Source: Weissella muntiaci
GTDB taxonomy: Bacteria; Bacillota; Bacilli; Lactobacillales; Lactobacillaceae
NCBI RefSeq assembly: GCF_008107635.1
Contig: NZ_SDGZ01000014.1
Span: 1 to 64,000, forward strand
Reading direction: 5' to 3'
Length of the DNA stretch: 64,000 nucleotides
The first letter of the stretch is position 1, and every line of letters begins with the position of its first letter. Shown in pieces: positions 1 to 64,000 of the stretch. Below the pieces are notes generated by a model. The model ran no database searches, was not told the origin of the DNA, and saw only the letters and a program-made list of their open reading frames with translations. A program made the translations under genes and the position numbers.

Positions 1-252
1 GAATTAATTCATACTGTCAACAACTTATAACAACTTTCTTTTAAGTAAGTATGCTTCTATAGGTTGTTTAATATATATGCGCTCATCAGAACTTAAACGA
101 TATTACGCCACTCTTGACTAACCTGCAAGCCCCTTTAACATTCTTTAATATATCGCTTCATGACACACCTCCGTTATCATGCTATCCTTGAAACAAGATA
201 TTAATAGTGATCGATAAAATAAACATTATCAAAGTAGGAAAGAAGATCCATC
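1..252. other. Left-edge intergenic stretch, no gene recognised
   Basis: AT-rich DNA upstream of the first gene. The only notable item is a minus-strand ATG at 161 preceded by a strong Shine-Dalgarno-like GGAGGTG, opening an ORF of only 8 codons (135-161). No convincing promoter pair was found. A gene lying left of the window could own this leader. Confidence 0.4.
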
Positions 253-639
253 ATGAGTTCAAAAACAGAAAAAGTCGCAGCTGAAGAGTTCCTGGCAATG
301 CTGCTTCAGTATAGCCGTGACTTTCATTACAATCACATCAACTTTTCGGTTCGTTTGAATCGCAATCCAGCTTATACACGTCAGGTCATGAATGTAATGT
401 TAAAGCGTATTTCAAAAAAATACGGTGATGACGAACGCCTATACGTTTCTATGACGGCTGATGAAGCAACTGCAATTCTCGCTTTGATCAATAACCTAAA
501 AGAAGAGATGTTTGCCAATTTCAGTAAAAAGATTACTTGGTCAACCGATTTATTAGTTCGTGAGAGCCAAGAATTTGGTTATCGACAAATTCGTGAACGC
601 GACCAATACAATAACCTTGAATTTGAAATTTTGCTATAA
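253..639 (+). CDS. Small protein of unknown function (128 aa)
   Basis: I do not recognise this family. The product is a soluble-looking, charged 128-residue protein with no signal peptide or membrane segment. It has a basic middle (NVMLKRISKKYGDDE, about residues 49-63) followed by a helical segment with acidic and hydrophobic alternation (TADEATAILALINNLKEEM). The start is supported by a purine-rich AGGAAAGAAG about 6-7 nt upstream of ATG. A strong bidirectional terminator follows at once. It is one of few plus-strand genes here and stands alone, so context gives no functional hint. It is probably a real lineage-restricted gene because of the good ribosome-binding site, full-length frame and dedicated terminator. 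Confidence 0.7.
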   Translation: MSSKTEKVAAEEFLAMLLQYSRDFHYNHINFSVRLNRNPAYTRQVMNVMLKRISKKYGDDERLYVSMTADEATAILALINNLKEEMFANFSKKITWSTDLLVRESQEFGYRQIRERDQYNNLEFEILL

Positions 640-640
640 A

Positions 641-671
641 AAAAGGACGAGGAATGTTTACTCGTCCTTTT
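641..671. terminator. Bidirectional rho-independent terminator
   Basis: Perfect stem AAAAGGACGAG/CTCGTCCTTTT around a 9-nt loop, with T-runs on both strands. It serves the 128-aa gene on the plus strand and the LPxTG surface-protein gene on the minus strand (convergent pair). Confidence 0.9.
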
Positions 672-697
672 TTATTGCTCTGATTTAAGCAAATTCA

Positions 698-2551
698 CTA
701 TTTCTTAAACCAAAAACGCACTGCCACTCCCAATAACATCGTCACTCCCACAAACTGAAGCCAAGCAGCGTGTAGCATCCCTGTCATAGGAAGGACATCA
801 TTTGTTTCGGCCTTGGCCTCACTAGCACTTTCCTTCGTAAGCGCCTCATTCAGAGTTGGCGTACTACTACTATTAACCTGTGTCAGTGCCGGCTGTTCAT
901 AGTTAGTGTTTTTGGACGGCTCCGTTATCTGGTCGGCCCTATAAGTCAAAACAACCTGTTGATCCTCATCTGTAAAACTTCCTTTAGTAGAGCCACTGCT
1001 CTTATCAAAAACATAACCAGCAATCTTTTCCGGTGCGACAGTATACACCGTGCCTGTTTGGCCGTGTATAACTTGATCATCGTGAATTGGCTTACCATGC
1101 TCATCTTGATACTTTACCGTTACTGTCGCAAGTTTTTCAGTAGGTTGCCAAACATATGTTCCAGCCCCAAGCGGCGCCTGATAATCATTAACTAACTCTG
1201 CGGAACTCCAAAGTTTGCTAGAAACTCCCTGACCAGCCTGATTCACTTTCTGCCACTTACCACTATAACCAGTCTGATTAATTTCTGATAACGCCGTATG
1301 TTCCAGCGATTTGAAGTTTGTCCCCAGCTTAATTTGCTTCAGTTGATTAGCATTCAAGAACATATCATACATGCTCAAAACATTACTAGTATCAAAAGTT
1401 GATAGATCAACCTTTTCAAGTGCATAATTCTGTAAGAACATGTCATCCATTGTTTCAACCTTTGCCGTATTGAAATTTGACAAATCTAAATCCGTTAGTG
1501 ATTGATCATCACCAAACATCATGTACATATCTTTAACTTGGCTAGTGTCGAAATGCGAAACGTCGATTGTTTTAACTTGTCGATTACCAGCAAACATACC
1601 ACCCATATGCATCACATTTGCTGTATCAAAACCGGACACATCAAGTGACGTCAACTGTCCTTCAGTTCCATACATGTTAAACATATCGCGCATGTCAGTC
1701 ACATTAGTAGTATCAAAACCGGATACATCTAATTCTTTTAGCTTTCCCAACCCTAAAAACATACTCTCCATATTTGTTACTTTAGCTGTATCAAAACCGG
1801 ATACGTCCAAACTCGTTAGATTATCATCACCTATAAACATTGCACTCATGTCTAAGACCTTAGCAGTATTAAATCCAGATACATCTAAGGTCGTTAGCGC
1901 ATTATTCTCGTAGAACATGTTTGCCATATCAAGTACATTTGTCGTATCAAATTTCGAAACGTCGACTGCTTTTAACACATAATCACAGTCAAACATTCCA
2001 TGCATTGAAGCAACATTTTTAGTATCGAAATTCGCTATATTCAAATCTTCCAATGCATAGTTTAAAGCAAACATATTCCGCATGCTCAAAACGTTTGTCG
2101 TATTAAGACTAGATAAATCCAACGAAGTCAGCTTCTCATCGCCGTAAAACATCTCGCTCATACTAGTGACACCAGCCGTGTCCAGGTTATTAAGTCCCTC
2201 AATTGCAGTTAGATCTTTTAACCCAGCAAACATCTCATGTGCACTTCCGCGCACTACAAGTGGTCCTTCTATGATAATTTTCTTCACAGAGCCATACGCT
2301 GCATCAATCATACTGATACTCTCAGGGCTACTAACCTTCCCACCTGGAATATGCAGGGTGCCATCCCGATCAAGTGTCACCGACAAATCGGACCAATCAA
2401 CAGTTTGATCAACGTCACTTGGTACCCTCTCGCTAGTATCTGGACCATTGCCACTTGGGTCACCCCAACCCGAATCAGCAAAACCTTGCCCCGTCGCTAA
2501 CAACATCGACAAAATTGCCGTACTAACCATTAACCCCTGTTTTACTCGCAT
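698..2551 (-). CDS. LPxTG-anchored BspA/DUF285 leucine-rich surface protein with MucBP domain
   Basis: A 617-residue cell-wall protein, likely an adhesin. Residues 1-25 form a signal peptide (MRVKQG start, hydrophobic core, cleavage near GFADSG). Residues about 105-410 are roughly eleven tandem repeats of about 25 residues of the type MFxxxxxLxxLDVSGFDTxxVxxM, the BspA/DUF285 bacterial surface repeat. A MucBP-like domain follows (about 470-540, VTVKYQDEHGKPI...YTVAPEKIAGY), then a Ser/Thr/Glu-rich spacer. The C-terminus is a sortase signal: LPMTG, a hydrophobic helix and a short FWFKK basic tail. The gene is monocistronic. A plausible promoter (TTGAAG, 17 nt, TATGCT) lies at 2579-2607. Binding to host, plant or mucus is inferred from the family, not shown. 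Confidence 0.9.
   Translation of the reverse strand: MRVKQGLMVSTAILSMLLATGQGFADSGWGDPSGNGPDTSERVPSDVDQTVDWSDLSVTLDRDGTLHIPGGKVSSPESISMIDAAYGSVKKIIIEGPLVVRGSAHEMFAGLKDLTAIEGLNNLDTAGVTSMSEMFYGDEKLTSLDLSSLNTTNVLSMRNMFALNYALEDLNIANFDTKNVASMHGMFDCDYVLKAVDVSKFDTTNVLDMANMFYENNALTTLDVSGFNTAKVLDMSAMFIGDDNLTSLDVSGFDTAKVTNMESMFLGLGKLKELDVSGFDTTNVTDMRDMFNMYGTEGQLTSLDVSGFDTANVMHMGGMFAGNRQVKTIDVSHFDTSQVKDMYMMFGDDQSLTDLDLSNFNTAKVETMDDMFLQNYALEKVDLSTFDTSNVLSMYDMFLNANQLKQIKLGTNFKSLEHTALSEINQTGYSGKWQKVNQAGQGVSSKLWSSAELVNDYQAPLGAGTYVWQPTEKLATVTVKYQDEHGKPIHDDQVIHGQTGTVYTVAPEKIAGYVFDKSSGSTKGSFTDEDQQVVLTYRADQITEPSKNTNYEQPALTQVNSSSTPTLNEALTKESASEAKAETNDVLPMTGMLHAAWLQFVGVTMLLGVAVRFWFKK
1340..2230 (-). repeat. Tandem ~75-bp coding repeats (BspA-type)
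   Basis: The repeat block of the surface protein. About eleven 75-bp units encode MFxxxxxLxxLDxSxFDTxxVxxM. The core GATGTNTCNGGNTTTGATAC is nearly identical between several units, so copy number could change by recombination. Confidence 0.8.
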
Positions 2552-2879
2552 AACTATTCCCCATAAATATTTTCCGTAAGCATATCACTTCATTCAAAGA
2601 CCTTCAATATACTCAAAATATCTATTTTAAATGCAAAAGTTTAGTTAATAATGTTTTTAGGCTAGTGTCAATTTACATGCACCAGCCTTCTCATTGGCTA
2701 AACACAAGGTCTTGCTGACGGTCACATTTGTTAAAGATTAACAAAACAATCATTGCACCAGCTATACATTTAATGCGAACACTTTGGCGCATATTGCATA
2801 ACGTTTTCTCATGACCTTGGGTAACAGAAAAAAAATAAGCTAACAGTACATAACTGTTAGCTTATCTAATAATCAACGA
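2552..2879. other. Intergenic region with surface-protein promoter and gpmA terminator
   Basis: 328 bp between two minus-strand genes. It holds the candidate promoter of the surface-protein gene at 2579-2607 and the terminator of gpmA at 2835-2865. The remaining AT-rich DNA shows no ORF or strong structure. Confidence 0.5.
2835..2865 (-). terminator. gpmA terminator
   Basis: Stem ATAAGCTAACAG/CTGTTAGCTTAT with a 7-nt loop, followed on the minus strand by a run of eight T. Confidence 0.9.
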
Positions 2880-3593
2880 TTACTCACCGATGATCTTCTT
2901 ATCAGCAACCTTCATATCTGCATCAAAATCGTAGATCCAAGGTTGTCCATTAGCAATTTCCACCTTCAAGATATCATCATCTGAGATACCTTCGATGTGC
3001 TTTACTAAGGCACGCAATGAGTTACCATGCGCTGCAATAATTACATTCTTACCAGCCTTCAAATCACGCTCGATGTTTGAAGCCCAGAAAGGCAATACGC
3101 GTTCCAAAGTTACCTTCAAGTTTTCACCAAATGGTAGCTCACCAGCAGGAACATCAGCGTAACGACGGTCAAAAGCTGCATAGGTCTTGCCCAAAACTTC
3201 AACCGTTGCATCTTGCTCAGTTAGCAATGGTGGCAAAACATCATAAGAACGACGCCATTGCAAAACTTGATCAGCGCCCCACTTCTCAGCTGCATCAGCC
3301 TTATTCAAACCTTGTAGTGCGCCATAGTGACGTTCGTTCAAACGCCATGACTTTGTTTCTGGAATAAATAATTGTCCAGCCTCTTCAAGAGCCAAGTGCA
3401 ATGTAGTAATTGCTCGTGTTAATACTGATGTATATGCTTGGTCAAATTGAATTTCTTCAGCAGCCAACATCTCACCAGCTTTACGTGCTTGCTCAATACC
3501 TTGGTCACTCAACTTTGTGTCAACCCAACCATTGAATAAATTCAATGCGTTCCATTCAGATTGTCCGTGACGAATCAAAACCAACTTTGCCAT
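2880..3593 (-). CDS. gpmA: 2,3-bisphosphoglycerate-dependent phosphoglycerate mutase
   Basis: Glycolytic enzyme that interconverts 3- and 2-phosphoglycerate in the cytosol through a phosphohistidine. The N-terminus carries the RHGQSEWN motif with the catalytic His, then the family signatures LNERHYGALQGLNK and, near the C-terminus, AHGNSLRAL with the second His. Length from the chosen start is 237 residues, close to the roughly 230-250 of dPGM enzymes. The frame is open 16 codons further upstream, but MAKLVLIRHGQ is the family N-terminus and is preceded by AAGAGG at good spacing. It stands alone with its own terminator, as expected for a highly expressed central-metabolism gene. Confidence 0.97.
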   Translation of the reverse strand: MAKLVLIRHGQSEWNALNLFNGWVDTKLSDQGIEQARKAGEMLAAEEIQFDQAYTSVLTRAITTLHLALEEAGQLFIPETKSWRLNERHYGALQGLNKADAAEKWGADQVLQWRRSYDVLPPLLTEQDATVEVLGKTYAAFDRRYADVPAGELPFGENLKVTLERVLPFWASNIERDLKAGKNVIIAAHGNSLRALVKHIEGISDDDILKVEIANGQPWIYDFDADMKVADKKIIGE

Positions 3594-3694
3594 TGGAAAT
3601 ACCTCTTCTTTAATTAAAATATTACAAATTAATTGTATCACTTTTATGCTTTATAAAACTCTTAAATGCCGATGTATCCGCTTTCATAAGAGCT

Positions 3695-4711
3695 TTATCG
3701 TTTTATCTGCCCATCCTCGATAACGATGCCCGACGAATGTTCAGGTGCTGTTTGTCGCTCTGGGTATAACCGTCGAATCACCGCATTAACTGCCGTGGGA
3801 ACCTCACCAAATCCAGATGCAATTAATTCTGCCTTGCCTAGATAACCAGCAACATCTCCGACCGCAAACACACCTGGAATCGATGTCGCCTGCTCTGAGT
3901 CGACCATGAACTTCAAACGTTCTGTCGCGGGTTGAATCTGCCATCCATCAACAATTTTATTTTCCGATGTAAAACCGTATGAAACGACAACGTCATCAAC
4001 ATTAATGATTTTTCGTTCATCGGAGCGGGCACGATTTAACTCAACATTCAGCGAACCATCAGCGAGCTTCTCAATCCCAACAATATTGAATGGTGTCTGT
4101 AGCGTCACCTCAGATTGATGCAACGCAGTCACAGCACTCTCCATTGCCCGCAATTGCTCTCGGCGATGCGTTAAATGCACCTCATCTGCAATTTCCGTCA
4201 ACATTAATGCCGTATCAACCGCCGAGTCACCACCACCGGCGACCAAAACTCGATGATTTTTGAAAACATCCCGATCATTAATAAAGTAGTGTACACCTTG
4301 CCCTTCAAGATCATTTTCAATTTCCGCGGGTAAGCGTCGTGGATCAAACGCTCCTCGTCCTGTTGCAATCAAAATTGCTCGTGAATGAAAGCTCCCCCGG
4401 TTCGTCGTAACAATAAACCCGTCCTGGTCTGGAACCACATCACTAACTGTTGTCTCGAGATACAAATTTTGCGGGAATTGTTCCATCTGTGCTTTAAGCG
4501 CAGTCACAATTTCAAGTCCCGTTGTATTTACAAAACCTGCAATATCCAGAATCGTCTTTTGCGGATATAAATTGGCAACCTGTCCACCAACGTTAGCTAG
4601 TGATTCGATAATTACCGTGTCTAATTCGCGCAGACTGGCATAGAAGGCTGCAAATAGCCCCACCGGACCAGCTCCAATAATGGTTAGATCCGTGTCCTTC
4701 AGTTCCATCAT
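3695..4711 (-). CDS. Ferredoxin/flavodoxin-NADP+ reductase, thioredoxin-reductase-like type
   Basis: A 338-residue FAD enzyme of the YumC-type ferredoxin-NADP+ reductases. An N-terminal FAD-binding dinucleotide fold shows GAGPVGLFAAF, followed by GGQVANLYP. A central NADPH-binding fold shows GGGDSAVDTAL. A second FAD contact, VFAVGDVAGY, is near the C-terminus. It has no CxxC redox pair where thioredoxin reductase has one, which places it with the ferredoxin reductases. It probably supplies electrons to ferredoxin or flavodoxin for reductive biosynthesis. The start has two consecutive ATG codons behind AGGTAGG; the first is used here, the second would shorten the protein by one residue. Confidence 0.88.
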   Translation of the reverse strand: MMELKDTDLTIIGAGPVGLFAAFYASLRELDTVIIESLANVGGQVANLYPQKTILDIAGFVNTTGLEIVTALKAQMEQFPQNLYLETTVSDVVPDQDGFIVTTNRGSFHSRAILIATGRGAFDPRRLPAEIENDLEGQGVHYFINDRDVFKNHRVLVAGGGDSAVDTALMLTEIADEVHLTHRREQLRAMESAVTALHQSEVTLQTPFNIVGIEKLADGSLNVELNRARSDERKIINVDDVVVSYGFTSENKIVDGWQIQPATERLKFMVDSEQATSIPGVFAVGDVAGYLGKAELIASGFGEVPTAVNAVIRRLYPERQTAPEHSSGIVIEDGQIKR

Positions 4712-4745
4712 ATTAACCTACCTTTTATTTTTGATAAACAATTGC

Positions 4746-5558
4746 TTACAAATTACGGGTATATTTTGGTCTAAAGTTTGTTAAGTCAACACCTAGCTCG
4801 CTTTTCAAGATCATATCAACCGCACTTTGCCCTTCCGGTGCAAAATTCCCAAATGCTCGTGCAAATTCTGGGAAGAGGGCTTTAATTTTCTCAGGATGCT
4901 CACCATCAAGGATTAGCAAGTAATTAGCCACCTTAGTTTTATTATTGGTTAGCCACAATAAATGAATCGTCTGGATTTCACCATAACTATCGTCGGCAAT
5001 TCCAACAAGTTCAGCCATCAAAGGAGTTGGTAACGTTTTATCATCAGTATCTTGCATATCAAGTTCTGCATCTTCTGAGCCTTGAGCGGCCGTTTGCCCC
5101 CCAGGAACCGGACTATGTACTTGATCGTTTAACAAGTATTGTAGGTTCTCACGCGAAATTGGCATCCCATCAGAAAAAGGATTCATTGCCAAACCTTCGA
5201 GCTCTTCACCGGCTGATTCCATAATTGGTGCATAATCGACCACGTGCATTGGCCAAGTATAAACATCCTCATCAGATTGCATTTCACCTTCTGCCAAAGC
5301 ATCCATATCCGTAAAGATCGGAAAGACACTATGACCATCCTCGGTTTGCAAAGCAATCAGGCGTGTCTCGGTACCTTCATTCAAAGCCATCGAACCATCA
5401 TCATTAATCACTGGTGGTTGGCTAAAGTTAACCGGAGCCAGGAATACCGCTTCTTTTAACGCCGCAACGAACGCTTGTTCATTTGCCTGATTTTGGTCAT
5501 CCCTAAACTGATTTAACGCTTCTATTAATACTGCGTTATTTAATTCTTCTGGATTCAT
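4746..5558 (-). CDS. SseB-family protein
   Basis: A 270-residue cytosolic protein. Residues 1-110 look like the SseB N-terminal domain (LNNAVLIEALNQF...FVAALKEAVFLAPV...GTETRLIALQTEDGHSVFPIFTD). The C-terminal half looks like the SseB C-terminal domain region, ending around FRPKYTRNL. SseB proteins were named for serine-sensitivity enhancement in enterobacteria; their molecular role in Gram-positives is not established. The start at MNPEE is preferred because GAGGG sits 5 nt upstream, inside the four codons of a slightly longer frame. The gene lies 22 bp downstream of ispE and is probably co-transcribed with it. Confidence 0.75.
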   Translation of the reverse strand: MNPEELNNAVLIEALNQFRDDQNQANEQAFVAALKEAVFLAPVNFSQPPVINDDGSMALNEGTETRLIALQTEDGHSVFPIFTDMDALAEGEMQSDEDVYTWPMHVVDYAPIMESAGEELEGLAMNPFSDGMPISRENLQYLLNDQVHSPVPGGQTAAQGSEDAELDMQDTDDKTLPTPLMAELVGIADDSYGEIQTIHLLWLTNNKTKVANYLLILDGEHPEKIKALFPEFARAFGNFAPEGQSAVDMILKSELGVDLTNFRPKYTRNL

Positions 5559-5580
5559 TATGTCCCTCACATTTACATTA

Positions 5581-6438
5581 TTAATTTATTATCCGTGCAA
5601 TATAGGTCTCAGAAACAAACCCTTTGATTCCATTCAGAATCCGTTTGGCCCGAGAATACTTGGTTGTAATTCCGAATACAGTCGGACCAGTCCCCGACAT
5701 TTGCGCCGCATCAGCTCCAAACTGCAACATTTTATCTTTCAACTTGATAATCTCTGGAAAACGAGTCGCCGTTAATGGTTCCAACACGTTAAACATCGCC
5801 TTAAAAGCTTGATCAAAACGGCTGGCATTTACTTCAGCCATCAATTTATCCATGTTGCCATGTTCGACATTTTCATAATCAATCAATTTCAAGATTTTAG
5901 GCGTTGAAACTGAAATCGCTGGTTTTGAGACTACCAACCATAATGGTGGCAGTTTTGCCGTCAACGGTTCAACAACTTCGCCCCGTCCAGTCACTCGCGC
6001 TGGTCTCGAATAGACACAAAACGGTACGTCCGCATCAATTTGTAAGCCAATTTGCGCTAAATCCGCCTCTGTTTTACCAAGATGCCAAATTCGATTCAAG
6101 CCCCGTAAGACGGCAGCCGCATCTGAGGACCCACCGCCCATACCAGCAGCAACTGGAATTCGCTTATCAATATGAATCTCAACCCCTTCATCAACGTGGG
6201 CTTCATTTCGCATTACAACAGCCGCCTGAAAGGCCAAGTTTTTCTCATTTAGCGGCAAGATCCCACTAGTTGATTCAACGATGATTTCATCATGATCATT
6301 GGTCGTCTTAATTGTCAGGGTATCAGCCAGATCAATCGCAACCATCAACATATCCCATTCCTGCTCACCGCTTGGATGTACAAACGGCGTATCAAGACTA
6401 ATATTTAATTTTGCGTAGGCCCGTTCTAATACCTCCAT
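5581..6438 (-). CDS. ispE: 4-diphosphocytidyl-2-C-methyl-D-erythritol kinase homologue (GHMP kinase)
   Basis: A 285-residue GHMP-family kinase. In organisms with the MEP isoprenoid pathway IspE phosphorylates CDP-ME with ATP. The N-terminus ERAYAKLNISLD and the glycine-rich ATP loop PVAAGMGGGSSDAA are hallmark IspE sequences, and MSGTGPTVFGI near the C-terminus is the third GHMP motif. Length is typical. Most lactic acid bacteria make isoprenoids by the mevalonate route and keep ispE as an orphan, so the true substrate here is uncertain. In Bacillus ispE is next to purR; here purR is 54 kb away. The SseB-like gene follows. Confidence 0.88.
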   Translation of the reverse strand: MEVLERAYAKLNISLDTPFVHPSGEQEWDMLMVAIDLADTLTIKTTNDHDEIIVESTSGILPLNEKNLAFQAAVVMRNEAHVDEGVEIHIDKRIPVAAGMGGGSSDAAAVLRGLNRIWHLGKTEADLAQIGLQIDADVPFCVYSRPARVTGRGEVVEPLTAKLPPLWLVVSKPAISVSTPKILKLIDYENVEHGNMDKLMAEVNASRFDQAFKAMFNVLEPLTATRFPEIIKLKDKMLQFGADAAQMSGTGPTVFGITTKYSRAKRILNGIKGFVSETYIARIIN

Positions 6439-6541
6439 AAGGTCAGTCCTTTCATCGTAGTCATAATGTTATTATACCAAGGTTCCTTAAGTAAATAAAA
6501 AGAACCTAATCACAAACTCTCGTCAAAGCGAAAAATAAAAA

Positions 6542-6571
6542 AAGCTAGACGCATATTAAGCCGTCTAGCTT
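6542..6571 (-). terminator. Terminator of MFS transporter gene
   Basis: Stem AAGCTAGAC/GTCTAGCTT followed on the minus strand by a run of seven T. Confidence 0.88.
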
Positions 6572-6578
6572 TATAGTC

Positions 6579-7775
6579 TTAAAACTTTGCAGTCTTTCTA
6601 AAACCAATTAACATCATTATCAAAACACCAGCTAGTGCCACGAATGACATCACGGCGGCTGTATCAAACAAAACTTGATAGCCAGCCATCTCAATCAATG
6701 CACCACCTGCAACTGGTCCGATTGCACGACCCAAACTAGGCGCGGCTGATAGCACACCTTGATACCGGCCTTTTAAATCCATCGGTGTAATCTCGTTGAC
6801 CAACACCGGTACCATTGGAAAGGCGATTGTCTCACCTAAAGTTGTAATTGCCATCGCAATTGCAAAGACCGCAAATGTTTTTGCAAAAGGCAAAACCAAG
6901 AAAGCTAATCCAAATAGTCCAAGACCAAATAAAATCTGCGCAATCATCGTTTTCCGATTAGCTGATACATTAAGTACGTTGATAATCAATTGGAATACAC
7001 CAATCAGAACCCCATTGATCGTCCAAAGTAATGAATACTGCCATAGTGGCAAACTAAGCACACTCGACATATAGACAGAAAGGTTTCCTTGCCACTGAAC
7101 ATAAGCCGTGTGCAATACAACCAGTGCCATCACTAATGTGTAGATAATAATCAGATTCCATACCGGCATCATTGAAGAGTGCTTGTAAGCTTTATTCTCA
7201 GTATGCTCAACTTTTGGAAACTCCATTCCTAAGAAGCGCCATGCGACCGTCAACATAATTATATATAGCACCAATGCTGCGATAAATAGCCATTGCACTC
7301 CGAAACCATAGATAAATCCAACCAACGCTGTTCCAAAGGCCATTCCAAAATTTGCGATGAAATATAGCATATTGAAAACAAAACGACCATCATGCGAATA
7401 CACGCGTGTTCCGTAGGAATTAATTAATGCCGTCAACCAGCCAAACAAAAATCCGGTTGCCGAAAGTAAAATTGGAAAGGCTGGCCACGCGTGCCAAAAT
7501 ACCAACAGCGCTAAGAAGAAAATCATTGCGATTGTTCCACCTCGGAACAACGTCCGCGGTTGGTATTTATCAAATAAACGTCCAGCCAAAAGGGCCCCTA
7601 ACATTTGCAAAATCGCATTCAGGAAGAGTACCCAACCTACGGTAACCATATCTTGTCCTAGCTGTTCATGGATATAAACCGACGCCAAAGGCCACAAAAA
7701 GTCAAAACCAAAACTATTTATAAATGAAACTGATAGTAACCACTTCAATGGTAATCCAGCCCGCTTTGCTTGCAT
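6579..7775 (-). CDS. MFS transporter, multidrug-efflux type
   Basis: A 398-residue integral membrane protein with about twelve hydrophobic helices in two halves. An MFS signature-like loop lies between helices 2 and 3 (GRLFDKYQPRTLFRGG). Substrate cannot be read from sequence; the size and N-terminal topology resemble the MDR family of drug/proton antiporters. The start chosen is the ATG at 7775 behind GGAGGG (6-nt spacing) rather than a TTG two codons upstream. It is monocistronic with its own terminator and sits between ispE and the dnaB operon. Confidence 0.85.
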   Translation of the reverse strand: MQAKRAGLPLKWLLSVSFINSFGFDFLWPLASVYIHEQLGQDMVTVGWVLFLNAILQMLGALLAGRLFDKYQPRTLFRGGTIAMIFFLALLVFWHAWPAFPILLSATGFLFGWLTALINSYGTRVYSHDGRFVFNMLYFIANFGMAFGTALVGFIYGFGVQWLFIAALVLYIIMLTVAWRFLGMEFPKVEHTENKAYKHSSMMPVWNLIIIYTLVMALVVLHTAYVQWQGNLSVYMSSVLSLPLWQYSLLWTINGVLIGVFQLIINVLNVSANRKTMIAQILFGLGLFGLAFLVLPFAKTFAVFAIAMAITTLGETIAFPMVPVLVNEITPMDLKGRYQGVLSAAPSLGRAIGPVAGGALIEMAGYQVLFDTAAVMSFVALAGVLIMMLIGFRKTAKF

Positions 7776-7814
7776 ACTCAACCCTCCAAAATATTTAAAA
7801 TTATTATCCCAACT

Positions 7815-7860
7815 AAAGACCGAATGACCACTGCCTCATGCAGCCGATCATCCGGTCTTT
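7815..7860 (-). terminator. Possible terminator of the gdpP-rplI-dnaB operon
   Basis: Stem AAAGACCG/CGGTCTTT with an inner CTGC/GCAG hairpin, 35 nt beyond the dnaB stop. It lacks a clean T-run, so termination strength is doubtful. Confidence 0.5.
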
Positions 7861-7895
7861 AGTACCCACTTCAATCAACTTATGCGTACGTTCTT

Positions 7896-9311
7896 TTAAC
7901 CAAAACCAGCTGTCGCATCAGGTCGATAATCAATACTAGAAAATTTATTATAAGACTTAACAAATAATAGGCGCGCCGTGCCACGTGCTCCACGTCGATT
8001 CTTTTCCAAAATCACTTCAATTTCGCCGACATCAGCGTCTTCACTTTCCCTTGGATCGTTTTGATTATCAGTGTCATTATTATCCCGTTCATAATAATCT
8101 TCACGATACAAGAACGCGACAATATCCGCGTCTTGCTCAATTGATCCAGATTCACGAATATCAGACATGACCGGTCGTTTATCTTGACGTTGTTCAACAC
8201 CACGCGATAGCTGTGATAGCGCAATTACTGGTGCGTTCAGCTCCATTGCCATCTTTTTGATTGCACGGGAGATTGCCGAAACTTCCTGTTGGCGACTTTC
8301 GGATCCTGAACCTTCAATCAATTGCAAATAATCAATGATGACCATCCCCAACTGACCCTCTTGCTTCTCCAACCGGCGAAGTTTTGAGCGAATCTCGGTT
8401 ACTTTAATTCCCGGCGTGTCATCAATAAAGATCTTTGTGTTTGCTAATGACCCCATCGCAATGGTCAGTTGTTGCCACTCATTGTCGTCCAATTCACCTG
8501 TTCGCATATGTTGCGAGTTAATGTTACCCGTTGATGCTAACATTCGATTTACTAAATCAGTGTCACCCATTTCCAAACTGAAGATCACCACTGGTAAAGC
8601 GGGATTATTAATCGCCACATTTCTAGCAATATTCAAGACAAACGCGGTTTTACCAACAGCTGGTCGTGCAGCCACGATGATCATCTCGCCACCACCGAAA
8701 CCAGTTGTCATGTTGTCTAAAGCCGGATAACCCGACGCAAGACCAGTAATGCTTCCATCGGTTCGCGCGTTCAACTCTAATTGTTCAAAAGAACGATTAA
8801 CAACATCAGCGATTCGCTTAAAATCACCACCGGCACGATTAGTCGTAATGCCATCCAGACCTTGACTGATCTTCGCCAGTGCATCATCAACTGCATCATC
8901 TTCACTGTATGCCGACTGCGTAGCGCCTTGCAATAAATCAATCATCGCACGGCGTTGCGCCTTATCTTTAACAATGTTCGCATAATGCTCAGCATTACCT
9001 GCAATTGGAACTGCCAAAGCTAAATCAATCAAATAAGCTTCGCCACCAGCGTTTTCCAACTGATTCATTGTATTCAACTGGTTAACCAGCGTAACTTGAT
9101 CAATTGGTCGTTGCTGGTCATCTAATGCCAACATCGCCGAGAAAATTACTCGATGAGCGGTTCTAAAAAAATCATTCGGCTGAATAATTGGACTTATCAC
9201 TGCCATTGTGTCTGTTGGATCGGTCGAAATTAGGACGGAACCTAAAACAGATTGCTCTGCAACGTTATCTTGTGGCGCTTGAAGCCCCATTGTTTGCGTT
9301 TCCTCTGCCAT
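7896..9311 (-). CDS. dnaB: Replicative DNA helicase DnaB (DnaC in Bacillus)
   Basis: Hexameric ATPase that unwinds the replication fork. The N-terminal primase-interacting domain (about residues 10-110, PQDNVAEQSVLGSVL) is followed by a linker and the RecA-like domain, with Walker A ARPAVGKTAF (about residue 210), Walker B MVIIDYLQLIEG and the family motif SQLSRGVEQRQDKRP. Length 471 matches the family. AGGAGGG precedes the ATG. It is the last gene of gdpP-rplI-dnaB, an order kept across Firmicutes, but a terminator hairpin lies between rplI and dnaB, so dnaB probably depends on read-through or on an extra promoter. Confidence 0.97.
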   Translation of the reverse strand: MAEETQTMGLQAPQDNVAEQSVLGSVLISTDPTDTMAVISPIIQPNDFFRTAHRVIFSAMLALDDQQRPIDQVTLVNQLNTMNQLENAGGEAYLIDLALAVPIAGNAEHYANIVKDKAQRRAMIDLLQGATQSAYSEDDAVDDALAKISQGLDGITTNRAGGDFKRIADVVNRSFEQLELNARTDGSITGLASGYPALDNMTTGFGGGEMIIVAARPAVGKTAFVLNIARNVAINNPALPVVIFSLEMGDTDLVNRMLASTGNINSQHMRTGELDDNEWQQLTIAMGSLANTKIFIDDTPGIKVTEIRSKLRRLEKQEGQLGMVIIDYLQLIEGSGSESRQQEVSAISRAIKKMAMELNAPVIALSQLSRGVEQRQDKRPVMSDIRESGSIEQDADIVAFLYREDYYERDNNDTDNQNDPRESEDADVGEIEVILEKNRRGARGTARLLFVKSYNKFSSIDYRPDATAGFG

Positions 9312-9364
9312 TTAGCATCCCTCCTAATCTTTTTTGTTCTCTGAGAGCTATTCTAAACAAAAAA

Positions 9365-9389
9365 AGTCCTGTGCACAACACACAAGACT
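9365..9389 (-). terminator. Intercistronic terminator between rplI and dnaB
   Basis: On the minus strand AGTCTTGTG pairs with CACAGGACT (one G-U), followed by seven T. It lies 15 nt after rplI and 53 nt before dnaB, so it would lower dnaB relative to rplI. Confidence 0.8.
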
Positions 9390-9404
9390 TTTTATTTTGA
9401 ATTT

Positions 9405-9857
9405 CTATTGCTCATCCGTGTGAATCCGCAATTTTGCTTCAACTTGACGGTGCAATTTGATTGTAACCGTCCGATACCCTAAGGCGCGGATCGGCTCTTT
9501 CATATCCATCTTACGCTTATCAAGCTTCAAACCATACTGCTTTTGTGCTGCTTCAATGACCTGTTTTGAAGAAATCGCCCCAAATAAGCGCCCATCCGTA
9601 CCAGCCTTAGCCTTAAGTTCAATTACTGTACTGTCTTCTTCAATTTTTGCCTTCAGTGCTTGCGCTGCGGCCAATTCTTCAGCTGCTTCACGATCGGCAG
9701 CCTTCTTTTGTCCTTGCATTGCTGAAACATTAGCATTTGTTGCAGGTTCGGCCTTTTTATTCTTAATTAAAAAATTGTTTGCATAGCCATCAGGAACTTC
9801 TTTAACTTCGCCCTTCTTACCACGGCCCTTAACATCTTCCAAAAAAATAACTTTCAT
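9405..9857 (-). CDS. rplI: 50S ribosomal protein L9
   Basis: A 150-residue ribosomal protein at the base of the L1 stalk. The N-terminal domain [20 protein letters not shown] is the unmistakable L9 signature, including the GYANNFLI element. A long charged helix connects to the C-terminal domain ([13 protein letters not shown]...). Length is standard. The start has GGAGG. It follows gdpP by 15 bp and precedes dnaB behind an intercistronic terminator. Confidence 0.98.
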
Positions 9858-9872
9858 CTCTTACGACCTCCA

Positions 9873-11882
9873 CTAATTTTTCTCTTCACTCTGTTCTTCA
9901 ATTTGCTTGATATGATCAATCAACTGTCCAAACACTTCATCAGTCGTCAAATCATTAATCTGCGTTGCAGCATTACTTAGATGACCACCGCCACCCATCG
10001 CTTCCATAACCAATTGAACATTTTGCGCGCCCGTTGAACGTGCAGAAATTCCAACCATATGGTTATCGCGACGCGTAATTACATATGCCGCTTCAACGCC
10101 AATTAATTGCAAAAGTGAATCCGCTGTCTGCGCGGTTACAACTCCATCATAAACAGTATCATCCTCACCAACCACAATTGCAACTGGTCCATGCAACTGA
10201 ACCCGTTCAATCAAATGTGAGCGATCACGATAATCTTCAACCGTTTCTTTTAAGAAGTCTTGGATCAAATCACCGTCGGCACCAACTGATCGCAAATATG
10301 ATGCGGCATCAAAAGTTCGTGTTCCAGCACGCAAGGTAAAGGACTTTGTGTCAATTTGAATTCCTGCCAACATTGCAGAAGCCTCTAAACGTGTCAGGCC
10401 TTCTGTCTTTCTTGGTTGATACTCAAACAACTCCGTCACCAACTCTGCTGTTGACGATGCATACGGCTCGATGTAAGTCAGCAATGAACTCTCTGGGAAT
10501 TCCTCACCACGACGATGATGGTCGATAATTACCAAACGATCTTTTAACTGCTCATAAAGCGCTTGATCTTCACTTAACGACGGCTTCGAATGGTCCACTA
10601 AGATTAGCAGAGACTTCTCAGTCGCCCGATTGCGGACCTCGCCTGGTGTTGCAACAACATCATCACCTTGCTCACTGACAATTTGATTTAGCAACATTTT
10701 AATATCAGTATGTGCCTGTCCTTTATCCTTATAGACAACCCACGCTGGCTTGCCCATCATCATTGACAACCGGCGAATTCCAAGTGCAGCCCCAAATGAA
10801 TCCATGTCAGGTCTAACGTGTCCCATGATGAACACTTGATCAGCTTGGCGAACCAATTCTGCCAAGGCCTGCGAAATCATACGGGCACGTACACGCGTCC
10901 GCTTAACCATTGGGTTCGTGTTTCCACCATAGAAGCGTGCTTGCCCCTGAGCCGGTCTAACAACCACTTGATCGCCTCCACGACCCAAAGCCAAATCCAA
11001 ATTAATTTGAGCGTTGCTAGCTAACTGGGCGATGTCTGTCTCATCGTAAGCAATTCCAACTGACAATGATAACGGTGTATTCTGCGCCGAAGTAGTCTCA
11101 CGAATGGTGTTTAAGACATCAAATTTATCGCTTTCCGCCGAACGCAAACTACCACGATAGCCAATTAACAGATATCGAACCGACGTTAAACGTCGTACAT
11201 AAATATTATGTGCTTCCATCCAGTCCGAAAGTGTTCGCGTAACATATGACCGTAATGAAGAAGAATCTGCATCAGCCATCCCCTCCGTCACTTCATCAAA
11301 GTTATCAATTGAGACTTGTCCCAAGAACAAACGATGACTTTCATAATTAGATTGAACTTGGGCACTCTTAGTCGCATCCATCAAATAAATGACACCCAAC
11401 TCAGGTTGGACTTGGACATCAAAAACCCGATGTAACCAATTCAACCGTGTAACCTGGCTTTCTTCGTCATACCAATTCTTAACTAGTACAGCCAAATTGG
11501 TATTAACTTCGCCAAGTTCCTTATTAATAATAATTTCATCACCGAGGATTCCCTGAATAAAAGGATTAACCCATTCAATCACGCCGTGCTCGTTGTACAA
11601 AATAACCGCAATCGGCATTTGAACAACTGCTTCTTGCTCGGCACGATTAATTCTCGTTGTTAAACTACGAATATAGCTAGCAGTATCTTCACCAATACCA
11701 CGCAAAGTTTTAAAAATAACAATTAACGCTACAACTACTAATAGCACCCAAACGGTACCGATTATCCAATGCACTGAAAAAGCCACAATCGTTCCGATAA
11801 CGGCCATCAAAGACACTAAAATTGCAACACCGGCTAATTGTTTATTTCTAAACATTGCGGAGAAGGAATTCTTACCTTCCAT
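9873..11882 (-). CDS. gdpP: Cyclic-di-AMP phosphodiesterase GdpP
   Basis: A 669-residue membrane enzyme that hydrolyses c-di-AMP to pApA, tuning potassium/osmotic homeostasis and wall-stress tolerance. Two N-terminal membrane helices (about 12-55) are followed by a PAS-like domain (about 80-145, VILYNEHGVIEWVNPFI), a degenerate GGDEF domain (about 175-300, LSVGIAYDE...LALGRGGDQVVVR), then DHH (MGHVRPDMDSFGA and VIIDHHRRG) and DHHA1 (GGGGHLSNAA). All metal-binding motifs of the DHH/DHHA1 module are present. Order gdpP-rplI-dnaB is the Firmicutes standard. Confidence 0.96.
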   Translation of the reverse strand: MEGKNSFSAMFRNKQLAGVAILVSLMAVIGTIVAFSVHWIIGTVWVLLVVVALIVIFKTLRGIGEDTASYIRSLTTRINRAEQEAVVQMPIAVILYNEHGVIEWVNPFIQGILGDEIIINKELGEVNTNLAVLVKNWYDEESQVTRLNWLHRVFDVQVQPELGVIYLMDATKSAQVQSNYESHRLFLGQVSIDNFDEVTEGMADADSSSLRSYVTRTLSDWMEAHNIYVRRLTSVRYLLIGYRGSLRSAESDKFDVLNTIRETTSAQNTPLSLSVGIAYDETDIAQLASNAQINLDLALGRGGDQVVVRPAQGQARFYGGNTNPMVKRTRVRARMISQALAELVRQADQVFIMGHVRPDMDSFGAALGIRRLSMMMGKPAWVVYKDKGQAHTDIKMLLNQIVSEQGDDVVATPGEVRNRATEKSLLILVDHSKPSLSEDQALYEQLKDRLVIIDHHRRGEEFPESSLLTYIEPYASSTAELVTELFEYQPRKTEGLTRLEASAMLAGIQIDTKSFTLRAGTRTFDAASYLRSVGADGDLIQDFLKETVEDYRDRSHLIERVQLHGPVAIVVGEDDTVYDGVVTAQTADSLLQLIGVEAAYVITRRDNHMVGISARSTGAQNVQLVMEAMGGGGHLSNAATQINDLTTDEVFGQLIDHIKQIEEQSEEKN

Positions 11883-11983
11883 GCAGCCACCTACTCTCCA
11901 ATAATTTATATTCTGGTCTATTATAGCATGAATCCAAAAAACTCTCTTAACCTCATGGTTGGCATTGCATTTATCATAAATAA

Positions 11984-12015
11984 AACAGCTGAAACAAATA
12001 TCTATTTCAGCTGTT
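11984..12015 (-). terminator. Terminator of the guanylate-kinase-like cassette
   Basis: Perfect 11-bp stem AACAGCTGAAA/TTTCAGCTGTT just past the stop of the 266-aa gene, followed on the minus strand by TTTATTT. Confidence 0.85.
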
Positions 12016-12025
12016 ATTTAAAATA

Positions 12026-12826
12026 TTATTTTGAGGTTGCTTTAGCCTTATATGCTAATTCAACATGCAAACTATATGGCAACTTCGCCTCTGTCAGACC
12101 AGCTCGACCGCGCACATGCGCTTGGCCACCCTTGATAACTGCCGTTGCGATAAATAAATCATTTTCCTTCAACGCTGCTGCAATTGGCATCAAGCCTACT
12201 GTCATCACTCGGCCTAAACGCTTGGCGAACATCTCATTAATCCCACCATAGAGTGCCATACCACCACGCTCAGCTTGCAAGCGCGAATATGGCAATGGCG
12301 TTCCGGGATGATTGGCATACACTGCACTTTCAGTATTCAAGTATGCTAATTGTTCCTGTTCTGTCAGTCCACCAAAATCGGTTTGAACGACCCCATTAGC
12401 AACCAGCTGCTCTGCAACTCGTTCAATCTCCGCCTGCATATCGTCATCCGAGACAATTGTTGCTGGCAAAACATCTTTTTTATTGTAGATACCATTCGCT
12501 GGCACGAAGGCACCCCGATTGGTCCGCTGTTCCTTAACTTCTTGCGTTCCAATGTACTTCTCAATTTTTGGCGAGATATCCCATTTAACAGTCTTGTTAG
12601 TGAAATAATAAATTACATTTAGAATCGAGAAATATAAAATAACCAGAAAAGCGAGTAGTAGAAGACTGGCTCGCAAATAGGCCGTGTTTCCCAGAAACTT
12701 ACTCGCCAAATACAGCAGATAGAAATTTCCAAAGAAAGCCAGGATAGTATAAACTTTTCCTTTCCAGCGTGTATTAACATTGAAAAAACCTAAATAATGA
12801 TTCAGCAAATCCAGAATTGTAAGCAT
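12026..12826 (-). CDS. Two-TM membrane protein of unknown function (266 aa)
   Basis: I recall similar sequences in other lactobacilli but know no function. The protein starts with a short amphipathic stretch (LTILDLLNHYLGFFNVN), then two membrane helices (about residues 27-48 and 53-75), then a cytosolic domain of about 190 residues with a segment YGGINEMFAKRLGRVMTVGLMPIA. AGGAGG precedes the start. It is third in a tight minus-strand cluster: guanylate-kinase-like (9-bp gap), Ser-rich membrane protein (14-bp gap), this gene, terminator. The tight packing suggests a shared envelope-related role, but that is inference. Confidence 0.75.
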   Translation of the reverse strand: MLTILDLLNHYLGFFNVNTRWKGKVYTILAFFGNFYLLYLASKFLGNTAYLRASLLLLAFLVILYFSILNVIYYFTNKTVKWDISPKIEKYIGTQEVKEQRTNRGAFVPANGIYNKKDVLPATIVSDDDMQAEIERVAEQLVANGVVQTDFGGLTEQEQLAYLNTESAVYANHPGTPLPYSRLQAERGGMALYGGINEMFAKRLGRVMTVGLMPIAAALKENDLFIATAVIKGGQAHVRGRAGLTEAKLPYSLHVELAYKAKATSK

Positions 12827-12840
12827 TACGATCCTCCTTT

Positions 12841-13230
12841 CTAGTTAGTCCCTGATGCACTTGATGATGATGCCGGTGTATTAACGCTACTAGAACCTGA
12901 CGAGCTAGTGCTATCTGAAGCACTAGTATTGTCAGCTGAACTGGAACTCGAACTACCAGACCGATTCACATCAGTGCTTGATGAACTGGAGCTCACTGAT
13001 GTAGAATTCTCCGAATCACTCCTAGAGGTACTCGTTGCTTGACTTTGCGAGCTTTGACTAGAGGAACGCATAGAACTTGTGCTTACCGAACTAATTGATG
13101 ATGACTGATTCTTTGAGCCACCGTTGCTTGTTCCAGTTGAAACATTAACAATTGCATTTGCTGCACTTAACGCTAAAATAATCGATACCAATGCCACTGG
13201 TGTAATAATTGGTGGTGTTCGATATGCCAT
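12841..13230 (-). CDS. Ser/Thr-rich single-TM protein (129 aa)
   Basis: A low-complexity protein. Residues about 7-29 form one hydrophobic helix (ITPVALVSIILALSAANAIV). The rest, about 100 residues, is mostly Ser with Thr, Asn, Asp and Gly. There is no LPxTG signal, so the tail is probably an extracellular, membrane-tethered linker, perhaps glycosylated. A good AGGAGGGG supports translation and the gene is embedded between two intact genes with gaps of 9 and 14 bp, so it is likely real despite the composition. Function unknown. Confidence 0.7.
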   Translation of the reverse strand: MAYRTPPIITPVALVSIILALSAANAIVNVSTGTSNGGSKNQSSSISSVSTSSMRSSSQSSQSQATSTSRSDSENSTSVSSSSSSTDVNRSGSSSSSSADNTSASDSTSSSGSSSVNTPASSSSASGTN

Positions 13231-13239
13231 AATCCCCTC

Positions 13240-13806
13240 CTATTCTTCAACTTCAATCTTTGCCTGCACAATTTCATTAATCCGATCGCGAGTTGCTTCC
13301 CAATCATCGTTCACAATGATCGTCGCCTTACCTTGTAATTCAACCGGTAAAACATTGTCCCGTTGAAATTCGGACGAGGCTAGTCGTTGTTTCATCTCAT
13401 CGACGTTATCCCCGCGACGTTCCAAACGATGCATCAATTCATTGGGTTGACTCACCGTTAGATAAATAATTACCGCCTCACTACCTAACGCATCTGCATA
13501 AGTTACCGCGCCTGCAGTATCTAAGACAATCGTAATTAATGGGTTTTTCTCCCATGCCCGCTCGAGCCCTTCCCAAGACGAACCATATTGCTGTCCATCA
13601 TAGGTTACGGTCTCTAAGTAATGATTATGTTGAAAGCTTTCCGTACTTTCAAAGTAGTAATCCACTTGATCCATTTCGCCGTCACGTGGCAACCGCGTGG
13701 TATGTGTAATTACCCGTGGCATCTCATAAAAATCTTGTAGATAATTGGCAACAGTTGTCTTCCCTGTACCAGTATTACCAGTTAAAACAAAAACTTTCCG
13801 TTTCAT
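13240..13806 (-). CDS. Guanylate-kinase-like P-loop protein
   Basis: A 188-residue kinase of the guanylate kinase family. P-loop GNTGTGKTTV (canonical Gmk has GPSGVGKGT), nucleobase-binding segment HTTRLPRDGEMDQVDYYF and YGSSWEGLERAW fit the GMP-binding subdomain; the lid shows HRLERRGD. The departures from canonical Gmk suggest a paralogue rather than the housekeeping enzyme, which I would expect elsewhere in the genome. The start at MKRKVF follows GGGATGG; an upstream in-frame codon seven residues earlier is less likely. First gene of a three-gene cluster with the Ser-rich and two-TM proteins. Confidence 0.8.
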   Translation of the reverse strand: MKRKVFVLTGNTGTGKTTVANYLQDFYEMPRVITHTTRLPRDGEMDQVDYYFESTESFQHNHYLETVTYDGQQYGSSWEGLERAWEKNPLITIVLDTAGAVTYADALGSEAVIIYLTVSQPNELMHRLERRGDNVDEMKQRLASSEFQRDNVLPVELQGKATIIVNDDWEATRDRINEIVQAKIEVEE

Positions 13807-14012
13807 TATTAAACCATCCCATAACAATTACTCAGCAAACTTACCGGGTAACTGTGTCGTATCCTTATATTTCGATCAATTTAGTTCTTTTCGAATTGGT
13901 TAACTCAACATTAGCGCTAATTCTTTTTGAATTTGGTAAAGAACCTGATATTGAATATACTACCACAGCTAAGGATGTGTCATTCAGCTAATTTTGCTAC
14001 GAAACGGCTGTA

Positions 14013-14771
14013 TTATGAGACCACCCAATCTGTCATAAATAATTTAGTGATTTCGCCCGAATAGAATGTCCGCACTTGATGGTCTAAATCAACTACTAAA
14101 CCACCCTGGTCGTTGATTGCCAACACAACACCTCGCAAAACCGTACGATCGACCAATAGTTCGACTTGCGCGCCAATTACTAATGATCTTGAGCGGTATC
14201 GCTTTAATACATCGACTGGATCTAGTGAAAAGTATTTAATAGTTTTCAAAATCAAGGCGCTTGTCAACTGCTCGAAGTCAAAAGACTCTGCTTGAAAAAG
14301 GGATCCAACTTTTTTTCTTAACTCAGCGGGGTAACGATCCGCCAATAGATTTATCCCAATTCCGATTATTAGAAAATCCGCCTGTTGTTCAACTAAAATC
14401 CCTGCTACCTTGCGCTGTTGATAATACAGGTCATTAACCCATTTAATTCCAACTTCGATCTTGAGTTGCTCTGATAATCCTTCTGCAATCATCGTTGCAA
14501 TTCCCGTGGTAATCAAACCGGCATTAACTGTCTGAATGTCGATTTCTTTAACCACCGTCAGATAAAGCCCTTTAGCGTTAGGCGAATAAAAATTACGCCC
14601 ATATCGCCCATAACCAGCCGTTTGTTCATTAGCAATCAATGCAGTTGTGCGTCTAATCGCACCTGCTTCAACTAAGCGTTTCGCTGCCGCATTTGTCGAA
14701 TCAATCGTTTCAAAAGTTAATAAATCAATATTATCCTCAGCCAATAAATCCGTAATCCGTTCACTCTGCAT
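14013..14771 (-). CDS. birA: Biotin-[acetyl-CoA-carboxylase] ligase, short form without HTH
   Basis: A 252-residue biotin protein ligase that activates biotin to biotinyl-AMP and transfers it to a carboxylase Lys. The central catalytic motif is seen as GYGRYGRNFYSP (family GRGRRGRxWxSP), with KWVNDLYY containing the key Lys and VAGILVEQQ after it. The usual N-terminal DNA-binding domain of bifunctional BirA is absent: the catalytic domain starts almost at once (FETIDSTNAAAKRLVE). So it should be a monofunctional ligase, not a repressor. There is no clear Shine-Dalgarno; it starts 8 bp after the DUF1002 gene and may be translationally coupled to it. Confidence 0.9.
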   Translation of the reverse strand: MQSERITDLLAEDNIDLLTFETIDSTNAAAKRLVEAGAIRRTTALIANEQTAGYGRYGRNFYSPNAKGLYLTVVKEIDIQTVNAGLITTGIATMIAEGLSEQLKIEVGIKWVNDLYYQQRKVAGILVEQQADFLIIGIGINLLADRYPAELRKKVGSLFQAESFDFEQLTSALILKTIKYFSLDPVDVLKRYRSRSLVIGAQVELLVDRTVLRGVVLAINDQGGLVVDLDHQVRTFYSGEITKLFMTDWVVS

Positions 14772-14779
14772 ATTTCAGT

Positions 14780-15814
14780 CTAGCCAAAGATACTCTGGAA
14801 CCAACTAACTACCGGGTTCCAAATATTCGTAATAAACCAATTTGCCGCCTGCTTAACATCGGCAGAGTTGGCAAAGTCCTTTGCTTGCGCCATTACATTT
14901 CCCACTGAACTGCTCAATCGTCCGGCCAAATCTTTCGCCTGCGTCACAAAGGCTGATGAATTCGAAATAGGTGCATCCGCAACGTCCTTCAAAGCTGTTG
15001 CAATGTTTTGCACTTGTGTTGAAGAAGTTTCATCTGCGATCCCTTGCTTATTTAAATTAATATTTAACTGATTAACAATTATGTTAATCGTGATTGTTTG
15101 ACCGTCCTGCTTTTTTTGAGCAACTTCGCCGGCGGTCTTTGTAACTGCTGAGGTCAATTTACCAGCATAACTACTATCACCTGAATTGGCGTTAATCGCG
15201 TCTTGAGTTGCGTTCATCACATTATTTGCCGCCTCAGTGTTAGCTGAGTCCAATGTTGCACCATCTGCTTCCAAGGCCTTATAAACTCCAGCCAAGGCTG
15301 CCTCACCAGAAACTGCTTGATTTGCCGAAACGGTAATAATTACATCCTTAACCCCGGCCATCGTTGCCGCCATCGAATACTGCTGTGATGTCACCTGGCT
15401 AATATTATTTTTACCATTGAAATCTTTAATATTTACTAAAATACCACTACCAGGTTCTGCCGGCGCAACAGCCACCGATGAAATCATCGCTGAATCCGCA
15501 ACACCACTTAACCCCAAATATTGTTGGGCGTCAGCTCCTGTCGTTGTCAATTGTTCATAGTTATCTGTCACACCTAAAATTGTCTTCAAAGTACTCTGCT
15601 GAGAAGCGCCGGCACCATAGACAACATATGATTTTGATAGGTTGTGAATTTGCGTAGCACTTGAAGAAGCCGCACTACTGTCGCTACTTGCCGTACTAGT
15701 AGAATCTGCAAAGGCGGTCGTAATCATCGACCCACTAATTGTAACCACAGTTGATACAGCTGTTGTCAAACTAGCTGCAATTAAAACACTTGCAATCAAA
15801 TTTTTACTTTTCAT
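14780..15814 (-). CDS. Secreted DUF1002 protein
   Basis: A 344-residue exported protein. The signal peptide spans about residues 1-36 (MKSKN, hydrophobic core, TTAFADS). A Ser/Ala linker is followed by the DUF1002 domain (YpuA-like in Bacillus): YVVYGAGASQQSTLKTILGV, then ITVSANQAVSGEAALAGVYKA and a helical C-terminal part. The C-terminus ends in an aromatic cluster (WFITNIWNPVVSWFQSIFG) that may associate with the membrane. Function of DUF1002 is unknown. GGAGG supports the start. It overlaps the birA operon by position (8-bp gap), with the unknown envelope protein gene upstream. Confidence 0.85.
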   Translation of the reverse strand: MKSKNLIASVLIAASLTTAVSTVVTISGSMITTAFADSTSTASSDSSAASSSATQIHNLSKSYVVYGAGASQQSTLKTILGVTDNYEQLTTTGADAQQYLGLSGVADSAMISSVAVAPAEPGSGILVNIKDFNGKNNISQVTSQQYSMAATMAGVKDVIITVSANQAVSGEAALAGVYKALEADGATLDSANTEAANNVMNATQDAINANSGDSSYAGKLTSAVTKTAGEVAQKKQDGQTITINIIVNQLNINLNKQGIADETSSTQVQNIATALKDVADAPISNSSAFVTQAKDLAGRLSSSVGNVMAQAKDFANSADVKQAANWFITNIWNPVVSWFQSIFG

Positions 15815-15850
15815 TTTAAGCTTCCTCCGCTATTTATTTCATTATAAAGA

Positions 15851-15890
15851 ATGGGAGCTAAGGTTGCCATAAACAAACCCTAACTCCCAT
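15851..15890 (-). terminator. Terminator-like hairpin after the Thr/Ser-rich envelope gene
   Basis: ATGGGAG/CTCCCAT with inner GGTT/AACC pairing, directly beyond the stop at 15897. The T-run is weak (TTCTTTATAAT), so some read-through into the DUF1002-birA pair is possible. Confidence 0.6.
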
Positions 15891-15896
15891 ATTTTC

Positions 15897-16673
15897 TTAA
15901 ATTTGTGCCTCAAGCCTATTTTGCCGATATGATATTACAAACATCATCACACTCCAACTCGCCAAAGCCAAAATGGCCAAGGCAATCATCATTGGGTTCC
16001 AATCTATCCGATAAATATCAGAATTTGGTAGCATATCTGCTAAGTTATGTGCCTTAACATAAGTTTTCTTCGTTGCCGTATGTTTACTAGCGATAGTTGT
16101 CACATTATCTTGCACCGTGTTCGCGCTTGTCGGTGTTTGCAACAAAGATTGTGTTGTATCACGATTTGCGATTGTTCCACTTGTGGACGTTGCAACTGGC
16201 TGAGCAACCGTCAACGTTGTTGTGTTTTGCGTACTATCCATGATCGCCGATTGACTACCAGTGGTTGCTTGATCATTGGCAACACTGACTGTCGTCGTAC
16301 TGTTCAAATCCGAATTTGATTGACTAGTTTGCCCAGTATTGTTATTCGCCAAATTGGGATTCGATGTTGAATTCGAGCCAGCATTCGTGCCTTCATCTGT
16401 CACCGTTGTACTTTCATCCACTGGATGACTTGGCTGACCTTCACTAGTACCCTGACTACCTTTACCTGGATCAACCACTATGTTGGATTGACCATCTTGA
16501 TTACCATTTACAGTTCCCGAATTAACGCTTGCACCACCATTAGCAGTTACCACACTACTAATCATACTTTGTGGATTACTACTCACATTACTATCGGCGT
16601 GTCCTGTAGAAAAGCTAAAAATTCCTACAGCTACGCTCAGCAATAGCAAGCCACTTTTATTTAGATTAACCAT
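15897..16673 (-). CDS. Exported Ser/Thr/Asn-rich protein with C-terminal membrane anchor
   Basis: A 258-residue low-complexity envelope protein of unknown function. Signal peptide about residues 1-26 (MVNLNKSGLLLLSV...GHADS). Residues about 27-205 are rich in Ser, Thr, Asn, Gln and Gly without a recognisable fold. The C-terminus has the layout of a wall-sorting signal: LPNSD, a stretch with a membrane helix (PMMIALAILALASWSVMMFVI) and a basic tail (SYRQNRLEAQI). LPNSD is not a canonical LPxTG; the protein may simply be membrane anchored. AGGAG precedes the start. Confidence 0.72.
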   Translation of the reverse strand: MVNLNKSGLLLLSVAVGIFSFSTGHADSNVSSNPQSMISSVVTANGGASVNSGTVNGNQDGQSNIVVDPGKGSQGTSEGQPSHPVDESTTVTDEGTNAGSNSTSNPNLANNNTGQTSQSNSDLNSTTTVSVANDQATTGSQSAIMDSTQNTTTLTVAQPVATSTSGTIANRDTTQSLLQTPTSANTVQDNVTTIASKHTATKKTYVKAHNLADMLPNSDIYRIDWNPMMIALAILALASWSVMMFVISYRQNRLEAQI

Positions 16674-16970
16674 AACTCTCCTGCTCCAATGACCGTAACG
16701 ATTTACATATATATTATAAGGTATATCTCAATAAAATCAGCTATTTCTACAGATCTTCGCCGTTTCACCTCTGTAAATACTTTATTAATTCACAAAAAGT
16801 TCATATTCGCCCATTTTAATCTCAATAATTATAATAATTCATACAAATTTACTATATTCTTTCTGGAGGTTATAGAAGTTATCGAACAAATTAATGATTC
16901 TTTAAATACTTATTTGTCAGCGCTTTCACAGACCGGAATTATTGTCGATTCATTTAAAATTAATCAAAAA

Positions 16971-16992
16971 AAGACCAACAGACGTTGGTCTT
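16971..16992 (-). terminator. pepV terminator
   Basis: Stem AAGACCAAC/GTTGGTCTT with a 4-nt loop and seven T on the minus strand, 31 nt beyond the pepV stop. T-rich on the plus side too. Confidence 0.88.
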
Positions 16993-17023
16993 ACTTTTTC
17001 TTGATTAAATTCAGCTAAATATC

Positions 17024-18442
17024 TTAGTAATTTGCCAAACGTTCCATCGCATCAGCAAAGATCGCCATTGAACGAGTCAAATCAGCAACTGGATAGAATT
17101 CGTTAACTTGGTGCATTGTATCAGGAACACCCTCAAACATGGCACCAAAGGCAACCCCACGCTTCAAAAGGCGACCAAATGTTCCGCCACCGATAACTTG
17201 CTCAGCAGCTGGCAATCCAGTGTGATCACGATATGTTTGCAACAAAGTTTCAACAAGTGGATCATTTCCTGGAACGTAGTGTGGTCCCATACCATGACCC
17301 TCTTGAGCAACCTTTGCATCGAATTCTGCAGGCAAAGCCTTGCGCACGAATTCTTCAATTGCATCAGCTGTCGTATTTTGTGGGTAACGGAAGTTCAAAT
17401 TAATGAAGCCGTCTTGATCAGCGTCAAAACGTTGAATACCAACGTTCATTGATAGATCACCCATCAAATCATCATGCTTTACAGCACCAATCTTGACTGA
17501 CTTAGTATCATCATGGGCCTTATCACCAAGGAATACCAAGTACCCCTTAGCATTTGCACCAAAATCAAAATTCATCAAGAAGTTTGCTAGATAGGTTCCG
17601 GCATTCTCGCCAGTCTCTGGCATTGCTCCGTGAACCTGCTTACCATTAACAGTAAAGCTAATCGTCTTACCGGCAACAGTTGCCGATCCACTAATGCGAT
17701 CCTCTTCTGCAAGATAGGCATTAAATGATGTCAACATATCTGCAGTTGCCTCAGTCTCAACAGTTGCAGTTGCAACTCCTGGCACCATGTTTGGTCGCTC
17801 ACCGGCTTCAAAGTCAACCAACTTATATGTGCCACCATTGGTTCCAGCAAAACGTACGACCGTTGAAACATTTCCTTTTTCACCATTAATGATTGGGAAT
17901 TCAGCATCCGGTGAGAAGCCCATTGTTGGCTCACCCATCTCTGCGAAGAAATCATCCATCCCAGTCCAATCGGACTCCTCATCAATTCCCATTACGAAAA
18001 TCAACTTCCGCTTCAAAGGAATGTTTAGGTCCTTGATCATCTTCATGGCATAGTAACCTGCAAATGAAGGTCCCTTATCATCAGATGCTCCGCGAGCATA
18101 CAAACGACCATTCTTAATCGTTGGAGTAAAGGGCTCAGTCTCCCACTTACTTAGATCACCTGCCGGCATAACGTCCAAGTGACCAATAATTGCCAATGAT
18201 TCCTCTGCATCTTCAGGTCCCATCTCTGCATACGCAACTAGATTCTTATAGTTACCAGTGCGGAAACCATCCCGCTTAGCAAATTCTTCGAATTTCAATA
18301 ATGCTTCTTTTGGTCCAGGACCCAAAGGCGCATCGGTTGTTGCTGCGGCATCATCACGAACGGACTTGATTGCCAACATTTCCTTTAAATCAGTCAGCAA
18401 AGTATCTTCATACTTTAATGCTTCCAAACGCCATTGTGTCAT
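17024..18442 (-). CDS. pepV: Dipeptidase PepV (Xaa-His dipeptidase-like, M20 family)
   Basis: A 472-residue cytosolic di-zinc dipeptidase releasing amino acids from imported dipeptides. M20 metal motifs are visible: [39 protein letters not shown] and, near the C-terminus, the GGGTFGR stretch of PepV enzymes. Length is standard. The chosen ATG at 18442 has GGAGG at 7-nt effective spacing; a GTG two codons upstream would be too close. A promoter (TTGCTA, 18 nt, TATAAT) lies at 18476-18505. A terminator follows. This fits the proteolytic lifestyle of lactic acid bacteria, together with pepO at 57 kb. Confidence 0.95.
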
Positions 18443-18475
18443 TTTCACGACCTCCGTTTAATTAAAATTATTATC

Positions 18476-18505
18476 ATTATACAACTCTAATCCTAAACCT
18501 AGCAA
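18476..18505 (-). promoter_or_regulatory. Promoter of pepV
   Basis: Minus-strand -35 TTGCTA (18500-18505), 18-nt spacer, -10 TATAAT (18476-18481), about 30 nt upstream of the pepV start codon. Confidence 0.65.
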
Positions 18506-18626
18506 AGTTTTCTTAATTTCACTTAATAAATTAATCCAACAGCTTTTTAGCTAATCCCATTAAGGCAGATCATATCAAAATCATTGGCAAGCAGTCCACA
18601 AGCAAGTTTCTCATAATTATCTTATT

Positions 18627-19313
18627 TTAAGCTTGTCCTTTATCAGCCTTAGTCAGTCCTGCTTTTTCAAGTTTGCCATTTACAGGCTCAGATTTCTTAA
18701 CAACCTGCGTATCAACCATGACACCATGAAGCCCTTTGGCAATCATTCGGCCAATTGGCTTTGAAAACGGAGCGTGAATGGTTACAGACTTAACCTCTTG
18801 ATCATCATTTTCATTTAAAATTCCTGAATCAGACAATTCCATATTTGATAATCGTACTGAGCGAACCCGAATGATCCCCGGCTTGTCCATTACATCATCA
18901 TAGATCTGTGCAAGTTCAGCATCTAAAGCCTTAGTCGCTTCCTCGCTAACAACTAATTTTTGTGTTAGTGCTTTAGTTGCCGTTACAATCGCCTCATCCA
19001 CGATTGCTTTCAATTCTGTTTCGCTTAGATTTTGATGGTCTGCCTGATATGTCTCAAAAGCGTCCGTAACTTCGTTCAACTCTGTTAATAGACCTTCCTG
19101 CTTCGTTTGTAAATTTGAAAGTGTTTCGACTGCCTTCTGTTTTTCAACCTCCGCCCTTTGCTTAGCCTCTTCGCTGACTTTTTGTAATTTTTCAGCTTTT
19201 GCCAAATCCAGCTTTTGTTGATTGATCGTCTTGTTTAATTCAACAGTCTTCTCTTTAATCATCGTCTCAACTTGTAAAGACGTATATGTTTCATCATTAT
19301 TAAAAATTGCCAT
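18627..19313 (-). CDS. Coiled-coil protein with conserved C-terminal domain, copy B (228 aa)
   Basis: Unrecognised. The N-terminal two-thirds (about residues 15-145) are a long coiled coil rich in Lys, Glu, Gln and Ala. The C-terminal part matches its neighbour closely: IYDDVMDKPGIIRVRS, then RLSNMELSD, a short variable linker, and HAPFSKPIGRMIAKGLHGV. A Lys-rich tail of about 25 residues follows, absent from the neighbour. No signal peptide or membrane segment. AGGAG precedes the start. It lies 22 bp downstream of the 196-aa paralogue and both lie downstream of a large structured RNA. Possibly a cytoskeletal or scaffold-like protein, but that is only suggested by the coiled coil. Confidence 0.75.
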   Translation of the reverse strand: MAIFNNDETYTSLQVETMIKEKTVELNKTINQQKLDLAKAEKLQKVSEEAKQRAEVEKQKAVETLSNLQTKQEGLLTELNEVTDAFETYQADHQNLSETELKAIVDEAIVTATKALTQKLVVSEEATKALDAELAQIYDDVMDKPGIIRVRSVRLSNMELSDSGILNENDDQEVKSVTIHAPFSKPIGRMIAKGLHGVMVDTQVVKKSEPVNGKLEKAGLTKADKGQA

Positions 19314-19335
19314 GCTTTATAACTCCTACCTAGTA

Positions 19336-19926
19336 TTAATCAGTCAGTTCCACACCATGCAAACCTTGCGCAATCATCCGGCCAATTGGCTTTGAGAACG
19401 GAGCATGTAGTGTCAATGCCAAAACCTCTTGGTTATCATCAGCTACAGGCGCATGTAAATCAGATAGTTCTAAATTAGCAAGCCGGATTGAGCGAACGCG
19501 AACAGTCCCTGGCTTATCCATCACATCATCATAAATCGCCGCAAGCTCACCTTCTAAATTAGCAATCTTGGCTACTTGTTGAGCGAGCTGTTCCTCATAG
19601 CCTTGCTTAATTTTTAAACCTAACTCGGTCAACTTATCATCAAACCTGTTTAATTCACCTTTGACACTATCGTAATCTTTTTCAAGGGCCGCATACTTCT
19701 TTTCAGACTGCTCTAAAGCGCCGACCTCATTTGCAATATTTTGATCTTTTGCCGCCATCTGTGTCTCAAGCGTTTGATTTTTAGTCAATAATTCCTCAAC
19801 TGTTTGCTTTAGCGACTGCAAACTTTCCTCGTAATTCTCGATAACCTCTCGACCGTTATAGGTCTCGGCAGCAACCGCCTTGGCAACTAGCTCATTAACT
19901 TCTTCTTGTGTGTATCGTCCGGCCAT
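19336..19926 (-). CDS. Coiled-coil protein with conserved C-terminal domain, copy A (196 aa)
   Basis: Unrecognised paralogue of the next gene. Short N-terminal segment RYTQEEVNELVAKAVAAE, then coiled coil (about residues 25-130) with many heptad-like Leu/Glu/Lys positions. The C-terminal module has IYDDVMDKPGTVRVRS, RLANLELSD and HAPFSKPIGRMIAQGLHGV, nearly identical to copy B while the coils differ in sequence. This says the C-terminal module is the selected functional part. AGAGAAGAG precedes the ATG. The gene starts about 100 nt after the terminator of the upstream structured RNA. Confidence 0.75.
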   Translation of the reverse strand: MAGRYTQEEVNELVAKAVAAETYNGREVIENYEESLQSLKQTVEELLTKNQTLETQMAAKDQNIANEVGALEQSEKKYAALEKDYDSVKGELNRFDDKLTELGLKIKQGYEEQLAQQVAKIANLEGELAAIYDDVMDKPGTVRVRSIRLANLELSDLHAPVADDNQEVLALTLHAPFSKPIGRMIAQGLHGVELTD

Positions 19927-20020
19927 ATCAATTCTCTTCTCTCATTTCAATCTTGTAATAAATCAATACTGTTATTATTCATGTTTAATATTTATATGTC
20001 CAGCCCCATTTGGTGACTAC

Positions 20021-20054
20021 AATTAAAAATCCACCAAGCAGTTCTGCTCCGTGG
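20021..20054 (-). terminator. Terminator of the structured RNA
   Basis: On the minus strand CCACGGAGCAG pairs with CTGCTTGGTGG (one mismatch, one wobble) and is followed by ATTTTTAATT. The T-tract exists only on the minus side, giving the direction of the RNA. Confidence 0.75.
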
Positions 20055-20398
20055 ACGGTTTTCGTTGAGTCTTGCGACGCTCAACTAGGGCTACCCTTTC
20101 GGCCTCCCTAATATTCAATTGTAAGAGACTTATCAGAAGTCTAGGCTGCAGTCCTAAACACCTGTCCCTGATAAATCTAACCAAATCATCTATTTAAGCA
20201 TTAACAAACAGTACCCACATTACCCGTTCACAATAAGTTACATTGCCGATTCTGTCACCAAAATCTGAAAAAGCGAGCCGTGTCGGGTCAGGTAAGTAAC
20301 TTAGGTTTAGTCTTTCATCATAAAAATATGATTATCAAACCTCATACCTACACTGATTGCTAATGACACCAAGAGTTGTCAACATCAAGACGTATGTT
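20022..20398 (-). ncRNA. Candidate large structured RNA (~375 nt), unassigned
   Basis: A minus-strand RNA inferred from dense secondary structure between a -10 TATAAT (20405-20410) and a terminator. In order of transcription: TGACA/TGTCA (20364-20381); AGGTTT/AAACCT enclosing ATCATA/TATGAT (20303-20342); AAGTTAC/GTAACTT enclosing CCGA/TCGG (20235-20302); TTATCAG/CTGATAA enclosing TAGG/CCTA (20130-20174); TAGGG/CCCTA (20086-20110); GTTGAG/CTCAAC (20064-20085); terminal hairpin (20031-20054) plus T-tract. I looked for landmark sequences of tmRNA, RNase P, SRP RNA and 6S RNA and did not find them. It could be a free RNA or a leader of the coiled-coil operon 100 nt downstream. Confidence 0.6.
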
Positions 20399-20404
20399 TA
20401 TCGA

Positions 20405-20410
20405 ATTATA
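20405..20410 (-). promoter_or_regulatory. Putative -10 box for the structured RNA
   Basis: Perfect TATAAT on the minus strand about 7 nt upstream of the first hairpin region. No good -35 hexamer at 17 nt; TG lies two bases upstream, near an extended -10. Confidence 0.4.
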
Positions 20411-20556
20411 TTCAGATACTTTCGTAGATCTTGGGTCATTACTGCGACACGCCCATGCGGATTAAAGTTTGTAATGTAATAGCTGAAGTTGAGAATGAAT
20501 TTTCGACCAAGCTCATTACCACCTTTCCTTTGGTACACCATTATAATATCACTATC

Positions 20557-20570
20557 TGCAAGCGCTTACA
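20557..20570 (+). promoter_or_regulatory. cre-like CcpA operator
   Basis: TGCAAGCGCTTACA matches the catabolite-response element consensus TGWAANCGNTNWCA except at position 3. It lies about 150 bp upstream of the polysaccharide deacetylase gene, next to TATAAT-like hexamers at 20542-20547 and 20599-20604. Suggests glucose-dependent control, direction uncertain. Confidence 0.5.
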
Positions 20571-20720
20571 AGCGAAACGTTTTTTAATCAAACTAACGTA
20601 TAATATCCAAACCCGTCCTCAAAACCAACTGAGATAAAACTATTGAAAACGTCATAAATGGTGTTATCTTATTATTAATAGTATCTACAATCAATATCCC
20701 TTACGAATCTGAGGTCCTTT

Positions 20721-21527
20721 ATGCCTATTAAATTCCGCTCACTCTTAATCACATCTATCACCGCTCTATTGGCCTGTCTCCTATTTTTAATCTATCCCCA
20801 TATCGTTACCAGCCACGACGTTGTCAGCAAAGCACTTGCTCGTAAACAAAGTGCAGCCCAGAGCAGCTCTGCTTTAGCTGCATCTGCCGCAGCCGCTTCA
20901 AGCAAGCAAAATTCTGACAGTGTGATTTATCTAACTTTCGATGATGGTCCCAATGCAACCACAACACCACAATTATTACAAACTCTAAAGACTAAGCAGG
21001 TTAAAGCAACCTTTTTTGTAACTGGCAACGGCCCCGATAACTTAATTAAGCAGGAATACGATGAGGGCAATCGCATTGGCTTGCACACGTACACACATAA
21101 CTATGCGGAGGTGTATAGTTCGATCGATAACTATTTTAATGATTTAGAGCGAATCAATGAACGCGTAATCGCAATCACCGGTTATCATTCTAAACTTGTC
21201 CGAGTGCCAGGCGGAAGTGCCAATACTATCAGCAACAGTTACTCGCCAAACATAATGAGCTACATTCTACCGGAAATCCGTAATCGTGGTTATCAATATT
21301 TTGATTGGAACGTATCGGCCGGTGATGGCTCTGTTCAGACCAATTCCGATCAACCATATAATTCAGTCATCAGTGAATTACAACCCCATCGTGATAATGT
21401 TGTTCTCATGCACGATACAAAACAAACATCCGTCGATGCCGTCGGGCGAATCATCGACTATGCCAATCAGAATGGCTATCGCTTTGCCCTCCTAGACACA
21501 AATAGCTACCCCGCTCAACAACGCTAG
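20721..21527 (+). CDS. Polysaccharide (peptidoglycan) deacetylase, NodB domain
   Basis: A 268-residue exported or membrane-anchored deacetylase. An N-terminal hydrophobic helix (about residues 7-27) is followed by an Ala/Ser linker and the NodB catalytic domain with all five motifs: TFDDGP (metal and base Asp), HTYTH (metal His pair), RVPGGS, DWNVSAGD and LMHD. Likely removes acetyl groups from GlcNAc of peptidoglycan, which lowers lysozyme sensitivity; a capsule or exopolysaccharide substrate is possible. GAGG sits upstream of the ATG. A plus-strand promoter (TTGAAA at 20643) and a cre-like site lie upstream. Stands alone; nnrD follows 135 bp later. Confidence 0.9.
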   Translation: MPIKFRSLLITSITALLACLLFLIYPHIVTSHDVVSKALARKQSAAQSSSALAASAAAASSKQNSDSVIYLTFDDGPNATTTPQLLQTLKTKQVKATFFVTGNGPDNLIKQEYDEGNRIGLHTYTHNYAEVYSSIDNYFNDLERINERVIAITGYHSKLVRVPGGSANTISNSYSPNIMSYILPEIRNRGYQYFDWNVSAGDGSVQTNSDQPYNSVISELQPHRDNVVLMHDTKQTSVDAVGRIIDYANQNGYRFALLDTNSYPAQQR

Positions 21528-21662
21528 TCTAACTTTCAAATGATATGCGTTGTTTAGTTTTGCTACTACCCAATTCTAACCAAGAAATTCAATCGCATAT
21601 TCACAATCAGTCGACTTTTAGGGTTATAATTTAAATAACATCGTAATCCAGGGAGAGCTCAT

Positions 21663-22514
21663 ATGACAGAAGAACTTACAGCAACCATTGTCCATGAAAT
21701 TATTCAAAAACGACCAAGCAATTCACACAAAGGTGACTTTGGGCGTGTTTTGATAATTGCCGGTAATCAACAATTCGGTGGTGCTGGACTAATGGCCACC
21801 GCGGCGGCTGTAAATGCAGGTGCCGGGCTAGTTACTCTGGCCACTGATCCCGTTAATTTGACGGCCCTTCACGTGCGCACACCAGAAGCAATGTTCATTG
21901 ACTGGCATGACGACGCCGAATTAAGCTCCGCCATTGAAAAATCAGATGTTATTTTGATTGGACCTGGCCTCGGTACTGATGAGTTTGCTATTCGGCTTGT
22001 CAAAAAAACCTTTGCTCTAGCCAAAGGTAACCAACGCCTGGTTGTTGATGGCTCTGCATTGACCGTTATGGCACAAAATAACCTTGTTTTCCCACTCAAC
22101 GTCTTTAGCGTTGCCACTCCTCACCAAGGTGAATGGGAGCTATTAAGTGGCATTAAACTTGCTTATCAAGATAACATGTCGCTTAACAATGTCCAACGCT
22201 CAATTTTGAATGCAAATACTTTAGTTCTCAAACAACATCATACAATTGTGATGTCTGACCAACGCGAGTTTCAGTTGAAGCTTGGTGGACCTTACATGGC
22301 TGTTGGGGGCATGGGTGATACCCTTGCTGGAATTATCGCCGCCTTCCTTGCCCAATTTACTAATGCAACCAAAGCGACTGAAGCAGCTGTCTATGTTCAT
22401 TCAGCGATTGCTGAACAGATGGCTCACCACTCGTATGTTGTTAAACCAACTATCATCGCCGACTTTTTGCCAAATTACATGGTTCAAATCAAATCAAATC
22501 TCGATCAAGAATAA
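21663..22514 (+). CDS. nnrD: ADP-dependent (S)-NAD(P)H-hydrate dehydratase
   Basis: A 283-residue repair enzyme of the ribokinase-like fold that reconverts damaged NAD(P)HX to NAD(P)H with ADP. Signatures: GDFGRVLIIAGNQQFGGAGLMATAAAV at the N-terminus, GPGLG, the DGSALTV element, ATPHQGEW and the anion-hole/base motif GGMGDTLAG. Length is that of the stand-alone YXKO/NnrD type; no fused epimerase domain is present. GGGAGAG precedes the ATG. It ends at a bidirectional terminator shared with ppx. Confidence 0.93.
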   Translation: MTEELTATIVHEIIQKRPSNSHKGDFGRVLIIAGNQQFGGAGLMATAAAVNAGAGLVTLATDPVNLTALHVRTPEAMFIDWHDDAELSSAIEKSDVILIGPGLGTDEFAIRLVKKTFALAKGNQRLVVDGSALTVMAQNNLVFPLNVFSVATPHQGEWELLSGIKLAYQDNMSLNNVQRSILNANTLVLKQHHTIVMSDQREFQLKLGGPYMAVGGMGDTLAGIIAAFLAQFTNATKATEAAVYVHSAIAEQMAHHSYVVKPTIIADFLPNYMVQIKSNLDQE

Positions 22515-22523
22515 CCGTAAAAA

Positions 22524-22550
22524 AAGACTAACCAATCAATGGTTAGTCTT
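22524..22550. terminator. Bidirectional terminator between nnrD and ppx
   Basis: Stem AAGACTAACC/GGTTAGTCTT with a 7-nt loop and T-runs on both strands, placed exactly between convergent nnrD and ppx. Confidence 0.92.
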
Positions 22551-22554
22551 TTTT

Positions 22555-23487
22555 CTACTTTATCTTCATGCGATATTCTTGCAAAATCCCTTCACGGACC
22601 CCAGATGCTGAGAAAACAATTCGCTCAGCACCGGTCTGCTTAATTAATTCTACCAAGGGTAATAATCCAGAAATGATAATATCCGCTCGGTTAGCCTCAG
22701 CTCCTAAGAGCAGCGCTCGTTGATCCTTGCTCATCTCTGTCATCTCATTAAATGTGTTTAAAACATCAAGCGCCTGCATTTCATACCCATGAAAGTTATT
22801 CGTAGTTGTCAAATGATGTTGTTGTCGGCTAAGCCGTGCAAGCGAACGATTTGCTCCACCAAGAACAACAATTGGTAAAGTCACTGCCTCATCCAACCAA
22901 GGCAACTTTTCAAATTCCTGACACACGTACTTCTGCGCTCGCATAATGTTTGCTGGCTCGATCACAGCCTCACCATTCAAATGAAACTTCTCTGCCAAGG
23001 TCACTGCCCCAAAAGGCAAAGAGATAAAATTAGCAGCCATCCGCTCTTCAATGCCGACCAACTCAACCGAAGCTCCACCTGTGTCTAAAAGCCAAGCATC
23101 GTCAATCTGTAAAGCCGAGAACGCACCCAAATAATCATAATAGGCCTCTTGGTCGCCTGTAAGAACTCGGATTTCCACGCCAACCGCGTGATAAACCCGG
23201 TCCAAGAATTCAATTTGATTACTTGCTTCGCGCACAGCGGCAGTAGCAATTCCTAAAACCTGTATATCAGGATAGTCACGATAATCAGCCTCGAATTCCA
23301 TTAGTGCGGCAACCACACGATCCATCGCTAGATCCGTTAAGGCACCTTCATTTCGATCCATCCCCTCAGCAAGTCGAGTATCCAACTTACGCCGCTTCAA
23401 TTCAACATACTCACCATTGTCTTGAAACTCTTCAACAACCATTCGAGTTGAATTAGAACCCAAATCAATCACTGCTAAATACTTCAT
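22555..23487 (-). CDS. ppx: Exopolyphosphatase / pppGpp phosphohydrolase family (Ppx/GppA)
   Basis: A 310-residue ASKHA-fold phosphatase. The phosphate-1 motif VIDLGSNSTRMV is at the N-terminus and the phosphate-2 motif WLLDTGGASVELV in the middle. The short length, without a C-terminal HD-like extension, is usual for Gram-positive Ppx. It may hydrolyse polyphosphate or pppGpp; sequence alone does not decide. The start has GAGGAAG. It follows trpS by 15 bp and is probably in the same transcript, ending at the bidirectional terminator. Confidence 0.9.
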   Translation of the reverse strand: MKYLAVIDLGSNSTRMVVEEFQDNGEYVELKRRKLDTRLAEGMDRNEGALTDLAMDRVVAALMEFEADYRDYPDIQVLGIATAAVREASNQIEFLDRVYHAVGVEIRVLTGDQEAYYDYLGAFSALQIDDAWLLDTGGASVELVGIEERMAANFISLPFGAVTLAEKFHLNGEAVIEPANIMRAQKYVCQEFEKLPWLDEAVTLPIVVLGGANRSLARLSRQQHHLTTTNNFHGYEMQALDVLNTFNEMTEMSKDQRALLLGAEANRADIIISGLLPLVELIKQTGAERIVFSASGVREGILQEYRMKIK

Positions 23488-23502
23488 AAGAACTTCCTCT
23501 AA

Positions 23503-24528
23503 TTAGCTCCAGTAGTTAATGCCCATTGCTGCGCGAACTTCTGTCATTGTAGCCTGTGCCGTTTGACGGGCCTTTGCAGATCCGTCGGCTAACATTTGCA
23601 TAACCTGCCCACGGTCGGCCGCATACTGAGCACGGCGCTCACGCATCGGTGCGAATTCTTGATTAAGCACCTCAAAGAGATACTTCTTAATCTTCATATC
23701 GCCCAAACCACCCGCTTGATATTGGTTCTTCAAGTCAGCTACCGTGGCTGTGTCCTGATCAAAGATATCCAGATAGGTGAAAACCATATTTCCCTCAACA
23801 TGCCCTGGATCTTCCACCTTGATATGCGTGGGATCTGTATACATTGACTTAACTTTGGTCCATAAAGTATCTTCATCATCACTAATATAAATAGCGTTGT
23901 TCAACGACTTTGACATCTTCGCATTTCCGTCAAGGCCTGGAATTCGCCCCTGCCCCTTTGGTGGAAAGACGCCTTGTGGTTCCACAAGAATATCTTGTCC
24001 GTTGCCATAATAATGATTGAATGAACGAATCAATTCACGGGTTTGCTCTAACATTGGCTCCTGATCATCACCAACTGGCACTACGGATCCTTTGAAAAGA
24101 GCAATATCAGCCGCCTGTGATACTGGATAAACAAAGAAGCCCGCTGGAATACTCTCACCAAATCCTTTTTGTTGGATTTCCGCTTTAACAGTTGGGTTTC
24201 TTTGCAAACGAGCGATTGAAACTAGGTTCAAAAAGTACTCGGTTAATTCTGATAATTCTGGTACTGCTGTTTGCACAAAAATCGTTGATTTAGCTGGATC
24301 AATTCCAACCGCCAAATAATCCAACGCAACTTCAAGCAATGAATTATGAATCTTCTCTGGATCGCGAGCGTTGTCAGTAAAAGCTTGCTTATCTGCAATC
24401 ATGATATAAGGATCATATTCACCAGAATTTTGCATTGCAACACGATTTTTAAGCGATCCAACATAGTGTCCAATGTGCAACTTGCCTGTTGGTCGATCAC
24501 CAGTTAGTAACACTGACTTTTCTGTCAT
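23503..24528 (-). CDS. trpS: Tryptophan-tRNA ligase
   Basis: Class Ic aminoacyl-tRNA synthetase charging tRNA-Trp. HIGH motif in LHIGHYVGSL near the N-terminus and KMSKS in GNAKMSKSLNN at about residue 205; 341 residues is standard. GGAG precedes the ATG. A good promoter (TTGTGA, 17 nt, TACAAT) lies about 165 nt upstream. I searched the leader for T-box landmarks and did not see the conserved antiterminator motif, so tryptophan control by T-box is not supported. Followed by ppx. Confidence 0.97.
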   Translation of the reverse strand: MTEKSVLLTGDRPTGKLHIGHYVGSLKNRVAMQNSGEYDPYIMIADKQAFTDNARDPEKIHNSLLEVALDYLAVGIDPAKSTIFVQTAVPELSELTEYFLNLVSIARLQRNPTVKAEIQQKGFGESIPAGFFVYPVSQAADIALFKGSVVPVGDDQEPMLEQTRELIRSFNHYYGNGQDILVEPQGVFPPKGQGRIPGLDGNAKMSKSLNNAIYISDDEDTLWTKVKSMYTDPTHIKVEDPGHVEGNMVFTYLDIFDQDTATVADLKNQYQAGGLGDMKIKKYLFEVLNQEFAPMRERRAQYAADRGQVMQMLADGSAKARQTAQATMTEVRAAMGINYWS

Positions 24529-24690
24529 AAGTTAGCTCCTTCTAGTAGCACCTGCCACTGATCACGTGGAAATAAAATTTGATTGTAACTGCCCTGCATT
24601 AAAAAATCCTTTTAAGGCTTTACCGTTCACCAAAATCCCACGCGATTTTCCCTACGAACAAGCGCAGGTAGATTTAATTTGTCGCTTATT

Positions 24691-24719
24691 ATTGTAAGCA
24701 TTTTTGACCATTATCACAA
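24691..24719 (-). promoter_or_regulatory. Promoter of trpS-ppx
   Basis: Minus-strand -35 TTGTGA (24714-24719), 17-nt spacer, -10 TACAAT (24691-24696). It overlaps the 3' flank of helD. Confidence 0.65.
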
Positions 24720-24724
24720 CACCA

Positions 24725-27016
24725 TTATGCAAGCCATGTTAAAGTTGGTGCCACTCGTTCAATCAATGGTGTCACAGTTCCAACACTAATCAGAATTAAT
24801 TCGTGCATTGCACGTGATGCCAACGTATATAAAAGCCCATTTGCTAACTGATCCGGATAGTTATTTGCAGATACATCAAAGCCAATTACCGCGTCAAATT
24901 CCAATCCTTTAGCAAGGTAGATTGGCATAATCAATATCTGAGCCGTCCGCGTTCGATCATCTGCCGTTAGTAACTGAACTGCTTGTGGGTAGTCTGCTAA
25001 CATTTCTGCAACCTGTTCAGCCTGCACTTGTGTTTTGGTCAAAATTGCAACGGTCTTCCACTTGTCGATCTGTTGATCAACTAGCTGGCTCAACTTTGCT
25101 TGAACATGTTCTCTATCAGTAAGTGCCAACTGAGGTTTCTCGCCACTTCGTGTAAAAGAAACAATTTGATCGCCATCCGGCAACAAAGCCTTTGCAAAAT
25201 TCATAATTTCCTGTGTGGAGCGATAGGCTTTATTCAAGACAACCAAAGTTGGCGATTGAGCCGTAAAGGCTTCACTATAACGTTTCAAAAGACTAGCTGG
25301 CTTTTCGACTGGCCGGAAAAGTGCCTGCTCGCTATCACCAAGTAATGTAAACTTCGCATTTGGAAAGGCATGTCTCAAATAGAGGAGCTGAGCCATTGAA
25401 TAATCTTGCATCTCATCAATAAAAATATAATGCATAGCCTGATTCGTACCATAACCGCTCAATAAATCACGCAAATATAAAATTGGTGTCGCATCTTCTA
25501 AATCAATTCGGTGGTACTCCAATTCACGCAAGAAACGTTCTTGTTTCGCCAACCACCAATCAGACTGCTCTGGATTTCTCTCAGCCAGATAACTCAAAAA
25601 GTCTGCATATTGTTCATATACATCAAAGAAGAAGCCATTATAAATTGCATCCGCCACACTTTGTAGGCTTCGTTCCAAATACCGTTTGCCCGCCAGAGCC
25701 ATTGTATCTGCAATACTATCTTCCTCGGCCACTTTTTCAGCCACCTCTTCATCTAGAAGATCATTGTACTGATACTCGTCCATGTTGTTCAAAGCTTCCA
25801 AGACCCAGTCATCATTCACCATTCGTTCAATTCGCCGACTAAGGCGTTCATCTAATCTTTTTTGCGTTTGAACAACTCGTTCACGAACCGAATAGGCCGG
25901 TGATAGCTCTGCAAAAATCCGTTCCATTGCCGTACTGGTAAAAAAAGCACTTCCTTGGTAGTTAATATCCGCAAAGCGAATTGTTGTCGCCGTCAATTGT
26001 TGAACGTATTCGGCTAGATACGTAAAGATTGTCGCACTTTCAAGCGTCGTTCGAATCATATTACTAGCCGAGTCGCCACGATTTGGACCATCTTCATAAC
26101 GGTCAAACAGGCTTTGCACCTTTAGCCCCTGTAACCGTGCAGACAAAAACTCAGCTAACGTCACCTGGCGCATATTTCGTTCGCCCAAGGATGGCAATAC
26201 ATCCGCGATATAGGCCGAGAATAACCGATTTGGCGAGAATAGCACAATCTGATCACTATTTAAATCTTCACGCGCATGGAATAACAAGTACGCGATTCGC
26301 TGTAGAATTGCAGAAGTTTTACCCGAACCGGCAACTCCTTGGACCACCAATAAATCACTCGTAGTATCACGGATAATTGCGTTTTGCTCCTGCTGGATGG
26401 TCGCCACGATGTTTCGCATCGTACTATCATTTTCTTGACCCAAGGCATATTGAAGCATCTCATCGCCCACAGTCTCATTGGTATCAAACATATTCACAAT
26501 TTGCGCATCATCAATATTAAATTGGCGCTTTTTCACTAGATCAGCCCGTTGCTCACCAGCCGGTGTTGGGTAGGTCACTGGACCCAAGGTACCGTTGTAA
26601 TAAATCCCACTGATTGGAGCACGCCAATCGTAGATCAGAAAATCTTGCTGACCATCCTGAAGTGAAGCAATTCCAATATACAATTGTTCCTGCTCACCAG
26701 ATTCATTAATGTCAATGCGACCAAAGTAAGGACTAGGTCGTAAATCAGTTAGGGTATCAACAACCTTCTTCATAATTGATTCAGTTTCCACAACCCGAGC
26801 CACGATGTTACGTTGTTGCTGCACCTCAGCATTTGTCTCCATAGCATCATCTAATTCGATTGTATTAATCGAAATATTGTTTAGGTAGTTTCCTTCGACT
26901 GCTCTTGTCTCGGCATGGGCCTCTTCGTAAGCTTGTTGAGAACTTACAATTTGCTCATCGATAATCGAAACCACTCCGTCAAGGCGTTGCTGTTCAGCTC
27001 TTTTATCTTCGTTCAT
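24725..27016 (-). CDS. helD: RNA-polymerase-associated helicase-like ATPase HelD
   Basis: A 763-residue SF1 (UvrD/Rep-like) ATPase. In Bacillus HelD binds RNA polymerase, pushes into its channels and frees stalled complexes, acting with the delta subunit (rpoE is also in this window). The N-terminal charged coiled-coil arm (about residues 1-90) is characteristic of HelD. Walker A is VAGSGKTSAIL (about 232), Walker B FIDEMQDYS; the helicase C-terminal motifs include KGLEFDAVIGFD and LYTLASRAMHEL. Length fits. GAGGGG precedes the ATG. Monocistronic by appearance. Confidence 0.92.
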   Translation of the reverse strand: MNEDKRAEQQRLDGVVSIIDEQIVSSQQAYEEAHAETRAVEGNYLNNISINTIELDDAMETNAEVQQQRNIVARVVETESIMKKVVDTLTDLRPSPYFGRIDINESGEQEQLYIGIASLQDGQQDFLIYDWRAPISGIYYNGTLGPVTYPTPAGEQRADLVKKRQFNIDDAQIVNMFDTNETVGDEMLQYALGQENDSTMRNIVATIQQEQNAIIRDTTSDLLVVQGVAGSGKTSAILQRIAYLLFHAREDLNSDQIVLFSPNRLFSAYIADVLPSLGERNMRQVTLAEFLSARLQGLKVQSLFDRYEDGPNRGDSASNMIRTTLESATIFTYLAEYVQQLTATTIRFADINYQGSAFFTSTAMERIFAELSPAYSVRERVVQTQKRLDERLSRRIERMVNDDWVLEALNNMDEYQYNDLLDEEVAEKVAEEDSIADTMALAGKRYLERSLQSVADAIYNGFFFDVYEQYADFLSYLAERNPEQSDWWLAKQERFLRELEYHRIDLEDATPILYLRDLLSGYGTNQAMHYIFIDEMQDYSMAQLLYLRHAFPNAKFTLLGDSEQALFRPVEKPASLLKRYSEAFTAQSPTLVVLNKAYRSTQEIMNFAKALLPDGDQIVSFTRSGEKPQLALTDREHVQAKLSQLVDQQIDKWKTVAILTKTQVQAEQVAEMLADYPQAVQLLTADDRTRTAQILIMPIYLAKGLEFDAVIGFDVSANNYPDQLANGLLYTLASRAMHELILISVGTVTPLIERVAPTLTWLA

Positions 27017-27100
27017 TTCTCACCCCTCATCTATCTACATTCCTAACTATTCTAGTATAGTCCTTCCTTATCGACAACAACCTGTTTCAATCAAAAAAAA

Positions 27101-27125
27101 CGAACGAAGATCATCTCTTCGTTCG
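27101..27125 (-). terminator. Terminator of the acpS/alr-mazF operon
   Basis: Perfect 10-bp stem CGAACGAAGA/TCTTCGTTCG followed by eight T on the minus strand. Confidence 0.93.
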
Positions 27126-27141
27126 ACTAATTCGAATTTAA

Positions 27142-28491
27142 TTAATCCATTCCGCCACCCATAAAAGCGGTCATATCAGATCCCAGTGATGGATATGAAT
27201 ACATTTCTTTACGCATATCTGCTTGAGTTTGTTTACGGTTAATTGCACTAGTGAAGTAGTTGATCAATTCATCGGCATGAGCAGCCAAAACGCTGGCACC
27301 AACAATTACCCCTTGTTGATCAAGAATCACCTTTGCCTGTGCTACTGGTTCAAGATTACGGTAGTATCCCATCCAATGGCTCATATCAAAACTTTCAATA
27401 GAATAACCTTGCGTCAAAGCAACCGCTTCAGTAATACCAACTTCACCCAACTTTGGCGAACCGAATACTACCACAGGAGTTGCTGGAAAGACCATTGGTC
27501 CATTTGCCGGATTTAGAATGTGACCAGCTACATAACGCGCTTCAGCTGAAGAAGTTGGTGTTAGCTTTGGTACTGGGAGGTTTGCAACATCCCCCACCGC
27601 ATAGATGTGTTCAGTTGTGGTCCGCAAATATTCATCAACCTTGATTCCGTTACCCTCAACTTGAACCCCAGCCGCTTCAATATTCAACTGATCAGTATTG
27701 CCTTTTCGGCCGGCCGCCAAGAAGGCCGCTGCAACCGTCAAAGTTCTACCATCGGTTGCATGCAAAGTAACTCGCCCATCAGCCGTTTGAGTTACTGTAT
27801 CAGTATCAAACATAAATTGGAAATTAACACCCTTAGCCGTCATTTCCGCAACCATCGTAGCAACCATATCCCGATCGAAGCCCCGCAAAACTACATCATG
27901 CTTCAGAACCAAATGAACCTTTGCCCCCGCTGCCAACGCAATATTTGCAAACTCAATTGCGATAAAGCCACCACCAATTAACGTGATTTCATCCGGCATT
28001 GTTGCCAAATTTAGAAAATCCTCATTATCTAATAGATAGTGATCACCCGGAACGTCCAAACGAGCAGGTCGTGCCCCTGTGGCGATAATCCAATTATTGG
28101 CTTTAATCGTATTACCTGGTAATTGGACAGTCTGGTCGTCTACAAATTCGGCATGTCCATAACGGTGTGCAATACCAGCTTCATCTAAACCAACAATTTT
28201 ACGTGCAGTGATCGGTTCAGTAAAGGCCATCTTATGACGCATCAATGTTGTCCAGTCCAGTTTTACATCACCCACGACACCCGCACCCGCAAGGTGCTCA
28301 ACTTGATCCTTTGCCTCGACCGCTGCCAAGAGCATCTTCTTTGGATCGCAACCATAATTGGGGCAAGTTCCGCCCCACAAATACTCTTCAATAATTACAA
28401 CTGACTTGCCGCCCGCCTTTAAAGCAAACGCAGCTGATAGGCCAGCCGGACCAGCACCAATAATTCCAACGTCAAAATGTTCAAGTGTCAT
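27142..28491 (-). CDS. Pyridine nucleotide-disulfide oxidoreductase, glutathione-reductase-like
   Basis: A 449-residue FAD/NAD(P)H flavoprotein of the class I disulfide reductase family. FAD fold GAGPAGLSAAF, redox-active disulfide in GGTCPNYGCDPKK, NAD(P) fold GGGFIAIEFA, second FAD contact IYAVGDVAN, then the dimerisation domain. The usual C-terminal HPTxxE motif, whose His-Glu pair acts as acid/base in glutathione reductase and lipoamide dehydrogenase, reads MYSYPSLGSD here, so the His is replaced by Tyr. Either the substrate is unusual or it works in another way. Last gene of the acpS/alr operon, 13 bp after the osmolyte transporter. Confidence 0.85.
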   Translation of the reverse strand: MTLEHFDVGIIGAGPAGLSAAFALKAGGKSVVIIEEYLWGGTCPNYGCDPKKMLLAAVEAKDQVEHLAGAGVVGDVKLDWTTLMRHKMAFTEPITARKIVGLDEAGIAHRYGHAEFVDDQTVQLPGNTIKANNWIIATGARPARLDVPGDHYLLDNEDFLNLATMPDEITLIGGGFIAIEFANIALAAGAKVHLVLKHDVVLRGFDRDMVATMVAEMTAKGVNFQFMFDTDTVTQTADGRVTLHATDGRTLTVAAAFLAAGRKGNTDQLNIEAAGVQVEGNGIKVDEYLRTTTEHIYAVGDVANLPVPKLTPTSSAEARYVAGHILNPANGPMVFPATPVVVFGSPKLGEVGITEAVALTQGYSIESFDMSHWMGYYRNLEPVAQAKVILDQQGVIVGASVLAAHADELINYFTSAINRKQTQADMRKEMYSYPSLGSDMTAFMGGGMD

Positions 28492-28504
28492 AAGGGCTTC
28501 TCCA

Positions 28505-30022
28505 TTATCTTGCTAGTATGTGATGTTCGACCAAATAATCTTTAGCGACCTTACTAGCTGGCTCATGTTTCACATTAACTAAGTAATTCATCTCCTGCAT
28601 GTCTGCATCAGTAATTTTCCCAGCTAACTTATTCAACGACTGTACATAATCAGGATGCTTCTTTGCAAAAGCATTCTTCATCAGCGGAACTGCTTGATAA
28701 GCCGGAAAGAACCGTTGATCGTCTTGCAGAACTTGTAAATGATACTGCTTTAGCTGAGAATCTGTACTATATGCATCAACAATCGAAACCTTCCCTTGTG
28801 CAATCGCCTGATATCGCAACGTTGGATCAAAACTTGTCGTTGGAATACCCGTCAGGTCATACGTCTGTGCAATTCCCGGCCAACCATCGGTCCGATCCAA
28901 GAATTCTGCTGTCATTCCCGCACTGGCATTCGGCAATTTATGTAAGTCACCAATTGTCGTTAAGCCATACTTCTTAGCAACTGAGCTGCTAACAGCAATT
29001 GCATAAGTATCGTTAAACTTAGTTGGCTTACCAACCGTTAAATTCAAATTCTTAGCAACTTTCTTGGCTGCCGCATACGTTGTCTCAGCTGATGCACCTT
29101 TAGGTAAAGTAACTGGCTTACGCGCAATATCTGACAAAATCGTTCCTGTAAATTCGGGATAGATATCAATATCATCACTTTTTAAGGCGTTGTACAAAAA
29201 CGAGGTCGTGCCAAGACTATCCTTCGTAATCACTTTAACATGCGGATCATCGGCTTGAATTAGGTCTTTGTACATTTCAATTAGAATCGTCGGCTCAGAA
29301 CCCAATTTACCAGCAATCACAACCGTACTGCTTTGCTGCGAGACAAGCTTTGGTACAAAGGTCCCCACAGTAATCGTACCTAACAAACCGATAACAATCG
29401 CCCAGCGCAACTTTCCACGTGTCTTACCAATAATTTGAATCAGTAGCGTTGCCAAAATCGCCAGCAAGGCCGACGTAATCGCCCCAATCAACAATAGATT
29501 GTTATCATTACGATCAATTCCCAATAAAATGAACGACCCCAAGCCACCTGCTCCGATTAAGGCGGCTAACGTGCCAGTCCCCACAATCATCACCGTCGCT
29601 GTTCTTAGGCCAGCAATGATATTAGGCGTTGCCAATGGAAAGCGAACCTTCCACAAAATTTTATTCCTTGGTAAACCTAACGCAGCTGCTGAATCAATCA
29701 ATTCCGGTTGGACTTGTGATAGGCCAAGGTAGGTATTTTGAAAAATTGGCAAAAGTGCATAGACGACTAACGCCGTCAATGCAGCCGGAAAACCAATCCC
29801 AACAATCGGGATCATCAACGCTAACACTGCCAAAGACGGAATCGTCTGTAAGATCCCGGTTATTTGTAGAAATATCTCTGCAATTCGCCGATGGCGCAAT
29901 GCCCAAATTGCTAGAGAAATTGCCAGTATCGCCGCAATTACTAAAGCAAAGGTTGTCAACTGGATGTGCTGCCATAAGGCAAGCACCAAATCATCCCAGC
30001 GAGTGACTAATGTATTAATCAT
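28505..30022 (-). CDS. Osmoprotectant ABC transporter permease fused to substrate-binding domain (OpuF-like)
   Basis: A 505-residue membrane protein. Residues about 1-215 are a binding-protein-dependent permease (five to six helices) with the coupling-helix region [20 protein letters not shown] and [15 protein letters not shown]. After a last helix, residues about 230-505 form the extracellular glycine betaine/choline-type binding domain ([21 protein letters not shown]...[11 protein letters not shown]). Such fusions import compatible solutes with a separate ATPase. No ATPase gene is adjacent, which is unusual. The start overlaps the end of mazF by 8 bp, implying coupled translation. Confidence 0.9.
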
Positions 30023-30419
30023 TTCTACCTATCTCCCGCTCATCGTTCCCCAAAGCAAGACCTAAGCTGATAATCAAAGCATGATCAACCTTCTGCATTA
30101 ATGTTTGTGGCAAATTCCCCAATTTGTCTTGTAAACGGCGCTTATCAATCGTCCTAATTTGTTCAGCTAGAATCACCGAATCACGTGCAACACCTGTCAC
30201 ATTAATGGTTGACGGCATCGCCACGTGGGTTGGTAATTTAGTCTTTGTCATTTGTGCCGTAATCGGTGCAACAATCACCGTCGGCGAGAAATTATTTCCA
30301 ACATCATTCTGGATAATAATCACTGGGCGTTGTCCGCCCTGTTCTGAACCTCTAACGGGCGATAAATCAGCAAAGAAAATATCACCACGTTTGATTGGTT
30401 CACGTATTTTTTTATGCAT
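30015..30419 (-). CDS. mazF: MazF/PemK-family toxin (endoribonuclease) without adjacent mazE
   Basis: A 134-residue MazF-fold protein. [25 protein letters not shown] is the family N-terminus with the RPV arginine; [10 protein letters not shown] carries the catalytic Thr region, and [11 protein letters not shown] is the conserved C-terminal strand-helix. MazF enzymes cut mRNA at short sequences and are usually held by MazE encoded just upstream. Here only 9 bp separate alr from mazF, so no mazE fits. The C-terminus is about 15 residues longer than Bacillus NdoA. alr next to the toxin gene is the ancestral Firmicutes order. Confidence 0.92.
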
Positions 30420-30428
30420 ACTGCTTCC

Positions 30429-31913
30429 TCAATCAACTAAATATCTTGGCAATCGCGCCGATAAACTTGTAGCAATCTCATATGGGATCGTCGCCATTCG
30501 ATCAGCCAAATCACCCAATGTAATCGTCTCATTAGTAACCTGTCCGATCAATGTTACGACTGTCCCAACTGGTACTTCACCCGGCAAACGAACCATTAAC
30601 TGATCCATTGCAATTCGTCCAACAACTTCGACTGAACGTCCATCTGGCAATAGTCCCCGCATACCTTGTAATGCTCGTGCGTAACCATCAGCATAGCCAA
30701 TTGGCAATGTCCCGATCCATTCAGTCGTTTGAGTTGTATAAGTTGCCCCGTAAGAGATCGACTCACCGGCTGGCACTTGCTTTACATGAACCAATTCAGT
30801 TTTCAAACTGAGGACTGGCTCTAATTCACGTTGTTTCAAAGCCCCTTGTGACGGATCAAAACCATACATTCCAGCACCAACACGAATCAAATCTGTACTT
30901 GGTTGTTCATGCCACAGCGCTGTCCCAGAATTTGCTACATGTAATAAAACAGTGTCCGCCAAATTCAAATCAGCTAGAATCGTCTGCCAACGTTGTAATT
31001 GCTTTTCAAAATACGCTACATTCTCACTATCAGCTGTGGCGAAGTGCATTCCGATACTATGTAATCTAAACTGACTTTGTTCCTCGATAAAAGTGAGGGC
31101 CTCTTCCAAAGCCTCAGCATCTCGAAATCCAATTCGGCCCATTCCAGTATCAACCGCTGCCCATACCGTCAAACAATCAGCTGATTGGAGTGCTTCTTTG
31201 GCCGCCTCTAGCCAGCTTTTTGAGGTCACTACTGGAATCAACGCGTATTCTGCTAAAATGCTAGCATCCTCAGCCGGAGTCACACCGAGGACCATAATTG
31301 GTAGATCAACTCCATAATTTCTCAACCAGAGACCCTCATCCATTGTTGCAACAGCAAAACCATCTACACCAGCTGCCAAAGCTGCTGTCACGATTGGTCG
31401 CATACCGTGACCATAGGCATTCGCTTTCACAACCGCAAAGAAACGCTTAGCATTGGTCAATTCACGAATATAGTTTACATTATGTTGCAATGCCTGTTGA
31501 GAAATTTCGATCCACGCTGGCCGATGAATGCTAACTACTTGTCCAAGGTCTTCAATCTGCTCTAAAATAACTGAGCTATGTACTGCATTACCAGTATGTG
31601 ATATTGAAATATGTGCAATTAGCTGGTCAAGCTTCGGATGCTTAACAATCACTGGTTGACCGGCTTCATTTGGCAGAATCTCTAAATCTTGCCATGAAAC
31701 TGCCGCACCAATGCCCGTTCCCAAGGCCTTTGAATAAGCTTCCTTCGCAGAGAAACGACCTGCTAGAAATTCATCGCGGTGTTTACCCTTTTTATCGTTA
31801 TAAATCACTTTTTCTGCGGGAGTCAAAATCACATCAATAAATCTTGGTCGGCGTTCAGCAATTTTAGCAACTGCGTCGATTTCCTGTGCATCAATTCCAT
31901 TTCCAAAAATCAT
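30429..31913 (-). CDS. acpS-alr: Fused holo-ACP synthase - alanine racemase
   Basis: One 494-residue frame holding two complete enzymes. Residues 1-118 are AcpS, which moves 4'-phosphopantetheine from CoA to acyl-carrier protein: GNGIDAQEIDAV with Asp8, GRFSAKEAYSKALGTG with Glu58, and SISHTGNAV. Residues about 128-494 are the PLP enzyme alanine racemase making D-Ala for peptidoglycan: VVKANAYGHG with Lys163, SYGATYTT with the catalytic Tyr, GYADGYAR and the C-terminal beta domain. Firmicutes normally have separate acpS and alr genes side by side. No stop or start interrupts the junction (LEQIEDLGQVVSIHRPAWIE). Heads an operon with mazF, the OpuF-like gene and the disulfide-reductase-like gene. 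Confidence 0.93.
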   Translation of the reverse strand: MIFGNGIDAQEIDAVAKIAERRPRFIDVILTPAEKVIYNDKKGKHRDEFLAGRFSAKEAYSKALGTGIGAAVSWQDLEILPNEAGQPVIVKHPKLDQLIAHISISHTGNAVHSSVILEQIEDLGQVVSIHRPAWIEISQQALQHNVNYIRELTNAKRFFAVVKANAYGHGMRPIVTAALAAGVDGFAVATMDEGLWLRNYGVDLPIMVLGVTPAEDASILAEYALIPVVTSKSWLEAAKEALQSADCLTVWAAVDTGMGRIGFRDAEALEEALTFIEEQSQFRLHSIGMHFATADSENVAYFEKQLQRWQTILADLNLADTVLLHVANSGTALWHEQPSTDLIRVGAGMYGFDPSQGALKQRELEPVLSLKTELVHVKQVPAGESISYGATYTTQTTEWIGTLPIGYADGYARALQGMRGLLPDGRSVEVVGRIAMDQLMVRLPGEVPVGTVVTLIGQVTNETITLGDLADRMATIPYEIATSLSARLPRYLVD

Positions 31914-32030
31914 AATTTTCCTCCCTCGAGATGTTATCTATTATTATAACAACCTTGTAAAGTAGAAGGTATCCTTCTCATCGAATCTTATTTTTCTCTA
32001 GGTTTGTCAAACAATTATAACGCAAAAAAA

Positions 32031-32059
32031 ATGACCCAAATAGTAGCTATTTGAGTCAT
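32031..32059 (-). terminator. cshA terminator
   Basis: Stem ATGACCCAAATAG/CTATTTGAGTCAT (one wobble) with a 3-nt loop and eight T on the minus strand. Confidence 0.92.
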
Positions 32060-32114
32060 CCTTCAAAGATTATATATTATTCGATCGTTACCAGCAAAAG
32101 GTTTCGATCAATTT

Positions 32115-33680
32115 TTAATCGTTATTACGAATTACAAAGTCGCGACTTGAGCGACGAGGTGCTCCTGATTGACCACGTTGTGAGCGGTCACCAGAACCGG
32201 TCCGTGAACCACGATCGTATGAACGACGCTCACGACTACCGCGCTCGCTACGGTCACCACCACTACGGCGATCACCACCACGGTATCCGCCACGACGACC
32301 ATTACCACCGCCTTGACGTCCGCCATCACGACGTCCACCACCAAAGCCTGAACGCTTACGTGGCAAAGGACGCTCATGTGACAAGCTAAAGCTCTCATCC
32401 ATCTCGGCAACATTTGCAACGGCACTCAACAAAGCAGCTGCCAAAGTCTTGGCATCATACTTCTCAACAAGTCCCTCGGCTGCTTCTGCAAACAATGATG
32501 CATCAACAGCGCTAACAGCGGCTTCAACTGAAGCTGAGGCAACAGACAAACGACCAGCCACAGCTTCTTCGCGTGTTGGTGGCTTAAGAGGTTGCATCCG
32601 CTTCTTAGTTAGCTTCTCAATGTCCTTCAAGTAATCCATCTCAGCATTTGTAACAAAGGTTACTGAGTTACCATGCGCTCCGGCACGACCAGTACGGCCA
32701 ATACGGTGAACATATGATTCAGGATCTTGTGGAATGTCAAAGTTATAAACATAAGTAACACCAGAAATATCCAATCCACGGGCAGCAACATCAGTTGCAA
32801 CCAAGATCTCGATTTCTTTAGCTTTGAATTGCTTCAAAACTTGTGAACGCTTTTGTTGTGTTAGATCACCATGAATACCAGCAGCCTTAAAGCCACGTAA
32901 TTCAAGTCCGCGTGTCAATTCATCCACACGACGCTTTGTGCGACCGAACAAAATTGCCAATTCTGGTTGTTGAACGTCCAAAATCCGTGTCAAAGTATCA
33001 AACTTTTCGTTATCACGAACTCGTACATAATATTGGTCAACCAAATCAGTAGTCAATTCCTTAGCAGCAATTTGGATGTGCTCAGGATCTGTCATGAATT
33101 GCACACCAATACGCTTGATTGCCGTTGGCATCGTTGCTGAGAACAACAATGTTTGACGCTTATCTGGCACAGCCTTCAAGATTGACTCAATGTCTTCCAA
33201 GAATCCCATGTTAAGCATTTCATCAGCTTCATCCAAAACCAATGTCTTAACATTGCCAAGCTTAATTGTCCCACGATTAATGTGGTCAATTAGTCGTCCT
33301 GGCGTTCCAACAACGATGTTTGCACCGTGATTCAAGTTAGTAATTTGGCGGCGAATATCTGACCCACCAAAGACCGCTTGTACTCGTACATGCTTATCGC
33401 GTCCCAACTTGAACAATTCTTCCTGTGTTTGGATTGCAAGTTCACGTGTTGGTGAGACGATCAGCGCTTGTACGTCGCGACTATTTGTATCGATCATCTC
33501 CAAGATTGGCAAACCAAAGGCAGCTGTCTTACCAGTACCAGTTTGGGCCTGCCCAATCACATCTTTCCCAGCCAAAGTCAAAGGAATCGTTTGTTCCTGA
33601 ATGGGGGTTGCCTCTACATAGCCATGCTTTTCAATGGCCGTCAAAAGATCTTCACTTAGACCTAGTTCTGAAAACTTCAA
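32115..33680 (-). CDS. cshA: DEAD-box RNA helicase CshA
   Basis: A 521-residue ATP-dependent RNA helicase of the degradosome/cold-shock type. Q motif ATPIQEQTIP, Walker A AQTGTGKTA, motif II DEADEMLNMG, motif III SATMP, motif VI HRIGRTGRAG. After the two RecA domains (to about 375) comes a linker with the CshA C-terminal dimer/RNA region and a basic tail rich in Arg and Gly (about 440-515, many RGG/GGR elements) that binds RNA. AGGAGG-like sequence (GGAGG) precedes the start. A promoter lies about 140 nt upstream, leaving a long structured 5' UTR, as often seen for cold-inducible helicases. Confidence 0.95.
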   Translation of the reverse strand: MKFSELGLSEDLLTAIEKHGYVEATPIQEQTIPLTLAGKDVIGQAQTGTGKTAAFGLPILEMIDTNSRDVQALIVSPTRELAIQTQEELFKLGRDKHVRVQAVFGGSDIRRQITNLNHGANIVVGTPGRLIDHINRGTIKLGNVKTLVLDEADEMLNMGFLEDIESILKAVPDKRQTLLFSATMPTAIKRIGVQFMTDPEHIQIAAKELTTDLVDQYYVRVRDNEKFDTLTRILDVQQPELAILFGRTKRRVDELTRGLELRGFKAAGIHGDLTQQKRSQVLKQFKAKEIEILVATDVAARGLDISGVTYVYNFDIPQDPESYVHRIGRTGRAGAHGNSVTFVTNAEMDYLKDIEKLTKKRMQPLKPPTREEAVAGRLSVASASVEAAVSAVDASLFAEAAEGLVEKYDAKTLAAALLSAVANVAEMDESFSLSHERPLPRKRSGFGGGRRDGGRQGGGNGRRGGYRGGDRRSGGDRSERGSRERRSYDRGSRTGSGDRSQRGQSGAPRRSSRDFVIRNND

Positions 33681-33751
33681 AATATTTCCTCCACTGCGTC
33701 CCTCGGGCGAGGAACTAAAAAGTCTTGAACAGTTCTTTATTAATTAAATGT

Positions 33752-33790
33752 TTGAACGGGGCACAATCCGGCGCCCTCTCCCTTGTTCAA
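33752..33790 (-). promoter_or_regulatory. 5' UTR hairpin of cshA
   Basis: TTGAAC/GTTCAA outer stem with inner GGGC/GCCC and a GC-rich loop, within the roughly 135-nt leader. There is no T-run after it, so it is not a simple terminator; it may affect mRNA stability or respond to temperature or to CshA itself (inference). Confidence 0.45.
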
Positions 33791-33820
33791 TTTAAATACC
33801 GTTCAATCTGTAACTTATCT

Positions 33821-33849
33821 ATAATACCGTGCTCTATCGCAATTAGCAA
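33821..33849 (-). promoter_or_regulatory. Promoter of cshA
   Basis: Minus-strand -35 TTGCTA (33844-33849), 17-nt spacer, -10 TATTAT (33821-33826). Confidence 0.65.
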
Positions 33850-33894
33850 GGTAAGGAATCACAATTAAACAATGTAAACCCTTACCTAAAAATA

Positions 33895-33924
33895 AAAAAT
33901 GACAGGGCGCACCATGTCATTTTT
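33895..33924. terminator. murA terminator
   Basis: AAAAATGACA/TGTCATTTTT around a GC-rich loop, 9 nt beyond the murA stop; T-rich on both strands. Confidence 0.88.
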
Positions 33925-33933
33925 CATAAATAT

Positions 33934-35205
33934 TTAGGCTTCATCGTCATCAATAATTTGGATGTCACCATTTAAGAATGTCAGTTTGTGAATCAAACGG
34001 TCATATCCTCGTAGAATATGTTCCGCGTCCTCGATGACCGTAATCCCATCCGACATCAAACCACCAATTACCAAGGCTGCTCCAGCACGAATTTCCGCCG
34101 CTTTAACAGTATTTCCGGTGTGTTGACTGCTTTGGTTAATCTCGATTAGACCTTCACTTGGCACTTGAATACTCATCCCAAGCTTATTTAGCTCTGGAAT
34201 ATGGCGTGTTCGAGCCGGATAAATCGTCTCCAGAATTGTGGATGTTCCGGCGGCTTTGGCCAATAATGGTGTAATCGGTTGTTGTAAGTCAGTCGCAAAG
34301 CCTGGAAACGGTGCCGTTTGAATTGAAATCGGCTTAAGTACATCCGTCTTTGGTACGAAAATTGAATCTTCACGCACATCAAGTTCAACGCCTGCTTCAA
34401 TCAGCTTTGCCGTAAAGGCCTCCATATGCTCGGGAATAATGTTTTTCACCAAAACCCCATCACCTTGGGCTGCAGCCATTGAAAGATACGTTCCAGCCTC
34501 AATCCGATCTGGAATAATCGTATGTGTATTATGCGCCTCTAAGCGCTCCACACCAACAATTCTGATTACATCAGTTCCAGCTCCACGTACTTGCGCTCCC
34601 ATATTATTCAAGAAAGTCGCCAAGTCAATAATTTCAGGCTCTTTCGCTGCATTCTCGAGGATCGTGGTCCCCTTAGCTTTGACGGCAGCTAAGATAATAT
34701 TCATCGTAGCACCAACCGAAACCATGTCCAAGAAAATTCGAGCACCCTTTAAACCTTCTGGCGCATCGATATAAATCGTATCATTTTCTTCCCGAACTCG
34801 AGCACCAAGCGCTTCAAACCCTTTAATATGTTGATCAATTGGCCGTGGACCAATATTATCACCACCTGGGAAAGTTACCGTAGCGCGCCCAAAGCGCCCT
34901 AAAAGTGAGCCCATAAAATAATATGATGCTCGCAATGACTTGATTGCTGTACTTGGTAACTCCGCCTCGACAATATCGGTCGGGTCGATGGTTAGCTCGC
35001 CACCCTTAAAGTCTGAGGTTACGTTCATTGATTTTAAAATTAATTGTAAATTTTGAACATCTAAGATGCCTGGCACACTATCGAACTTAACCGCAGTGTC
35101 AGCTAAAATTGAGGCCGGAATCAATGCAACCGTTGAGTTCTTTGCTCCGCCGATTGTCACTTCGCCGCTCAAACGCCGTCCGCCATGGATTAACAGCTTT
35201 TTCAT
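33934..35205 (-). CDS. murA: UDP-N-acetylglucosamine 1-carboxyvinyltransferase, Cys-to-Asp form
   Basis: First committed enzyme of peptidoglycan synthesis, adding enolpyruvate from PEP to UDP-GlcNAc. 423 residues from the chosen start MKKLLIHGGRRLSGEV; the frame continues 32 codons upstream without homology, while AAGGA precedes this ATG. GGAKNSTVALIPA (substrate Lys) and LRASYYFMGSLLGRFG are typical. The catalytic loop, normally PGGCxIGxRP, reads FPGGDNIGPRPIDQHI, with Asp116 in place of the Cys115 equivalent. That change is known in some bacteria to keep activity but abolish fosfomycin alkylation. Neighbourhood pyrG-murA is conserved in Firmicutes. Lactobacillales often have two MurA paralogues; whether a second exists cannot be seen here. 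Confidence 0.95.
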   Translation of the reverse strand: MKKLLIHGGRRLSGEVTIGGAKNSTVALIPASILADTAVKFDSVPGILDVQNLQLILKSMNVTSDFKGGELTIDPTDIVEAELPSTAIKSLRASYYFMGSLLGRFGRATVTFPGGDNIGPRPIDQHIKGFEALGARVREENDTIYIDAPEGLKGARIFLDMVSVGATMNIILAAVKAKGTTILENAAKEPEIIDLATFLNNMGAQVRGAGTDVIRIVGVERLEAHNTHTIIPDRIEAGTYLSMAAAQGDGVLVKNIIPEHMEAFTAKLIEAGVELDVREDSIFVPKTDVLKPISIQTAPFPGFATDLQQPITPLLAKAAGTSTILETIYPARTRHIPELNKLGMSIQVPSEGLIEINQSSQHTGNTVKAAEIRAGAALVIGGLMSDGITVIEDAEHILRGYDRLIHKLTFLNGDIQIIDDDEA

Positions 35206-35474
35206 GACTATATCCTTCTCACAGTAAAACCGACAAATCCCCCGTAGCTTATCGGTTCTATTTCTTTCTAACTTTTTCAATCTAAATTGCCTTATGTACA
35301 AGACACTTCAAGCTACTAAAGCTTTTCCATTTATGAGTGTAACCGAAATGACACATTTAAACAAGAATTGCGGGCTATTTTAATAGACCTTTGCAATTAC
35401 TTATAAAATTTCGTACAACCGGTAAACAACCATGGCGATTCAAAACATCTTGGCACAAAAAGCAGATCAATAAA

Positions 35475-35513
35475 AAGAGGTGAATGCCCTCAAAATGAGT
35501 TCATTCACCTCTT
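35475..35513 (-). terminator. pyrG terminator
   Basis: Stem AAGAGGTGAATG/CATTCACCTCTT with a 15-nt loop, then TTTTTATTG on the minus strand. Confidence 0.9.
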
Positions 35514-35530
35514 AGTTAGTTAATTAAACT

Positions 35531-37261
<1,731 letters not shown>

Positions 37262-37293
37262 TTATTTTCTTAACCGTTCAGCAAATATATACT

Positions 37294-37336
37294 GAGCCCG
37301 GAACTATATACTACATAATATTTACGGTTTTGTCAA
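37294..37336 (-). promoter_or_regulatory. pyrG promoter with GGGCTC initial transcribed sequence
   Basis: Minus-strand -35 TTGACA (37331-37336, inside the last codons of the ABC-F gene), 17-nt spacer, -10 TAGTAT (37308-37313), predicted start at 37299 with GGGCTC. This is the same initial sequence used for reiterative G addition at Bacillus pyrG. Confidence 0.8.
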
Positions 37337-38809
37337 CTCAACGATGTCCGTCGCAACTTGATTAATGAAATCCCGATCATGTTCAATTAATAACATCGTT
37401 GGTCGCATTGTCTGAATCAACTTTGCCAGTTGATCGTGATTAAAGACATCGAGATAATTTAGCGGTTCATCCCAAATGTATAATTCGGCTGGGGTGGCTA
37501 GACTGCGAGCAAGCTCAACCTTCTTTTGTTGCCCCATACTCATATTTTCAATGCGCTCTTTAAAAACAATTCGATCCATCCCCAATTTCTTCAAATTGGC
37601 TAACAAATCGTTTAACTCGATTTGCTGCGTCTTAGCAAAATCAGCCAAAGTCCCATGATAATTGGTAATTTGTCGAACCGCCGATATTTTCAAAGATTGC
37701 GGTAGCTGATAGTTTCCCTGAACACTGCCAGTAAACTCATTCAAAAACACCTGCAAGAGGCTCGATTTTCCACGACCATTTGCCCCCGTAATCGCAATCA
37801 CTTGATTTCTCGCAAGTTCAAAACTTACCGGCTTAAACAATGGTTCAGTCTGATACGAAACCGTAAGTTCCTCCACCCGCAAAGGGACTTGATGGTGACT
37901 TGAAACAAAATTAAGCGTTAAATCCTCAATGGCCTCAATATCCTTTAATAAGTCGCTCTTCGCCTCGATGTCATTTTGCATCCGCTTTTCAAGATGCTTA
38001 GCCTTCTTCATTACCCGAGCAGCCCGAGCACCGATAAAGCCAGTATCATTGATTGATCCAGAGCCCTTCACGTGTCGTTGCCCATATTTATCGCCTTCAC
38101 GTGACTGGGACCATGCCGCCTTATCACGCGCCGTCTTTTGCAAACGACCAATTTCATTTCTTAACTTAGCATTTTCAGCTTGTTCGAAGTCATCGCGTAA
38201 CTCTTTTTCCGACTCATAAGTTGCAAAATTCCCTTGATACAGTCTAATTTGTGTCCGTTCAATCGCTAAAATATGATCAGTCACCTGATTCAGAAATTCG
38301 CGGTCATGACTTACAACGATATAGCTACTTTGTTTAGCCAAATAATCTGCCACAAGTTGTCGACTAAAAGCATCCAGATGGTTTGTTGGTTCATCAATTA
38401 ATGCAAACCCATTTTGCGCTAAAAACAAAACCACTAATAAAGCCTTGGTCTGTTCGCCACCTGATAATGTATCAAACGGTCGCCAGAGCATTTCAAGATC
38501 TGCCCCCATCAAAGACAGTTCTCGTTCAATCTCCCAAAGTTCAAAATCAGCCAACGATTTTAAAACGTCGTATGTCAAATCCGTCTCGTTCTGAACCGGC
38601 TGGGGGAAATATTTAAACTGCTTAGTTGTATTGATCGGACTGTCAACTGGTAATGTTCCACGCAAAATATTTAATAACGTTGTTTTCCCACGACCGTTAC
38701 GCCCGACCAACCCTAAGCGCCATTGATCGTTAATATTAATTTGCGCATGATCGAAAATTGTTTGTTGACCATAGTTAAAGTTCAAATTATTAATTTCAAT
38801 ACTCGACAT
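37322..38809 (-). CDS. ABC-F ATPase, Lsa-like ribosome protection family
   Basis: A 495-residue soluble protein with two ATP-binding domains and no membrane segment. First domain: GLVGRNGRGKTTLL, LSGGEQTKALL, LIDEPTNHLD; second: ITGANGRGKSSLL, MSMGQQKKVELA, WDEPLNYLD. Between them is the long interdomain linker (about 190-300, with REGDKYGQ and GSGSINDTGFIGARAARVMKKAKH) that closely resembles Lsa-type proteins that displace lincosamides, streptogramin A and pleuromutilins from ribosomes. Resistance itself is not provable from sequence. Start MSSIEINN is preferred over an upstream in-frame TTG because AGGAGC sits before it. It interrupts the usual rpoE-pyrG neighbourhood and has a leader with a short uORF. 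Confidence 0.9.
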   Translation of the reverse strand: MSSIEINNLNFNYGQQTIFDHAQININDQWRLGLVGRNGRGKTTLLNILRGTLPVDSPINTTKQFKYFPQPVQNETDLTYDVLKSLADFELWEIERELSLMGADLEMLWRPFDTLSGGEQTKALLVVLFLAQNGFALIDEPTNHLDAFSRQLVADYLAKQSSYIVVSHDREFLNQVTDHILAIERTQIRLYQGNFATYESEKELRDDFEQAENAKLRNEIGRLQKTARDKAAWSQSREGDKYGQRHVKGSGSINDTGFIGARAARVMKKAKHLEKRMQNDIEAKSDLLKDIEAIEDLTLNFVSSHHQVPLRVEELTVSYQTEPLFKPVSFELARNQVIAITGANGRGKSSLLQVFLNEFTGSVQGNYQLPQSLKISAVRQITNYHGTLADFAKTQQIELNDLLANLKKLGMDRIVFKERIENMSMGQQKKVELARSLATPAELYIWDEPLNYLDVFNHDQLAKLIQTMRPTMLLIEHDRDFINQVATDIVELTKP

Positions 38810-39035
38810 AAAAAGCTCCTCTCTCACAGCACGTGAAAAAGAAGCTCCCAATTACACAGGACGCCCTTCGTTCACTAAGCCATGAATGCAATCTAAATAG
38901 ACTTCTAAAGTCTATCTATCCTAATAACACGCATTTAGGGCTTAGTTCTTCAATGGACGATACCTACCTTTTTTAATCTGTTGTATAGGTTAACATAGAT
39001 TACGGTGCTTGACTAGTTTTACAAACAAAAAAATA
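38810..39035 (-). promoter_or_regulatory. Leader of the ABC-F gene with 9-codon uORF
   Basis: The roughly 200-nt leader contains a minus-strand uORF at 38905-38934 encoding MRVIRIDRL, whose 3' end overlaps a perfect hairpin TAGACTT/AAGTCTA (38889-38911 region). Further hairpin potential precedes the gene, with a T-run near 38840. Antibiotic-induced ABC-F genes are often controlled by uORF attenuation; this one is only a candidate and its ribosome-binding site is weak. Confidence 0.4.
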
Positions 39036-39052
39036 CTCTCGATAAACGAGAG
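39036..39052 (-). terminator. rpoE terminator
   Basis: Stem CTCTCG/CGAGAG with a 5-nt loop and TATTTTTTT on the minus strand. Confidence 0.9.
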
Positions 39053-39076
39053 CATTTTACAGATGCATGATCAAGC

Positions 39077-39667
39077 TTAACGCTCGATATCACCACTACC
39101 ATAATCGTCATCAACATTGGTCGCGATACCACCGATATCTTCACCAATACCTGATGATACTTCATCAGAGTAGTCTTTATCATCATCACTGTCGTCATCG
39201 TCAGCATCATCGTCGTCTGCATCAGTAGTTGCAGCCGTCTCCTCTTCCTCAACGTCAGCGAAATCGTCATCTTCTGGATCATCGTCGTTATAATCAATAA
39301 CGTCGTCATCATCTGCAACGTCTGCTAAGAAGGCGTTAATCTTCTTGCGTCGCTTCTTCTTTGGTGCGCCATCTTCTTCTTCAAGATCCAAGTGAACGGC
39401 TTCATCAATAGAATCAAATGGATACCATGAACGAAGTCCCCACATGTTTTCACCCAAAGAGATGAATGAACCGTCGATATTCAAATCGGTATAGAATTGT
39501 CCCAAGCGCGCACGAATCTCTTCGTCTGTCTTGCTGGTAAATGTCTGTACCTCATTCAATAAATCACTGAACGCCATTGCTTCATGACCCTCATTCAAAA
39601 TTGCACGAGCCACTTCAATCATTGAAAGCTCAGCCTTATCTTGGCCGTCAAACTGTGTTAATGCCAA
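39077..39667 (-). CDS. rpoE: RNA polymerase delta subunit
   Basis: The Firmicutes-specific delta factor that speeds RNA polymerase recycling with HelD. Residues about 1-95 form the folded HARE-HTH domain ([25 protein letters not shown]...GRFIS-like [29 protein letters not shown]). The rest is an extremely acidic, Asp/Glu-rich disordered tail typical of delta. No ATG is well placed: the frame opens with TTG at 39700, while a TTG at 39667 has AAAGGA 10 nt upstream and gives MALTQFDG; I use the latter with low certainty. Last gene after the HD and HAD genes, with its own terminator. Confidence 0.9.
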
Positions 39668-39739
39668 ATCACGCACGTCCTTTCGCGGTCTTTTACTCAA
39701 TACTATATTTTATCTCATTTGGTGTTGTTAGACAAGGAA

Positions 39740-40573
39740 CTAATCTAACTCTGGGACTGTTTTTCCCAAAGCCCACTTCTCCAAAGCCAACGCAACACCG
39801 TCTTCATTTTGACTCAGCGTTTGTGCGTTTGCAGCCGCCTTTAGCTTATCAACCGCATTTCCCATCGCCACACCAAGACCAGCTGCTTCAATCATTGTCA
39901 GATCGTTTTCTTGATCGCCCAAGGCCATCGTTTCGTGCATATCCACCCCAAGATGTTGAGCCAAAATCTTCAATCCTGCACCCTTAGTTGCCTGGGCATT
40001 CATGAATTCCAAAAAGTTTGGTGTCGATTTAACTACGTAATACTTGTCACGAATCGCTTTAGGTAGCGCTGCTTCAAATCTTTGGACATCCTCAGCACCG
40101 GCAATCATCATCATTTTTACATAGTCCATATCAGCGGTCATTTCGGCCATCGGCGTGATCTTTAATGGCATCTTAACCAGATAATTCTCACCACTAGCTT
40201 CATGCGGGATGATCGTATTAGTTGTATATGCCGCGTCCTTCCCTTCAACTTGCATGTAAGCTCCTAGCTCATCAGCCAGTTGACGTAATTCTTGATACGC
40301 TGCTAGATCCAATTGTGCCCCACCAAGCGAAATCCCACTAGTCGTTTGTACCATACCACCATTATAGTTAATGACGAACTGATCATCTTGATCGTTCAAG
40401 CCCAACTCATTCAAGTAGTCCACCACACCCAGCAATGGACGACCAGTCGCCAAAACAACCTTAACACCCGCCTGCTTAGCTGACTGAACCGCCGCTTTGA
40501 CCCGTGGCGTGATCTGGCGTGCTGAATTAATCAAAGTATCATCGATATCAATTGTTACTAACTTTATTGCCAT
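39740..40573 (-). CDS. Cof-type HAD-IIB sugar-phosphate phosphatase
   Basis: A 277-residue cytosolic phosphatase of the haloacid dehalogenase superfamily. Motif I DIDDTLINS with the nucleophile Asp, motif II VVLATGRP, motif III Lys in the TKGAGLKILA region, motif IV GDQENDLTMIEAAG. The C2 cap (type IIB) lies between motifs II and III. It resembles YidA/YwpJ-like enzymes acting on sugar phosphates or flavin phosphates; the exact substrate is unknown. AGAGG precedes the ATG. It starts 9 bp after the HD-domain gene and is presumably co-transcribed. Confidence 0.9.
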   Translation of the reverse strand: MAIKLVTIDIDDTLINSARQITPRVKAAVQSAKQAGVKVVLATGRPLLGVVDYLNELGLNDQDDQFVINYNGGMVQTTSGISLGGAQLDLAAYQELRQLADELGAYMQVEGKDAAYTTNTIIPHEASGENYLVKMPLKITPMAEMTADMDYVKMMMIAGAEDVQRFEAALPKAIRDKYYVVKSTPNFLEFMNAQATKGAGLKILAQHLGVDMHETMALGDQENDLTMIEAAGLGVAMGNAVDKLKAAANAQTLSQNEDGVALALEKWALGKTVPELD

Positions 40574-40582
40574 TTTTAACCT

Positions 40583-41947
40583 CTAATCTTCTATTGGTCG
40601 AATAAGTTCATCATTATGCACAAAACGCTGAAAATCAGCATAAATAGGCGCCATCACATCATCAATCGCCTGTTCCTCCAGCATTTCACGTGGGAAGAAA
40701 AAGCGTGCATCACCGTAATACCGACCAGACATTGATCGAACTAACGGACTGGCATCGGATAGTTCAATTTGGCTGCCATCCGCCTTTACCAACTCAATTT
40801 GGGTCTGCGGTTTCTTCGTATTTGGTCGATAAATATCATATGATAAATCAAAACTATCATTTTCGGCAGTGTAATACTCCGGGCTAAAGCCAGCCATTGC
40901 AATAATTTCACGTAACTTTGGCAACAGATCCCCAACTGTTTCGTTAAGTACAATTGATTTCAGCTGGTGCCGATCCAAGAAGCGTACTGCTAGATCAGCC
41001 AGAATTGAATCTTCTGCAAAGCGCCAAGTATTGATTGCTGCAATAAACACTGCATCATCTAATTTCAAATAATAACTTACATCGCGGTCGCCAGCAAATA
41101 ATGGACGTAGCGCCACTGGAATGAAGTCAATCGAACGCATTGAATCATGCTGACTCAATTCATACAGGTACTGCACCCGTGCCAGCAAGGCCGAAAGCAA
41201 CACCTCCAAAGCACGTGAAACAGGATGAAAATAGACTTGGACATACATTTGATAACGCGAAATGACATAATCTTCAACCGCATTCATTGAACGGTGATCA
41301 AAAGCAATTCCGTTCTTCGTTGGGCGCATCATCTGAATCAAGCGTGACAAATCAAAGCGGCCGTATGTTGCCCCTGAATAATATGCATCGCGCAATAGAT
41401 AGTCCATGCGATCCGCGTCGATTTGACTTGAAATCAACTGAACTACTTGCTTGTTCGGATAAGTCTTGCCAATGACGGCCGCTACTTTCTCTGGAAAATC
41501 AGCTGATACATTTCTGAGCACCTGATTAATTTCAGTAGTTTCAGAGAGAATAATTGCCTGGGTGTAAGCTTCATGATCTGTACCAAAAATATGCTCAAAC
41601 GTATGTGAATAAGGCCCGTGACCAAGATCATGCAGTAATGCTGCCACTAATAGCAACAAACGTTCCTTTGGATCCCAACGGCCGTCACCAACTTCGACTG
41701 TCGCATAGTAACGCTCCAGATGTTCTGCAAATTGGCGCGCAATTTCATAAACCCCTAGCGAATGGGCAAAACGTGAATGCTCGGCGCCATGAAATACTTC
41801 GGCTGTGATACCCAATTGTTTAATTCGCCTTAATCTCTGAAATTCACTCGTATCAATTAGATCAAGAATCACTTGGTCCTGAACCCTAATTACGTCATGA
41901 ACTGGATCACGGAAAATCTTTTCATTTTTAAGTTTTTGATCTGACAT
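40583..41947 (-). CDS. HD-domain phosphohydrolase (YwfO/SAMHD1-like)
   Basis: A 454-residue metal-dependent phosphohydrolase. FRDPVHDVIRV at the N-terminus, RLRRIKQLG, HSRFAHSLGVYEIA (metal His) and LLHDLGHGPYSHTFEH (the HD motif) are exactly those of the YwfO group of dNTP triphosphohydrolase-like proteins; QIDADRMDYLLRDAYYSG follows. Related Enterococcus proteins hydrolyse dNTPs, so dNTP-pool control is a fair guess. GGAGA precedes the ATG. First gene of an apparent HD-HAD-rpoE run. Confidence 0.9.
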   Translation of the reverse strand: MSDQKLKNEKIFRDPVHDVIRVQDQVILDLIDTSEFQRLRRIKQLGITAEVFHGAEHSRFAHSLGVYEIARQFAEHLERYYATVEVGDGRWDPKERLLLLVAALLHDLGHGPYSHTFEHIFGTDHEAYTQAIILSETTEINQVLRNVSADFPEKVAAVIGKTYPNKQVVQLISSQIDADRMDYLLRDAYYSGATYGRFDLSRLIQMMRPTKNGIAFDHRSMNAVEDYVISRYQMYVQVYFHPVSRALEVLLSALLARVQYLYELSQHDSMRSIDFIPVALRPLFAGDRDVSYYLKLDDAVFIAAINTWRFAEDSILADLAVRFLDRHQLKSIVLNETVGDLLPKLREIIAMAGFSPEYYTAENDSFDLSYDIYRPNTKKPQTQIELVKADGSQIELSDASPLVRSMSGRYYGDARFFFPREMLEEQAIDDVMAPIYADFQRFVHNDELIRPIED

Positions 41948-42180
41948 GGCGTATCTCCATTATCTTCTTAAACTGTCTAAACACAGCTACACTAATCAAG
42001 AAAGAATTAGTTAGTGTTGTGAACATATATAGTCTAACCGTAAGTTTAACATATTTTATCTATCCATTAAACGAGGCCCATCTCATACCGTAGTAAGCTA
42101 ATTCCATCAAACGTACCTGATTGACACGCATTCTGCGCTATAATGAAAAGAAAGCGGCAAACAAAAAAGGGGGCTCAGCA

Positions 42181-42618
42181 ATGGCTAATCCAATGCCTGG
42201 TACACCAGTACAAGTTCGTATCAGTACCAAAATAACTCAGGCTGAACAAAGTGAGGTCTTTAATTTCACTGAGACCGGCACACTCATCAAAATGGGACAA
42301 ACGCTCTATTTACGTTATATCGAACATGATCAGGACGGTCTAGCGACGCCTGTAACCTTTAAATTATCCGATGATGGCGAAATTCACCTGACCCGCCATA
42401 ACGATAACGAAGTGCGGATGCACTTTGCACCACAAGGTCATTTCAACACTCGGTATGCCACCCCAGCAGGCACAATTTTACTTGGCGTTCATACTGAGCG
42501 AATCCGATCGACCTTTGAGCCCACGCCTTTAACCGGTGAAATCGAGGTTGATTATATTTTATCCGCTCAAGATGCACCATTAGGCAGCTATGAAATCAGA
42601 GTTAAATTCTCTGAATAG
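42181..42618 (+). CDS. DUF1934 (YwiB-like) beta-barrel protein
   Basis: A 145-residue small protein of the DUF1934 family, a calycin-like beta-barrel of unknown function. Seen features are alternating beta-strand patterns (VQVRISTKITQ, GTLIKMGQTLYLRYIEH, VTFKLSDDGEIHLTRH) and the typical late segment GEIEVDYILS...YEIRVKF. The start MANPMPG follows AAGGGGG at good spacing; 20 further upstream codons in frame are probably leader. In Bacillus the homologue lies next to argS. It is the only plus-strand gene between 22.5 and 63 kb and ends in a strong terminator. Confidence 0.85.
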   Translation: MANPMPGTPVQVRISTKITQAEQSEVFNFTETGTLIKMGQTLYLRYIEHDQDGLATPVTFKLSDDGEIHLTRHNDNEVRMHFAPQGHFNTRYATPAGTILLGVHTERIRSTFEPTPLTGEIEVDYILSAQDAPLGSYEIRVKFSE

Positions 42619-42672
42619 GCATCAAAGATCTCTTTGCTAGCCAAATTGATCTTTCAAGATCAATTTACATTC

Positions 42673-42720
42673 AAAAGAACCCAATGACAAAATGCTCAGC
42701 AAACGTCATCAGGTTCTTTT
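42673..42720 (+). terminator. Terminator of the DUF1934 gene
   Basis: AAAAGAACC/GGTTCTTTT with inner TGAC/GTCA, followed by TTTTTTG on the plus strand. Confidence 0.85.
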
Positions 42721-42780
42721 TTGATTAATTATATATTTTTGTCTTATTTTTAGGATATTTGCTAATCGATTAGACACAAA

Positions 42781-42923
42781 AGCCCACCACGCAAGAGGGG
42801 GAACGCAATGGTGGGCTATCACTGGCTACTAACGCAACCAGCAATGGGGTGTTATTTAATTTGGGGAACTAAATAACATTTCATGTACTTTGGGGAGTAA
42901 TGAAATCCACTAGGATTAGTGGA
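42781..42923 (-). ncRNA. Five-hairpin array with C-rich loops, candidate regulatory sRNA
   Basis: Back-to-back perfect hairpins fill this intergenic segment. Read on the minus strand: TCCACTA/TAGTGGA (42906-42923); ATTTCAT/ATGAAAT with loop TCCCCAAA (42878-42906); GTTATTTA/TAAATAAC with loop containing TTCCCCAAA (42851-42877); CTGG/CCAG (42822-42841); AGCCCACCA/TGGTGGGCT with loop containing TTCCCCC (42781-42817), then TTTTG. C-rich loops that can pair to Shine-Dalgarno sequences are typical of Gram-positive sRNAs such as LhrC or RsaE. On the plus strand the loops would be GGGGA instead. A TATATT -10 lies at 42932-42937 but no good -35 was found. Confidence 0.55.
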
Positions 42924-42957
42924 CATCTATTAATATACCGAACATCTGTAACAAAAA

Positions 42958-42986
42958 TGTAAACATAATGTTTCACTTTGTTTACA
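42958..42986 (-). terminator. htrA terminator
   Basis: Perfect inverted repeat TGTAAACA/TGTTTACA with 13-nt loop, followed on the minus strand by TTTTTG, 30 nt beyond the htrA stop. Confidence 0.75.
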
Positions 42987-43015
42987 AAATATAATTATAT
43001 ATATTTTTTATTATT

Positions 43016-44233
43016 TTAATTCTCGCTATTACTTGCTTGATCTGACGTCTTCGTTAATTTTAGCGTCGTTTTTTGCGACTTACCATCACGATAATAAGTC
43101 ACCTCAACCGTATCACCAACCTTATGTGAGAATAACTCCGTCCGTAAGTCAGCTGCACTGCCGACCGTCTTATCGCCAAACTTCGTAATCACATCGTACT
43201 GCTTCAAACCAGCACTTCCTGCCGGTGAATCACTCGTTACATCCATAACCACCACACCACTAGTTACATCAGACGACAGCTTTAAAATGTTCTTTTGATC
43301 CGCTGCTGACACTGATGACAAATCCAACATACTAATTCCCAAACCAGGTCGAGTTATTGAACCGCTCTTCTCAAGCTCATTAATGATCTTAACAACCGTG
43401 TTTGCCGGGATCGCAAAACCCATCCCCTCAACAGAAGTTCCGTCTTGCGATGATGCCAGCTTCTTAGAATTAATACCAACAACTTGACCTGCCAAATTAA
43501 CTAAAGGACCACCAGAATTACCAGGATTGATTGCCGCATCGGTTTGAATAACCGTTTCATTCCCTAAGGAATTACCTTGTTCGTCAGTAGCTTTAACCGT
43601 TCGCTGAGTTGCCGAGATAATCCCTTCAGTAACCGATGTTGCGTATTCTGTCCCCAGCGGTGAGCCGATTGCTAACACACTTTCACCAGGCTGAATATCA
43701 TCCGAGTTAACAAACGATGCCAATGTCGAAACCTTATCTGCATCAACTGATAATACTGCCAAATCTGTATAAGCATCTTTCCCAACTAAACTAGCCGTCA
43801 GCTTAGTACCGTCCGATAACAATACTTGCAAGGCACTTGCACCTGCCACAACGTGGTTATTAGTTACAATGTAGGCCTTACCATTATTCTTCTTGTAAAT
43901 AACACCCGATCCTTCTGAGGCGGTCGTTAAACCACCCGTCGAACTACTTGCACTCTGGCTCTGCCCAAGAATCGATGAGTTAGTCGCCGCCTGTTGGTTT
44001 ATAACCGAGACAACCGCACCAGACACCTTATTAAATGCCTGAGTTGCCTGTGATTTCCCCTCAACATTCGACTGATTCACACTGACCTTTTCACCAGTAC
44101 CAGCGATCAGCGTACCGACGTTGGTATACTCATTTAACAAATAGGTTCCGCCGAGGGTTACACCACCACCGACTAAACCAGCAACAACTGCAATCGTAAC
44201 AATTTTAAGATCTTTGCGCTTGTTTTCTGTCAT
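43016..44233 (-). CDS. htrA: Surface serine protease/chaperone HtrA (DegP-like)
   Basis: A 405-residue membrane-anchored trypsin-like protease degrading misfolded exported proteins. N-terminal helix about residues 8-30, then a Ser/Thr/Gln-rich linker. Catalytic triad: NNHVVAGA (His), YTDLAVLS (Asp), NPGNSGGPL (Ser). One PDZ domain at about 290-390 (GVVVMDVTSDSPAGSAGLKQYDVITKFG). The start at MTENKRKD follows AAAGGTGA; an upstream codon seven residues earlier is less likely. It is the last gene of the walR-K-H-I-J-htrA locus, the standard order in Lactobacillales. It has its own terminator. Confidence 0.95.
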   Translation of the reverse strand: MTENKRKDLKIVTIAVVAGLVGGGVTLGGTYLLNEYTNVGTLIAGTGEKVSVNQSNVEGKSQATQAFNKVSGAVVSVINQQAATNSSILGQSQSASSSTGGLTTASEGSGVIYKKNNGKAYIVTNNHVVAGASALQVLLSDGTKLTASLVGKDAYTDLAVLSVDADKVSTLASFVNSDDIQPGESVLAIGSPLGTEYATSVTEGIISATQRTVKATDEQGNSLGNETVIQTDAAINPGNSGGPLVNLAGQVVGINSKKLASSQDGTSVEGMGFAIPANTVVKIINELEKSGSITRPGLGISMLDLSSVSAADQKNILKLSSDVTSGVVVMDVTSDSPAGSAGLKQYDVITKFGDKTVGSAADLRTELFSHKVGDTVEVTYYRDGKSQKTTLKLTKTSDQASNSEN

Positions 44234-44307
44234 TTTATTCACCTTTTTAATCAATGATAATTTGGTATATCAAGAACAATTCTTTGAAACAAAGTGCTCC
44301 AGCCACC

Positions 44308-45108
44308 TTAAATCGATTGAATCGCGGTCGCTTTCAACGGGTCAGTGTCATGCAAAAAGAAATCATGATCAACAGCCAAATCATGTTCAGCTAAAATTGA
44401 GGCAACCGTCAAATGCGCTAAATTCTTTTGGTTGTTTTCCTGACTTAAATGTCCCAGATACACATGCTTCGTGTGATTGCCTAGCACATTTGCCAAAGCC
44501 AGCGCACCATCTTCATTTGACAGATGCCCCTGATCACCAAGAATTCGTTGTTTCAATGACCATGCATAGCTGCCCATTCGCAACATCTCATAATCATGAT
44601 TTGCTTCCATCAATAAAACATCTGCGTCACGGATCAAGCCTTTAATTTTATCCGAGGCATATCCTGTATCAGTAAGCATCGCAAATGTTTTATTGTCATG
44701 ATGAAAAGCATAAAACTGCGGGTCAGCTGCATCATGTGAGACTGTGAAACTCTCTACATCCAGATCATCCATCAGTTTGGTCTGTCCAGGCGCAAATAAC
44801 TGCATTTGCTCAGGTTTAATCTTGCCGATCTTACCATCCATGGCATCCCAAGTCTTTTCATTAGCATAAATATCCATACCATACTTACGAGCTAAAACGC
44901 CAACCCCTGCAATATGGTCACTATGCTCGTGTGTTACAAACAAAGAATCAACATCTGTCAGCGAACGACCAATTTGCGCCATTAATCCTTCAATCTTTTT
45001 ACCTGATAAACCCGCATCAACGAGCACTTTATGATTTGGCGTCTCGATATAAGTTACGTTTCCCGCACTTCCTGACGCCAACATTGAAACATTAAAATCG
45101 CTTGTCAT
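44308..45108 (-). CDS. walJ: WalJ/YycJ metallo-beta-lactamase-fold hydrolase
   Basis: A 266-residue MBL-fold protein. Metal-binding motif THEHSDHIAGV, later Asp in LTDTGYASDK and His residues in MEANHDYEML and VYLGHLSQENN. N-terminal LASGSAGNVTYIE is characteristic of YycJ/VicX. YycJ is thought to act as a 5'-3' nuclease linking wall growth and DNA repair; the exact role is not settled. GAGTGAG precedes the ATG. Fifth gene of the Wal locus. Confidence 0.93.
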   Translation of the reverse strand: MTSDFNVSMLASGSAGNVTYIETPNHKVLVDAGLSGKKIEGLMAQIGRSLTDVDSLFVTHEHSDHIAGVGVLARKYGMDIYANEKTWDAMDGKIGKIKPEQMQLFAPGQTKLMDDLDVESFTVSHDAADPQFYAFHHDNKTFAMLTDTGYASDKIKGLIRDADVLLMEANHDYEMLRMGSYAWSLKQRILGDQGHLSNEDGALALANVLGNHTKHVYLGHLSQENNQKNLAHLTVASILAEHDLAVDHDFFLHDTDPLKATAIQSI

Positions 45109-45207
45109 TTTTTCTCACTCTTTACATTAAACTTCTCAAGACCACTTGTTCCTATACCAACTACATCATAACACTCATATTTGGGATAAATTATGCCCAA
45201 AAAGTTC

Positions 45208-46020
45208 TTATTTTAGCAGTGTACCATTCAGCGCATTTACGTACTGCTCTCTGACTTTTCCACTTGTATCTTGAACACTAATCTGCCAACTAGGAACATA
45301 GATAATATCCCCGTCAACTTGTGTCAACTCACTATATACCAAATTGGTATCCAGAATTTTCTGGTTATTCGCAATCTCATTATACTGATAAACGACTGTC
45401 ACTGCCTTAATTTCAGTGGTCAATTCACTCGGATCACGAAGTTGCGTTTTCTTTGCTAAATATCTCTGTGTATAGCTTACCAGTTCGCCCTGATCATTAA
45501 TACTAAATCGAATCTCACTCAAATCAGAGTTAAAGAGCTTACCGTCAAATACTTTTTGAGAGAAGACAATCACCTTATTACCATTCGCTTGTTTTCCAGC
45601 CTGACGGGTCGCAACGCTATCATAATCGTATTCATCGCCCTTGATAACCATCGACTTACGTTTGGCAAGTTTCTCCAAACTCGCAATCTGCTTAGTCTTT
45701 GAATTCCCTAATTTAATCAGTTGATCCAAATTAGCTCGCAAAAGGCCGTTATTAACCCGTACCGTCCAGGAACTATCCAAACTTGTTCGGTCATCTAACA
45801 ATACAGAATTATCAGCCTGAGCCGAAACATAGCTCCCCGTGTGTTTATCAGACGCCAAAAGTGGCACTGTAATACCATCATTTTGCATCTCATTCACAAT
45901 ATCAAGTGCGGATGCAGGCGCTGTCACTGCCTGCTGAGTTTGATTCCATGCGTACACCAGAAAAATATCTAGGGTAATAAACATTCCAAGAAAAATAAAT
46001 AAAATCTTTCGAAAATCCAT
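45208..46020 (-). CDS. walI: Two-component regulatory membrane protein WalI/YycI
   Basis: A 270-residue protein with one N-terminal membrane helix (MDFRKILFIFLGMFITLDIF...) and a large extracellular domain. YycI with YycH binds the histidine kinase WalK through transmembrane contacts and modulates its activity. The family shows low sequence identity; recognition here rests on N-terminal layout, length and position. The start MDFRK shares one base with the walH stop (TAATG); 16 upstream in-frame codons lie inside walH. Confidence 0.9.
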   Translation of the reverse strand: MDFRKILFIFLGMFITLDIFLVYAWNQTQQAVTAPASALDIVNEMQNDGITVPLLASDKHTGSYVSAQADNSVLLDDRTSLDSSWTVRVNNGLLRANLDQLIKLGNSKTKQIASLEKLAKRKSMVIKGDEYDYDSVATRQAGKQANGNKVIVFSQKVFDGKLFNSDLSEIRFSINDQGELVSYTQRYLAKKTQLRDPSELTTEIKAVTVVYQYNEIANNQKILDTNLVYSELTQVDGDIIYVPSWQISVQDTSGKVREQYVNALNGTLLK

Positions 46021-47333
46021 TAAGAACCCCCTGTCCGTGTAGCAGGATTCGTACCTAACGATTGCCACTCGCCATCATATTTATAAAACCACTCTGGCTG
46101 CAAAGTAACCGTATCTCCAGTATCCGTTTGCCAATAGTACCCAATCCGCAAATCTTCAATCTTATCGGGGTTTATCCCAACTTGACTCGCCCAAGTTTCG
46201 GCATCGGCAGTACTTGGCAATGTCACTGTATCATCGTCATTAACTGGCAAAGGCACTTGTAGCGTCGTCCCAGAGAAATCAACCTGTTGATGACCGGCGC
46301 TAATCATTTGAAATTTCACCAAACCCAATTTATCCAAATTAAAAATCGGTAGTCCATTCACATCAAGACGATATATCAGAGTATCACCGTTATTCTCGCT
46401 TGCAAAGTAATTAATACTATCAGAGGTCTGCTGAATATTCCCAAGCATATCATAACCGTCTTCCATCACTCCGCTAACATTCGGGAGCTTCTTTTTACTA
46501 TTAAATACATCGAAGACACCGGTTTTGCTAGTTTGATTAATCGTCAAACGCTTATTCTCACCATCAGCATAAACTAAATTATTATTATCATCCTGAGTCG
46601 TATTAACCTGCTTACTCTCAGTAAACAGTACGTTCGCAAACGATTGCAAATCAGTATTTGTAACCAAATAACGATATTTTTGCAGATTGATCGCTTCTTC
46701 ATATAATAATTTCACTTGTTGATCGGCCTCAGACCACTTAACAGCCACCACATGCTTTTTACTCAGCAGATTTGGCAACTGGAGCTGCTTATTCTGAACT
46801 GGATACCGATAATAATGGTGATTAGCATCTGAATAAAATGTAACCGTCTGAGACTGCGCATTCAACTGGATATAATTAATCGTCGCTTTACTTGGCAAAT
46901 CATACTGATCGCCCAAGATCCGCTGAACAACTTTTCCAGCAACCTGATCCGGAAATTGCATTACCACTGTCTGATCAGCACTTAACGCTGCTAAATAATC
47001 ACTTGCTGACAAAGTTTTCTGCTTAGATGCCTTAACCTTATAAGCAGAAACCTTACTAACAAGGTTATCCGTTGATGGTCGAAAATCAATTATCGCCATT
47101 GCTGATGATGACTCATTTACAACTAGGCCCGAAAAATCGTACACTTCTGCATATGAGTGCATGCTAACAACCTCTTGTTGCGAATTTGTCGTCTTAGAAT
47201 CCAGCGAACGTTGCGGCGACTGCCATAGAGCAAGCGAGAACAACAATGACACCATAATTGCAAATCCCAGCAACACGTATAATCCCAGTTGCTTAGTTCT
47301 GCGCCATATATTCCCAAGTAATTGTCTAATCAT
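46020..47333 (-). CDS. walH: Two-component regulatory membrane protein WalH/YycH
   Basis: A 437-residue membrane protein. One N-terminal helix (QLGLYVLLGFAIMVSLLFSLALW) anchors a large extracellular part with the YycH three-domain layout. It partners WalI to tune WalK. The ATG at 47333 is chosen because GAGG lies 9 nt upstream and the gene then overlaps the walK stop by 8 bp, typical of coupled translation; three upstream Met/Val codons in frame lie within walK. Position between walK and walI supports the call more than sequence motifs do. Confidence 0.9.
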   Translation of the reverse strand: MIRQLLGNIWRRTKQLGLYVLLGFAIMVSLLFSLALWQSPQRSLDSKTTNSQQEVVSMHSYAEVYDFSGLVVNESSSAMAIIDFRPSTDNLVSKVSAYKVKASKQKTLSASDYLAALSADQTVVMQFPDQVAGKVVQRILGDQYDLPSKATINYIQLNAQSQTVTFYSDANHHYYRYPVQNKQLQLPNLLSKKHVVAVKWSEADQQVKLLYEEAINLQKYRYLVTNTDLQSFANVLFTESKQVNTTQDDNNNLVYADGENKRLTINQTSKTGVFDVFNSKKKLPNVSGVMEDGYDMLGNIQQTSDSINYFASENNGDTLIYRLDVNGLPIFNLDKLGLVKFQMISAGHQQVDFSGTTLQVPLPVNDDDTVTLPSTADAETWASQVGINPDKIEDLRIGYYWQTDTGDTVTLQPEWFYKYDGEWQSLGTNPATRTGGS

Positions 47334-49185
47334 CCCACTCATCCTCATCGTCAAACATTGTGAATGGGAAGGCAACAAAGAACGTTGATCCTTGCCCTTC
47401 AGATGATTGAACCCAAATTCGTCCACCTGAACGTCGTACAATTTCTCGTGAAATCGCCAAACCTAAGCCTGTACCACCTTGCGCCCTTGAACGCGCCTTA
47501 TCAACTCGGAAGAAGCGATCGAAAATATGTGCCAGATCTTTCTTAGGAATTCCAAGGCCTTGATCACTGATGCTCAAGACCAATTCTTGACCGACCAAGC
47601 GCATTTTAACTCGAATTAATCCACCATCTGGCGAATATTTGATGGCGTTATTCATGATGTTATCAATCACCTGAGTAAACTTAGAGGGATCAATTTCAAC
47701 CCACGCGGGCGTCGCCACGATGTCTCGCTTGATTGTATAACGTTTTTGCGGCTGATCATCATTCGCAATAATCATATCAAAGCGATCCAAAATATAGTTT
47801 ATCAATTCGGTCATATTCACAAACTCGGCATCCAAACGCATTGTTCCCGAATCCATACGCGATAGATCAAGCAGGTCGTTAATCATATGAATCATTCGTT
47901 CAGTTTCATCCTGTGCTACTTTCAAGAAATTCGAAGCAATTTCAGGATCATTAATCGCACCATCTTGCAGAGCATCCACATACGATTTCACCGAAGTTAA
48001 CGGGGTTCTTAGTTCATGCGACACATTCGACACAAAATCACGCCGTTCCTGTTCAATTTGCTGCTGTTCGGTAATATCATGTAAAACAATTACCAAACCA
48101 GAAATAAACCCGGATGCACGTTGAATCAAACTAAAGTAAGCCATTAAGATTAATTGGTTATGCCCTTGACTGAAATCAAGCATCAATTCTTCATGTCCAT
48201 CCAGCAATTCGCGTAAACTATATTCACCACGAATATTCAAAACGTCCAAAATCGACTTACCTTGAGCCGCCTCAACATCTCCTTGTCCCGTCATTTGCAA
48301 AGCAGATGAATTAATTAAATTGATTCGTCCACGTCGATCAGTCGCAATAACTCCATCTGTCATATGTTCCAAAACAGAATCAAGCCGTCGTCGTTCAAAT
48401 TCACTCGAATTAGTCGTTTCCTCAATCCGGTCCGCCAACGTGTTTACATTTTCTGCAAGTTGACCAATTTCATCCCGACTTTGAATCTTAATTTCACCGG
48501 AATAATCACCTTGCGCAATTTTAACCGTCCGATCTTTAATCTCCGCAATTGGTTTAGTTAAAGCACGTGAAATCACAACCGCCATCACGGCGCCCAAAAT
48601 AACGGCTAGCAATGAGGCAACTAAATAAATTCGTGAAATATTGTCAAGATTATCGTAAATCGTCTCGAGACTCGCATGAACGACCACAACTCCAACTGTT
48701 TTATTAGCACCATTAATTTCCGTCACCAACGGCTTCACAACAACCTGATAACGGACATTATTATTGCTCTCAATTGGATCTTTGGCATATTTCTTACCCG
48801 CTAAAGCCGCCTTAACGTTTTGGTCTGTAATCTTTTGACCAACCGTATTTTGTGTATTAATATCCGTCGTTCCACGAATAATTCCATTAATATCAATAAC
48901 CTCGGCGCTCGAGATACTGTTATTATTCAGATTTGACAACGTCGTGTGAATCGTACTATTCACCTGGCTATTGTCCCCCCCGCCTGACAATGTTTGCGTC
49001 AGGGAATCACTAACATATGCCGGTAGTGCAATTTGATCACGAAAACTCGCCAAATTTTGTTGCTCCAATTGCTTAACAAAAAAGGCTCCCACTAACTCTA
49101 GTGTCGCCAACAGTGTCAAGACAAAGACCACCGCAATTTTAAAATGAATTGATGTTAGGATTCTTTTTAAACTAAATTTCTTCAT
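47326..49185 (-). CDS. walK: Sensor histidine kinase WalK (VicK/YycG)
   Basis: A 619-residue essential sensor of wall metabolism. Two membrane helices (about 14-35 and 186-206) flank an extracellular sensory domain. Then HAMP (about 207-262), PAS (about 270-370), HisKA with the phosphoacceptor in FVSNVSHELRTPLTSVKSY, and HATPase with NNAIKYSP, DQGLGIPK and GTGLGLAIS. All catalytic boxes are intact. It ends in an acidic tail DDEDEWDD that overlaps walH. A terminator hairpin lies between walR and this gene, so walK is probably made at a lower level. Confidence 0.97.
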   Translation of the reverse strand: MKKFSLKRILTSIHFKIAVVFVLTLLATLELVGAFFVKQLEQQNLASFRDQIALPAYVSDSLTQTLSGGGDNSQVNSTIHTTLSNLNNNSISSAEVIDINGIIRGTTDINTQNTVGQKITDQNVKAALAGKKYAKDPIESNNNVRYQVVVKPLVTEINGANKTVGVVVVHASLETIYDNLDNISRIYLVASLLAVILGAVMAVVISRALTKPIAEIKDRTVKIAQGDYSGEIKIQSRDEIGQLAENVNTLADRIEETTNSSEFERRRLDSVLEHMTDGVIATDRRGRINLINSSALQMTGQGDVEAAQGKSILDVLNIRGEYSLRELLDGHEELMLDFSQGHNQLILMAYFSLIQRASGFISGLVIVLHDITEQQQIEQERRDFVSNVSHELRTPLTSVKSYVDALQDGAINDPEIASNFLKVAQDETERMIHMINDLLDLSRMDSGTMRLDAEFVNMTELINYILDRFDMIIANDDQPQKRYTIKRDIVATPAWVEIDPSKFTQVIDNIMNNAIKYSPDGGLIRVKMRLVGQELVLSISDQGLGIPKKDLAHIFDRFFRVDKARSRAQGGTGLGLAISREIVRRSGGRIWVQSSEGQGSTFFVAFPFTMFDDEDEWDD

Positions 49186-49208
49186 ATTTTACTTTCTAAA
49201 ATCAAAAA

Positions 49209-49238
49209 GGCTGAGAACAGAAGCATCTGTCCCCAGCC
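49209..49238 (-). terminator. Intercistronic terminator between walR and walK
   Basis: On the minus strand GGCTGGGGACAGA pairs with TCTGTTCTCAGCC (13 bp, two G-U wobbles), followed by TTTTTGATTTT. On the plus strand the wobbles become mismatches, which confirms the direction. Confidence 0.85.
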
Positions 49239-49261
49239 CCTGGGCCGTATCATTATATATA

Positions 49262-49966
49262 CTAATCTTCTGCTGGCTTCAAATAGTAGCCTACACCACG
49301 TCGAGTCATCAAAATCAATGGATGACTGGGTGTTTCCTCGATCTTTTCACGAATTCGTCGAACCGTCACATCAACCGTCCGTACGTCGCCGAAATAATCA
49401 TAACCCCAAACCGTTTGTAGCAAATCATCACGCGTCATTACTTGCCCAATGTGCTTTGCTAAATGATGTAATAGTTCAAATTCACGGTGTGTTAACTCAA
49501 TGTCCTCACCGTCCTTCGAGACGATATACGCATCGGGGTGAATCACAAGTGACCCAACCTTAATGTCACTACTATCATCAACAACTGCTTGAGTGTTCGT
49601 CGTAGCGGTCTGGCGTCGCAAATTAGCCTTAATCCGGGCTAATAGTTCACGATTAGAGAAAGGCTTGGTCACGTAATCATCCGCTCCCATTTCCAAACCT
49701 AAGACTTTATCAATTTCGGAATCCTTGGCTGTCACCATAATTACTGGCACTTGCGAAGTTGCACGAATTTGACGTAAGACCTCGGTTCCCTCAACCTCTG
49801 GTAACATCTGATCCAATAGGATCAAATCTGGTTCTTCTTCTTCAAATAATTGTAATGCGGCACGGCCGTCCATTGCGACGACGACATCATACCCTTCTTT
49901 TGTTAGATTAAATTTGATGATGTCCGAAATCGGTTTTTCATCATCAACAACGAGAATTTTACTCAT
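49262..49966 (-). CDS. walR: Response regulator WalR (VicR/YycF)
   Basis: A 234-residue OmpR/PhoB-type regulator. Receiver domain: acidic pocket VVDDEKPI, phospho-Asp in [20 protein letters not shown] and switch Lys in [14 protein letters not shown]-terminal winged helix (about 135-230) with [15 protein letters not shown] and [16 protein letters not shown]. WalR controls autolysins and other wall genes. It is the first gene of the Wal locus and is separated from walK by a terminator. Confidence 0.97.
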
Positions 49967-50122
49967 GGTTCCTATCCTCTCGTAAAAATAAGTTAATAAA
50001 CTTAATTATATCATGGATTCATTTCCTACTAGTTCAATGATACATTAACAATCAACAAATACAAGCAACTTTGTTAAATAACATCCATTCGTTCTTGAGC
50101 GTCCAAACAACCCCACAATAGT

Positions 50123-50155
50123 AAAAAAGCACTTGGTATTAACCAAGTGCTTTTT
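50123..50155 (-). terminator. Terminator of tRNA-Lys copy 1
   Basis: AAAAAGCACTTGGT/ACCAAGTGCTTTTT with a 4-nt loop and a T-run, immediately after the tRNA 3' end on the minus strand. Confidence 0.9.
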
Positions 50156-50159
50156 ATGA

Positions 50160-50232
50160 TGGGCAGTCAGGGGCTCGAACCCTGGACCCACGGATTAAGA
50201 GTCCGTTGCTCTACCAACTGAGCTAACTGCCC
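50160..50232 (-). tRNA. tRNA-Lys(CUU), copy 1
   Basis: A 73-nt cloverleaf on the minus strand: acceptor GGGCAGT/ACTGCCC, D-arm AGCTCAGTTGGTAGAGCA, anticodon loop CTCTTAA with anticodon CUU (reads AAG), T-loop GGTTCGAGCC, discriminator A. CCA is not encoded. It has its own promoter (TTGTAT, 17 nt, TATTAT) upstream and its own terminator downstream. Confidence 0.96.
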
Positions 50233-50301
50233 ATGCATTGTCTTTCAACAACAGATAATATAATACCACATGCAGCTAATCAATACAATATTTTTTTAAA
50301 G

Positions 50302-50340
50302 AAAAAAGCATTTACAGGATAACCCTGCAAATGCTTTTTT
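50302..50340 (-). terminator. Terminator of tRNA-Lys copy 2
   Basis: AAAAAAGCATTT/AAATGCTTTTTT with inner CAGG/CCTG pairing and T-run on the minus strand. Confidence 0.88.
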
Positions 50341-50347
50341 CTTTTGA

Positions 50348-50420
50348 TGGGCAGTCAGGGGCTCGAACCCTGGACCCACGGATTAAGAGTCCGTTGCTCT
50401 ACCAACTGAGCTAACTGCCC
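50348..50420 (-). tRNA. tRNA-Lys(CUU), copy 2
   Basis: Body identical to copy 1, anticodon CUU. Separate promoter (TTGTAT, 17 nt, TATTAT) and leader ATTATCTGTTGTTAAAAG, separate terminator. Confidence 0.96.
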
Positions 50421-50489
50421 ATACATTGTCTTTTAACAACAGATAATATAATATCATATTCAACTAGCTAATACAATATCTTTTTAAAA

Positions 50490-50527
50490 CAAAAAGCATT
50501 CACAGATAATTTCTGTAAATGCTTTTC
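50490..50527 (-). terminator. Terminator of tRNA-Lys copy 3
   Basis: AAAAGCATT/AATGCTTTT with inner ACAGA/TCTGT pairing, then TTTTTG on the minus strand. Confidence 0.85.
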
Positions 50528-50532
50528 TTTGA

Positions 50533-50605
50533 TGGGCAGTCAGGGGCTCGAACCCTGGACCCACGGATTAAGAGTCCGTTGCTCTACCAACTGAGCTAAC
50601 TGCCC
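50533..50605 (-). tRNA. tRNA-Lys(CUU), copy 3
   Basis: Body identical to copy 1, anticodon CUU. Promoter TTGTAA, 17 nt, TATATT. Confidence 0.96.
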
Positions 50606-50679
50606 ATACGTTATCTTTTAACAACAGATAATAATATATCATAAACTTCAATACTTTACAATGGCTTTAACGAAAAATA

Positions 50680-50717
50680 AAAGCACCTACAAGAGTTATA
50701 CTTGTAAATGCTTTTTC
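50680..50717 (-). terminator. Terminator of tRNA-Lys copy 4
   Basis: AAAAGCA(C/T)..TACAAG/CTTGTA..TGCTTTT hairpin with T-run on the minus strand. Confidence 0.82.
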
Positions 50718-50723
50718 TTTTGA

Positions 50724-50796
50724 TGGGCAGTCAGGGGCTCGAACCCTGGACCCACGGATTAAGAGTCCGTTGCTCTACCAACTGAGCTAACTGCCC
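50724..50796 (-). tRNA. tRNA-Lys(CUU), copy 4
   Basis: Body identical to copy 1, anticodon CUU. Promoter TTGCCA, 17 nt, TATATT. Confidence 0.96.
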
Positions 50797-50927
50797 GTAC
50801 ACTGTCTTTAACAACAAATAGTAATATACCACTCCCAGCACCTATTGGCAAGTATTTTCTCGATCCAACTTTGCTGAGAAAACCCATTAACTCCGCATAT
50901 AGCATTCTATATATAATTCCACAAAAA

Positions 50928-50950
50928 AAGCCGGACTTGATAGTCCAGCT
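50928..50950 (-). terminator. Terminator of the rpsF-ssb-rpsR operon
   Basis: On the minus strand AGCTGGACT pairs with AGTCCGGCT around a 4-nt loop, followed by seven T. Confidence 0.92.
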
Positions 50951-50974
50951 TTTTCTTTAAAAAGAACTCTAGAA

Positions 50975-51217
50975 TTAGTCTTCTGCAACGAAAGGCAAAA
51001 GTCCCATGATACGAGAGCGCTTGATAGCAGTCGTAATCTTACGTTGGTTCTTAGCAGATGTACCCGTCACACGACGAGGCAAAATCTTACCGCGTTCTGA
51101 GATAAAACGCTCCAACAATTCAGTGTCCTTGTAATCCACGTATTCGATGTGGTTGGCTGCGATAAAGTCAACCTTACGACGACGGCGAGGGCCGCCACCA
51201 CGACGTTGTTGTGCCAT
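50975..51217 (-). CDS. rpsR: 30S ribosomal protein S18
   Basis: An 80-residue ribosomal protein that pairs with S6 on the platform of the small subunit. [16 protein letters not shown] is the basic N-terminus; [25 protein letters not shown] and the Lys/Arg-rich [22 protein letters not shown] are the S18 signature. Length is normal. Last gene of rpsF-ssb-rpsR. Confidence 0.98.
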
Positions 51218-51264
51218 GATATATTCCTCCTGATAGATTTAGTTTTCGACTTAAAGTTGTTTAA

Positions 51265-51810
51265 TTAGAATGGCAAATCATCATCGGAAATATCAACTTC
51301 TTGACCACTTCCAAACGGATCGTTATTACTTGGCGCGGCTGGTTGACTCGAACCATTGCCGAAAACATTCCCATTGTTTGATGCAGGTGCACCAAATGGA
51401 TTGCTATCAGCTTGAGCATTGAATCCACCGTTATTGTTACCGGCAAAGTTATTACTTGAACCTTGGCTACCACGACGAGCTTCACGATCAGCGCGACTCT
51501 CTAGGAAGGTAAAGTTGTCTACAACTACTTCCGTGATGTATCGGCGCTGACCACTTTGATCGTCGTAAGAGCGCGTCTGAAGTCGACCCTCAATTCCAAC
51601 TAATGAACCTTTACTAAAGAAATTAGCAAAGTTTTCAGCTGGTTTCCGCCAGATAACGGCATTAATAAAATCGGCTTCACGCTCACCGTTGGCGTTCGTA
51701 TATGAACGGTCAACTGCAAGTGTGAACGAAGCAACAGCTGCTCCTGATTGTGTATAACGCAACTCAACATCACGTGTCAAACGACCAGTAAGTACAACTC
51801 GATTAAGCAT
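51265..51810 (-). CDS. ssb: Single-stranded DNA-binding protein
   Basis: A 181-residue protein covering ssDNA in replication and repair. N-terminal OB fold (about 1-110): MLNRVVLTGRLTRDVELRYTQ and FTLAVDRSY with aromatic contacts, WRKPAENFANFFSKGSLVGIEGRLQTRSY. Gly/Asn/Gln-rich linker, then the acidic tip DISDDDLPF that docks partner proteins. Operon partner rpsF-ssb-rpsR is the Firmicutes standard, which marks it as the housekeeping SSB. Confidence 0.97.
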   Translation of the reverse strand: MLNRVVLTGRLTRDVELRYTQSGAAVASFTLAVDRSYTNANGEREADFINAVIWRKPAENFANFFSKGSLVGIEGRLQTRSYDDQSGQRRYITEVVVDNFTFLESRADREARRGSQGSSNNFAGNNNGGFNAQADSNPFGAPASNNGNVFGNGSSQPAAPSNNDPFGSGQEVDISDDDLPF

Positions 51811-51859
51811 TGAGGAACTCCTTTCTAATGATAAAAACTATTAATTAAATGACTTAAAA

Positions 51860-52168
51860 TTACTCAGCTGATGCAAAATCGCGCTTAACGATCATGTGAC
51901 GCAAGATATCTGATGAGATCTTTGCCAAACGATCAAATTCGTTAATAGCGGCGTCGTCAGTTGCTGTAAAGTTTACCACGTGGTACATACCTTCGCGGTA
52001 ACCAGCAATTTCATAAGCAAAACGACGTGATGACCAGTCTTTAGACTCTGCCACCGTTGCACCGTTGTCCGCCAAGATAGCGTCGAAACGCTCAACCAAT
52101 GCTTTCTTAGCATCGGCATCCATGTCAGGGCGAATGATGTACGTTAGTTCGTATTGTGTAGGCTCCAT
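51860..52168 (-). CDS. rpsF: 30S ribosomal protein S6
   Basis: A 102-residue ribosomal protein. [23 protein letters not shown] at the N-terminus and [23 protein letters not shown] in the middle identify S6; no Glu-rich tail. Start at MEPTQYE behind GGAGG; 36 codons of open frame upstream belong to the leader. First gene of the operon. Confidence 0.97.
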
Positions 52169-52169
52169 T

Positions 52170-52270
52170 GTATTTTCCTCCTTTTGGTCTATGGCCGGGA
52201 ATTCCCGGCAAGAAGTGCCACCGAGCCAAAACTCAGTATTACTCACAAAACATAATTTTACACGCTTAAC
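52170..52270 (-). promoter_or_regulatory. rpsF leader with GC-rich inverted repeat
   Basis: The leader has a perfect palindrome GCCGGGAATTCCCGGC (52194-52209) and a second potential stem around CTGAGTTTTGGCTCGG. rpsF leaders in many bacteria bind the S6:S18 complex for feedback; I cannot confirm that specific motif here. Confidence 0.4.
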
Positions 52271-52313
52271 CGCCAATTAGCAAGCAATTATTATTGGCGT
52301 CGACAGAGAAAAA

Positions 52314-52338
52314 GCCCCGTTATCAATCACAACGAGGC
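52314..52338 (-). terminator. Terminator of the 85-aa unknown gene
   Basis: On the minus strand GCCTCGTT pairs with AACGGGGC (one wobble), then TTTTTC. Confidence 0.85.
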
Positions 52339-52349
52339 CCCTCTTTTAC

Positions 52350-52607
52350 TTAGTCTTCTTGAGCGTAATCCGTCACATATAAGTGCTTCAAAAACTCTTC
52401 TGCTTCATCCGCCGCAATAACTTTTGTTTCAATATTCTTTGCGACAACGCCTTCAATATACTCGCGGCTAGATTGTTTCATACCTTCGCCAACAATAATA
52501 TGAACACGATGGAACTCATCATTCCATTGAACCTCAGTTGGACCCCATGTGTCCAAGTTCAATTCTTTAACCCAATTTAAGATAACGTCTTTACTTAGTT
52601 CAATCAT
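52350..52607 (-). CDS. Small acidic protein of unknown function (85 aa)
   Basis: Not recognised. Soluble, acidic protein with a mixed alpha/beta look: helix MIELSKDVILNWVKELN, strands TEVQWNDEFHRVHIIVGE, helix SSREYIEGVVAKNIE, strand KVIAADEAEEFLKHLY. No cysteines or metal motifs. The ATG at 52607 has GTGAGAG upstream, preferred over an in-frame codon three residues earlier. It lies 30 bp downstream of prs and ends at its own terminator, so it is probably co-transcribed with prs. Confidence 0.7.
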   Translation of the reverse strand: MIELSKDVILNWVKELNLDTWGPTEVQWNDEFHRVHIIVGEGMKQSSREYIEGVVAKNIETKVIAADEAEEFLKHLYVTDYAQED

Positions 52608-52637
52608 ATCTCTCACACTCTCTAAAATAGCTTTACA

Positions 52638-53621
52638 TTACTTTGGCCTGTGGAAACGCGTTTTGAACAACGTTGACACAGCTTTATTCTCATTAATTCG
52701 CTTAATTGCTTCGGCAATTAGATCCGCCGTTGTAACCTGAATCAACTTAGGGAACTTCTTCTCATCTGGCAAATTAATTGAATCAGTTACAATCACTTGT
52801 TCAAAAACAGAATCTTGTAAAATATCTTTTGCTTGTCCCGAAAAGACTGCGTGAGTTGCAACTACATATACCTCAGCCGCACCCTCATCTTTAAGCTTCT
52901 GAGCACCCTTGCTGATTGTTCCACCAGTATCAATCATGTCGTCAATCATGATTGCTCGCTTGCCTTCAACATTACCAATGATGTTCATAATTTGTGCAAC
53001 ATTGGCCTTTGGCCGGCGTTTGTCAATAATCGCAATCGGTTCTTGTGAACCCAACAACTCTGCCAAAGCCCGTGCTCTCGTTACACCACCGTGATCGGGT
53101 GAAACAATCACTGTATTTTCATCAGCGATACCATTTGTCAGCAGATAATCTGCCAGCAGCGGCGCTCCCAACATATGATCAACCGGGATATCAAAGAAAC
53201 CTTGAATTTGCGCGGCGTGCATGTCTAATACCAGTACACGAGTGACACCCGCCCGCTCTAGCATATTGGCAACTAATTTAGCCGTTATTGGTTCCCGCGA
53301 ACGTGCCTTACGGTCTTGACGTGCGTACCCATAATAAGGCATAACCACATTAATCGTAGCGGCACTAGCACGGCGCAACGCATCAATCATAATCATCAGT
53401 TCCATCAGATTGTCATTTACAGGTGCTGAAGTCGGCTGAATAATGTACACATTATCGCCTCGGACCGACTCTTCGATGTTAATCTGAATTTCCCCATCAG
53501 CAAAACGCGCAATGTTTATTTTTGAAAGTTCAACGCCAATTGAAGCCGCAATCTTCTCCGCCAAAGGTAAGTTACTACTTAGAGAAAAAAGTTTCAAATG
53601 TGGATCCGCGTAAGTCGCCAT
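52638..53621 (-). CDS. prs: Ribose-phosphate pyrophosphokinase (PRPP synthetase)
   Basis: Makes PRPP from ribose-5-phosphate and ATP for nucleotide, His and Trp synthesis. 327 residues. [21 protein letters not shown] (ATP region), [19 protein letters not shown] (metal site) and the PRPP loop [12 protein letters not shown] are diagnostic. Start at MATYADPH behind GGAGG; four upstream codons are not used. In Bacillus prs follows glmU; here glmU-purR lies 6 kb upstream with adhE and pepO between. PRPP is also the effector of PurR encoded in this window. Confidence 0.97.
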
Positions 53622-53673
53622 AGTGTCCTCCATTTATTTTGTTATTAATATCATTGTATCAAAATTCATAAAG

Positions 53674-53701
53674 AAAAAGCCACCGCAAGCGATGGCTTTT
53701 T
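53674..53701. terminator. adhE terminator
   Basis: AAAAAGCCA/TGGCTTTTT around a 10-nt loop, T-run on the minus strand, 27 nt beyond the adhE stop. Confidence 0.88.
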
Positions 53702-53727
53702 CAATGATATTTTGAAAATTGAATGAG

Positions 53728-56430
53728 TTAGAACAAATCATTCAAAAGTTGCTTGATTTCCTCCAAGCGAGGTTGGCGTGGATTACCAGGCGTGCATTGG
53801 TCGTCATAGACAAGATCAGTCAACTTGTCGACTGAATTTGCCAAGGCTTCCTTAGTTACACCATTACCTGATAGCGTAGCATCAACATCCAAGGCCTCTG
53901 CTAAGCTCTTGATCTTCTTCAACAAGGCATCAACCAAGGCCGCATCATTCTTTCCTTGCAATCCAAGGTGACGTGCGATGTCAGCATAGTCTTTTTGTGC
54001 AGTATATGTCTCGTAACGAGGGAATGGCGTCCGCTTAACATTACCAGTAACTGCGTTGAACTTGATGACGTGTGGCATTGCAATCGTAATTGCAAGACCG
54101 TGTGGCAAGCCAAATTCTCCACCGATTTTGTGTGCCAAAGAATGATTAATTCCCAAAAAGGCATTTGCAAATGACATACCAGCCAAAGTTGAAGCATAGT
54201 GCATCTTTGAACGTGCTTCTTGACCTTCCTTGGTTGGGTTAGCAGGATCATATTTGTATGAAGCTTCCAAGTTATCAAAAATCAACTTGATGGCTTGCAA
54301 AGCCCATGGACGAGTAAATTCTGAGGCCATAACAGATACATAAGATTCCAAGGCGTGTGACAAGGCATCCAAACCAGAGAAAGCAACTGTCCGCTTTGGC
54401 ACCGTCATTACAAATTCAGGGTCAATGATTGCAACTTGTGGTGTCAATTCATAGTCTGCCAATGGATACTTCACATGAGTTTCATCGTCTGTAATAACCG
54501 CAAATGGAGTTACTTCTGAACCGGTACCTGATGTTGTTGGAATAGCAACCATTTGTGTCAAACGTGGTTGATCAAACTTAACGATTCGCTTACGAATATC
54601 CATAAACTTTTGCGCCAATTCTTGGAACAAATCCTTCAAGGCAACATCATCTTGCAAAATCCCTTCGTTTTCAGGTTGTGCTGAATACTCATATAAGAAG
54701 CGAGCAATCTTTCCAGCATCTAAGGCAGAACCTCCACCAATCAAAAGCACAGTATCAGGCTCAAATTCTGACATTTGACGAGCAATCTCAATTGCTTGAT
54801 TCAATGTTGGGTCTGGCTTAACTGAACCATAGATCGAAGTCTTGACACGTTCAGTCCGAAGTTGGAATTGATCCAAGATCTTATCAACAAATCCAAACTT
54901 CACCATTCCAGGATCAGCAACAATAAATGCTCGATCGATGTTTGGTAACTCTTGTAGATAAGTGATTGAGTTTGCTTCGTAGTAAATATCCTTTGGCAAA
55001 CGAACCCATTGTGGGCGGTTACGACGACGGGCGACTGTCTTAACATTCAACAAGTCGTAAGTAGACAAATTGTGTGACAATGAATTCTTCCCCCATGAAC
55101 CTGTTCCAAGCGTCAATGATGGACGCAACGCATCAGTATAGATATCACCAACACCACCAATTGAGTCTGGTTGGTTAACCAAAATACGTGATGCACCAAT
55201 CGCATCAGCATATTCCTTTACAAACGGATCATCTTGCGCACCAATTTGGATTGCGGCATTATGACCTGCACCTTGATAGTTCAACAAAGCTTGCACAATC
55301 TCAATTGCTTCCTTACGTGAGGTTGCTTTATAAACTGACAACAAAGGACTCAACTTTTCTGAAGACAAAGCCTCACCAATGTTCTTTTTGTCCAACTCGA
55401 ACAACAAAACATCCTTATCAGCAGGCATCTTAACACCAGCTTGTTCAGCAATCCATTGTCCAGACATTCCGGCAACTGGTCCAGCGACCCCGAAGCCTTC
55501 AGCATTTGGCTTGAACACAAAGTTTGCAATCTTAGTGAAGTCATTCTTAGGAGTTAAGTAAGCACCTTGTGCTTGCAACTTAGTCATTACTTCATCATAA
55601 ATTGATGCATCAATCACAACCGAATTTTCAGTTGCACAGATCATTCCATTGTCAAAGCGCTTTGAAAGAAGCAAATCTTCTACCGCACGGTCAATGTTAG
55701 CCGTCTTATCAATATAGATTGCACCATTTCCGGCACCAACACCCATTGAAGGGTTTCCAGAACGCAAAGCGGCGTTAACCATGGCTGGTCCACCAGTTGC
55801 GAGGATTGAAGCAATCTTTGGATTTTGAATCAATGATGACGTTCCATCAAGCGATGGTGTATCGATCCATTGAATAAAGTTCTTTGGTGCACCAGCTGCT
55901 ACAGCTGCATCATAGACAATCTTAGCAGCATGTGATGAAGATTTTTGTGCTTGTGGATGGAAGGCGAAGACAATTACGTTACGCGTCTTTGCTGTCAACA
56001 TTGACTTAAAAATTGCAGTTGAGGTTGGGTTAGTCGTTGGCACGATACCAGCCAAAATACCAAGTGGTGCGGCCAATTCAACTTTTCCAGTTACACGGTC
56101 TTCAGCAATTACGCCAACCGTCTTATCATTCTTGATTGAGTTATAAACAGACTCAGAAGCAAAACGATTCTTTGTATCTTTATCTTCGACAACTCCACGT
56201 CCAGTTTCATCATGGGCTTCATGGGCCAACAATAGTGAATTCTCTGAACCAGCTAAGGCCATCGCTGCAACAATTTTATCTACTTGGGCCTGTGTATATG
56301 TTGAAAATTCTTTTAACGCAACTTCAGCCTTATCAACTAGTGAAGAAGTCATTTCCTTAGCTGCCTCAAAACGGGCCGCCTTTTCTTCTTCAGTCAAAAC
56401 CTTTTTCTTAGGTGCAGTAGCTTCTGCCAT
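53728..56430 (-). CDS. adhE: Bifunctional acetaldehyde-CoA/alcohol dehydrogenase AdhE
   Basis: A 900-residue enzyme reducing acetyl-CoA to acetaldehyde and ethanol, regenerating two NAD+, key in heterofermentative sugar use. Residues about 10-450 are the CoA-acylating aldehyde dehydrogenase with the catalytic Cys in NGMICATENSVV; residues about 470-900 are the iron-dependent alcohol dehydrogenase with GGGSALDAGK (NAD) and metal-binding HALESYVS and GINHSLAHKIGGEFGLPHG. Start MAEATAPKKK follows AAGGAGA; an upstream in-frame start adds 18 residues without homology. Promoter and a candidate redox operator lie upstream. Monocistronic. Confidence 0.97.
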   Translation of the reverse strand: MAEATAPKKKVLTEEEKAARFEAAKEMTSSLVDKAEVALKEFSTYTQAQVDKIVAAMALAGSENSLLLAHEAHDETGRGVVEDKDTKNRFASESVYNSIKNDKTVGVIAEDRVTGKVELAAPLGILAGIVPTTNPTSTAIFKSMLTAKTRNVIVFAFHPQAQKSSSHAAKIVYDAAVAAGAPKNFIQWIDTPSLDGTSSLIQNPKIASILATGGPAMVNAALRSGNPSMGVGAGNGAIYIDKTANIDRAVEDLLLSKRFDNGMICATENSVVIDASIYDEVMTKLQAQGAYLTPKNDFTKIANFVFKPNAEGFGVAGPVAGMSGQWIAEQAGVKMPADKDVLLFELDKKNIGEALSSEKLSPLLSVYKATSRKEAIEIVQALLNYQGAGHNAAIQIGAQDDPFVKEYADAIGASRILVNQPDSIGGVGDIYTDALRPSLTLGTGSWGKNSLSHNLSTYDLLNVKTVARRRNRPQWVRLPKDIYYEANSITYLQELPNIDRAFIVADPGMVKFGFVDKILDQFQLRTERVKTSIYGSVKPDPTLNQAIEIARQMSEFEPDTVLLIGGGSALDAGKIARFLYEYSAQPENEGILQDDVALKDLFQELAQKFMDIRKRIVKFDQPRLTQMVAIPTTSGTGSEVTPFAVITDDETHVKYPLADYELTPQVAIIDPEFVMTVPKRTVAFSGLDALSHALESYVSVMASEFTRPWALQAIKLIFDNLEASYKYDPANPTKEGQEARSKMHYASTLAGMSFANAFLGINHSLAHKIGGEFGLPHGLAITIAMPHVIKFNAVTGNVKRTPFPRYETYTAQKDYADIARHLGLQGKNDAALVDALLKKIKSLAEALDVDATLSGNGVTKEALANSVDKLTDLVYDDQCTPGNPRQPRLEEIKQLLNDLF

Positions 56431-56488
56431 GAAATTTTCTCCTTCGATCTGTAAATCATTTTTTGTTTGCTCATTTATTAACATAACT

Positions 56489-56516
56489 AGTATAACATTT
56501 CACAATCATCTGTCAA
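56489..56516 (-). promoter_or_regulatory. Promoter of adhE
   Basis: Minus-strand -35 TTGACA (56511-56516), 16-nt spacer, extended -10 TGTTATACT (-10 at 56489-56494). The spacer contains TTGTGAA, a Rex half-site. Confidence 0.75.
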
Positions 56517-56582
56517 CACGTTCATTTAAGACATCCAAAACCATCCTGAATGCCAATATAATAACAATGTATCCGTTTTCAT

Positions 56583-56602
56583 AAGAGTGATTTAAATCAC
56601 AA
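56583..56602. promoter_or_regulatory. Candidate Rex-type (or CRP/FNR-type) operator
   Basis: Perfect 14-bp palindrome GTGATTTAAATCAC (56587-56600), reading TTGTGATTTAAATCACTC on the minus strand, close to the Rex consensus TTGTGAAnnnnTTCACAA. It lies about 70 bp upstream of the adhE -35 box. Confidence 0.5.
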
Positions 56603-56612
56603 AAAACAAAAA

Positions 56613-56638
56613 AAGATATTGCATTTCTGCAATATCTT
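56613..56638 (-). terminator. pepO terminator
   Basis: Perfect 11-bp stem AAGATATTGCA/TGCAATATCTT with a 4-nt loop and seven T on the minus strand. Confidence 0.92.
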
Positions 56639-56657
56639 AACTATTTTCGTGATTGAT

Positions 56658-58544
56658 TTACCAAATTTGAACACGCTCAGCTGCATCAAGCCACATTCCG
56701 TCACCTTCTTGAATGTTGAATGCATTAATAAAATCATCGAAATTTTTAACTTGAACATTTACTCGTAACTCAGCCGGACCGTGTACATCAGACTTTGCCA
56801 ATAGTTGCATAAATTCTGGGCGAGCCTTCATTCGCCAAATCGTTGCCCAACTTTCAAAGAATTCAACAGCCGAAAAATCATCTTCACGTTTAGCAGCCGC
56901 CAACGCTGCTGCTAAACCACCTAGGTCGGCCACGTTCTCAGAAACCGTCAATTTACCATTCACGCGAGCACCATAGGAGATTTGGCCATCAAACTGATCA
57001 ACAACCGCCTGCGTACGTTCCTTGAAAGCTGCATAATCCTCTGCCGTCCACCAGTTGTTTAACGAACCATTTTCATCAAAAGAAGCCCCATTGGTATCAA
57101 ATGCATGCGAAATCTCATGTGCAATTACGGCACCAATACCACCATAATTCGCTGATGACGATTGTTCTAAGCTATAAAATGGTGCTTGTAGGATCGCTGC
57201 TGGGAATACAATTTGATTCTGCTGTGGATCATAGTACGCATTCACCGTGTGCGCCGCCATATGCCACTCATTACGATCCACCGGTTGATGCCATTGAGAC
57301 CAACTATAAGCGATTTCTAACCGGCGAAGTTTATTCAAATTTTCAAAGAGGCCTAAACGCTCATCAATAATCTTATTCGCATAGCGATCTGGCACCTTCG
57401 TTGGATAGCCAATATGCGGTACAATTGCATCCAGCTTCACAAGGGCTTTGGAACGTGTGGTACCGGCCAACCAGTCGGCGTTCTCCAAGCGTTGCTTGTA
57501 CACATCGATCATTGTCGCAACCTTTTGCTCCACATCTTTCTTCGCCGCAGGTGAGAAGTATTGACCAGCATACCACAGACCAAGTGCCTGATTATATGGC
57601 CCCGCCGCCAAATAATAGGCCGCTTTTTCAGCACTAACCGCAGCTGGAGTGCCACTCAGGATGCGTCCAAAGGCCCCGCCAAGAACGCGTAATTCATTTG
57701 ACAAAACCCCTGTATAGCCAGTCATAACAGCAACAAGCAAATACGCCTTCAAGAGTGGCCAAGCCTCCTCCGAATAGAATTGATCCGCTGCCTGCCAGAA
57801 ACGTTCTTCAGGAACAACAATCATATCCGGCTCATTTGGTAATAGCTTTGTTACCAGTTCTTGCCATGGCAAGTTTGGTGCTAAGGTCGTAAATTCATTC
57901 CATTTATAAGGATGATACAATTTTGCATACTCAGCGCCCTCTTCATTGCTCAAGACTACTTTTGCAATCCGCGCATCAAAGGCCAATGCTTTATCCAAAA
58001 GATCGTCAATTTCTATTGTAGATAAATCATAGTAAGCCAGGATCTCTGCTTGAGTCTGTCGCCACTTGGCAAGCAAGTCACGTCCCTCATCCGTTCCATA
58101 GTAGGTCGTATCCGGCAGAATTGTGCCCAGAGCATCCGCCCACAAAACATTTACCCGTGCATCCTTGAAATCAGGTGCAATTCCAAGTGGTAACGCATTT
58201 GGTAATCCTGCCTGTTCAAGTTCAATTAAATCTTTCGCAAAATCTGCAAAACTTTGGTAATTTTGATAACGTTCGACCAAAGGCAATACCGGTGCTACAC
58301 CCAAACGATCACGTTCCGCATAATCACTTGTCAATTGATGTAACTTAATAAAATTAGCAATATATGGGTCGTCGTTCGTGATCGTCCCATCTCGCCAACC
58401 CGCGGTTGTCTTTAACATTAATGCTTCAATTTCATCCGCTAAGTCCGAAAATCCACCTGTTCGTGGCTTATCTTCTGGAATAACAGCGCTATCTGCCCAC
58501 TCTGCATTGATTGCTTGATAGAAATCATCATTTGTCCGGTTCAT
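56658..58544 (-). CDS. pepO: Oligoendopeptidase PepO (M13 neprilysin family)
   Basis: A 628-residue zinc endopeptidase digesting oligopeptides of about 5-30 residues. It has no signal peptide, so it is cytosolic as in lactococci. Zinc site AHEISHAFDTNGASFDENG, with the third ligand in SENVADLGGLAAALAA; N-terminal FYQAINAEW is typical for M13 peptidases. The NAYYDPQQNQIVFPAAILQAP segment is the substrate strand. Start MNRTNDDFY behind AAGGGGA; 19 upstream codons in frame are rejected. Monocistronic; a divergent plus-strand RNA promoter lies just upstream. Confidence 0.95.
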   Translation of the reverse strand: MNRTNDDFYQAINAEWADSAVIPEDKPRTGGFSDLADEIEALMLKTTAGWRDGTITNDDPYIANFIKLHQLTSDYAERDRLGVAPVLPLVERYQNYQSFADFAKDLIELEQAGLPNALPLGIAPDFKDARVNVLWADALGTILPDTTYYGTDEGRDLLAKWRQTQAEILAYYDLSTIEIDDLLDKALAFDARIAKVVLSNEEGAEYAKLYHPYKWNEFTTLAPNLPWQELVTKLLPNEPDMIVVPEERFWQAADQFYSEEAWPLLKAYLLVAVMTGYTGVLSNELRVLGGAFGRILSGTPAAVSAEKAAYYLAAGPYNQALGLWYAGQYFSPAAKKDVEQKVATMIDVYKQRLENADWLAGTTRSKALVKLDAIVPHIGYPTKVPDRYANKIIDERLGLFENLNKLRRLEIAYSWSQWHQPVDRNEWHMAAHTVNAYYDPQQNQIVFPAAILQAPFYSLEQSSSANYGGIGAVIAHEISHAFDTNGASFDENGSLNNWWTAEDYAAFKERTQAVVDQFDGQISYGARVNGKLTVSENVADLGGLAAALAAAKREDDFSAVEFFESWATIWRMKARPEFMQLLAKSDVHGPAELRVNVQVKNFDDFINAFNIQEGDGMWLDAAERVQIW

Positions 58545-58576
58545 CGGATTTTTTCCCCTTAACGTCTTTATTTTTA

Positions 58577-58585
58577 TGATATAAT
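58577..58585 (+). promoter_or_regulatory. Extended -10 promoter for plus-strand RNA
   Basis: TGATATAAT is a perfect TGnTATAAT extended -10 on the plus strand; no good -35 is needed for such promoters. Confidence 0.5.
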
Positions 58586-58590
58586 CCCTA

Positions 58591-58822
58591 TTGTAGTACA
58601 TGTTAAGGTAATAACCGACCTTTAACTGATTAAGATCGCATTTTACAACCTTAATCTTCTATGATAAGTGGCCTAACCAACCATTTATCGGGTTTAACCA
58701 ACCCATAACCTACTCCTAATGACTCTTACTTTCCCGAGTTTGAGTCACGAACTGGATCAAACTCAAAGTTTGAATCGGCTCTCAGCTATCTAAAACATTT
58801 CAGTTTTAGGTAGCTTTTTTAA
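58591..58822 (+). ncRNA. Candidate plus-strand small RNA (~230 nt)
   Basis: Between pepO and glmU, with no ORF. From an extended -10 at 58577-58585 the plus strand shows successive hairpins: GATTAAG/CTTAATC (58628-58656), GATAA/TTATC (58663-58689), GGGTT/AACCC (58690-58704), GACTC/GAGTC (58721-58746), TCAAACT/AGTTTGA (58757-58773), and a strong terminator. Both flanking genes are on the minus strand, and glmU has its own separate terminator, so this terminator has no protein-coding client. No known RNA family is recognised. Confidence 0.5.
58784..58820 (+). terminator. Terminator of the plus-strand RNA
   Basis: AGCTATCTAAAA/TTTTAGGTAGCT (one wobble) with 8-nt loop, followed by six T on the plus strand. 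Confidence 0.88.
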
Positions 58823-58830
58823 TTAAATAA

Positions 58831-58862
58831 AAAGGTCAGATAGCAAAACCTATCTGACCTTT
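58831..58862 (-). terminator. glmU terminator
   Basis: Perfect 13-bp stem AAAGGTCAGATAG/CTATCTGACCTTT with TTTTTATTT on the minus strand. Confidence 0.93.
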
Positions 58863-58876
58863 CTTATCAACAAAAT

Positions 58877-60268
58877 TTAATCTTCTTCTGCACCAAACTT
58901 TCCAAATAACGGTGTCCGATGCCAGAAATCCGCCTTAGTCACCTGTCGTGATCGAGCAATTCCCATCGCATGAATTGGTAAATCATCAGTAATCGTTGAT
59001 CCGGCTGCCGTAATTGTCTCATCAGCCAAGACCAACGGAGCAATCAATTTAGTGTTTGAACCAATAAAGGCGCGATCACCGACAACCGTCGTGTGCTTAT
59101 GCATGCCATCATAGTTAACGAAGATTGTACCAGCACCAATATTTACGTCCTGACCAATTTCCGCCTCACCAGCATAAGACAAATGTCCCATTTTTGAATG
59201 CTTGCCTAACTTTGCATTCTTCAACTCAACAAAGTTACCTACATGGGCATCCTGACCAAGTACCGTCTTCGGACGCAAGTGAGCATAAGGGCCGGCATCT
59301 GCACCCATTTGAATTTCCGCCTGCTCCAAGTGACTCGTGTCAATCTTTACTGAGTCTCCAATTACCGAGTTTTCAATCCGTGAACCCGATGTGATCGTCA
59401 CATGATTACCAATCGTAGACTGCCCCTTAATGTAGACATTAGGCTCAATCAATGTATCGTAACCAATCTTTACATCTACATCAATGTAAGTATTCATTGG
59501 ATCAATCATTGTCACACCATTACGCAAATGACCCTCATTAATTCTTTGCCGTAAAACAGCATTTGCTCGTGCCAAAGCGACGCGGTCATTAACACCCATT
59601 GACTCGTCAAAATCCGCCATTACAAAGGCACCAACCGTATGATTATCCTCACGCAAAATTTCAAGTGTATCTGGCAAATAATATTCGCCTTGCGCATTAT
59701 CGTTTTTTACTTTCTTCAACGCTGCGAAGAGTAATTGGTTATCAAAAGCGTATACGCCAGTATTAACCTCTTTAATCGCTTGCTCCAACTCATTTGCGTC
59801 TTTTTGCTCAACAATTTTAGTTACATTATTATTTTCATCTCGGACAATTCGACCATACCCAGTTGGATCTGGCGCTGTTGCTGTCAAAACCGTCACAGCA
59901 TTACCACTTTGCGCATGAAAATCAAACAAGCCATTAATCGTCTCAACCGTAAATAAAGGTGCATCCCCAGACATAATAATTGTTGTGCCTTCAACATCAC
60001 CCAAAAGTGGCTCCGTCATTTGGATGGCATGCGCCGTACCAAGTTGTTCCTTTTGTTCCGCAAATTCTGTTTGATCACCTAAACGATCACGAACTGCTTG
60101 CGCGCCGTGACCAATCACCGTCACGATTTTTTGTGCACCAGCTGCCTTTGATGTATCTAAGACAAGTTCAACCATTGCCTTACCAGCAACTTCATGTAAT
60201 ACCTTGGGTAAATCGGAGTGCATTCGCGTCCCTTTACCCGCCGCTAAAATAATGACATTTCTTTGCAT
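58877..60268 (-). CDS. glmU: Bifunctional UDP-GlcNAc pyrophosphorylase / GlcN-1-P acetyltransferase
   Basis: Makes UDP-GlcNAc, the precursor used by MurA. 463 residues. N-terminal nucleotidyltransferase: ILAAGKGTRMHSDLPKVLHEVAGK and MSGDAPLF. C-terminal left-handed beta-helix (about 255-450) of hexapeptide repeats (IEPNVYIKGQSTIG, GDSVKIDTSHLEQ, LSYAGEAEIGQDVNIGAG) with acetyl-CoA site. GGAG precedes the ATG. It follows purR by 24 bp, the purR...glmU order of Bacillus without the genes between. Confidence 0.97.
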   Translation of the reverse strand: MQRNVIILAAGKGTRMHSDLPKVLHEVAGKAMVELVLDTSKAAGAQKIVTVIGHGAQAVRDRLGDQTEFAEQKEQLGTAHAIQMTEPLLGDVEGTTIIMSGDAPLFTVETINGLFDFHAQSGNAVTVLTATAPDPTGYGRIVRDENNNVTKIVEQKDANELEQAIKEVNTGVYAFDNQLLFAALKKVKNDNAQGEYYLPDTLEILREDNHTVGAFVMADFDESMGVNDRVALARANAVLRQRINEGHLRNGVTMIDPMNTYIDVDVKIGYDTLIEPNVYIKGQSTIGNHVTITSGSRIENSVIGDSVKIDTSHLEQAEIQMGADAGPYAHLRPKTVLGQDAHVGNFVELKNAKLGKHSKMGHLSYAGEAEIGQDVNIGAGTIFVNYDGMHKHTTVVGDRAFIGSNTKLIAPLVLADETITAAGSTITDDLPIHAMGIARSRQVTKADFWHRTPLFGKFGAEED

Positions 60269-60292
60269 TATCGCAATAACTCCTTTAATTCC

Positions 60293-61129
60293 TTAGTCTA
60301 CTGTTTGAGTTTGATAAATCTCGTGACTGTAATTTCCCGGCTTAACTTTGATAACACCGTCATCCTTATTTGTATCAACATGAATCAATGATGTGTACTT
60401 ATCAATCACGCGATGTTCAACGCGTCCTTCAGCTACTACTGCCACTCCAACTGTCGTACCCTCAAACTCTTTAACCAAAGAAGCCATACCGCGGATCGTA
60501 CCACCGGCTTTCATGAAGTCATCCACAATTAATACGCGTGATCCCATTGGGAGGGAACGACGCGACAACTCCATCTTTTCTAAGCGCTGTGATTGTCCTG
60601 TTACATAATTAACTGACATCGTTGGACCTTCTGTTACCTTGGTATCATTACGGACAATCACAAAAGGTACGTTTAACTGTTCAGCTACGGCCTGCGCGAC
60701 TGGTACACCTTTGGTTGCAGCCGTCATTACTGCATCAATTGGTTCATGCAAATATTGCGTTGCAATCAACCGACCGATTCGTTGTAGAAACCAAGGCTGT
60801 CCAAGTAGGTCCGACAAATAAACATAACCACCTGGCAAAACGCGCGTTTCGTCATCAATCGCATTTACCAAAGAAGCTACAAATTCAGCTGCATGTTCCT
60901 CGGTCATGTATGGTGTAAAGCGCGTTCCCCCAGTTGCTCCTGGAATTGTCTCCAGTAGTCCAATTCCCCGCTCTTGAAAAGTGCGCTTTAGGATCGTTAA
61001 ATCTTCAGAGATCGATGATTTTGCACTCTCATAAAGTTCAGCGAATTGAGTCAGTGAAACCAAAGTCCGTGGACGCTCCAATAAATAGCGCGTCATATCA
61101 ACTAAGCGATCGCTTCGACGTGTTTTCAT
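60293..61129 (-). CDS. purR: Pur operon repressor PurR
   Basis: A 278-residue regulator of purine genes, de-repressed by PRPP. N-terminal winged helix (RRSDRLVDMTRYLLERPRTL...SSISEDLTILKRTF) and C-terminal phosphoribosyltransferase-like domain with the PRPP loop RVLIVDDFMKAGGTI. Start MKTRRSDR behind GAGG; 19 upstream in-frame codons lie in the promoter zone. PurBox-like CCGAAC sequences and CGAACG motifs lie upstream, consistent with autoregulation. Co-transcribed with glmU. Confidence 0.96.
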   Translation of the reverse strand: MKTRRSDRLVDMTRYLLERPRTLVSLTQFAELYESAKSSISEDLTILKRTFQERGIGLLETIPGATGGTRFTPYMTEEHAAEFVASLVNAIDDETRVLPGGYVYLSDLLGQPWFLQRIGRLIATQYLHEPIDAVMTAATKGVPVAQAVAEQLNVPFVIVRNDTKVTEGPTMSVNYVTGQSQRLEKMELSRRSLPMGSRVLIVDDFMKAGGTIRGMASLVKEFEGTTVGVAVVAEGRVEHRVIDKYTSLIHVDTNKDDGVIKVKPGNYSHEIYQTQTVD

Positions 61130-61141
61130 ACTTTTAATCCT

Positions 61142-61180
61142 CGAACGTTCGTAATTTTTTATAATATTGTGAACATTATA
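61142..61180 (-). promoter_or_regulatory. purR promoter with CGAACGTTCG palindrome
   Basis: Extended -10 TGCTATAAT on the minus strand (-10 at 61175-61180). Downstream, at 61142-61151, lies the palindrome CGAACGTTCG, which contains two overlapping copies of the PurBox core CGAA. Confidence 0.5.
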
Positions 61181-61216
61181 GCACAAACGTTCAATTAATT
61201 ACGCTTTTTTAAGCAT

Positions 61217-61264
61217 AACCCGAAATATAACCGACCTTTACCGCTTTGACAAAACCGAACGTTA
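61217..61264 (+). promoter_or_regulatory. Candidate PurBoxes upstream of purR
   Basis: AAAACCGAACGTT (61251-61263) matches the PurBox consensus AWWWCCGAACWWT at 12 of 13 positions. A weaker copy with CCGAAATAT lies at 61220-61228. Both point the same way, unlike the usual inverted pair. Confidence 0.5.
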
Positions 61265-61269
61265 TTACT

Positions 61270-62613
61270 TTAACGAAGTACATTATTTTTCTTCCTATAA
61301 TAAAAGAAGACTGGTAAACCAAGCAAAACCATAATCAAAGAAATTGAGACCCCATAAATATCACTAACAATCGTAGAATATAGTACGAAGATTGCTCCGA
61401 AAATTGCAACTAATGGCATCAACGGGTAAAGCGGTGATTTGAATAATGTATCTAACTTATCTGTTCCGTCAATCTTAGCCTTTCTGCGTAAAATGAATAC
61501 GCCGAAGAAAGCCGCTGTATAAAAAATCCAAATTGCAAAAATTGCCAAATCAGACAAACGATCCACACCGTCAGTATAGAAAATTGCCAATAAGATCGCC
61601 AAAATTCCTACTGAAGCAATCGCATTCGTCGGAACTTGTGTCTTTTTAGTCAGCTTACTCAGATACTTTGGAAAGAGACCATCCTGTGCCATTGCGTAAG
61701 CCATGCGCGGGAATGCCAACATTTTACCATTTAACGTTCCAAGCATTGAGATAATAATTCCCAAACTCAAAGCTCGACCACCAAAATCACCAAAGGCAGT
61801 TTGTGCCACAGCAAAGGTTGCGTTATTTTGCAACTTGACGATTTGTTCAACTGGTAAGGCATGAAAGACACCATAAGTTACACCAACATAGGCAAACACA
61901 ACGATTGAAACTCCAAAGATCAATGAGCGTGGTAGATCGCGACGAGGGTTCTTCATTTCACCGGCAATATTTGCCAGCAAGATCCAACCATCATAAGCGA
62001 ATAATGTTGCTAAAATTGCAACACCAAAACCACCGTTCTGCGCAGTTGCCACTTGATGCACCGTCTGCCCTAATGCATCAACCTTACCAAAGAACAAACC
62101 ATACCCAATCAAAACTGCAATTGGGATCAACTTAATCGAAGTTGTAAGCACCTGAAAGCCAGCGGCCACCCGATTCTCCAATAAATTGATCGTCACTACA
62201 AACAAAATATAAATCACCGCAATCCAACTAGCATCACGAGGCGCCAAACCCAAGAAATTAGCTGTCAGGAATGCTGCATAACCAGCGATTGCCGCAATCA
62301 CAGCTGGCGCATAAACAATCACTTGCATCCAACCTGTCAGAAAACCAGCAGTTGGACCATATAATGATTCGATATATGAATAAAGGCCTCCTGTCTTTGG
62401 CAAACGAGCTCCTACTTCAGCAATCGATAATGCTGCCGCCAAAGTAATCACTCCGCCTGTTAACCAAGCTAATAATGCCATCGTCGAGGAACCTGCATCC
62501 TGCAGGACACCCGCTTGTTTAAAGAAGATCCCTGAACCAATCACAGTCCCAATCACCAGGGCTAACCCTGACCAAATTCCCATCGAACGCTTTAACTCTA
62601 TCTGTTCTTGCAT
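61270..62613 (-). CDS. APC-family amino-acid permease (SteT-like Ser/Thr exchanger type)
   Basis: A 447-residue protein with about twelve membrane helices of the APC superfamily, LAT/SteT branch. The first helix carries the substrate-binding GTVIGSGIFF, followed by GGVITLAAALSIAEVGARLPKTGGLYSYI. In Bacillus SteT exchanges serine and threonine with aromatic amino acids; the substrate here is inferred only. The upstream transcript contains a 22-codon leader peptide and a strong terminator, which suggests attenuation control. Confidence 0.88.
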   Translation of the reverse strand: MQEQIELKRSMGIWSGLALVIGTVIGSGIFFKQAGVLQDAGSSTMALLAWLTGGVITLAAALSIAEVGARLPKTGGLYSYIESLYGPTAGFLTGWMQVIVYAPAVIAAIAGYAAFLTANFLGLAPRDASWIAVIYILFVVTINLLENRVAAGFQVLTTSIKLIPIAVLIGYGLFFGKVDALGQTVHQVATAQNGGFGVAILATLFAYDGWILLANIAGEMKNPRRDLPRSLIFGVSIVVFAYVGVTYGVFHALPVEQIVKLQNNATFAVAQTAFGDFGGRALSLGIIISMLGTLNGKMLAFPRMAYAMAQDGLFPKYLSKLTKKTQVPTNAIASVGILAILLAIFYTDGVDRLSDLAIFAIWIFYTAAFFGVFILRRKAKIDGTDKLDTLFKSPLYPLMPLVAIFGAIFVLYSTIVSDIYGVSISLIMVLLGLPVFFYYRKKNNVLR

Positions 62614-62646
62614 AACCCACTCCTACTTTCGTCTTTCTAAATAAAA

Positions 62647-62682
62647 AACCACCCTAAGCCGCGGTTAGCGATTAGGGTGGTT
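62647..62682 (-). terminator. Terminator between leader peptide and permease (putative attenuator)
   Basis: Perfect 11-bp stem AACCACCCTAA/TTAGGGTGGTT with six T on the minus strand, between the leader ORF (stop 62725) and the permease start (62613). Confidence 0.9.
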
Positions 62683-62724
62683 AAGAACCAACTCTGATAA
62701 GCGTTACACGAAAACGCCCAATCA

Positions 62725-62793
62725 CTAACTTGTGAATGAGTATGAACGATCATCATTATTATCATCAATTGAAGTTACATAAATATAAATCAT
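62725..62793 (-). CDS. 22-residue leader peptide upstream of permease
   Basis: A short ORF encoding MIYIYVTSIDDNNDDRSYSF plus TS. AAAAGGAG lies 7 nt upstream of the ATG, one of the best ribosome-binding sites in the window, and an extended -10 promoter precedes it by about 25 nt. It is followed by a strong terminator and then the amino-acid permease. The run Asp-Asp-Asn-Asn-Asp-Asp and the Ser/Thr-rich end could make ribosome position depend on amino-acid supply. A free small protein is the alternative. Confidence 0.6.
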   Translation of the reverse strand: MIYIYVTSIDDNNDDRSYSFTS

Positions 62794-62818
62794 AATCGTT
62801 CTCCTTTTCCCGTGTAAA

Positions 62819-62827
62819 ATTATAACA
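62819..62827 (-). promoter_or_regulatory. Extended -10 promoter of the leader-peptide/permease unit
   Basis: TGTTATAAT on the minus strand (TATAAT at 62819-62824). Confidence 0.6.
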
Positions 62828-62917
62828 TGATTAGAATTTATCATATTATTTACACATTTACAAGCGCTTTTCAATTTTTCACGAAGATTGTTTTTAGAAT
62901 TCAAATAAGTGTTCGTA

Positions 62918-63244
62918 TTAATTGCTTTGCAATTGCGTATATACCGCAATAACATCTGCCAAAACTGCTGCATCAATTTTAACCGTCAGAAAGCGTCCCA
63001 TTGGTGTGATTGTGTGCCGCTTCTTAAAAGCTAACTCATTAATGGCTACCAGCATCACAGTCAAACCATTTTCAGTCAAGAAAAGTTGTCCGGCATCTGC
63101 GAGCTTCCCCTTTGTGTGTTTACCAATCCGCCAACTGTGAAAATCACTCAAAGTTAACGGCCCTTTCTGTGGTTTGTAACCACCATCATTGTTCTGTTGA
63201 ACCACGACCCCAATTAATTCAGCCGTCGGATACTTGTCAGCCAT
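62918..63244 (-). CDS. Protein of unknown function (108 aa)
   Basis: Not recognised. Soluble, slightly basic 108-residue protein with predicted strands and turns: AELIGVVVQQNNDGGYKPQKG, DFHSWRIGKHTKGKLADAG, LFLTENGLTVMLVAIN and FLTVKIDAAVLADVIAVYTQL. No signal, membrane segment or metal motif. GGAGGGAAAG precedes the ATG, so translation is well supported. It is divergent from the sulfur-amino-acid gene to the right and upstream of the leader-peptide unit. Confidence 0.7.
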   Translation of the reverse strand: MADKYPTAELIGVVVQQNNDGGYKPQKGPLTLSDFHSWRIGKHTKGKLADAGQLFLTENGLTVMLVAINELAFKKRHTITPMGRFLTVKIDAAVLADVIAVYTQLQSN

Positions 63245-63370
63245 CGTAGCTTTCCCTCCTACAAGGTGTTAGCAAAATTATAGCACGTCCATTTTACATC
63301 AGTGCTTGAACCTTTGTTTGTAAACCCTTACAATGTAGTTCAATAAATAAAAGTAAGTAGGTATTTAACC

Positions 63371-64000
63371 ATGCAAATCGAAACAGCTGTCATCCATGCC
63401 GGCATCCAAGAAGATCCATTAACAGGCGCCGTCATTCCCCCCATTTATCAGACATCAACCTATCACCAAGCCGAACTAGGCGGACATGTTAAGTATGAAT
63501 ACACGCGCGGCGAAAACCCAACCCGTTTCGCGGTTGAAGCTGTTATGGCCACCCTTGAACACGGGACAGCTGGCTTTGCTTTCTCATCAGGTATGACTGC
63601 GATTCATGCCGTTCTGACGCTACTCCATAGTGGTGACCATCTGATTATAGGGACCGACGTCTATGGCGGCACCTTCCGTCTAGTTAATCGCATATTAAGT
63701 AATCTGGGCATCACAGCCACAGCTGTTGACACAAATAATCCCCATGCCGTTCAAGAAGCCATTCAACCCAACACTAAAATGTTGTATTTGGAAACGCCAT
63801 CAAATCCCCTTCTCCACGTTACCGACATCCCTCAAGCCGCTAAGATTGCCCATCAAGCACAAATGATTGTGGCAGTTGATAATACCTTCGCCAGTCCTAT
63901 TAATCAGACTCCCTTAGATCTAGGTGCCGATATAGTTTTGCACTCTGGCACCAAATATTTAGGTGGTCATTCTGATCTTATATCTGGTTTTGTCGTCACA
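63371..64000 (+). CDS. Cystathionine gamma-synthase/lyase family PLP enzyme (3' end beyond window)
   Basis: The frame is open from the ATG at 63371 to the window end (210 codons), so the gene is cut. N-terminus MQIETAVIHAGIQEDP, then PPIYQTSTYHQ, YEYTRGENPTR (substrate Tyr/Arg), FSSGMTAIHAV (PLP phosphate), YLETPSNPLLHVTDI, VAVDNTFASP (PLP Asp) and HSGTKYLGGHSD with the PLP-binding Lys. These are the marks of Cys/Met metabolism PLP enzymes (MetB/MetC/MccB). Synthase versus lyase cannot be told from this part. AGTAGG precedes the start. Confidence 0.92.
   Translation, partial: MQIETAVIHAGIQEDPLTGAVIPPIYQTSTYHQAELGGHVKYEYTRGENPTRFAVEAVMATLEHGTAGFAFSSGMTAIHAVLTLLHSGDHLIIGTDVYGGTFRLVNRILSNLGITATAVDTNNPHAVQEAIQPNTKMLYLETPSNPLLHVTDIPQAAKIAHQAQMIVAVDNTFASPINQTPLDLGADIVLHSGTKYLGGHSDLISGFVVT

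Follow-up and report, generated by a model that had tools for sequence, protein, structure and literature searches.

A conserved structured RNA gene with a small open reading frame and a putative cre box in Weissella

RESULTS

A structured RNA gene on the minus strand

We analyzed a window of 64,000 nucleotides from Weissella muntiaci (contig NZ_SDGZ01000014.1, positions 1 to 64,000). The minus strand of this window carries an RNA of ~515 nt (positions 20018 to 20534), delimited by an alignment of 24 copies together with covariation. Its 3′ end follows from the terminator, and its putative 5′ end was placed 37 nt past the first base of a cre (CcpA) box. The conserved unit extends from the promoter (~20571 to 20540) through the terminator (20056 to 20025), and the aligned stretches measure 467 to 564 nt across the 24 copies. 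A first-pass annotation had described a structured minus-strand RNA of ~375 nt at 20022 to 20398. This observation of a structured RNA is borne out by its fold z score and by compensatory changes in relatives, and no Rfam family matches it. The annotated coordinates lie inside it but are too short, covering the 3′ three quarters of the gene; in the 24-copy alignment, the conserved unit starts ~140 nt upstream of the annotated end. The TATAAT sequence that had been taken for an upstream promoter, probably the one at 20405 to 20410, is situated within the RNA and is present there in only 1 of the 24 copies.

From 5′ to 3′, the RNA consists of a 5′ domain shaped by helices 1 and 3, a strongly covarying arm (helices 7 to 9), a variable linker and a 3′ core. 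Helix 1 (20279 to 20451) pairs CGUGUC (20451 to 20446) with GACACG (20284 to 20279) and closes the 5′ domain; 99.3% of its cells in the alignment are paired, and 2 of its 6 pairs have changed on both sides. The 13 pairs of helix 3 (20361 to 20441) are formed in 90.4% of cells, and 5 of them have changed on both sides. The 3′ core (20021 to 20193), from which we built the search model R1, begins with a long irregular hairpin whose apical loop holds the palindrome CUGCAG (20146 to 20151), invariant in 24/24 copies. This is followed by the nearly invariant stretch ACAAUUGAAUA (20112 to 20122; unchanged in 23/24 copies), a candidate contact site, and by two more hairpins and an intrinsic terminator (20025 to 20056) in which a stem precedes UUUUU. 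A minus-strand terminator had been proposed in the first-pass annotation. It went unreported in a simple terminator scan, but the stem and the T-rich run after it are conserved with covariation in the 24-copy alignment, where they form helix 17 (9 pairs; 94.4% of cells paired; 8 of 9 pairs changed on both sides).

Conserved secondary structure

The minus strand between 20010 and 20430 had a predicted folding energy of −122.8 kcal/mol (z = −3.69), and none of 100 shuffled sequences was as stable, while 22 of 100 shuffles were as stable as the plus strand of the same region (z = −0.94). Using RNAalifold on seven copies, we obtained 103 pairs, 55 of which showed compensatory changes. For the full set of 24 copies, 20 of the 118 RNAalifold pairs (those with a 5′ partner in columns 1 to 100) were dropped before counting. 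In the remaining 98-pair structure, 92.5% of cells were paired and 62 pairs had changed on both sides, with a covariation score of 0.452, compared to 0.216 in shuffles and 0.077 to 0.114 when the partners were slid along the alignment (35 to 43% of cells paired). None of 500 shuffles reached the observed percentage of paired cells, either count of changes or the score, and one reached the number of pair types. The stems proposed for this region are thus backed by compensatory changes in relatives.

The structure predicted from the window sequence by itself was also retained above the controls. Over all of its 170 pairs, 73.1% of cells were paired (36 to 45% when slid), and the score was 0.289 (0.067 to 0.113 when slid; 0/500 shuffles), while its number of pair types was reached by 17 of 500 shuffles. 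Within the region of the open reading frame (ORF), the majority of its helices were poorly kept, and we do not claim them. When all possible helices were scored on 15 diverged copies, the six highest-ranked ones all belonged to the model, and no strong helix was found outside it (best score of 0.42, versus 0.77 for the sixth model helix).

Could this signal reflect chance folding, or conservation of the DNA with no RNA being made? Such an explanation can draw on the opposite strand, which also folded at z ≤ −2 in 8 of 15 copies (60 shuffles each), and the RNA strand itself was above −2 in 4 of 15 (≤ −2 in the other 11). The RNA strand was nevertheless the more extreme of the two in 14 of 15 copies, the compensatory changes lie far above both shuffled and slid controls, and promoter and terminator are conserved as well, leaving this explanation with a next to negligible probability.

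Distribution within the genus Weissella

A DNA search of 60 genomes returned matches in eight, including the genome of origin. The closest RNA among the genomes searched, in G025, was 79% identical over most of its length. Five genomes of the genus had short matches to the core; a weak match in G036 was not confirmed by R1. This model, built from seven sequences of the 3′ core, matched 21 of 28 genomes of the genus, again including the genome of origin. When it was run on 350 genomes of the family with the stricter filters that we applied to scans of more than 40 genomes, all 13 matches fell in the same genus (1 of 40 genera), and none was found in any other genus scanned. A pattern scan of named genomes retrieved 19 stretches: 15 from Weissella records (W. 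paramesenteroides, W. oryzae, W. thailandensis, W. bombi, W. fangxianensis, W. confusa, W. hellenica, W. kandleri, W. cibaria and W. sagaensis), 2 from Lactobacillaceae metagenome-assembled genomes (MAGs) and 2 from unrelated MAGs, the last two being without R1 support. Plasmid and phage records contained no match, and 30 viral contigs bearing a 19-nt motif gave a single R1 match at an E value of 0.8; we therefore dismissed a phage or plasmid RNA.

The full-length set comprises 24 copies from 20 genomes, four of which (G002, G013, G023 and G027) carry a second copy. These second copies adjoin pyrimidine genes and a glycosyltransferase gene (Pfam was run on one of them), and their small ORFs are nearly identical among themselves and differ from the first-copy ORF. 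Genome G003, which is 66% complete, was excluded from all alignments; its two loci and their neighboring genes look broken or chimeric, perhaps through an assembly fault.

Seven of the 28 genomes of the genus gave no R1 match, which means that the RNA is not a general feature of Weissella. In four of these RNA-less genomes, the matches to ppx and nnrD lie only ~120 to 130 nt apart, which leaves no room for the RNA; the distance is ~780 nt in G007, and no nnrD match was found in G020 or G026. Short motifs do occur in RNA-less loci (AATTGAATA in two, L082 and L086, and CAGTAGTG together with CTGCAGTTTA in L084), with neither a cre box beside them nor an R1 match. A second model, R2, was built from 21 of the 24 copies and run on 33 genomes, 18 of which had a match at E values up to 1. 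The best matches outside G003 had E values of 0.001 to 0.04; none of the top seven had a cre box in the locus or a matched stretch containing CTGCAG, CAATTGAATA or GACAG.

Neighboring genes vary among relatives

Downstream of the RNA, on the same strand of the window, lies a gene for a coiled-coil protein (19336 to 19926), which we regard as a neighbor outside the system. It adjoins a second gene of this kind (18627 to 19313), and the two proteins are 69.6% identical over 69 residues in a C-terminal stretch. Pfam assigned no family to the product of 18627 to 19313 and gave sub-threshold coiled-coil matches for the other. Farther along, at 14780 to 15814, the window encodes a DUF1002-domain protein (E value of 2.2e−39) that appears by eye to be secreted and has a homologue in the same neighborhood of G025.

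As one of two options, the first-pass annotation had viewed the RNA as a long leader controlling the coiled-coil operon. The arrangement in the window would allow for a leader or attenuator, the start codon of the coiled-coil gene being ~100 nt past the RNA terminator. In tblastn searches with both coiled-coil proteins, though, none of 25 stretches of 12.5 to 13 kb around the RNA in relatives (G003 included) contained a homologue. Moreover, a separate promoter-like site for the coiled-coil gene lies past the RNA terminator (20002 to 19974; 10 of 12 matches). A cis-acting leader would be expected to keep its downstream gene, and here the neighbors differ among relatives, including Ppx/GppA, NnrD, a GFO/IDH/MocA-type oxidoreductase, PepV, pyrimidine genes and others. 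In G025, the nearest relative, pepV is the next gene downstream, whereas in G018 the RNA lies near a histidine-phosphatase-family gene and a DEAD-box helicase gene. We consider control of the coiled-coil operon extremely unlikely. The varied neighbors, the lack of coiled-coil homologues nearby in relatives and the separate promoter-like site together support a free-standing gene, so that of the earlier interpretation, the new free-standing structured RNA stands (conservation, covariation, its own predicted promoter and terminator and no Rfam family) and the operon leader does not.

A promoter overlapped by a putative cre box

Upstream of the RNA, a promoter scan placed a sigma-70 type promoter at 20540 to 20571 (minus strand), with TTGTAA and TATTAT (20548 to 20543) separated by 17 nt; a perfect TATAAT three bases on (20545 to 20540) may serve as the −10 element instead. 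Overlapping the −35 region is a putative cre box, TTGTAAGCGCTTGCA (20557 to 20571), which fits the cre consensus WTGNAANCGNWNNCW. In 22 of 24 copies, the 60 nt that precede the aligned RNA contain a full 15-position match to WTGNAANCGNWNNCW, and 23 copies match its first 14 positions. The pattern is weak on its own, occurring 3 times in the 64-kb window against 1.85 expected, and its weight therefore rests on its placement before the RNA.

A −10-like hexamer (four to six of the six letters of TATAAT) was present in all 24 copies, at a distance of 23 bases (14 copies) or 26 bases (10 copies) from where the cre box starts. Since the best −10 hexamer stands 20 nt from TTGNAA in 10 of 24 copies, above the usual spacing, the −35 assignment is uncertain. 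The distance between cre box and RNA start carries no evidence, as the start was set from the box itself; as an independent measure, we used the distance from the cre box to the TTG start codon of the small ORF, which was 60 to 62 nt in 18 copies, 65 nt in 4 and 82 nt in 1 (G018), with G006 excluded from the 23 copies measured. CcpA is encoded in the genome (500.7 bits, above the curated cutoff). Thus, both features that would mark a CcpA-repressed gene, a putative cre box at the promoter and a predicted CcpA protein, are found here.

A small ORF of constant length

Near its 5′ end, the RNA contains a small ORF of 23 codons (20439 to 20510, minus strand) that starts with TTG, stops with TAA and encodes (M)VENSFSTSAITLQTLIRMGVSQ. 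It is preceded by a Shine-Dalgarno-like sequence, AAAGGTGG (20519 to 20526), and at least 5 nt of AAAGGAGGTGATC are found 5 to 12 nt before the TTG in 23/23 ORF-bearing copies. An in-frame ATG two codons upstream of the TTG (20514 to 20516) would give an alternative ORF length of 25 codons. The distance from TTG to the stop codon (TAA or TAG) is exactly 23 codons in 23 of 24 copies, despite widely varying sequence in between. The first-pass annotation had overlooked both this ORF and the cre site.

For a coding test, we used codons 2 to 19 of 14 copies that were less than 90% identical, leaving out G006, where the ORF is one base short and the frame is lost. The mean BLOSUM62 score at changed codons was −0.03 in frame, compared to −1.03 and −1.11 in the other two frames and to −0.81 ± 0.22 in frame after permutation of the columns (0/500 permutations as high). 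The synonymous share was 0.133, against 0.094 in permuted columns (18/500 as high). None of the 14 copies contained an in-frame stop codon, while after column permutation an average of 9.65 of the 14 copies had one, and 0 of 2,000 trials were free of stops. Entropy was nearly equal at the three codon positions (1.24, 1.11 and 1.21), and the coding signal is consequently not a classic third-position excess. The last residues of the ORF (GVSQ or similar) fall outside the tested codons and are also constrained by an RNA helix. Judged by this conservation, the RNA has the small ORF that a dual-function RNA would be expected to carry.

The ORF and the fold overlap physically. The 5′ strand of helix 1 falls within the last codons, and helix 3, a long-range helix, begins with the stop codon UAA (20441 to 20439) paired to UUA (20363 to 20361). 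As the stop codon is part of this helix, a terminating ribosome would be expected to open the local helices.

The conserved length and amino acid similarity of the ORF would also fit an RNA that is mainly the mRNA of a micropeptide, the structured part being a 3′ untranslated region for stability or localization with no regulation in trans. Mean pairwise DNA identity speaks against this, being higher in the 5′ domain (0.74) and the 3′ core (0.67) than in the ORF (0.53), even if the middle arm (0.53) and the linker (0.54) do not exceed the ORF. So do the loops that remain invariant, such as CUGCAG, and the copy in G006, which has lost the reading frame and still forms 85 of 97 model pairs. We regard a micropeptide mRNA of this sort as unlikely, and the dual-function reading taken up in the Discussion keeps a role for both the peptide and the fold.

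No match to known RNA families

At gathering scores, the only Rfam matches in the window were four tRNAs. Four tRNA-Lys (CTT) genes stand in tandem on the minus strand (50157 to 50820), lying in repeat units of 188 bp (3.5 copies; 88% matches), which looks unusual for a single isoacceptor. Between 19900 and 20720, no Rfam family matched at E values up to 5. Over 14 loci from relatives, four weak matches were found at E values up to 1, each to a different family and at one locus each and all below the gathering score; the best, to SpF36 (E value of 0.0077), was at the 3′ edge on the opposite strand. RNAIII, RsaI and other Rfam families were dismissed for want of a covariance-model match at the window locus and at these 14 loci. 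ARAGORN and Rfam found neither tRNA nor tmRNA at the RNA locus, and type B RNase P RNA, which is encoded on another contig of this genome (325.7 bits), likewise had no match here. The first-pass annotation had looked for landmarks of tmRNA, RNase P, SRP and 6S RNA and found none.

6S RNA calls for separate consideration, because RF00013 had no match in the genome at an E value of 0.001, which could mean that the Weissella RNA is a functional replacement that binds RNA polymerase. Known 6S RNAs are ~200 nt long, and RarA is an AAA+ ATPase. The RNA described here has ~2.5 times that length and bears an ORF, its consensus is multibranched rather than a rod with a central bubble, and 7 of the 28 genomes of the genus are without a match; in addition, a crude test detected no Walker-A motif in its flanks. 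According to one survey, the Weissella 6S candidates are all weak and noncanonical, and the transcribed one lies downstream of rarA (PMC8414754). The same source reports a cre box over the −35 element of 6S promoters in about a third of lactic acid bacteria species, and the putative cre box here resembles these in position, with structure, ORF and location being different. Taken together, a replacement of 6S RNA seems very unlikely. The lack of canonical 6S RNA (RF00013) in the genome of origin agrees with what PMC8414754 reports for Weissella.

We found no description of such an RNA among the titles and abstract openings listed for open-license papers on Weissella small, noncoding, regulatory or dual-function RNA or on its transcriptome and CcpA. 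It is seemingly an undescribed RNA gene and a new family.

DISCUSSION

At the sequence level, the promoter with its putative cre box, the small ORF, the secondary structure and the terminator are all conserved, and no downstream gene is fixed. The best explanation, to which we give a probability of roughly 0.6, is that this free-standing RNA is a CcpA-repressed dual-function regulator, combining the roles of a structured regulatory RNA and of an mRNA for a peptide of 23 residues. A regulatory RNA with two jobs, made when preferred sugars run out, is the most likely reading because the promoter is likely sugar controlled, the ORF is conserved and the fold is preserved.

CcpA acts together with HPr-Ser-P, and in the presence of preferred sugars the two would repress the RNA gene. 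Upon sugar exhaustion, the RNA would be made and the peptide translated from it, while the folded domains may target other RNAs or a protein in trans, with carbon-use genes being the ones probably affected. A ribosome finishing the ORF must open helices, and its passage should therefore put translation in competition with 5′-domain folding. Two RNA copies may also pair through the invariant, self-complementary CUGCAG loop. The position of this palindrome in an apical loop suggests a dimerization site, possibly of the kissing-loop kind, but we offer dimerization as a suggestion and not as a result, since a random hexamer is self-complementary in 1 of 64 cases.

These elements can be combined into a bolder and quite tentative proposal, in which the regulatory RNA is gated by translation: with the stop codon being part of the central helix, each terminating ribosome would open the fold, the activity of the RNA would read translation capacity at sugar exhaustion, and the active form would be a dimer paired through CUGCAG.

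Few dual-function RNAs are under catabolite control, and it is rare for a bacterial RNA that belongs to none of the classic families to be both large and highly structured. By its logic, the Weissella RNA is closest to VcdRP of Vibrio cholerae, by size and build to RNAIII of Staphylococcus aureus and by its putative CcpA control to RsaI. VcdRP is a CRP-repressed dual-function RNA that encodes a 29-amino-acid peptide and acts by base pairing, with this pairing and the partner of the peptide both proven (PMC8672173). The two share a very small ORF (29 residues in VcdRP and 23 in Weissella) and a link to a catabolite regulator (CRP in one and, through the putative cre box, CcpA in the other), whereas the Weissella RNA is heavily structured. 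RNAIII has 514 nt and 14 stem-loops and encodes a peptide (PMC9266662). It resembles the Weissella RNA in size, in its many stem-loops and in having a small ORF within the same RNA; the Weissella RNA differs from it in having no Rfam match and in the putative cre box at its promoter. RsaI is a CcpA-repressed small RNA of S. aureus that is released on glucose starvation (PMC9266662). It would share with the Weissella RNA the CcpA repression of a Gram-positive regulatory RNA, which for Weissella is read from the cre box. In contrast to RsaI, for which the available text of PMC9266662 mentions no peptide, the Weissella RNA carries a small ORF, and it has no Rfam match.

If the translation-gated proposal is true, it would amount to a new RNA family and to a new coupling of peptide synthesis with RNA function. 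In this system, the mutual effects of translating a tiny ORF and folding a regulatory RNA could be tested directly. Weissella is used in food fermentation, and most of its genomes sampled here conserve the RNA, whose promoter predicts when to look for it. For Weissella, reported to be without canonical 6S RNA (PMC8414754), the RNA adds an RNA that is probably linked to CcpA.
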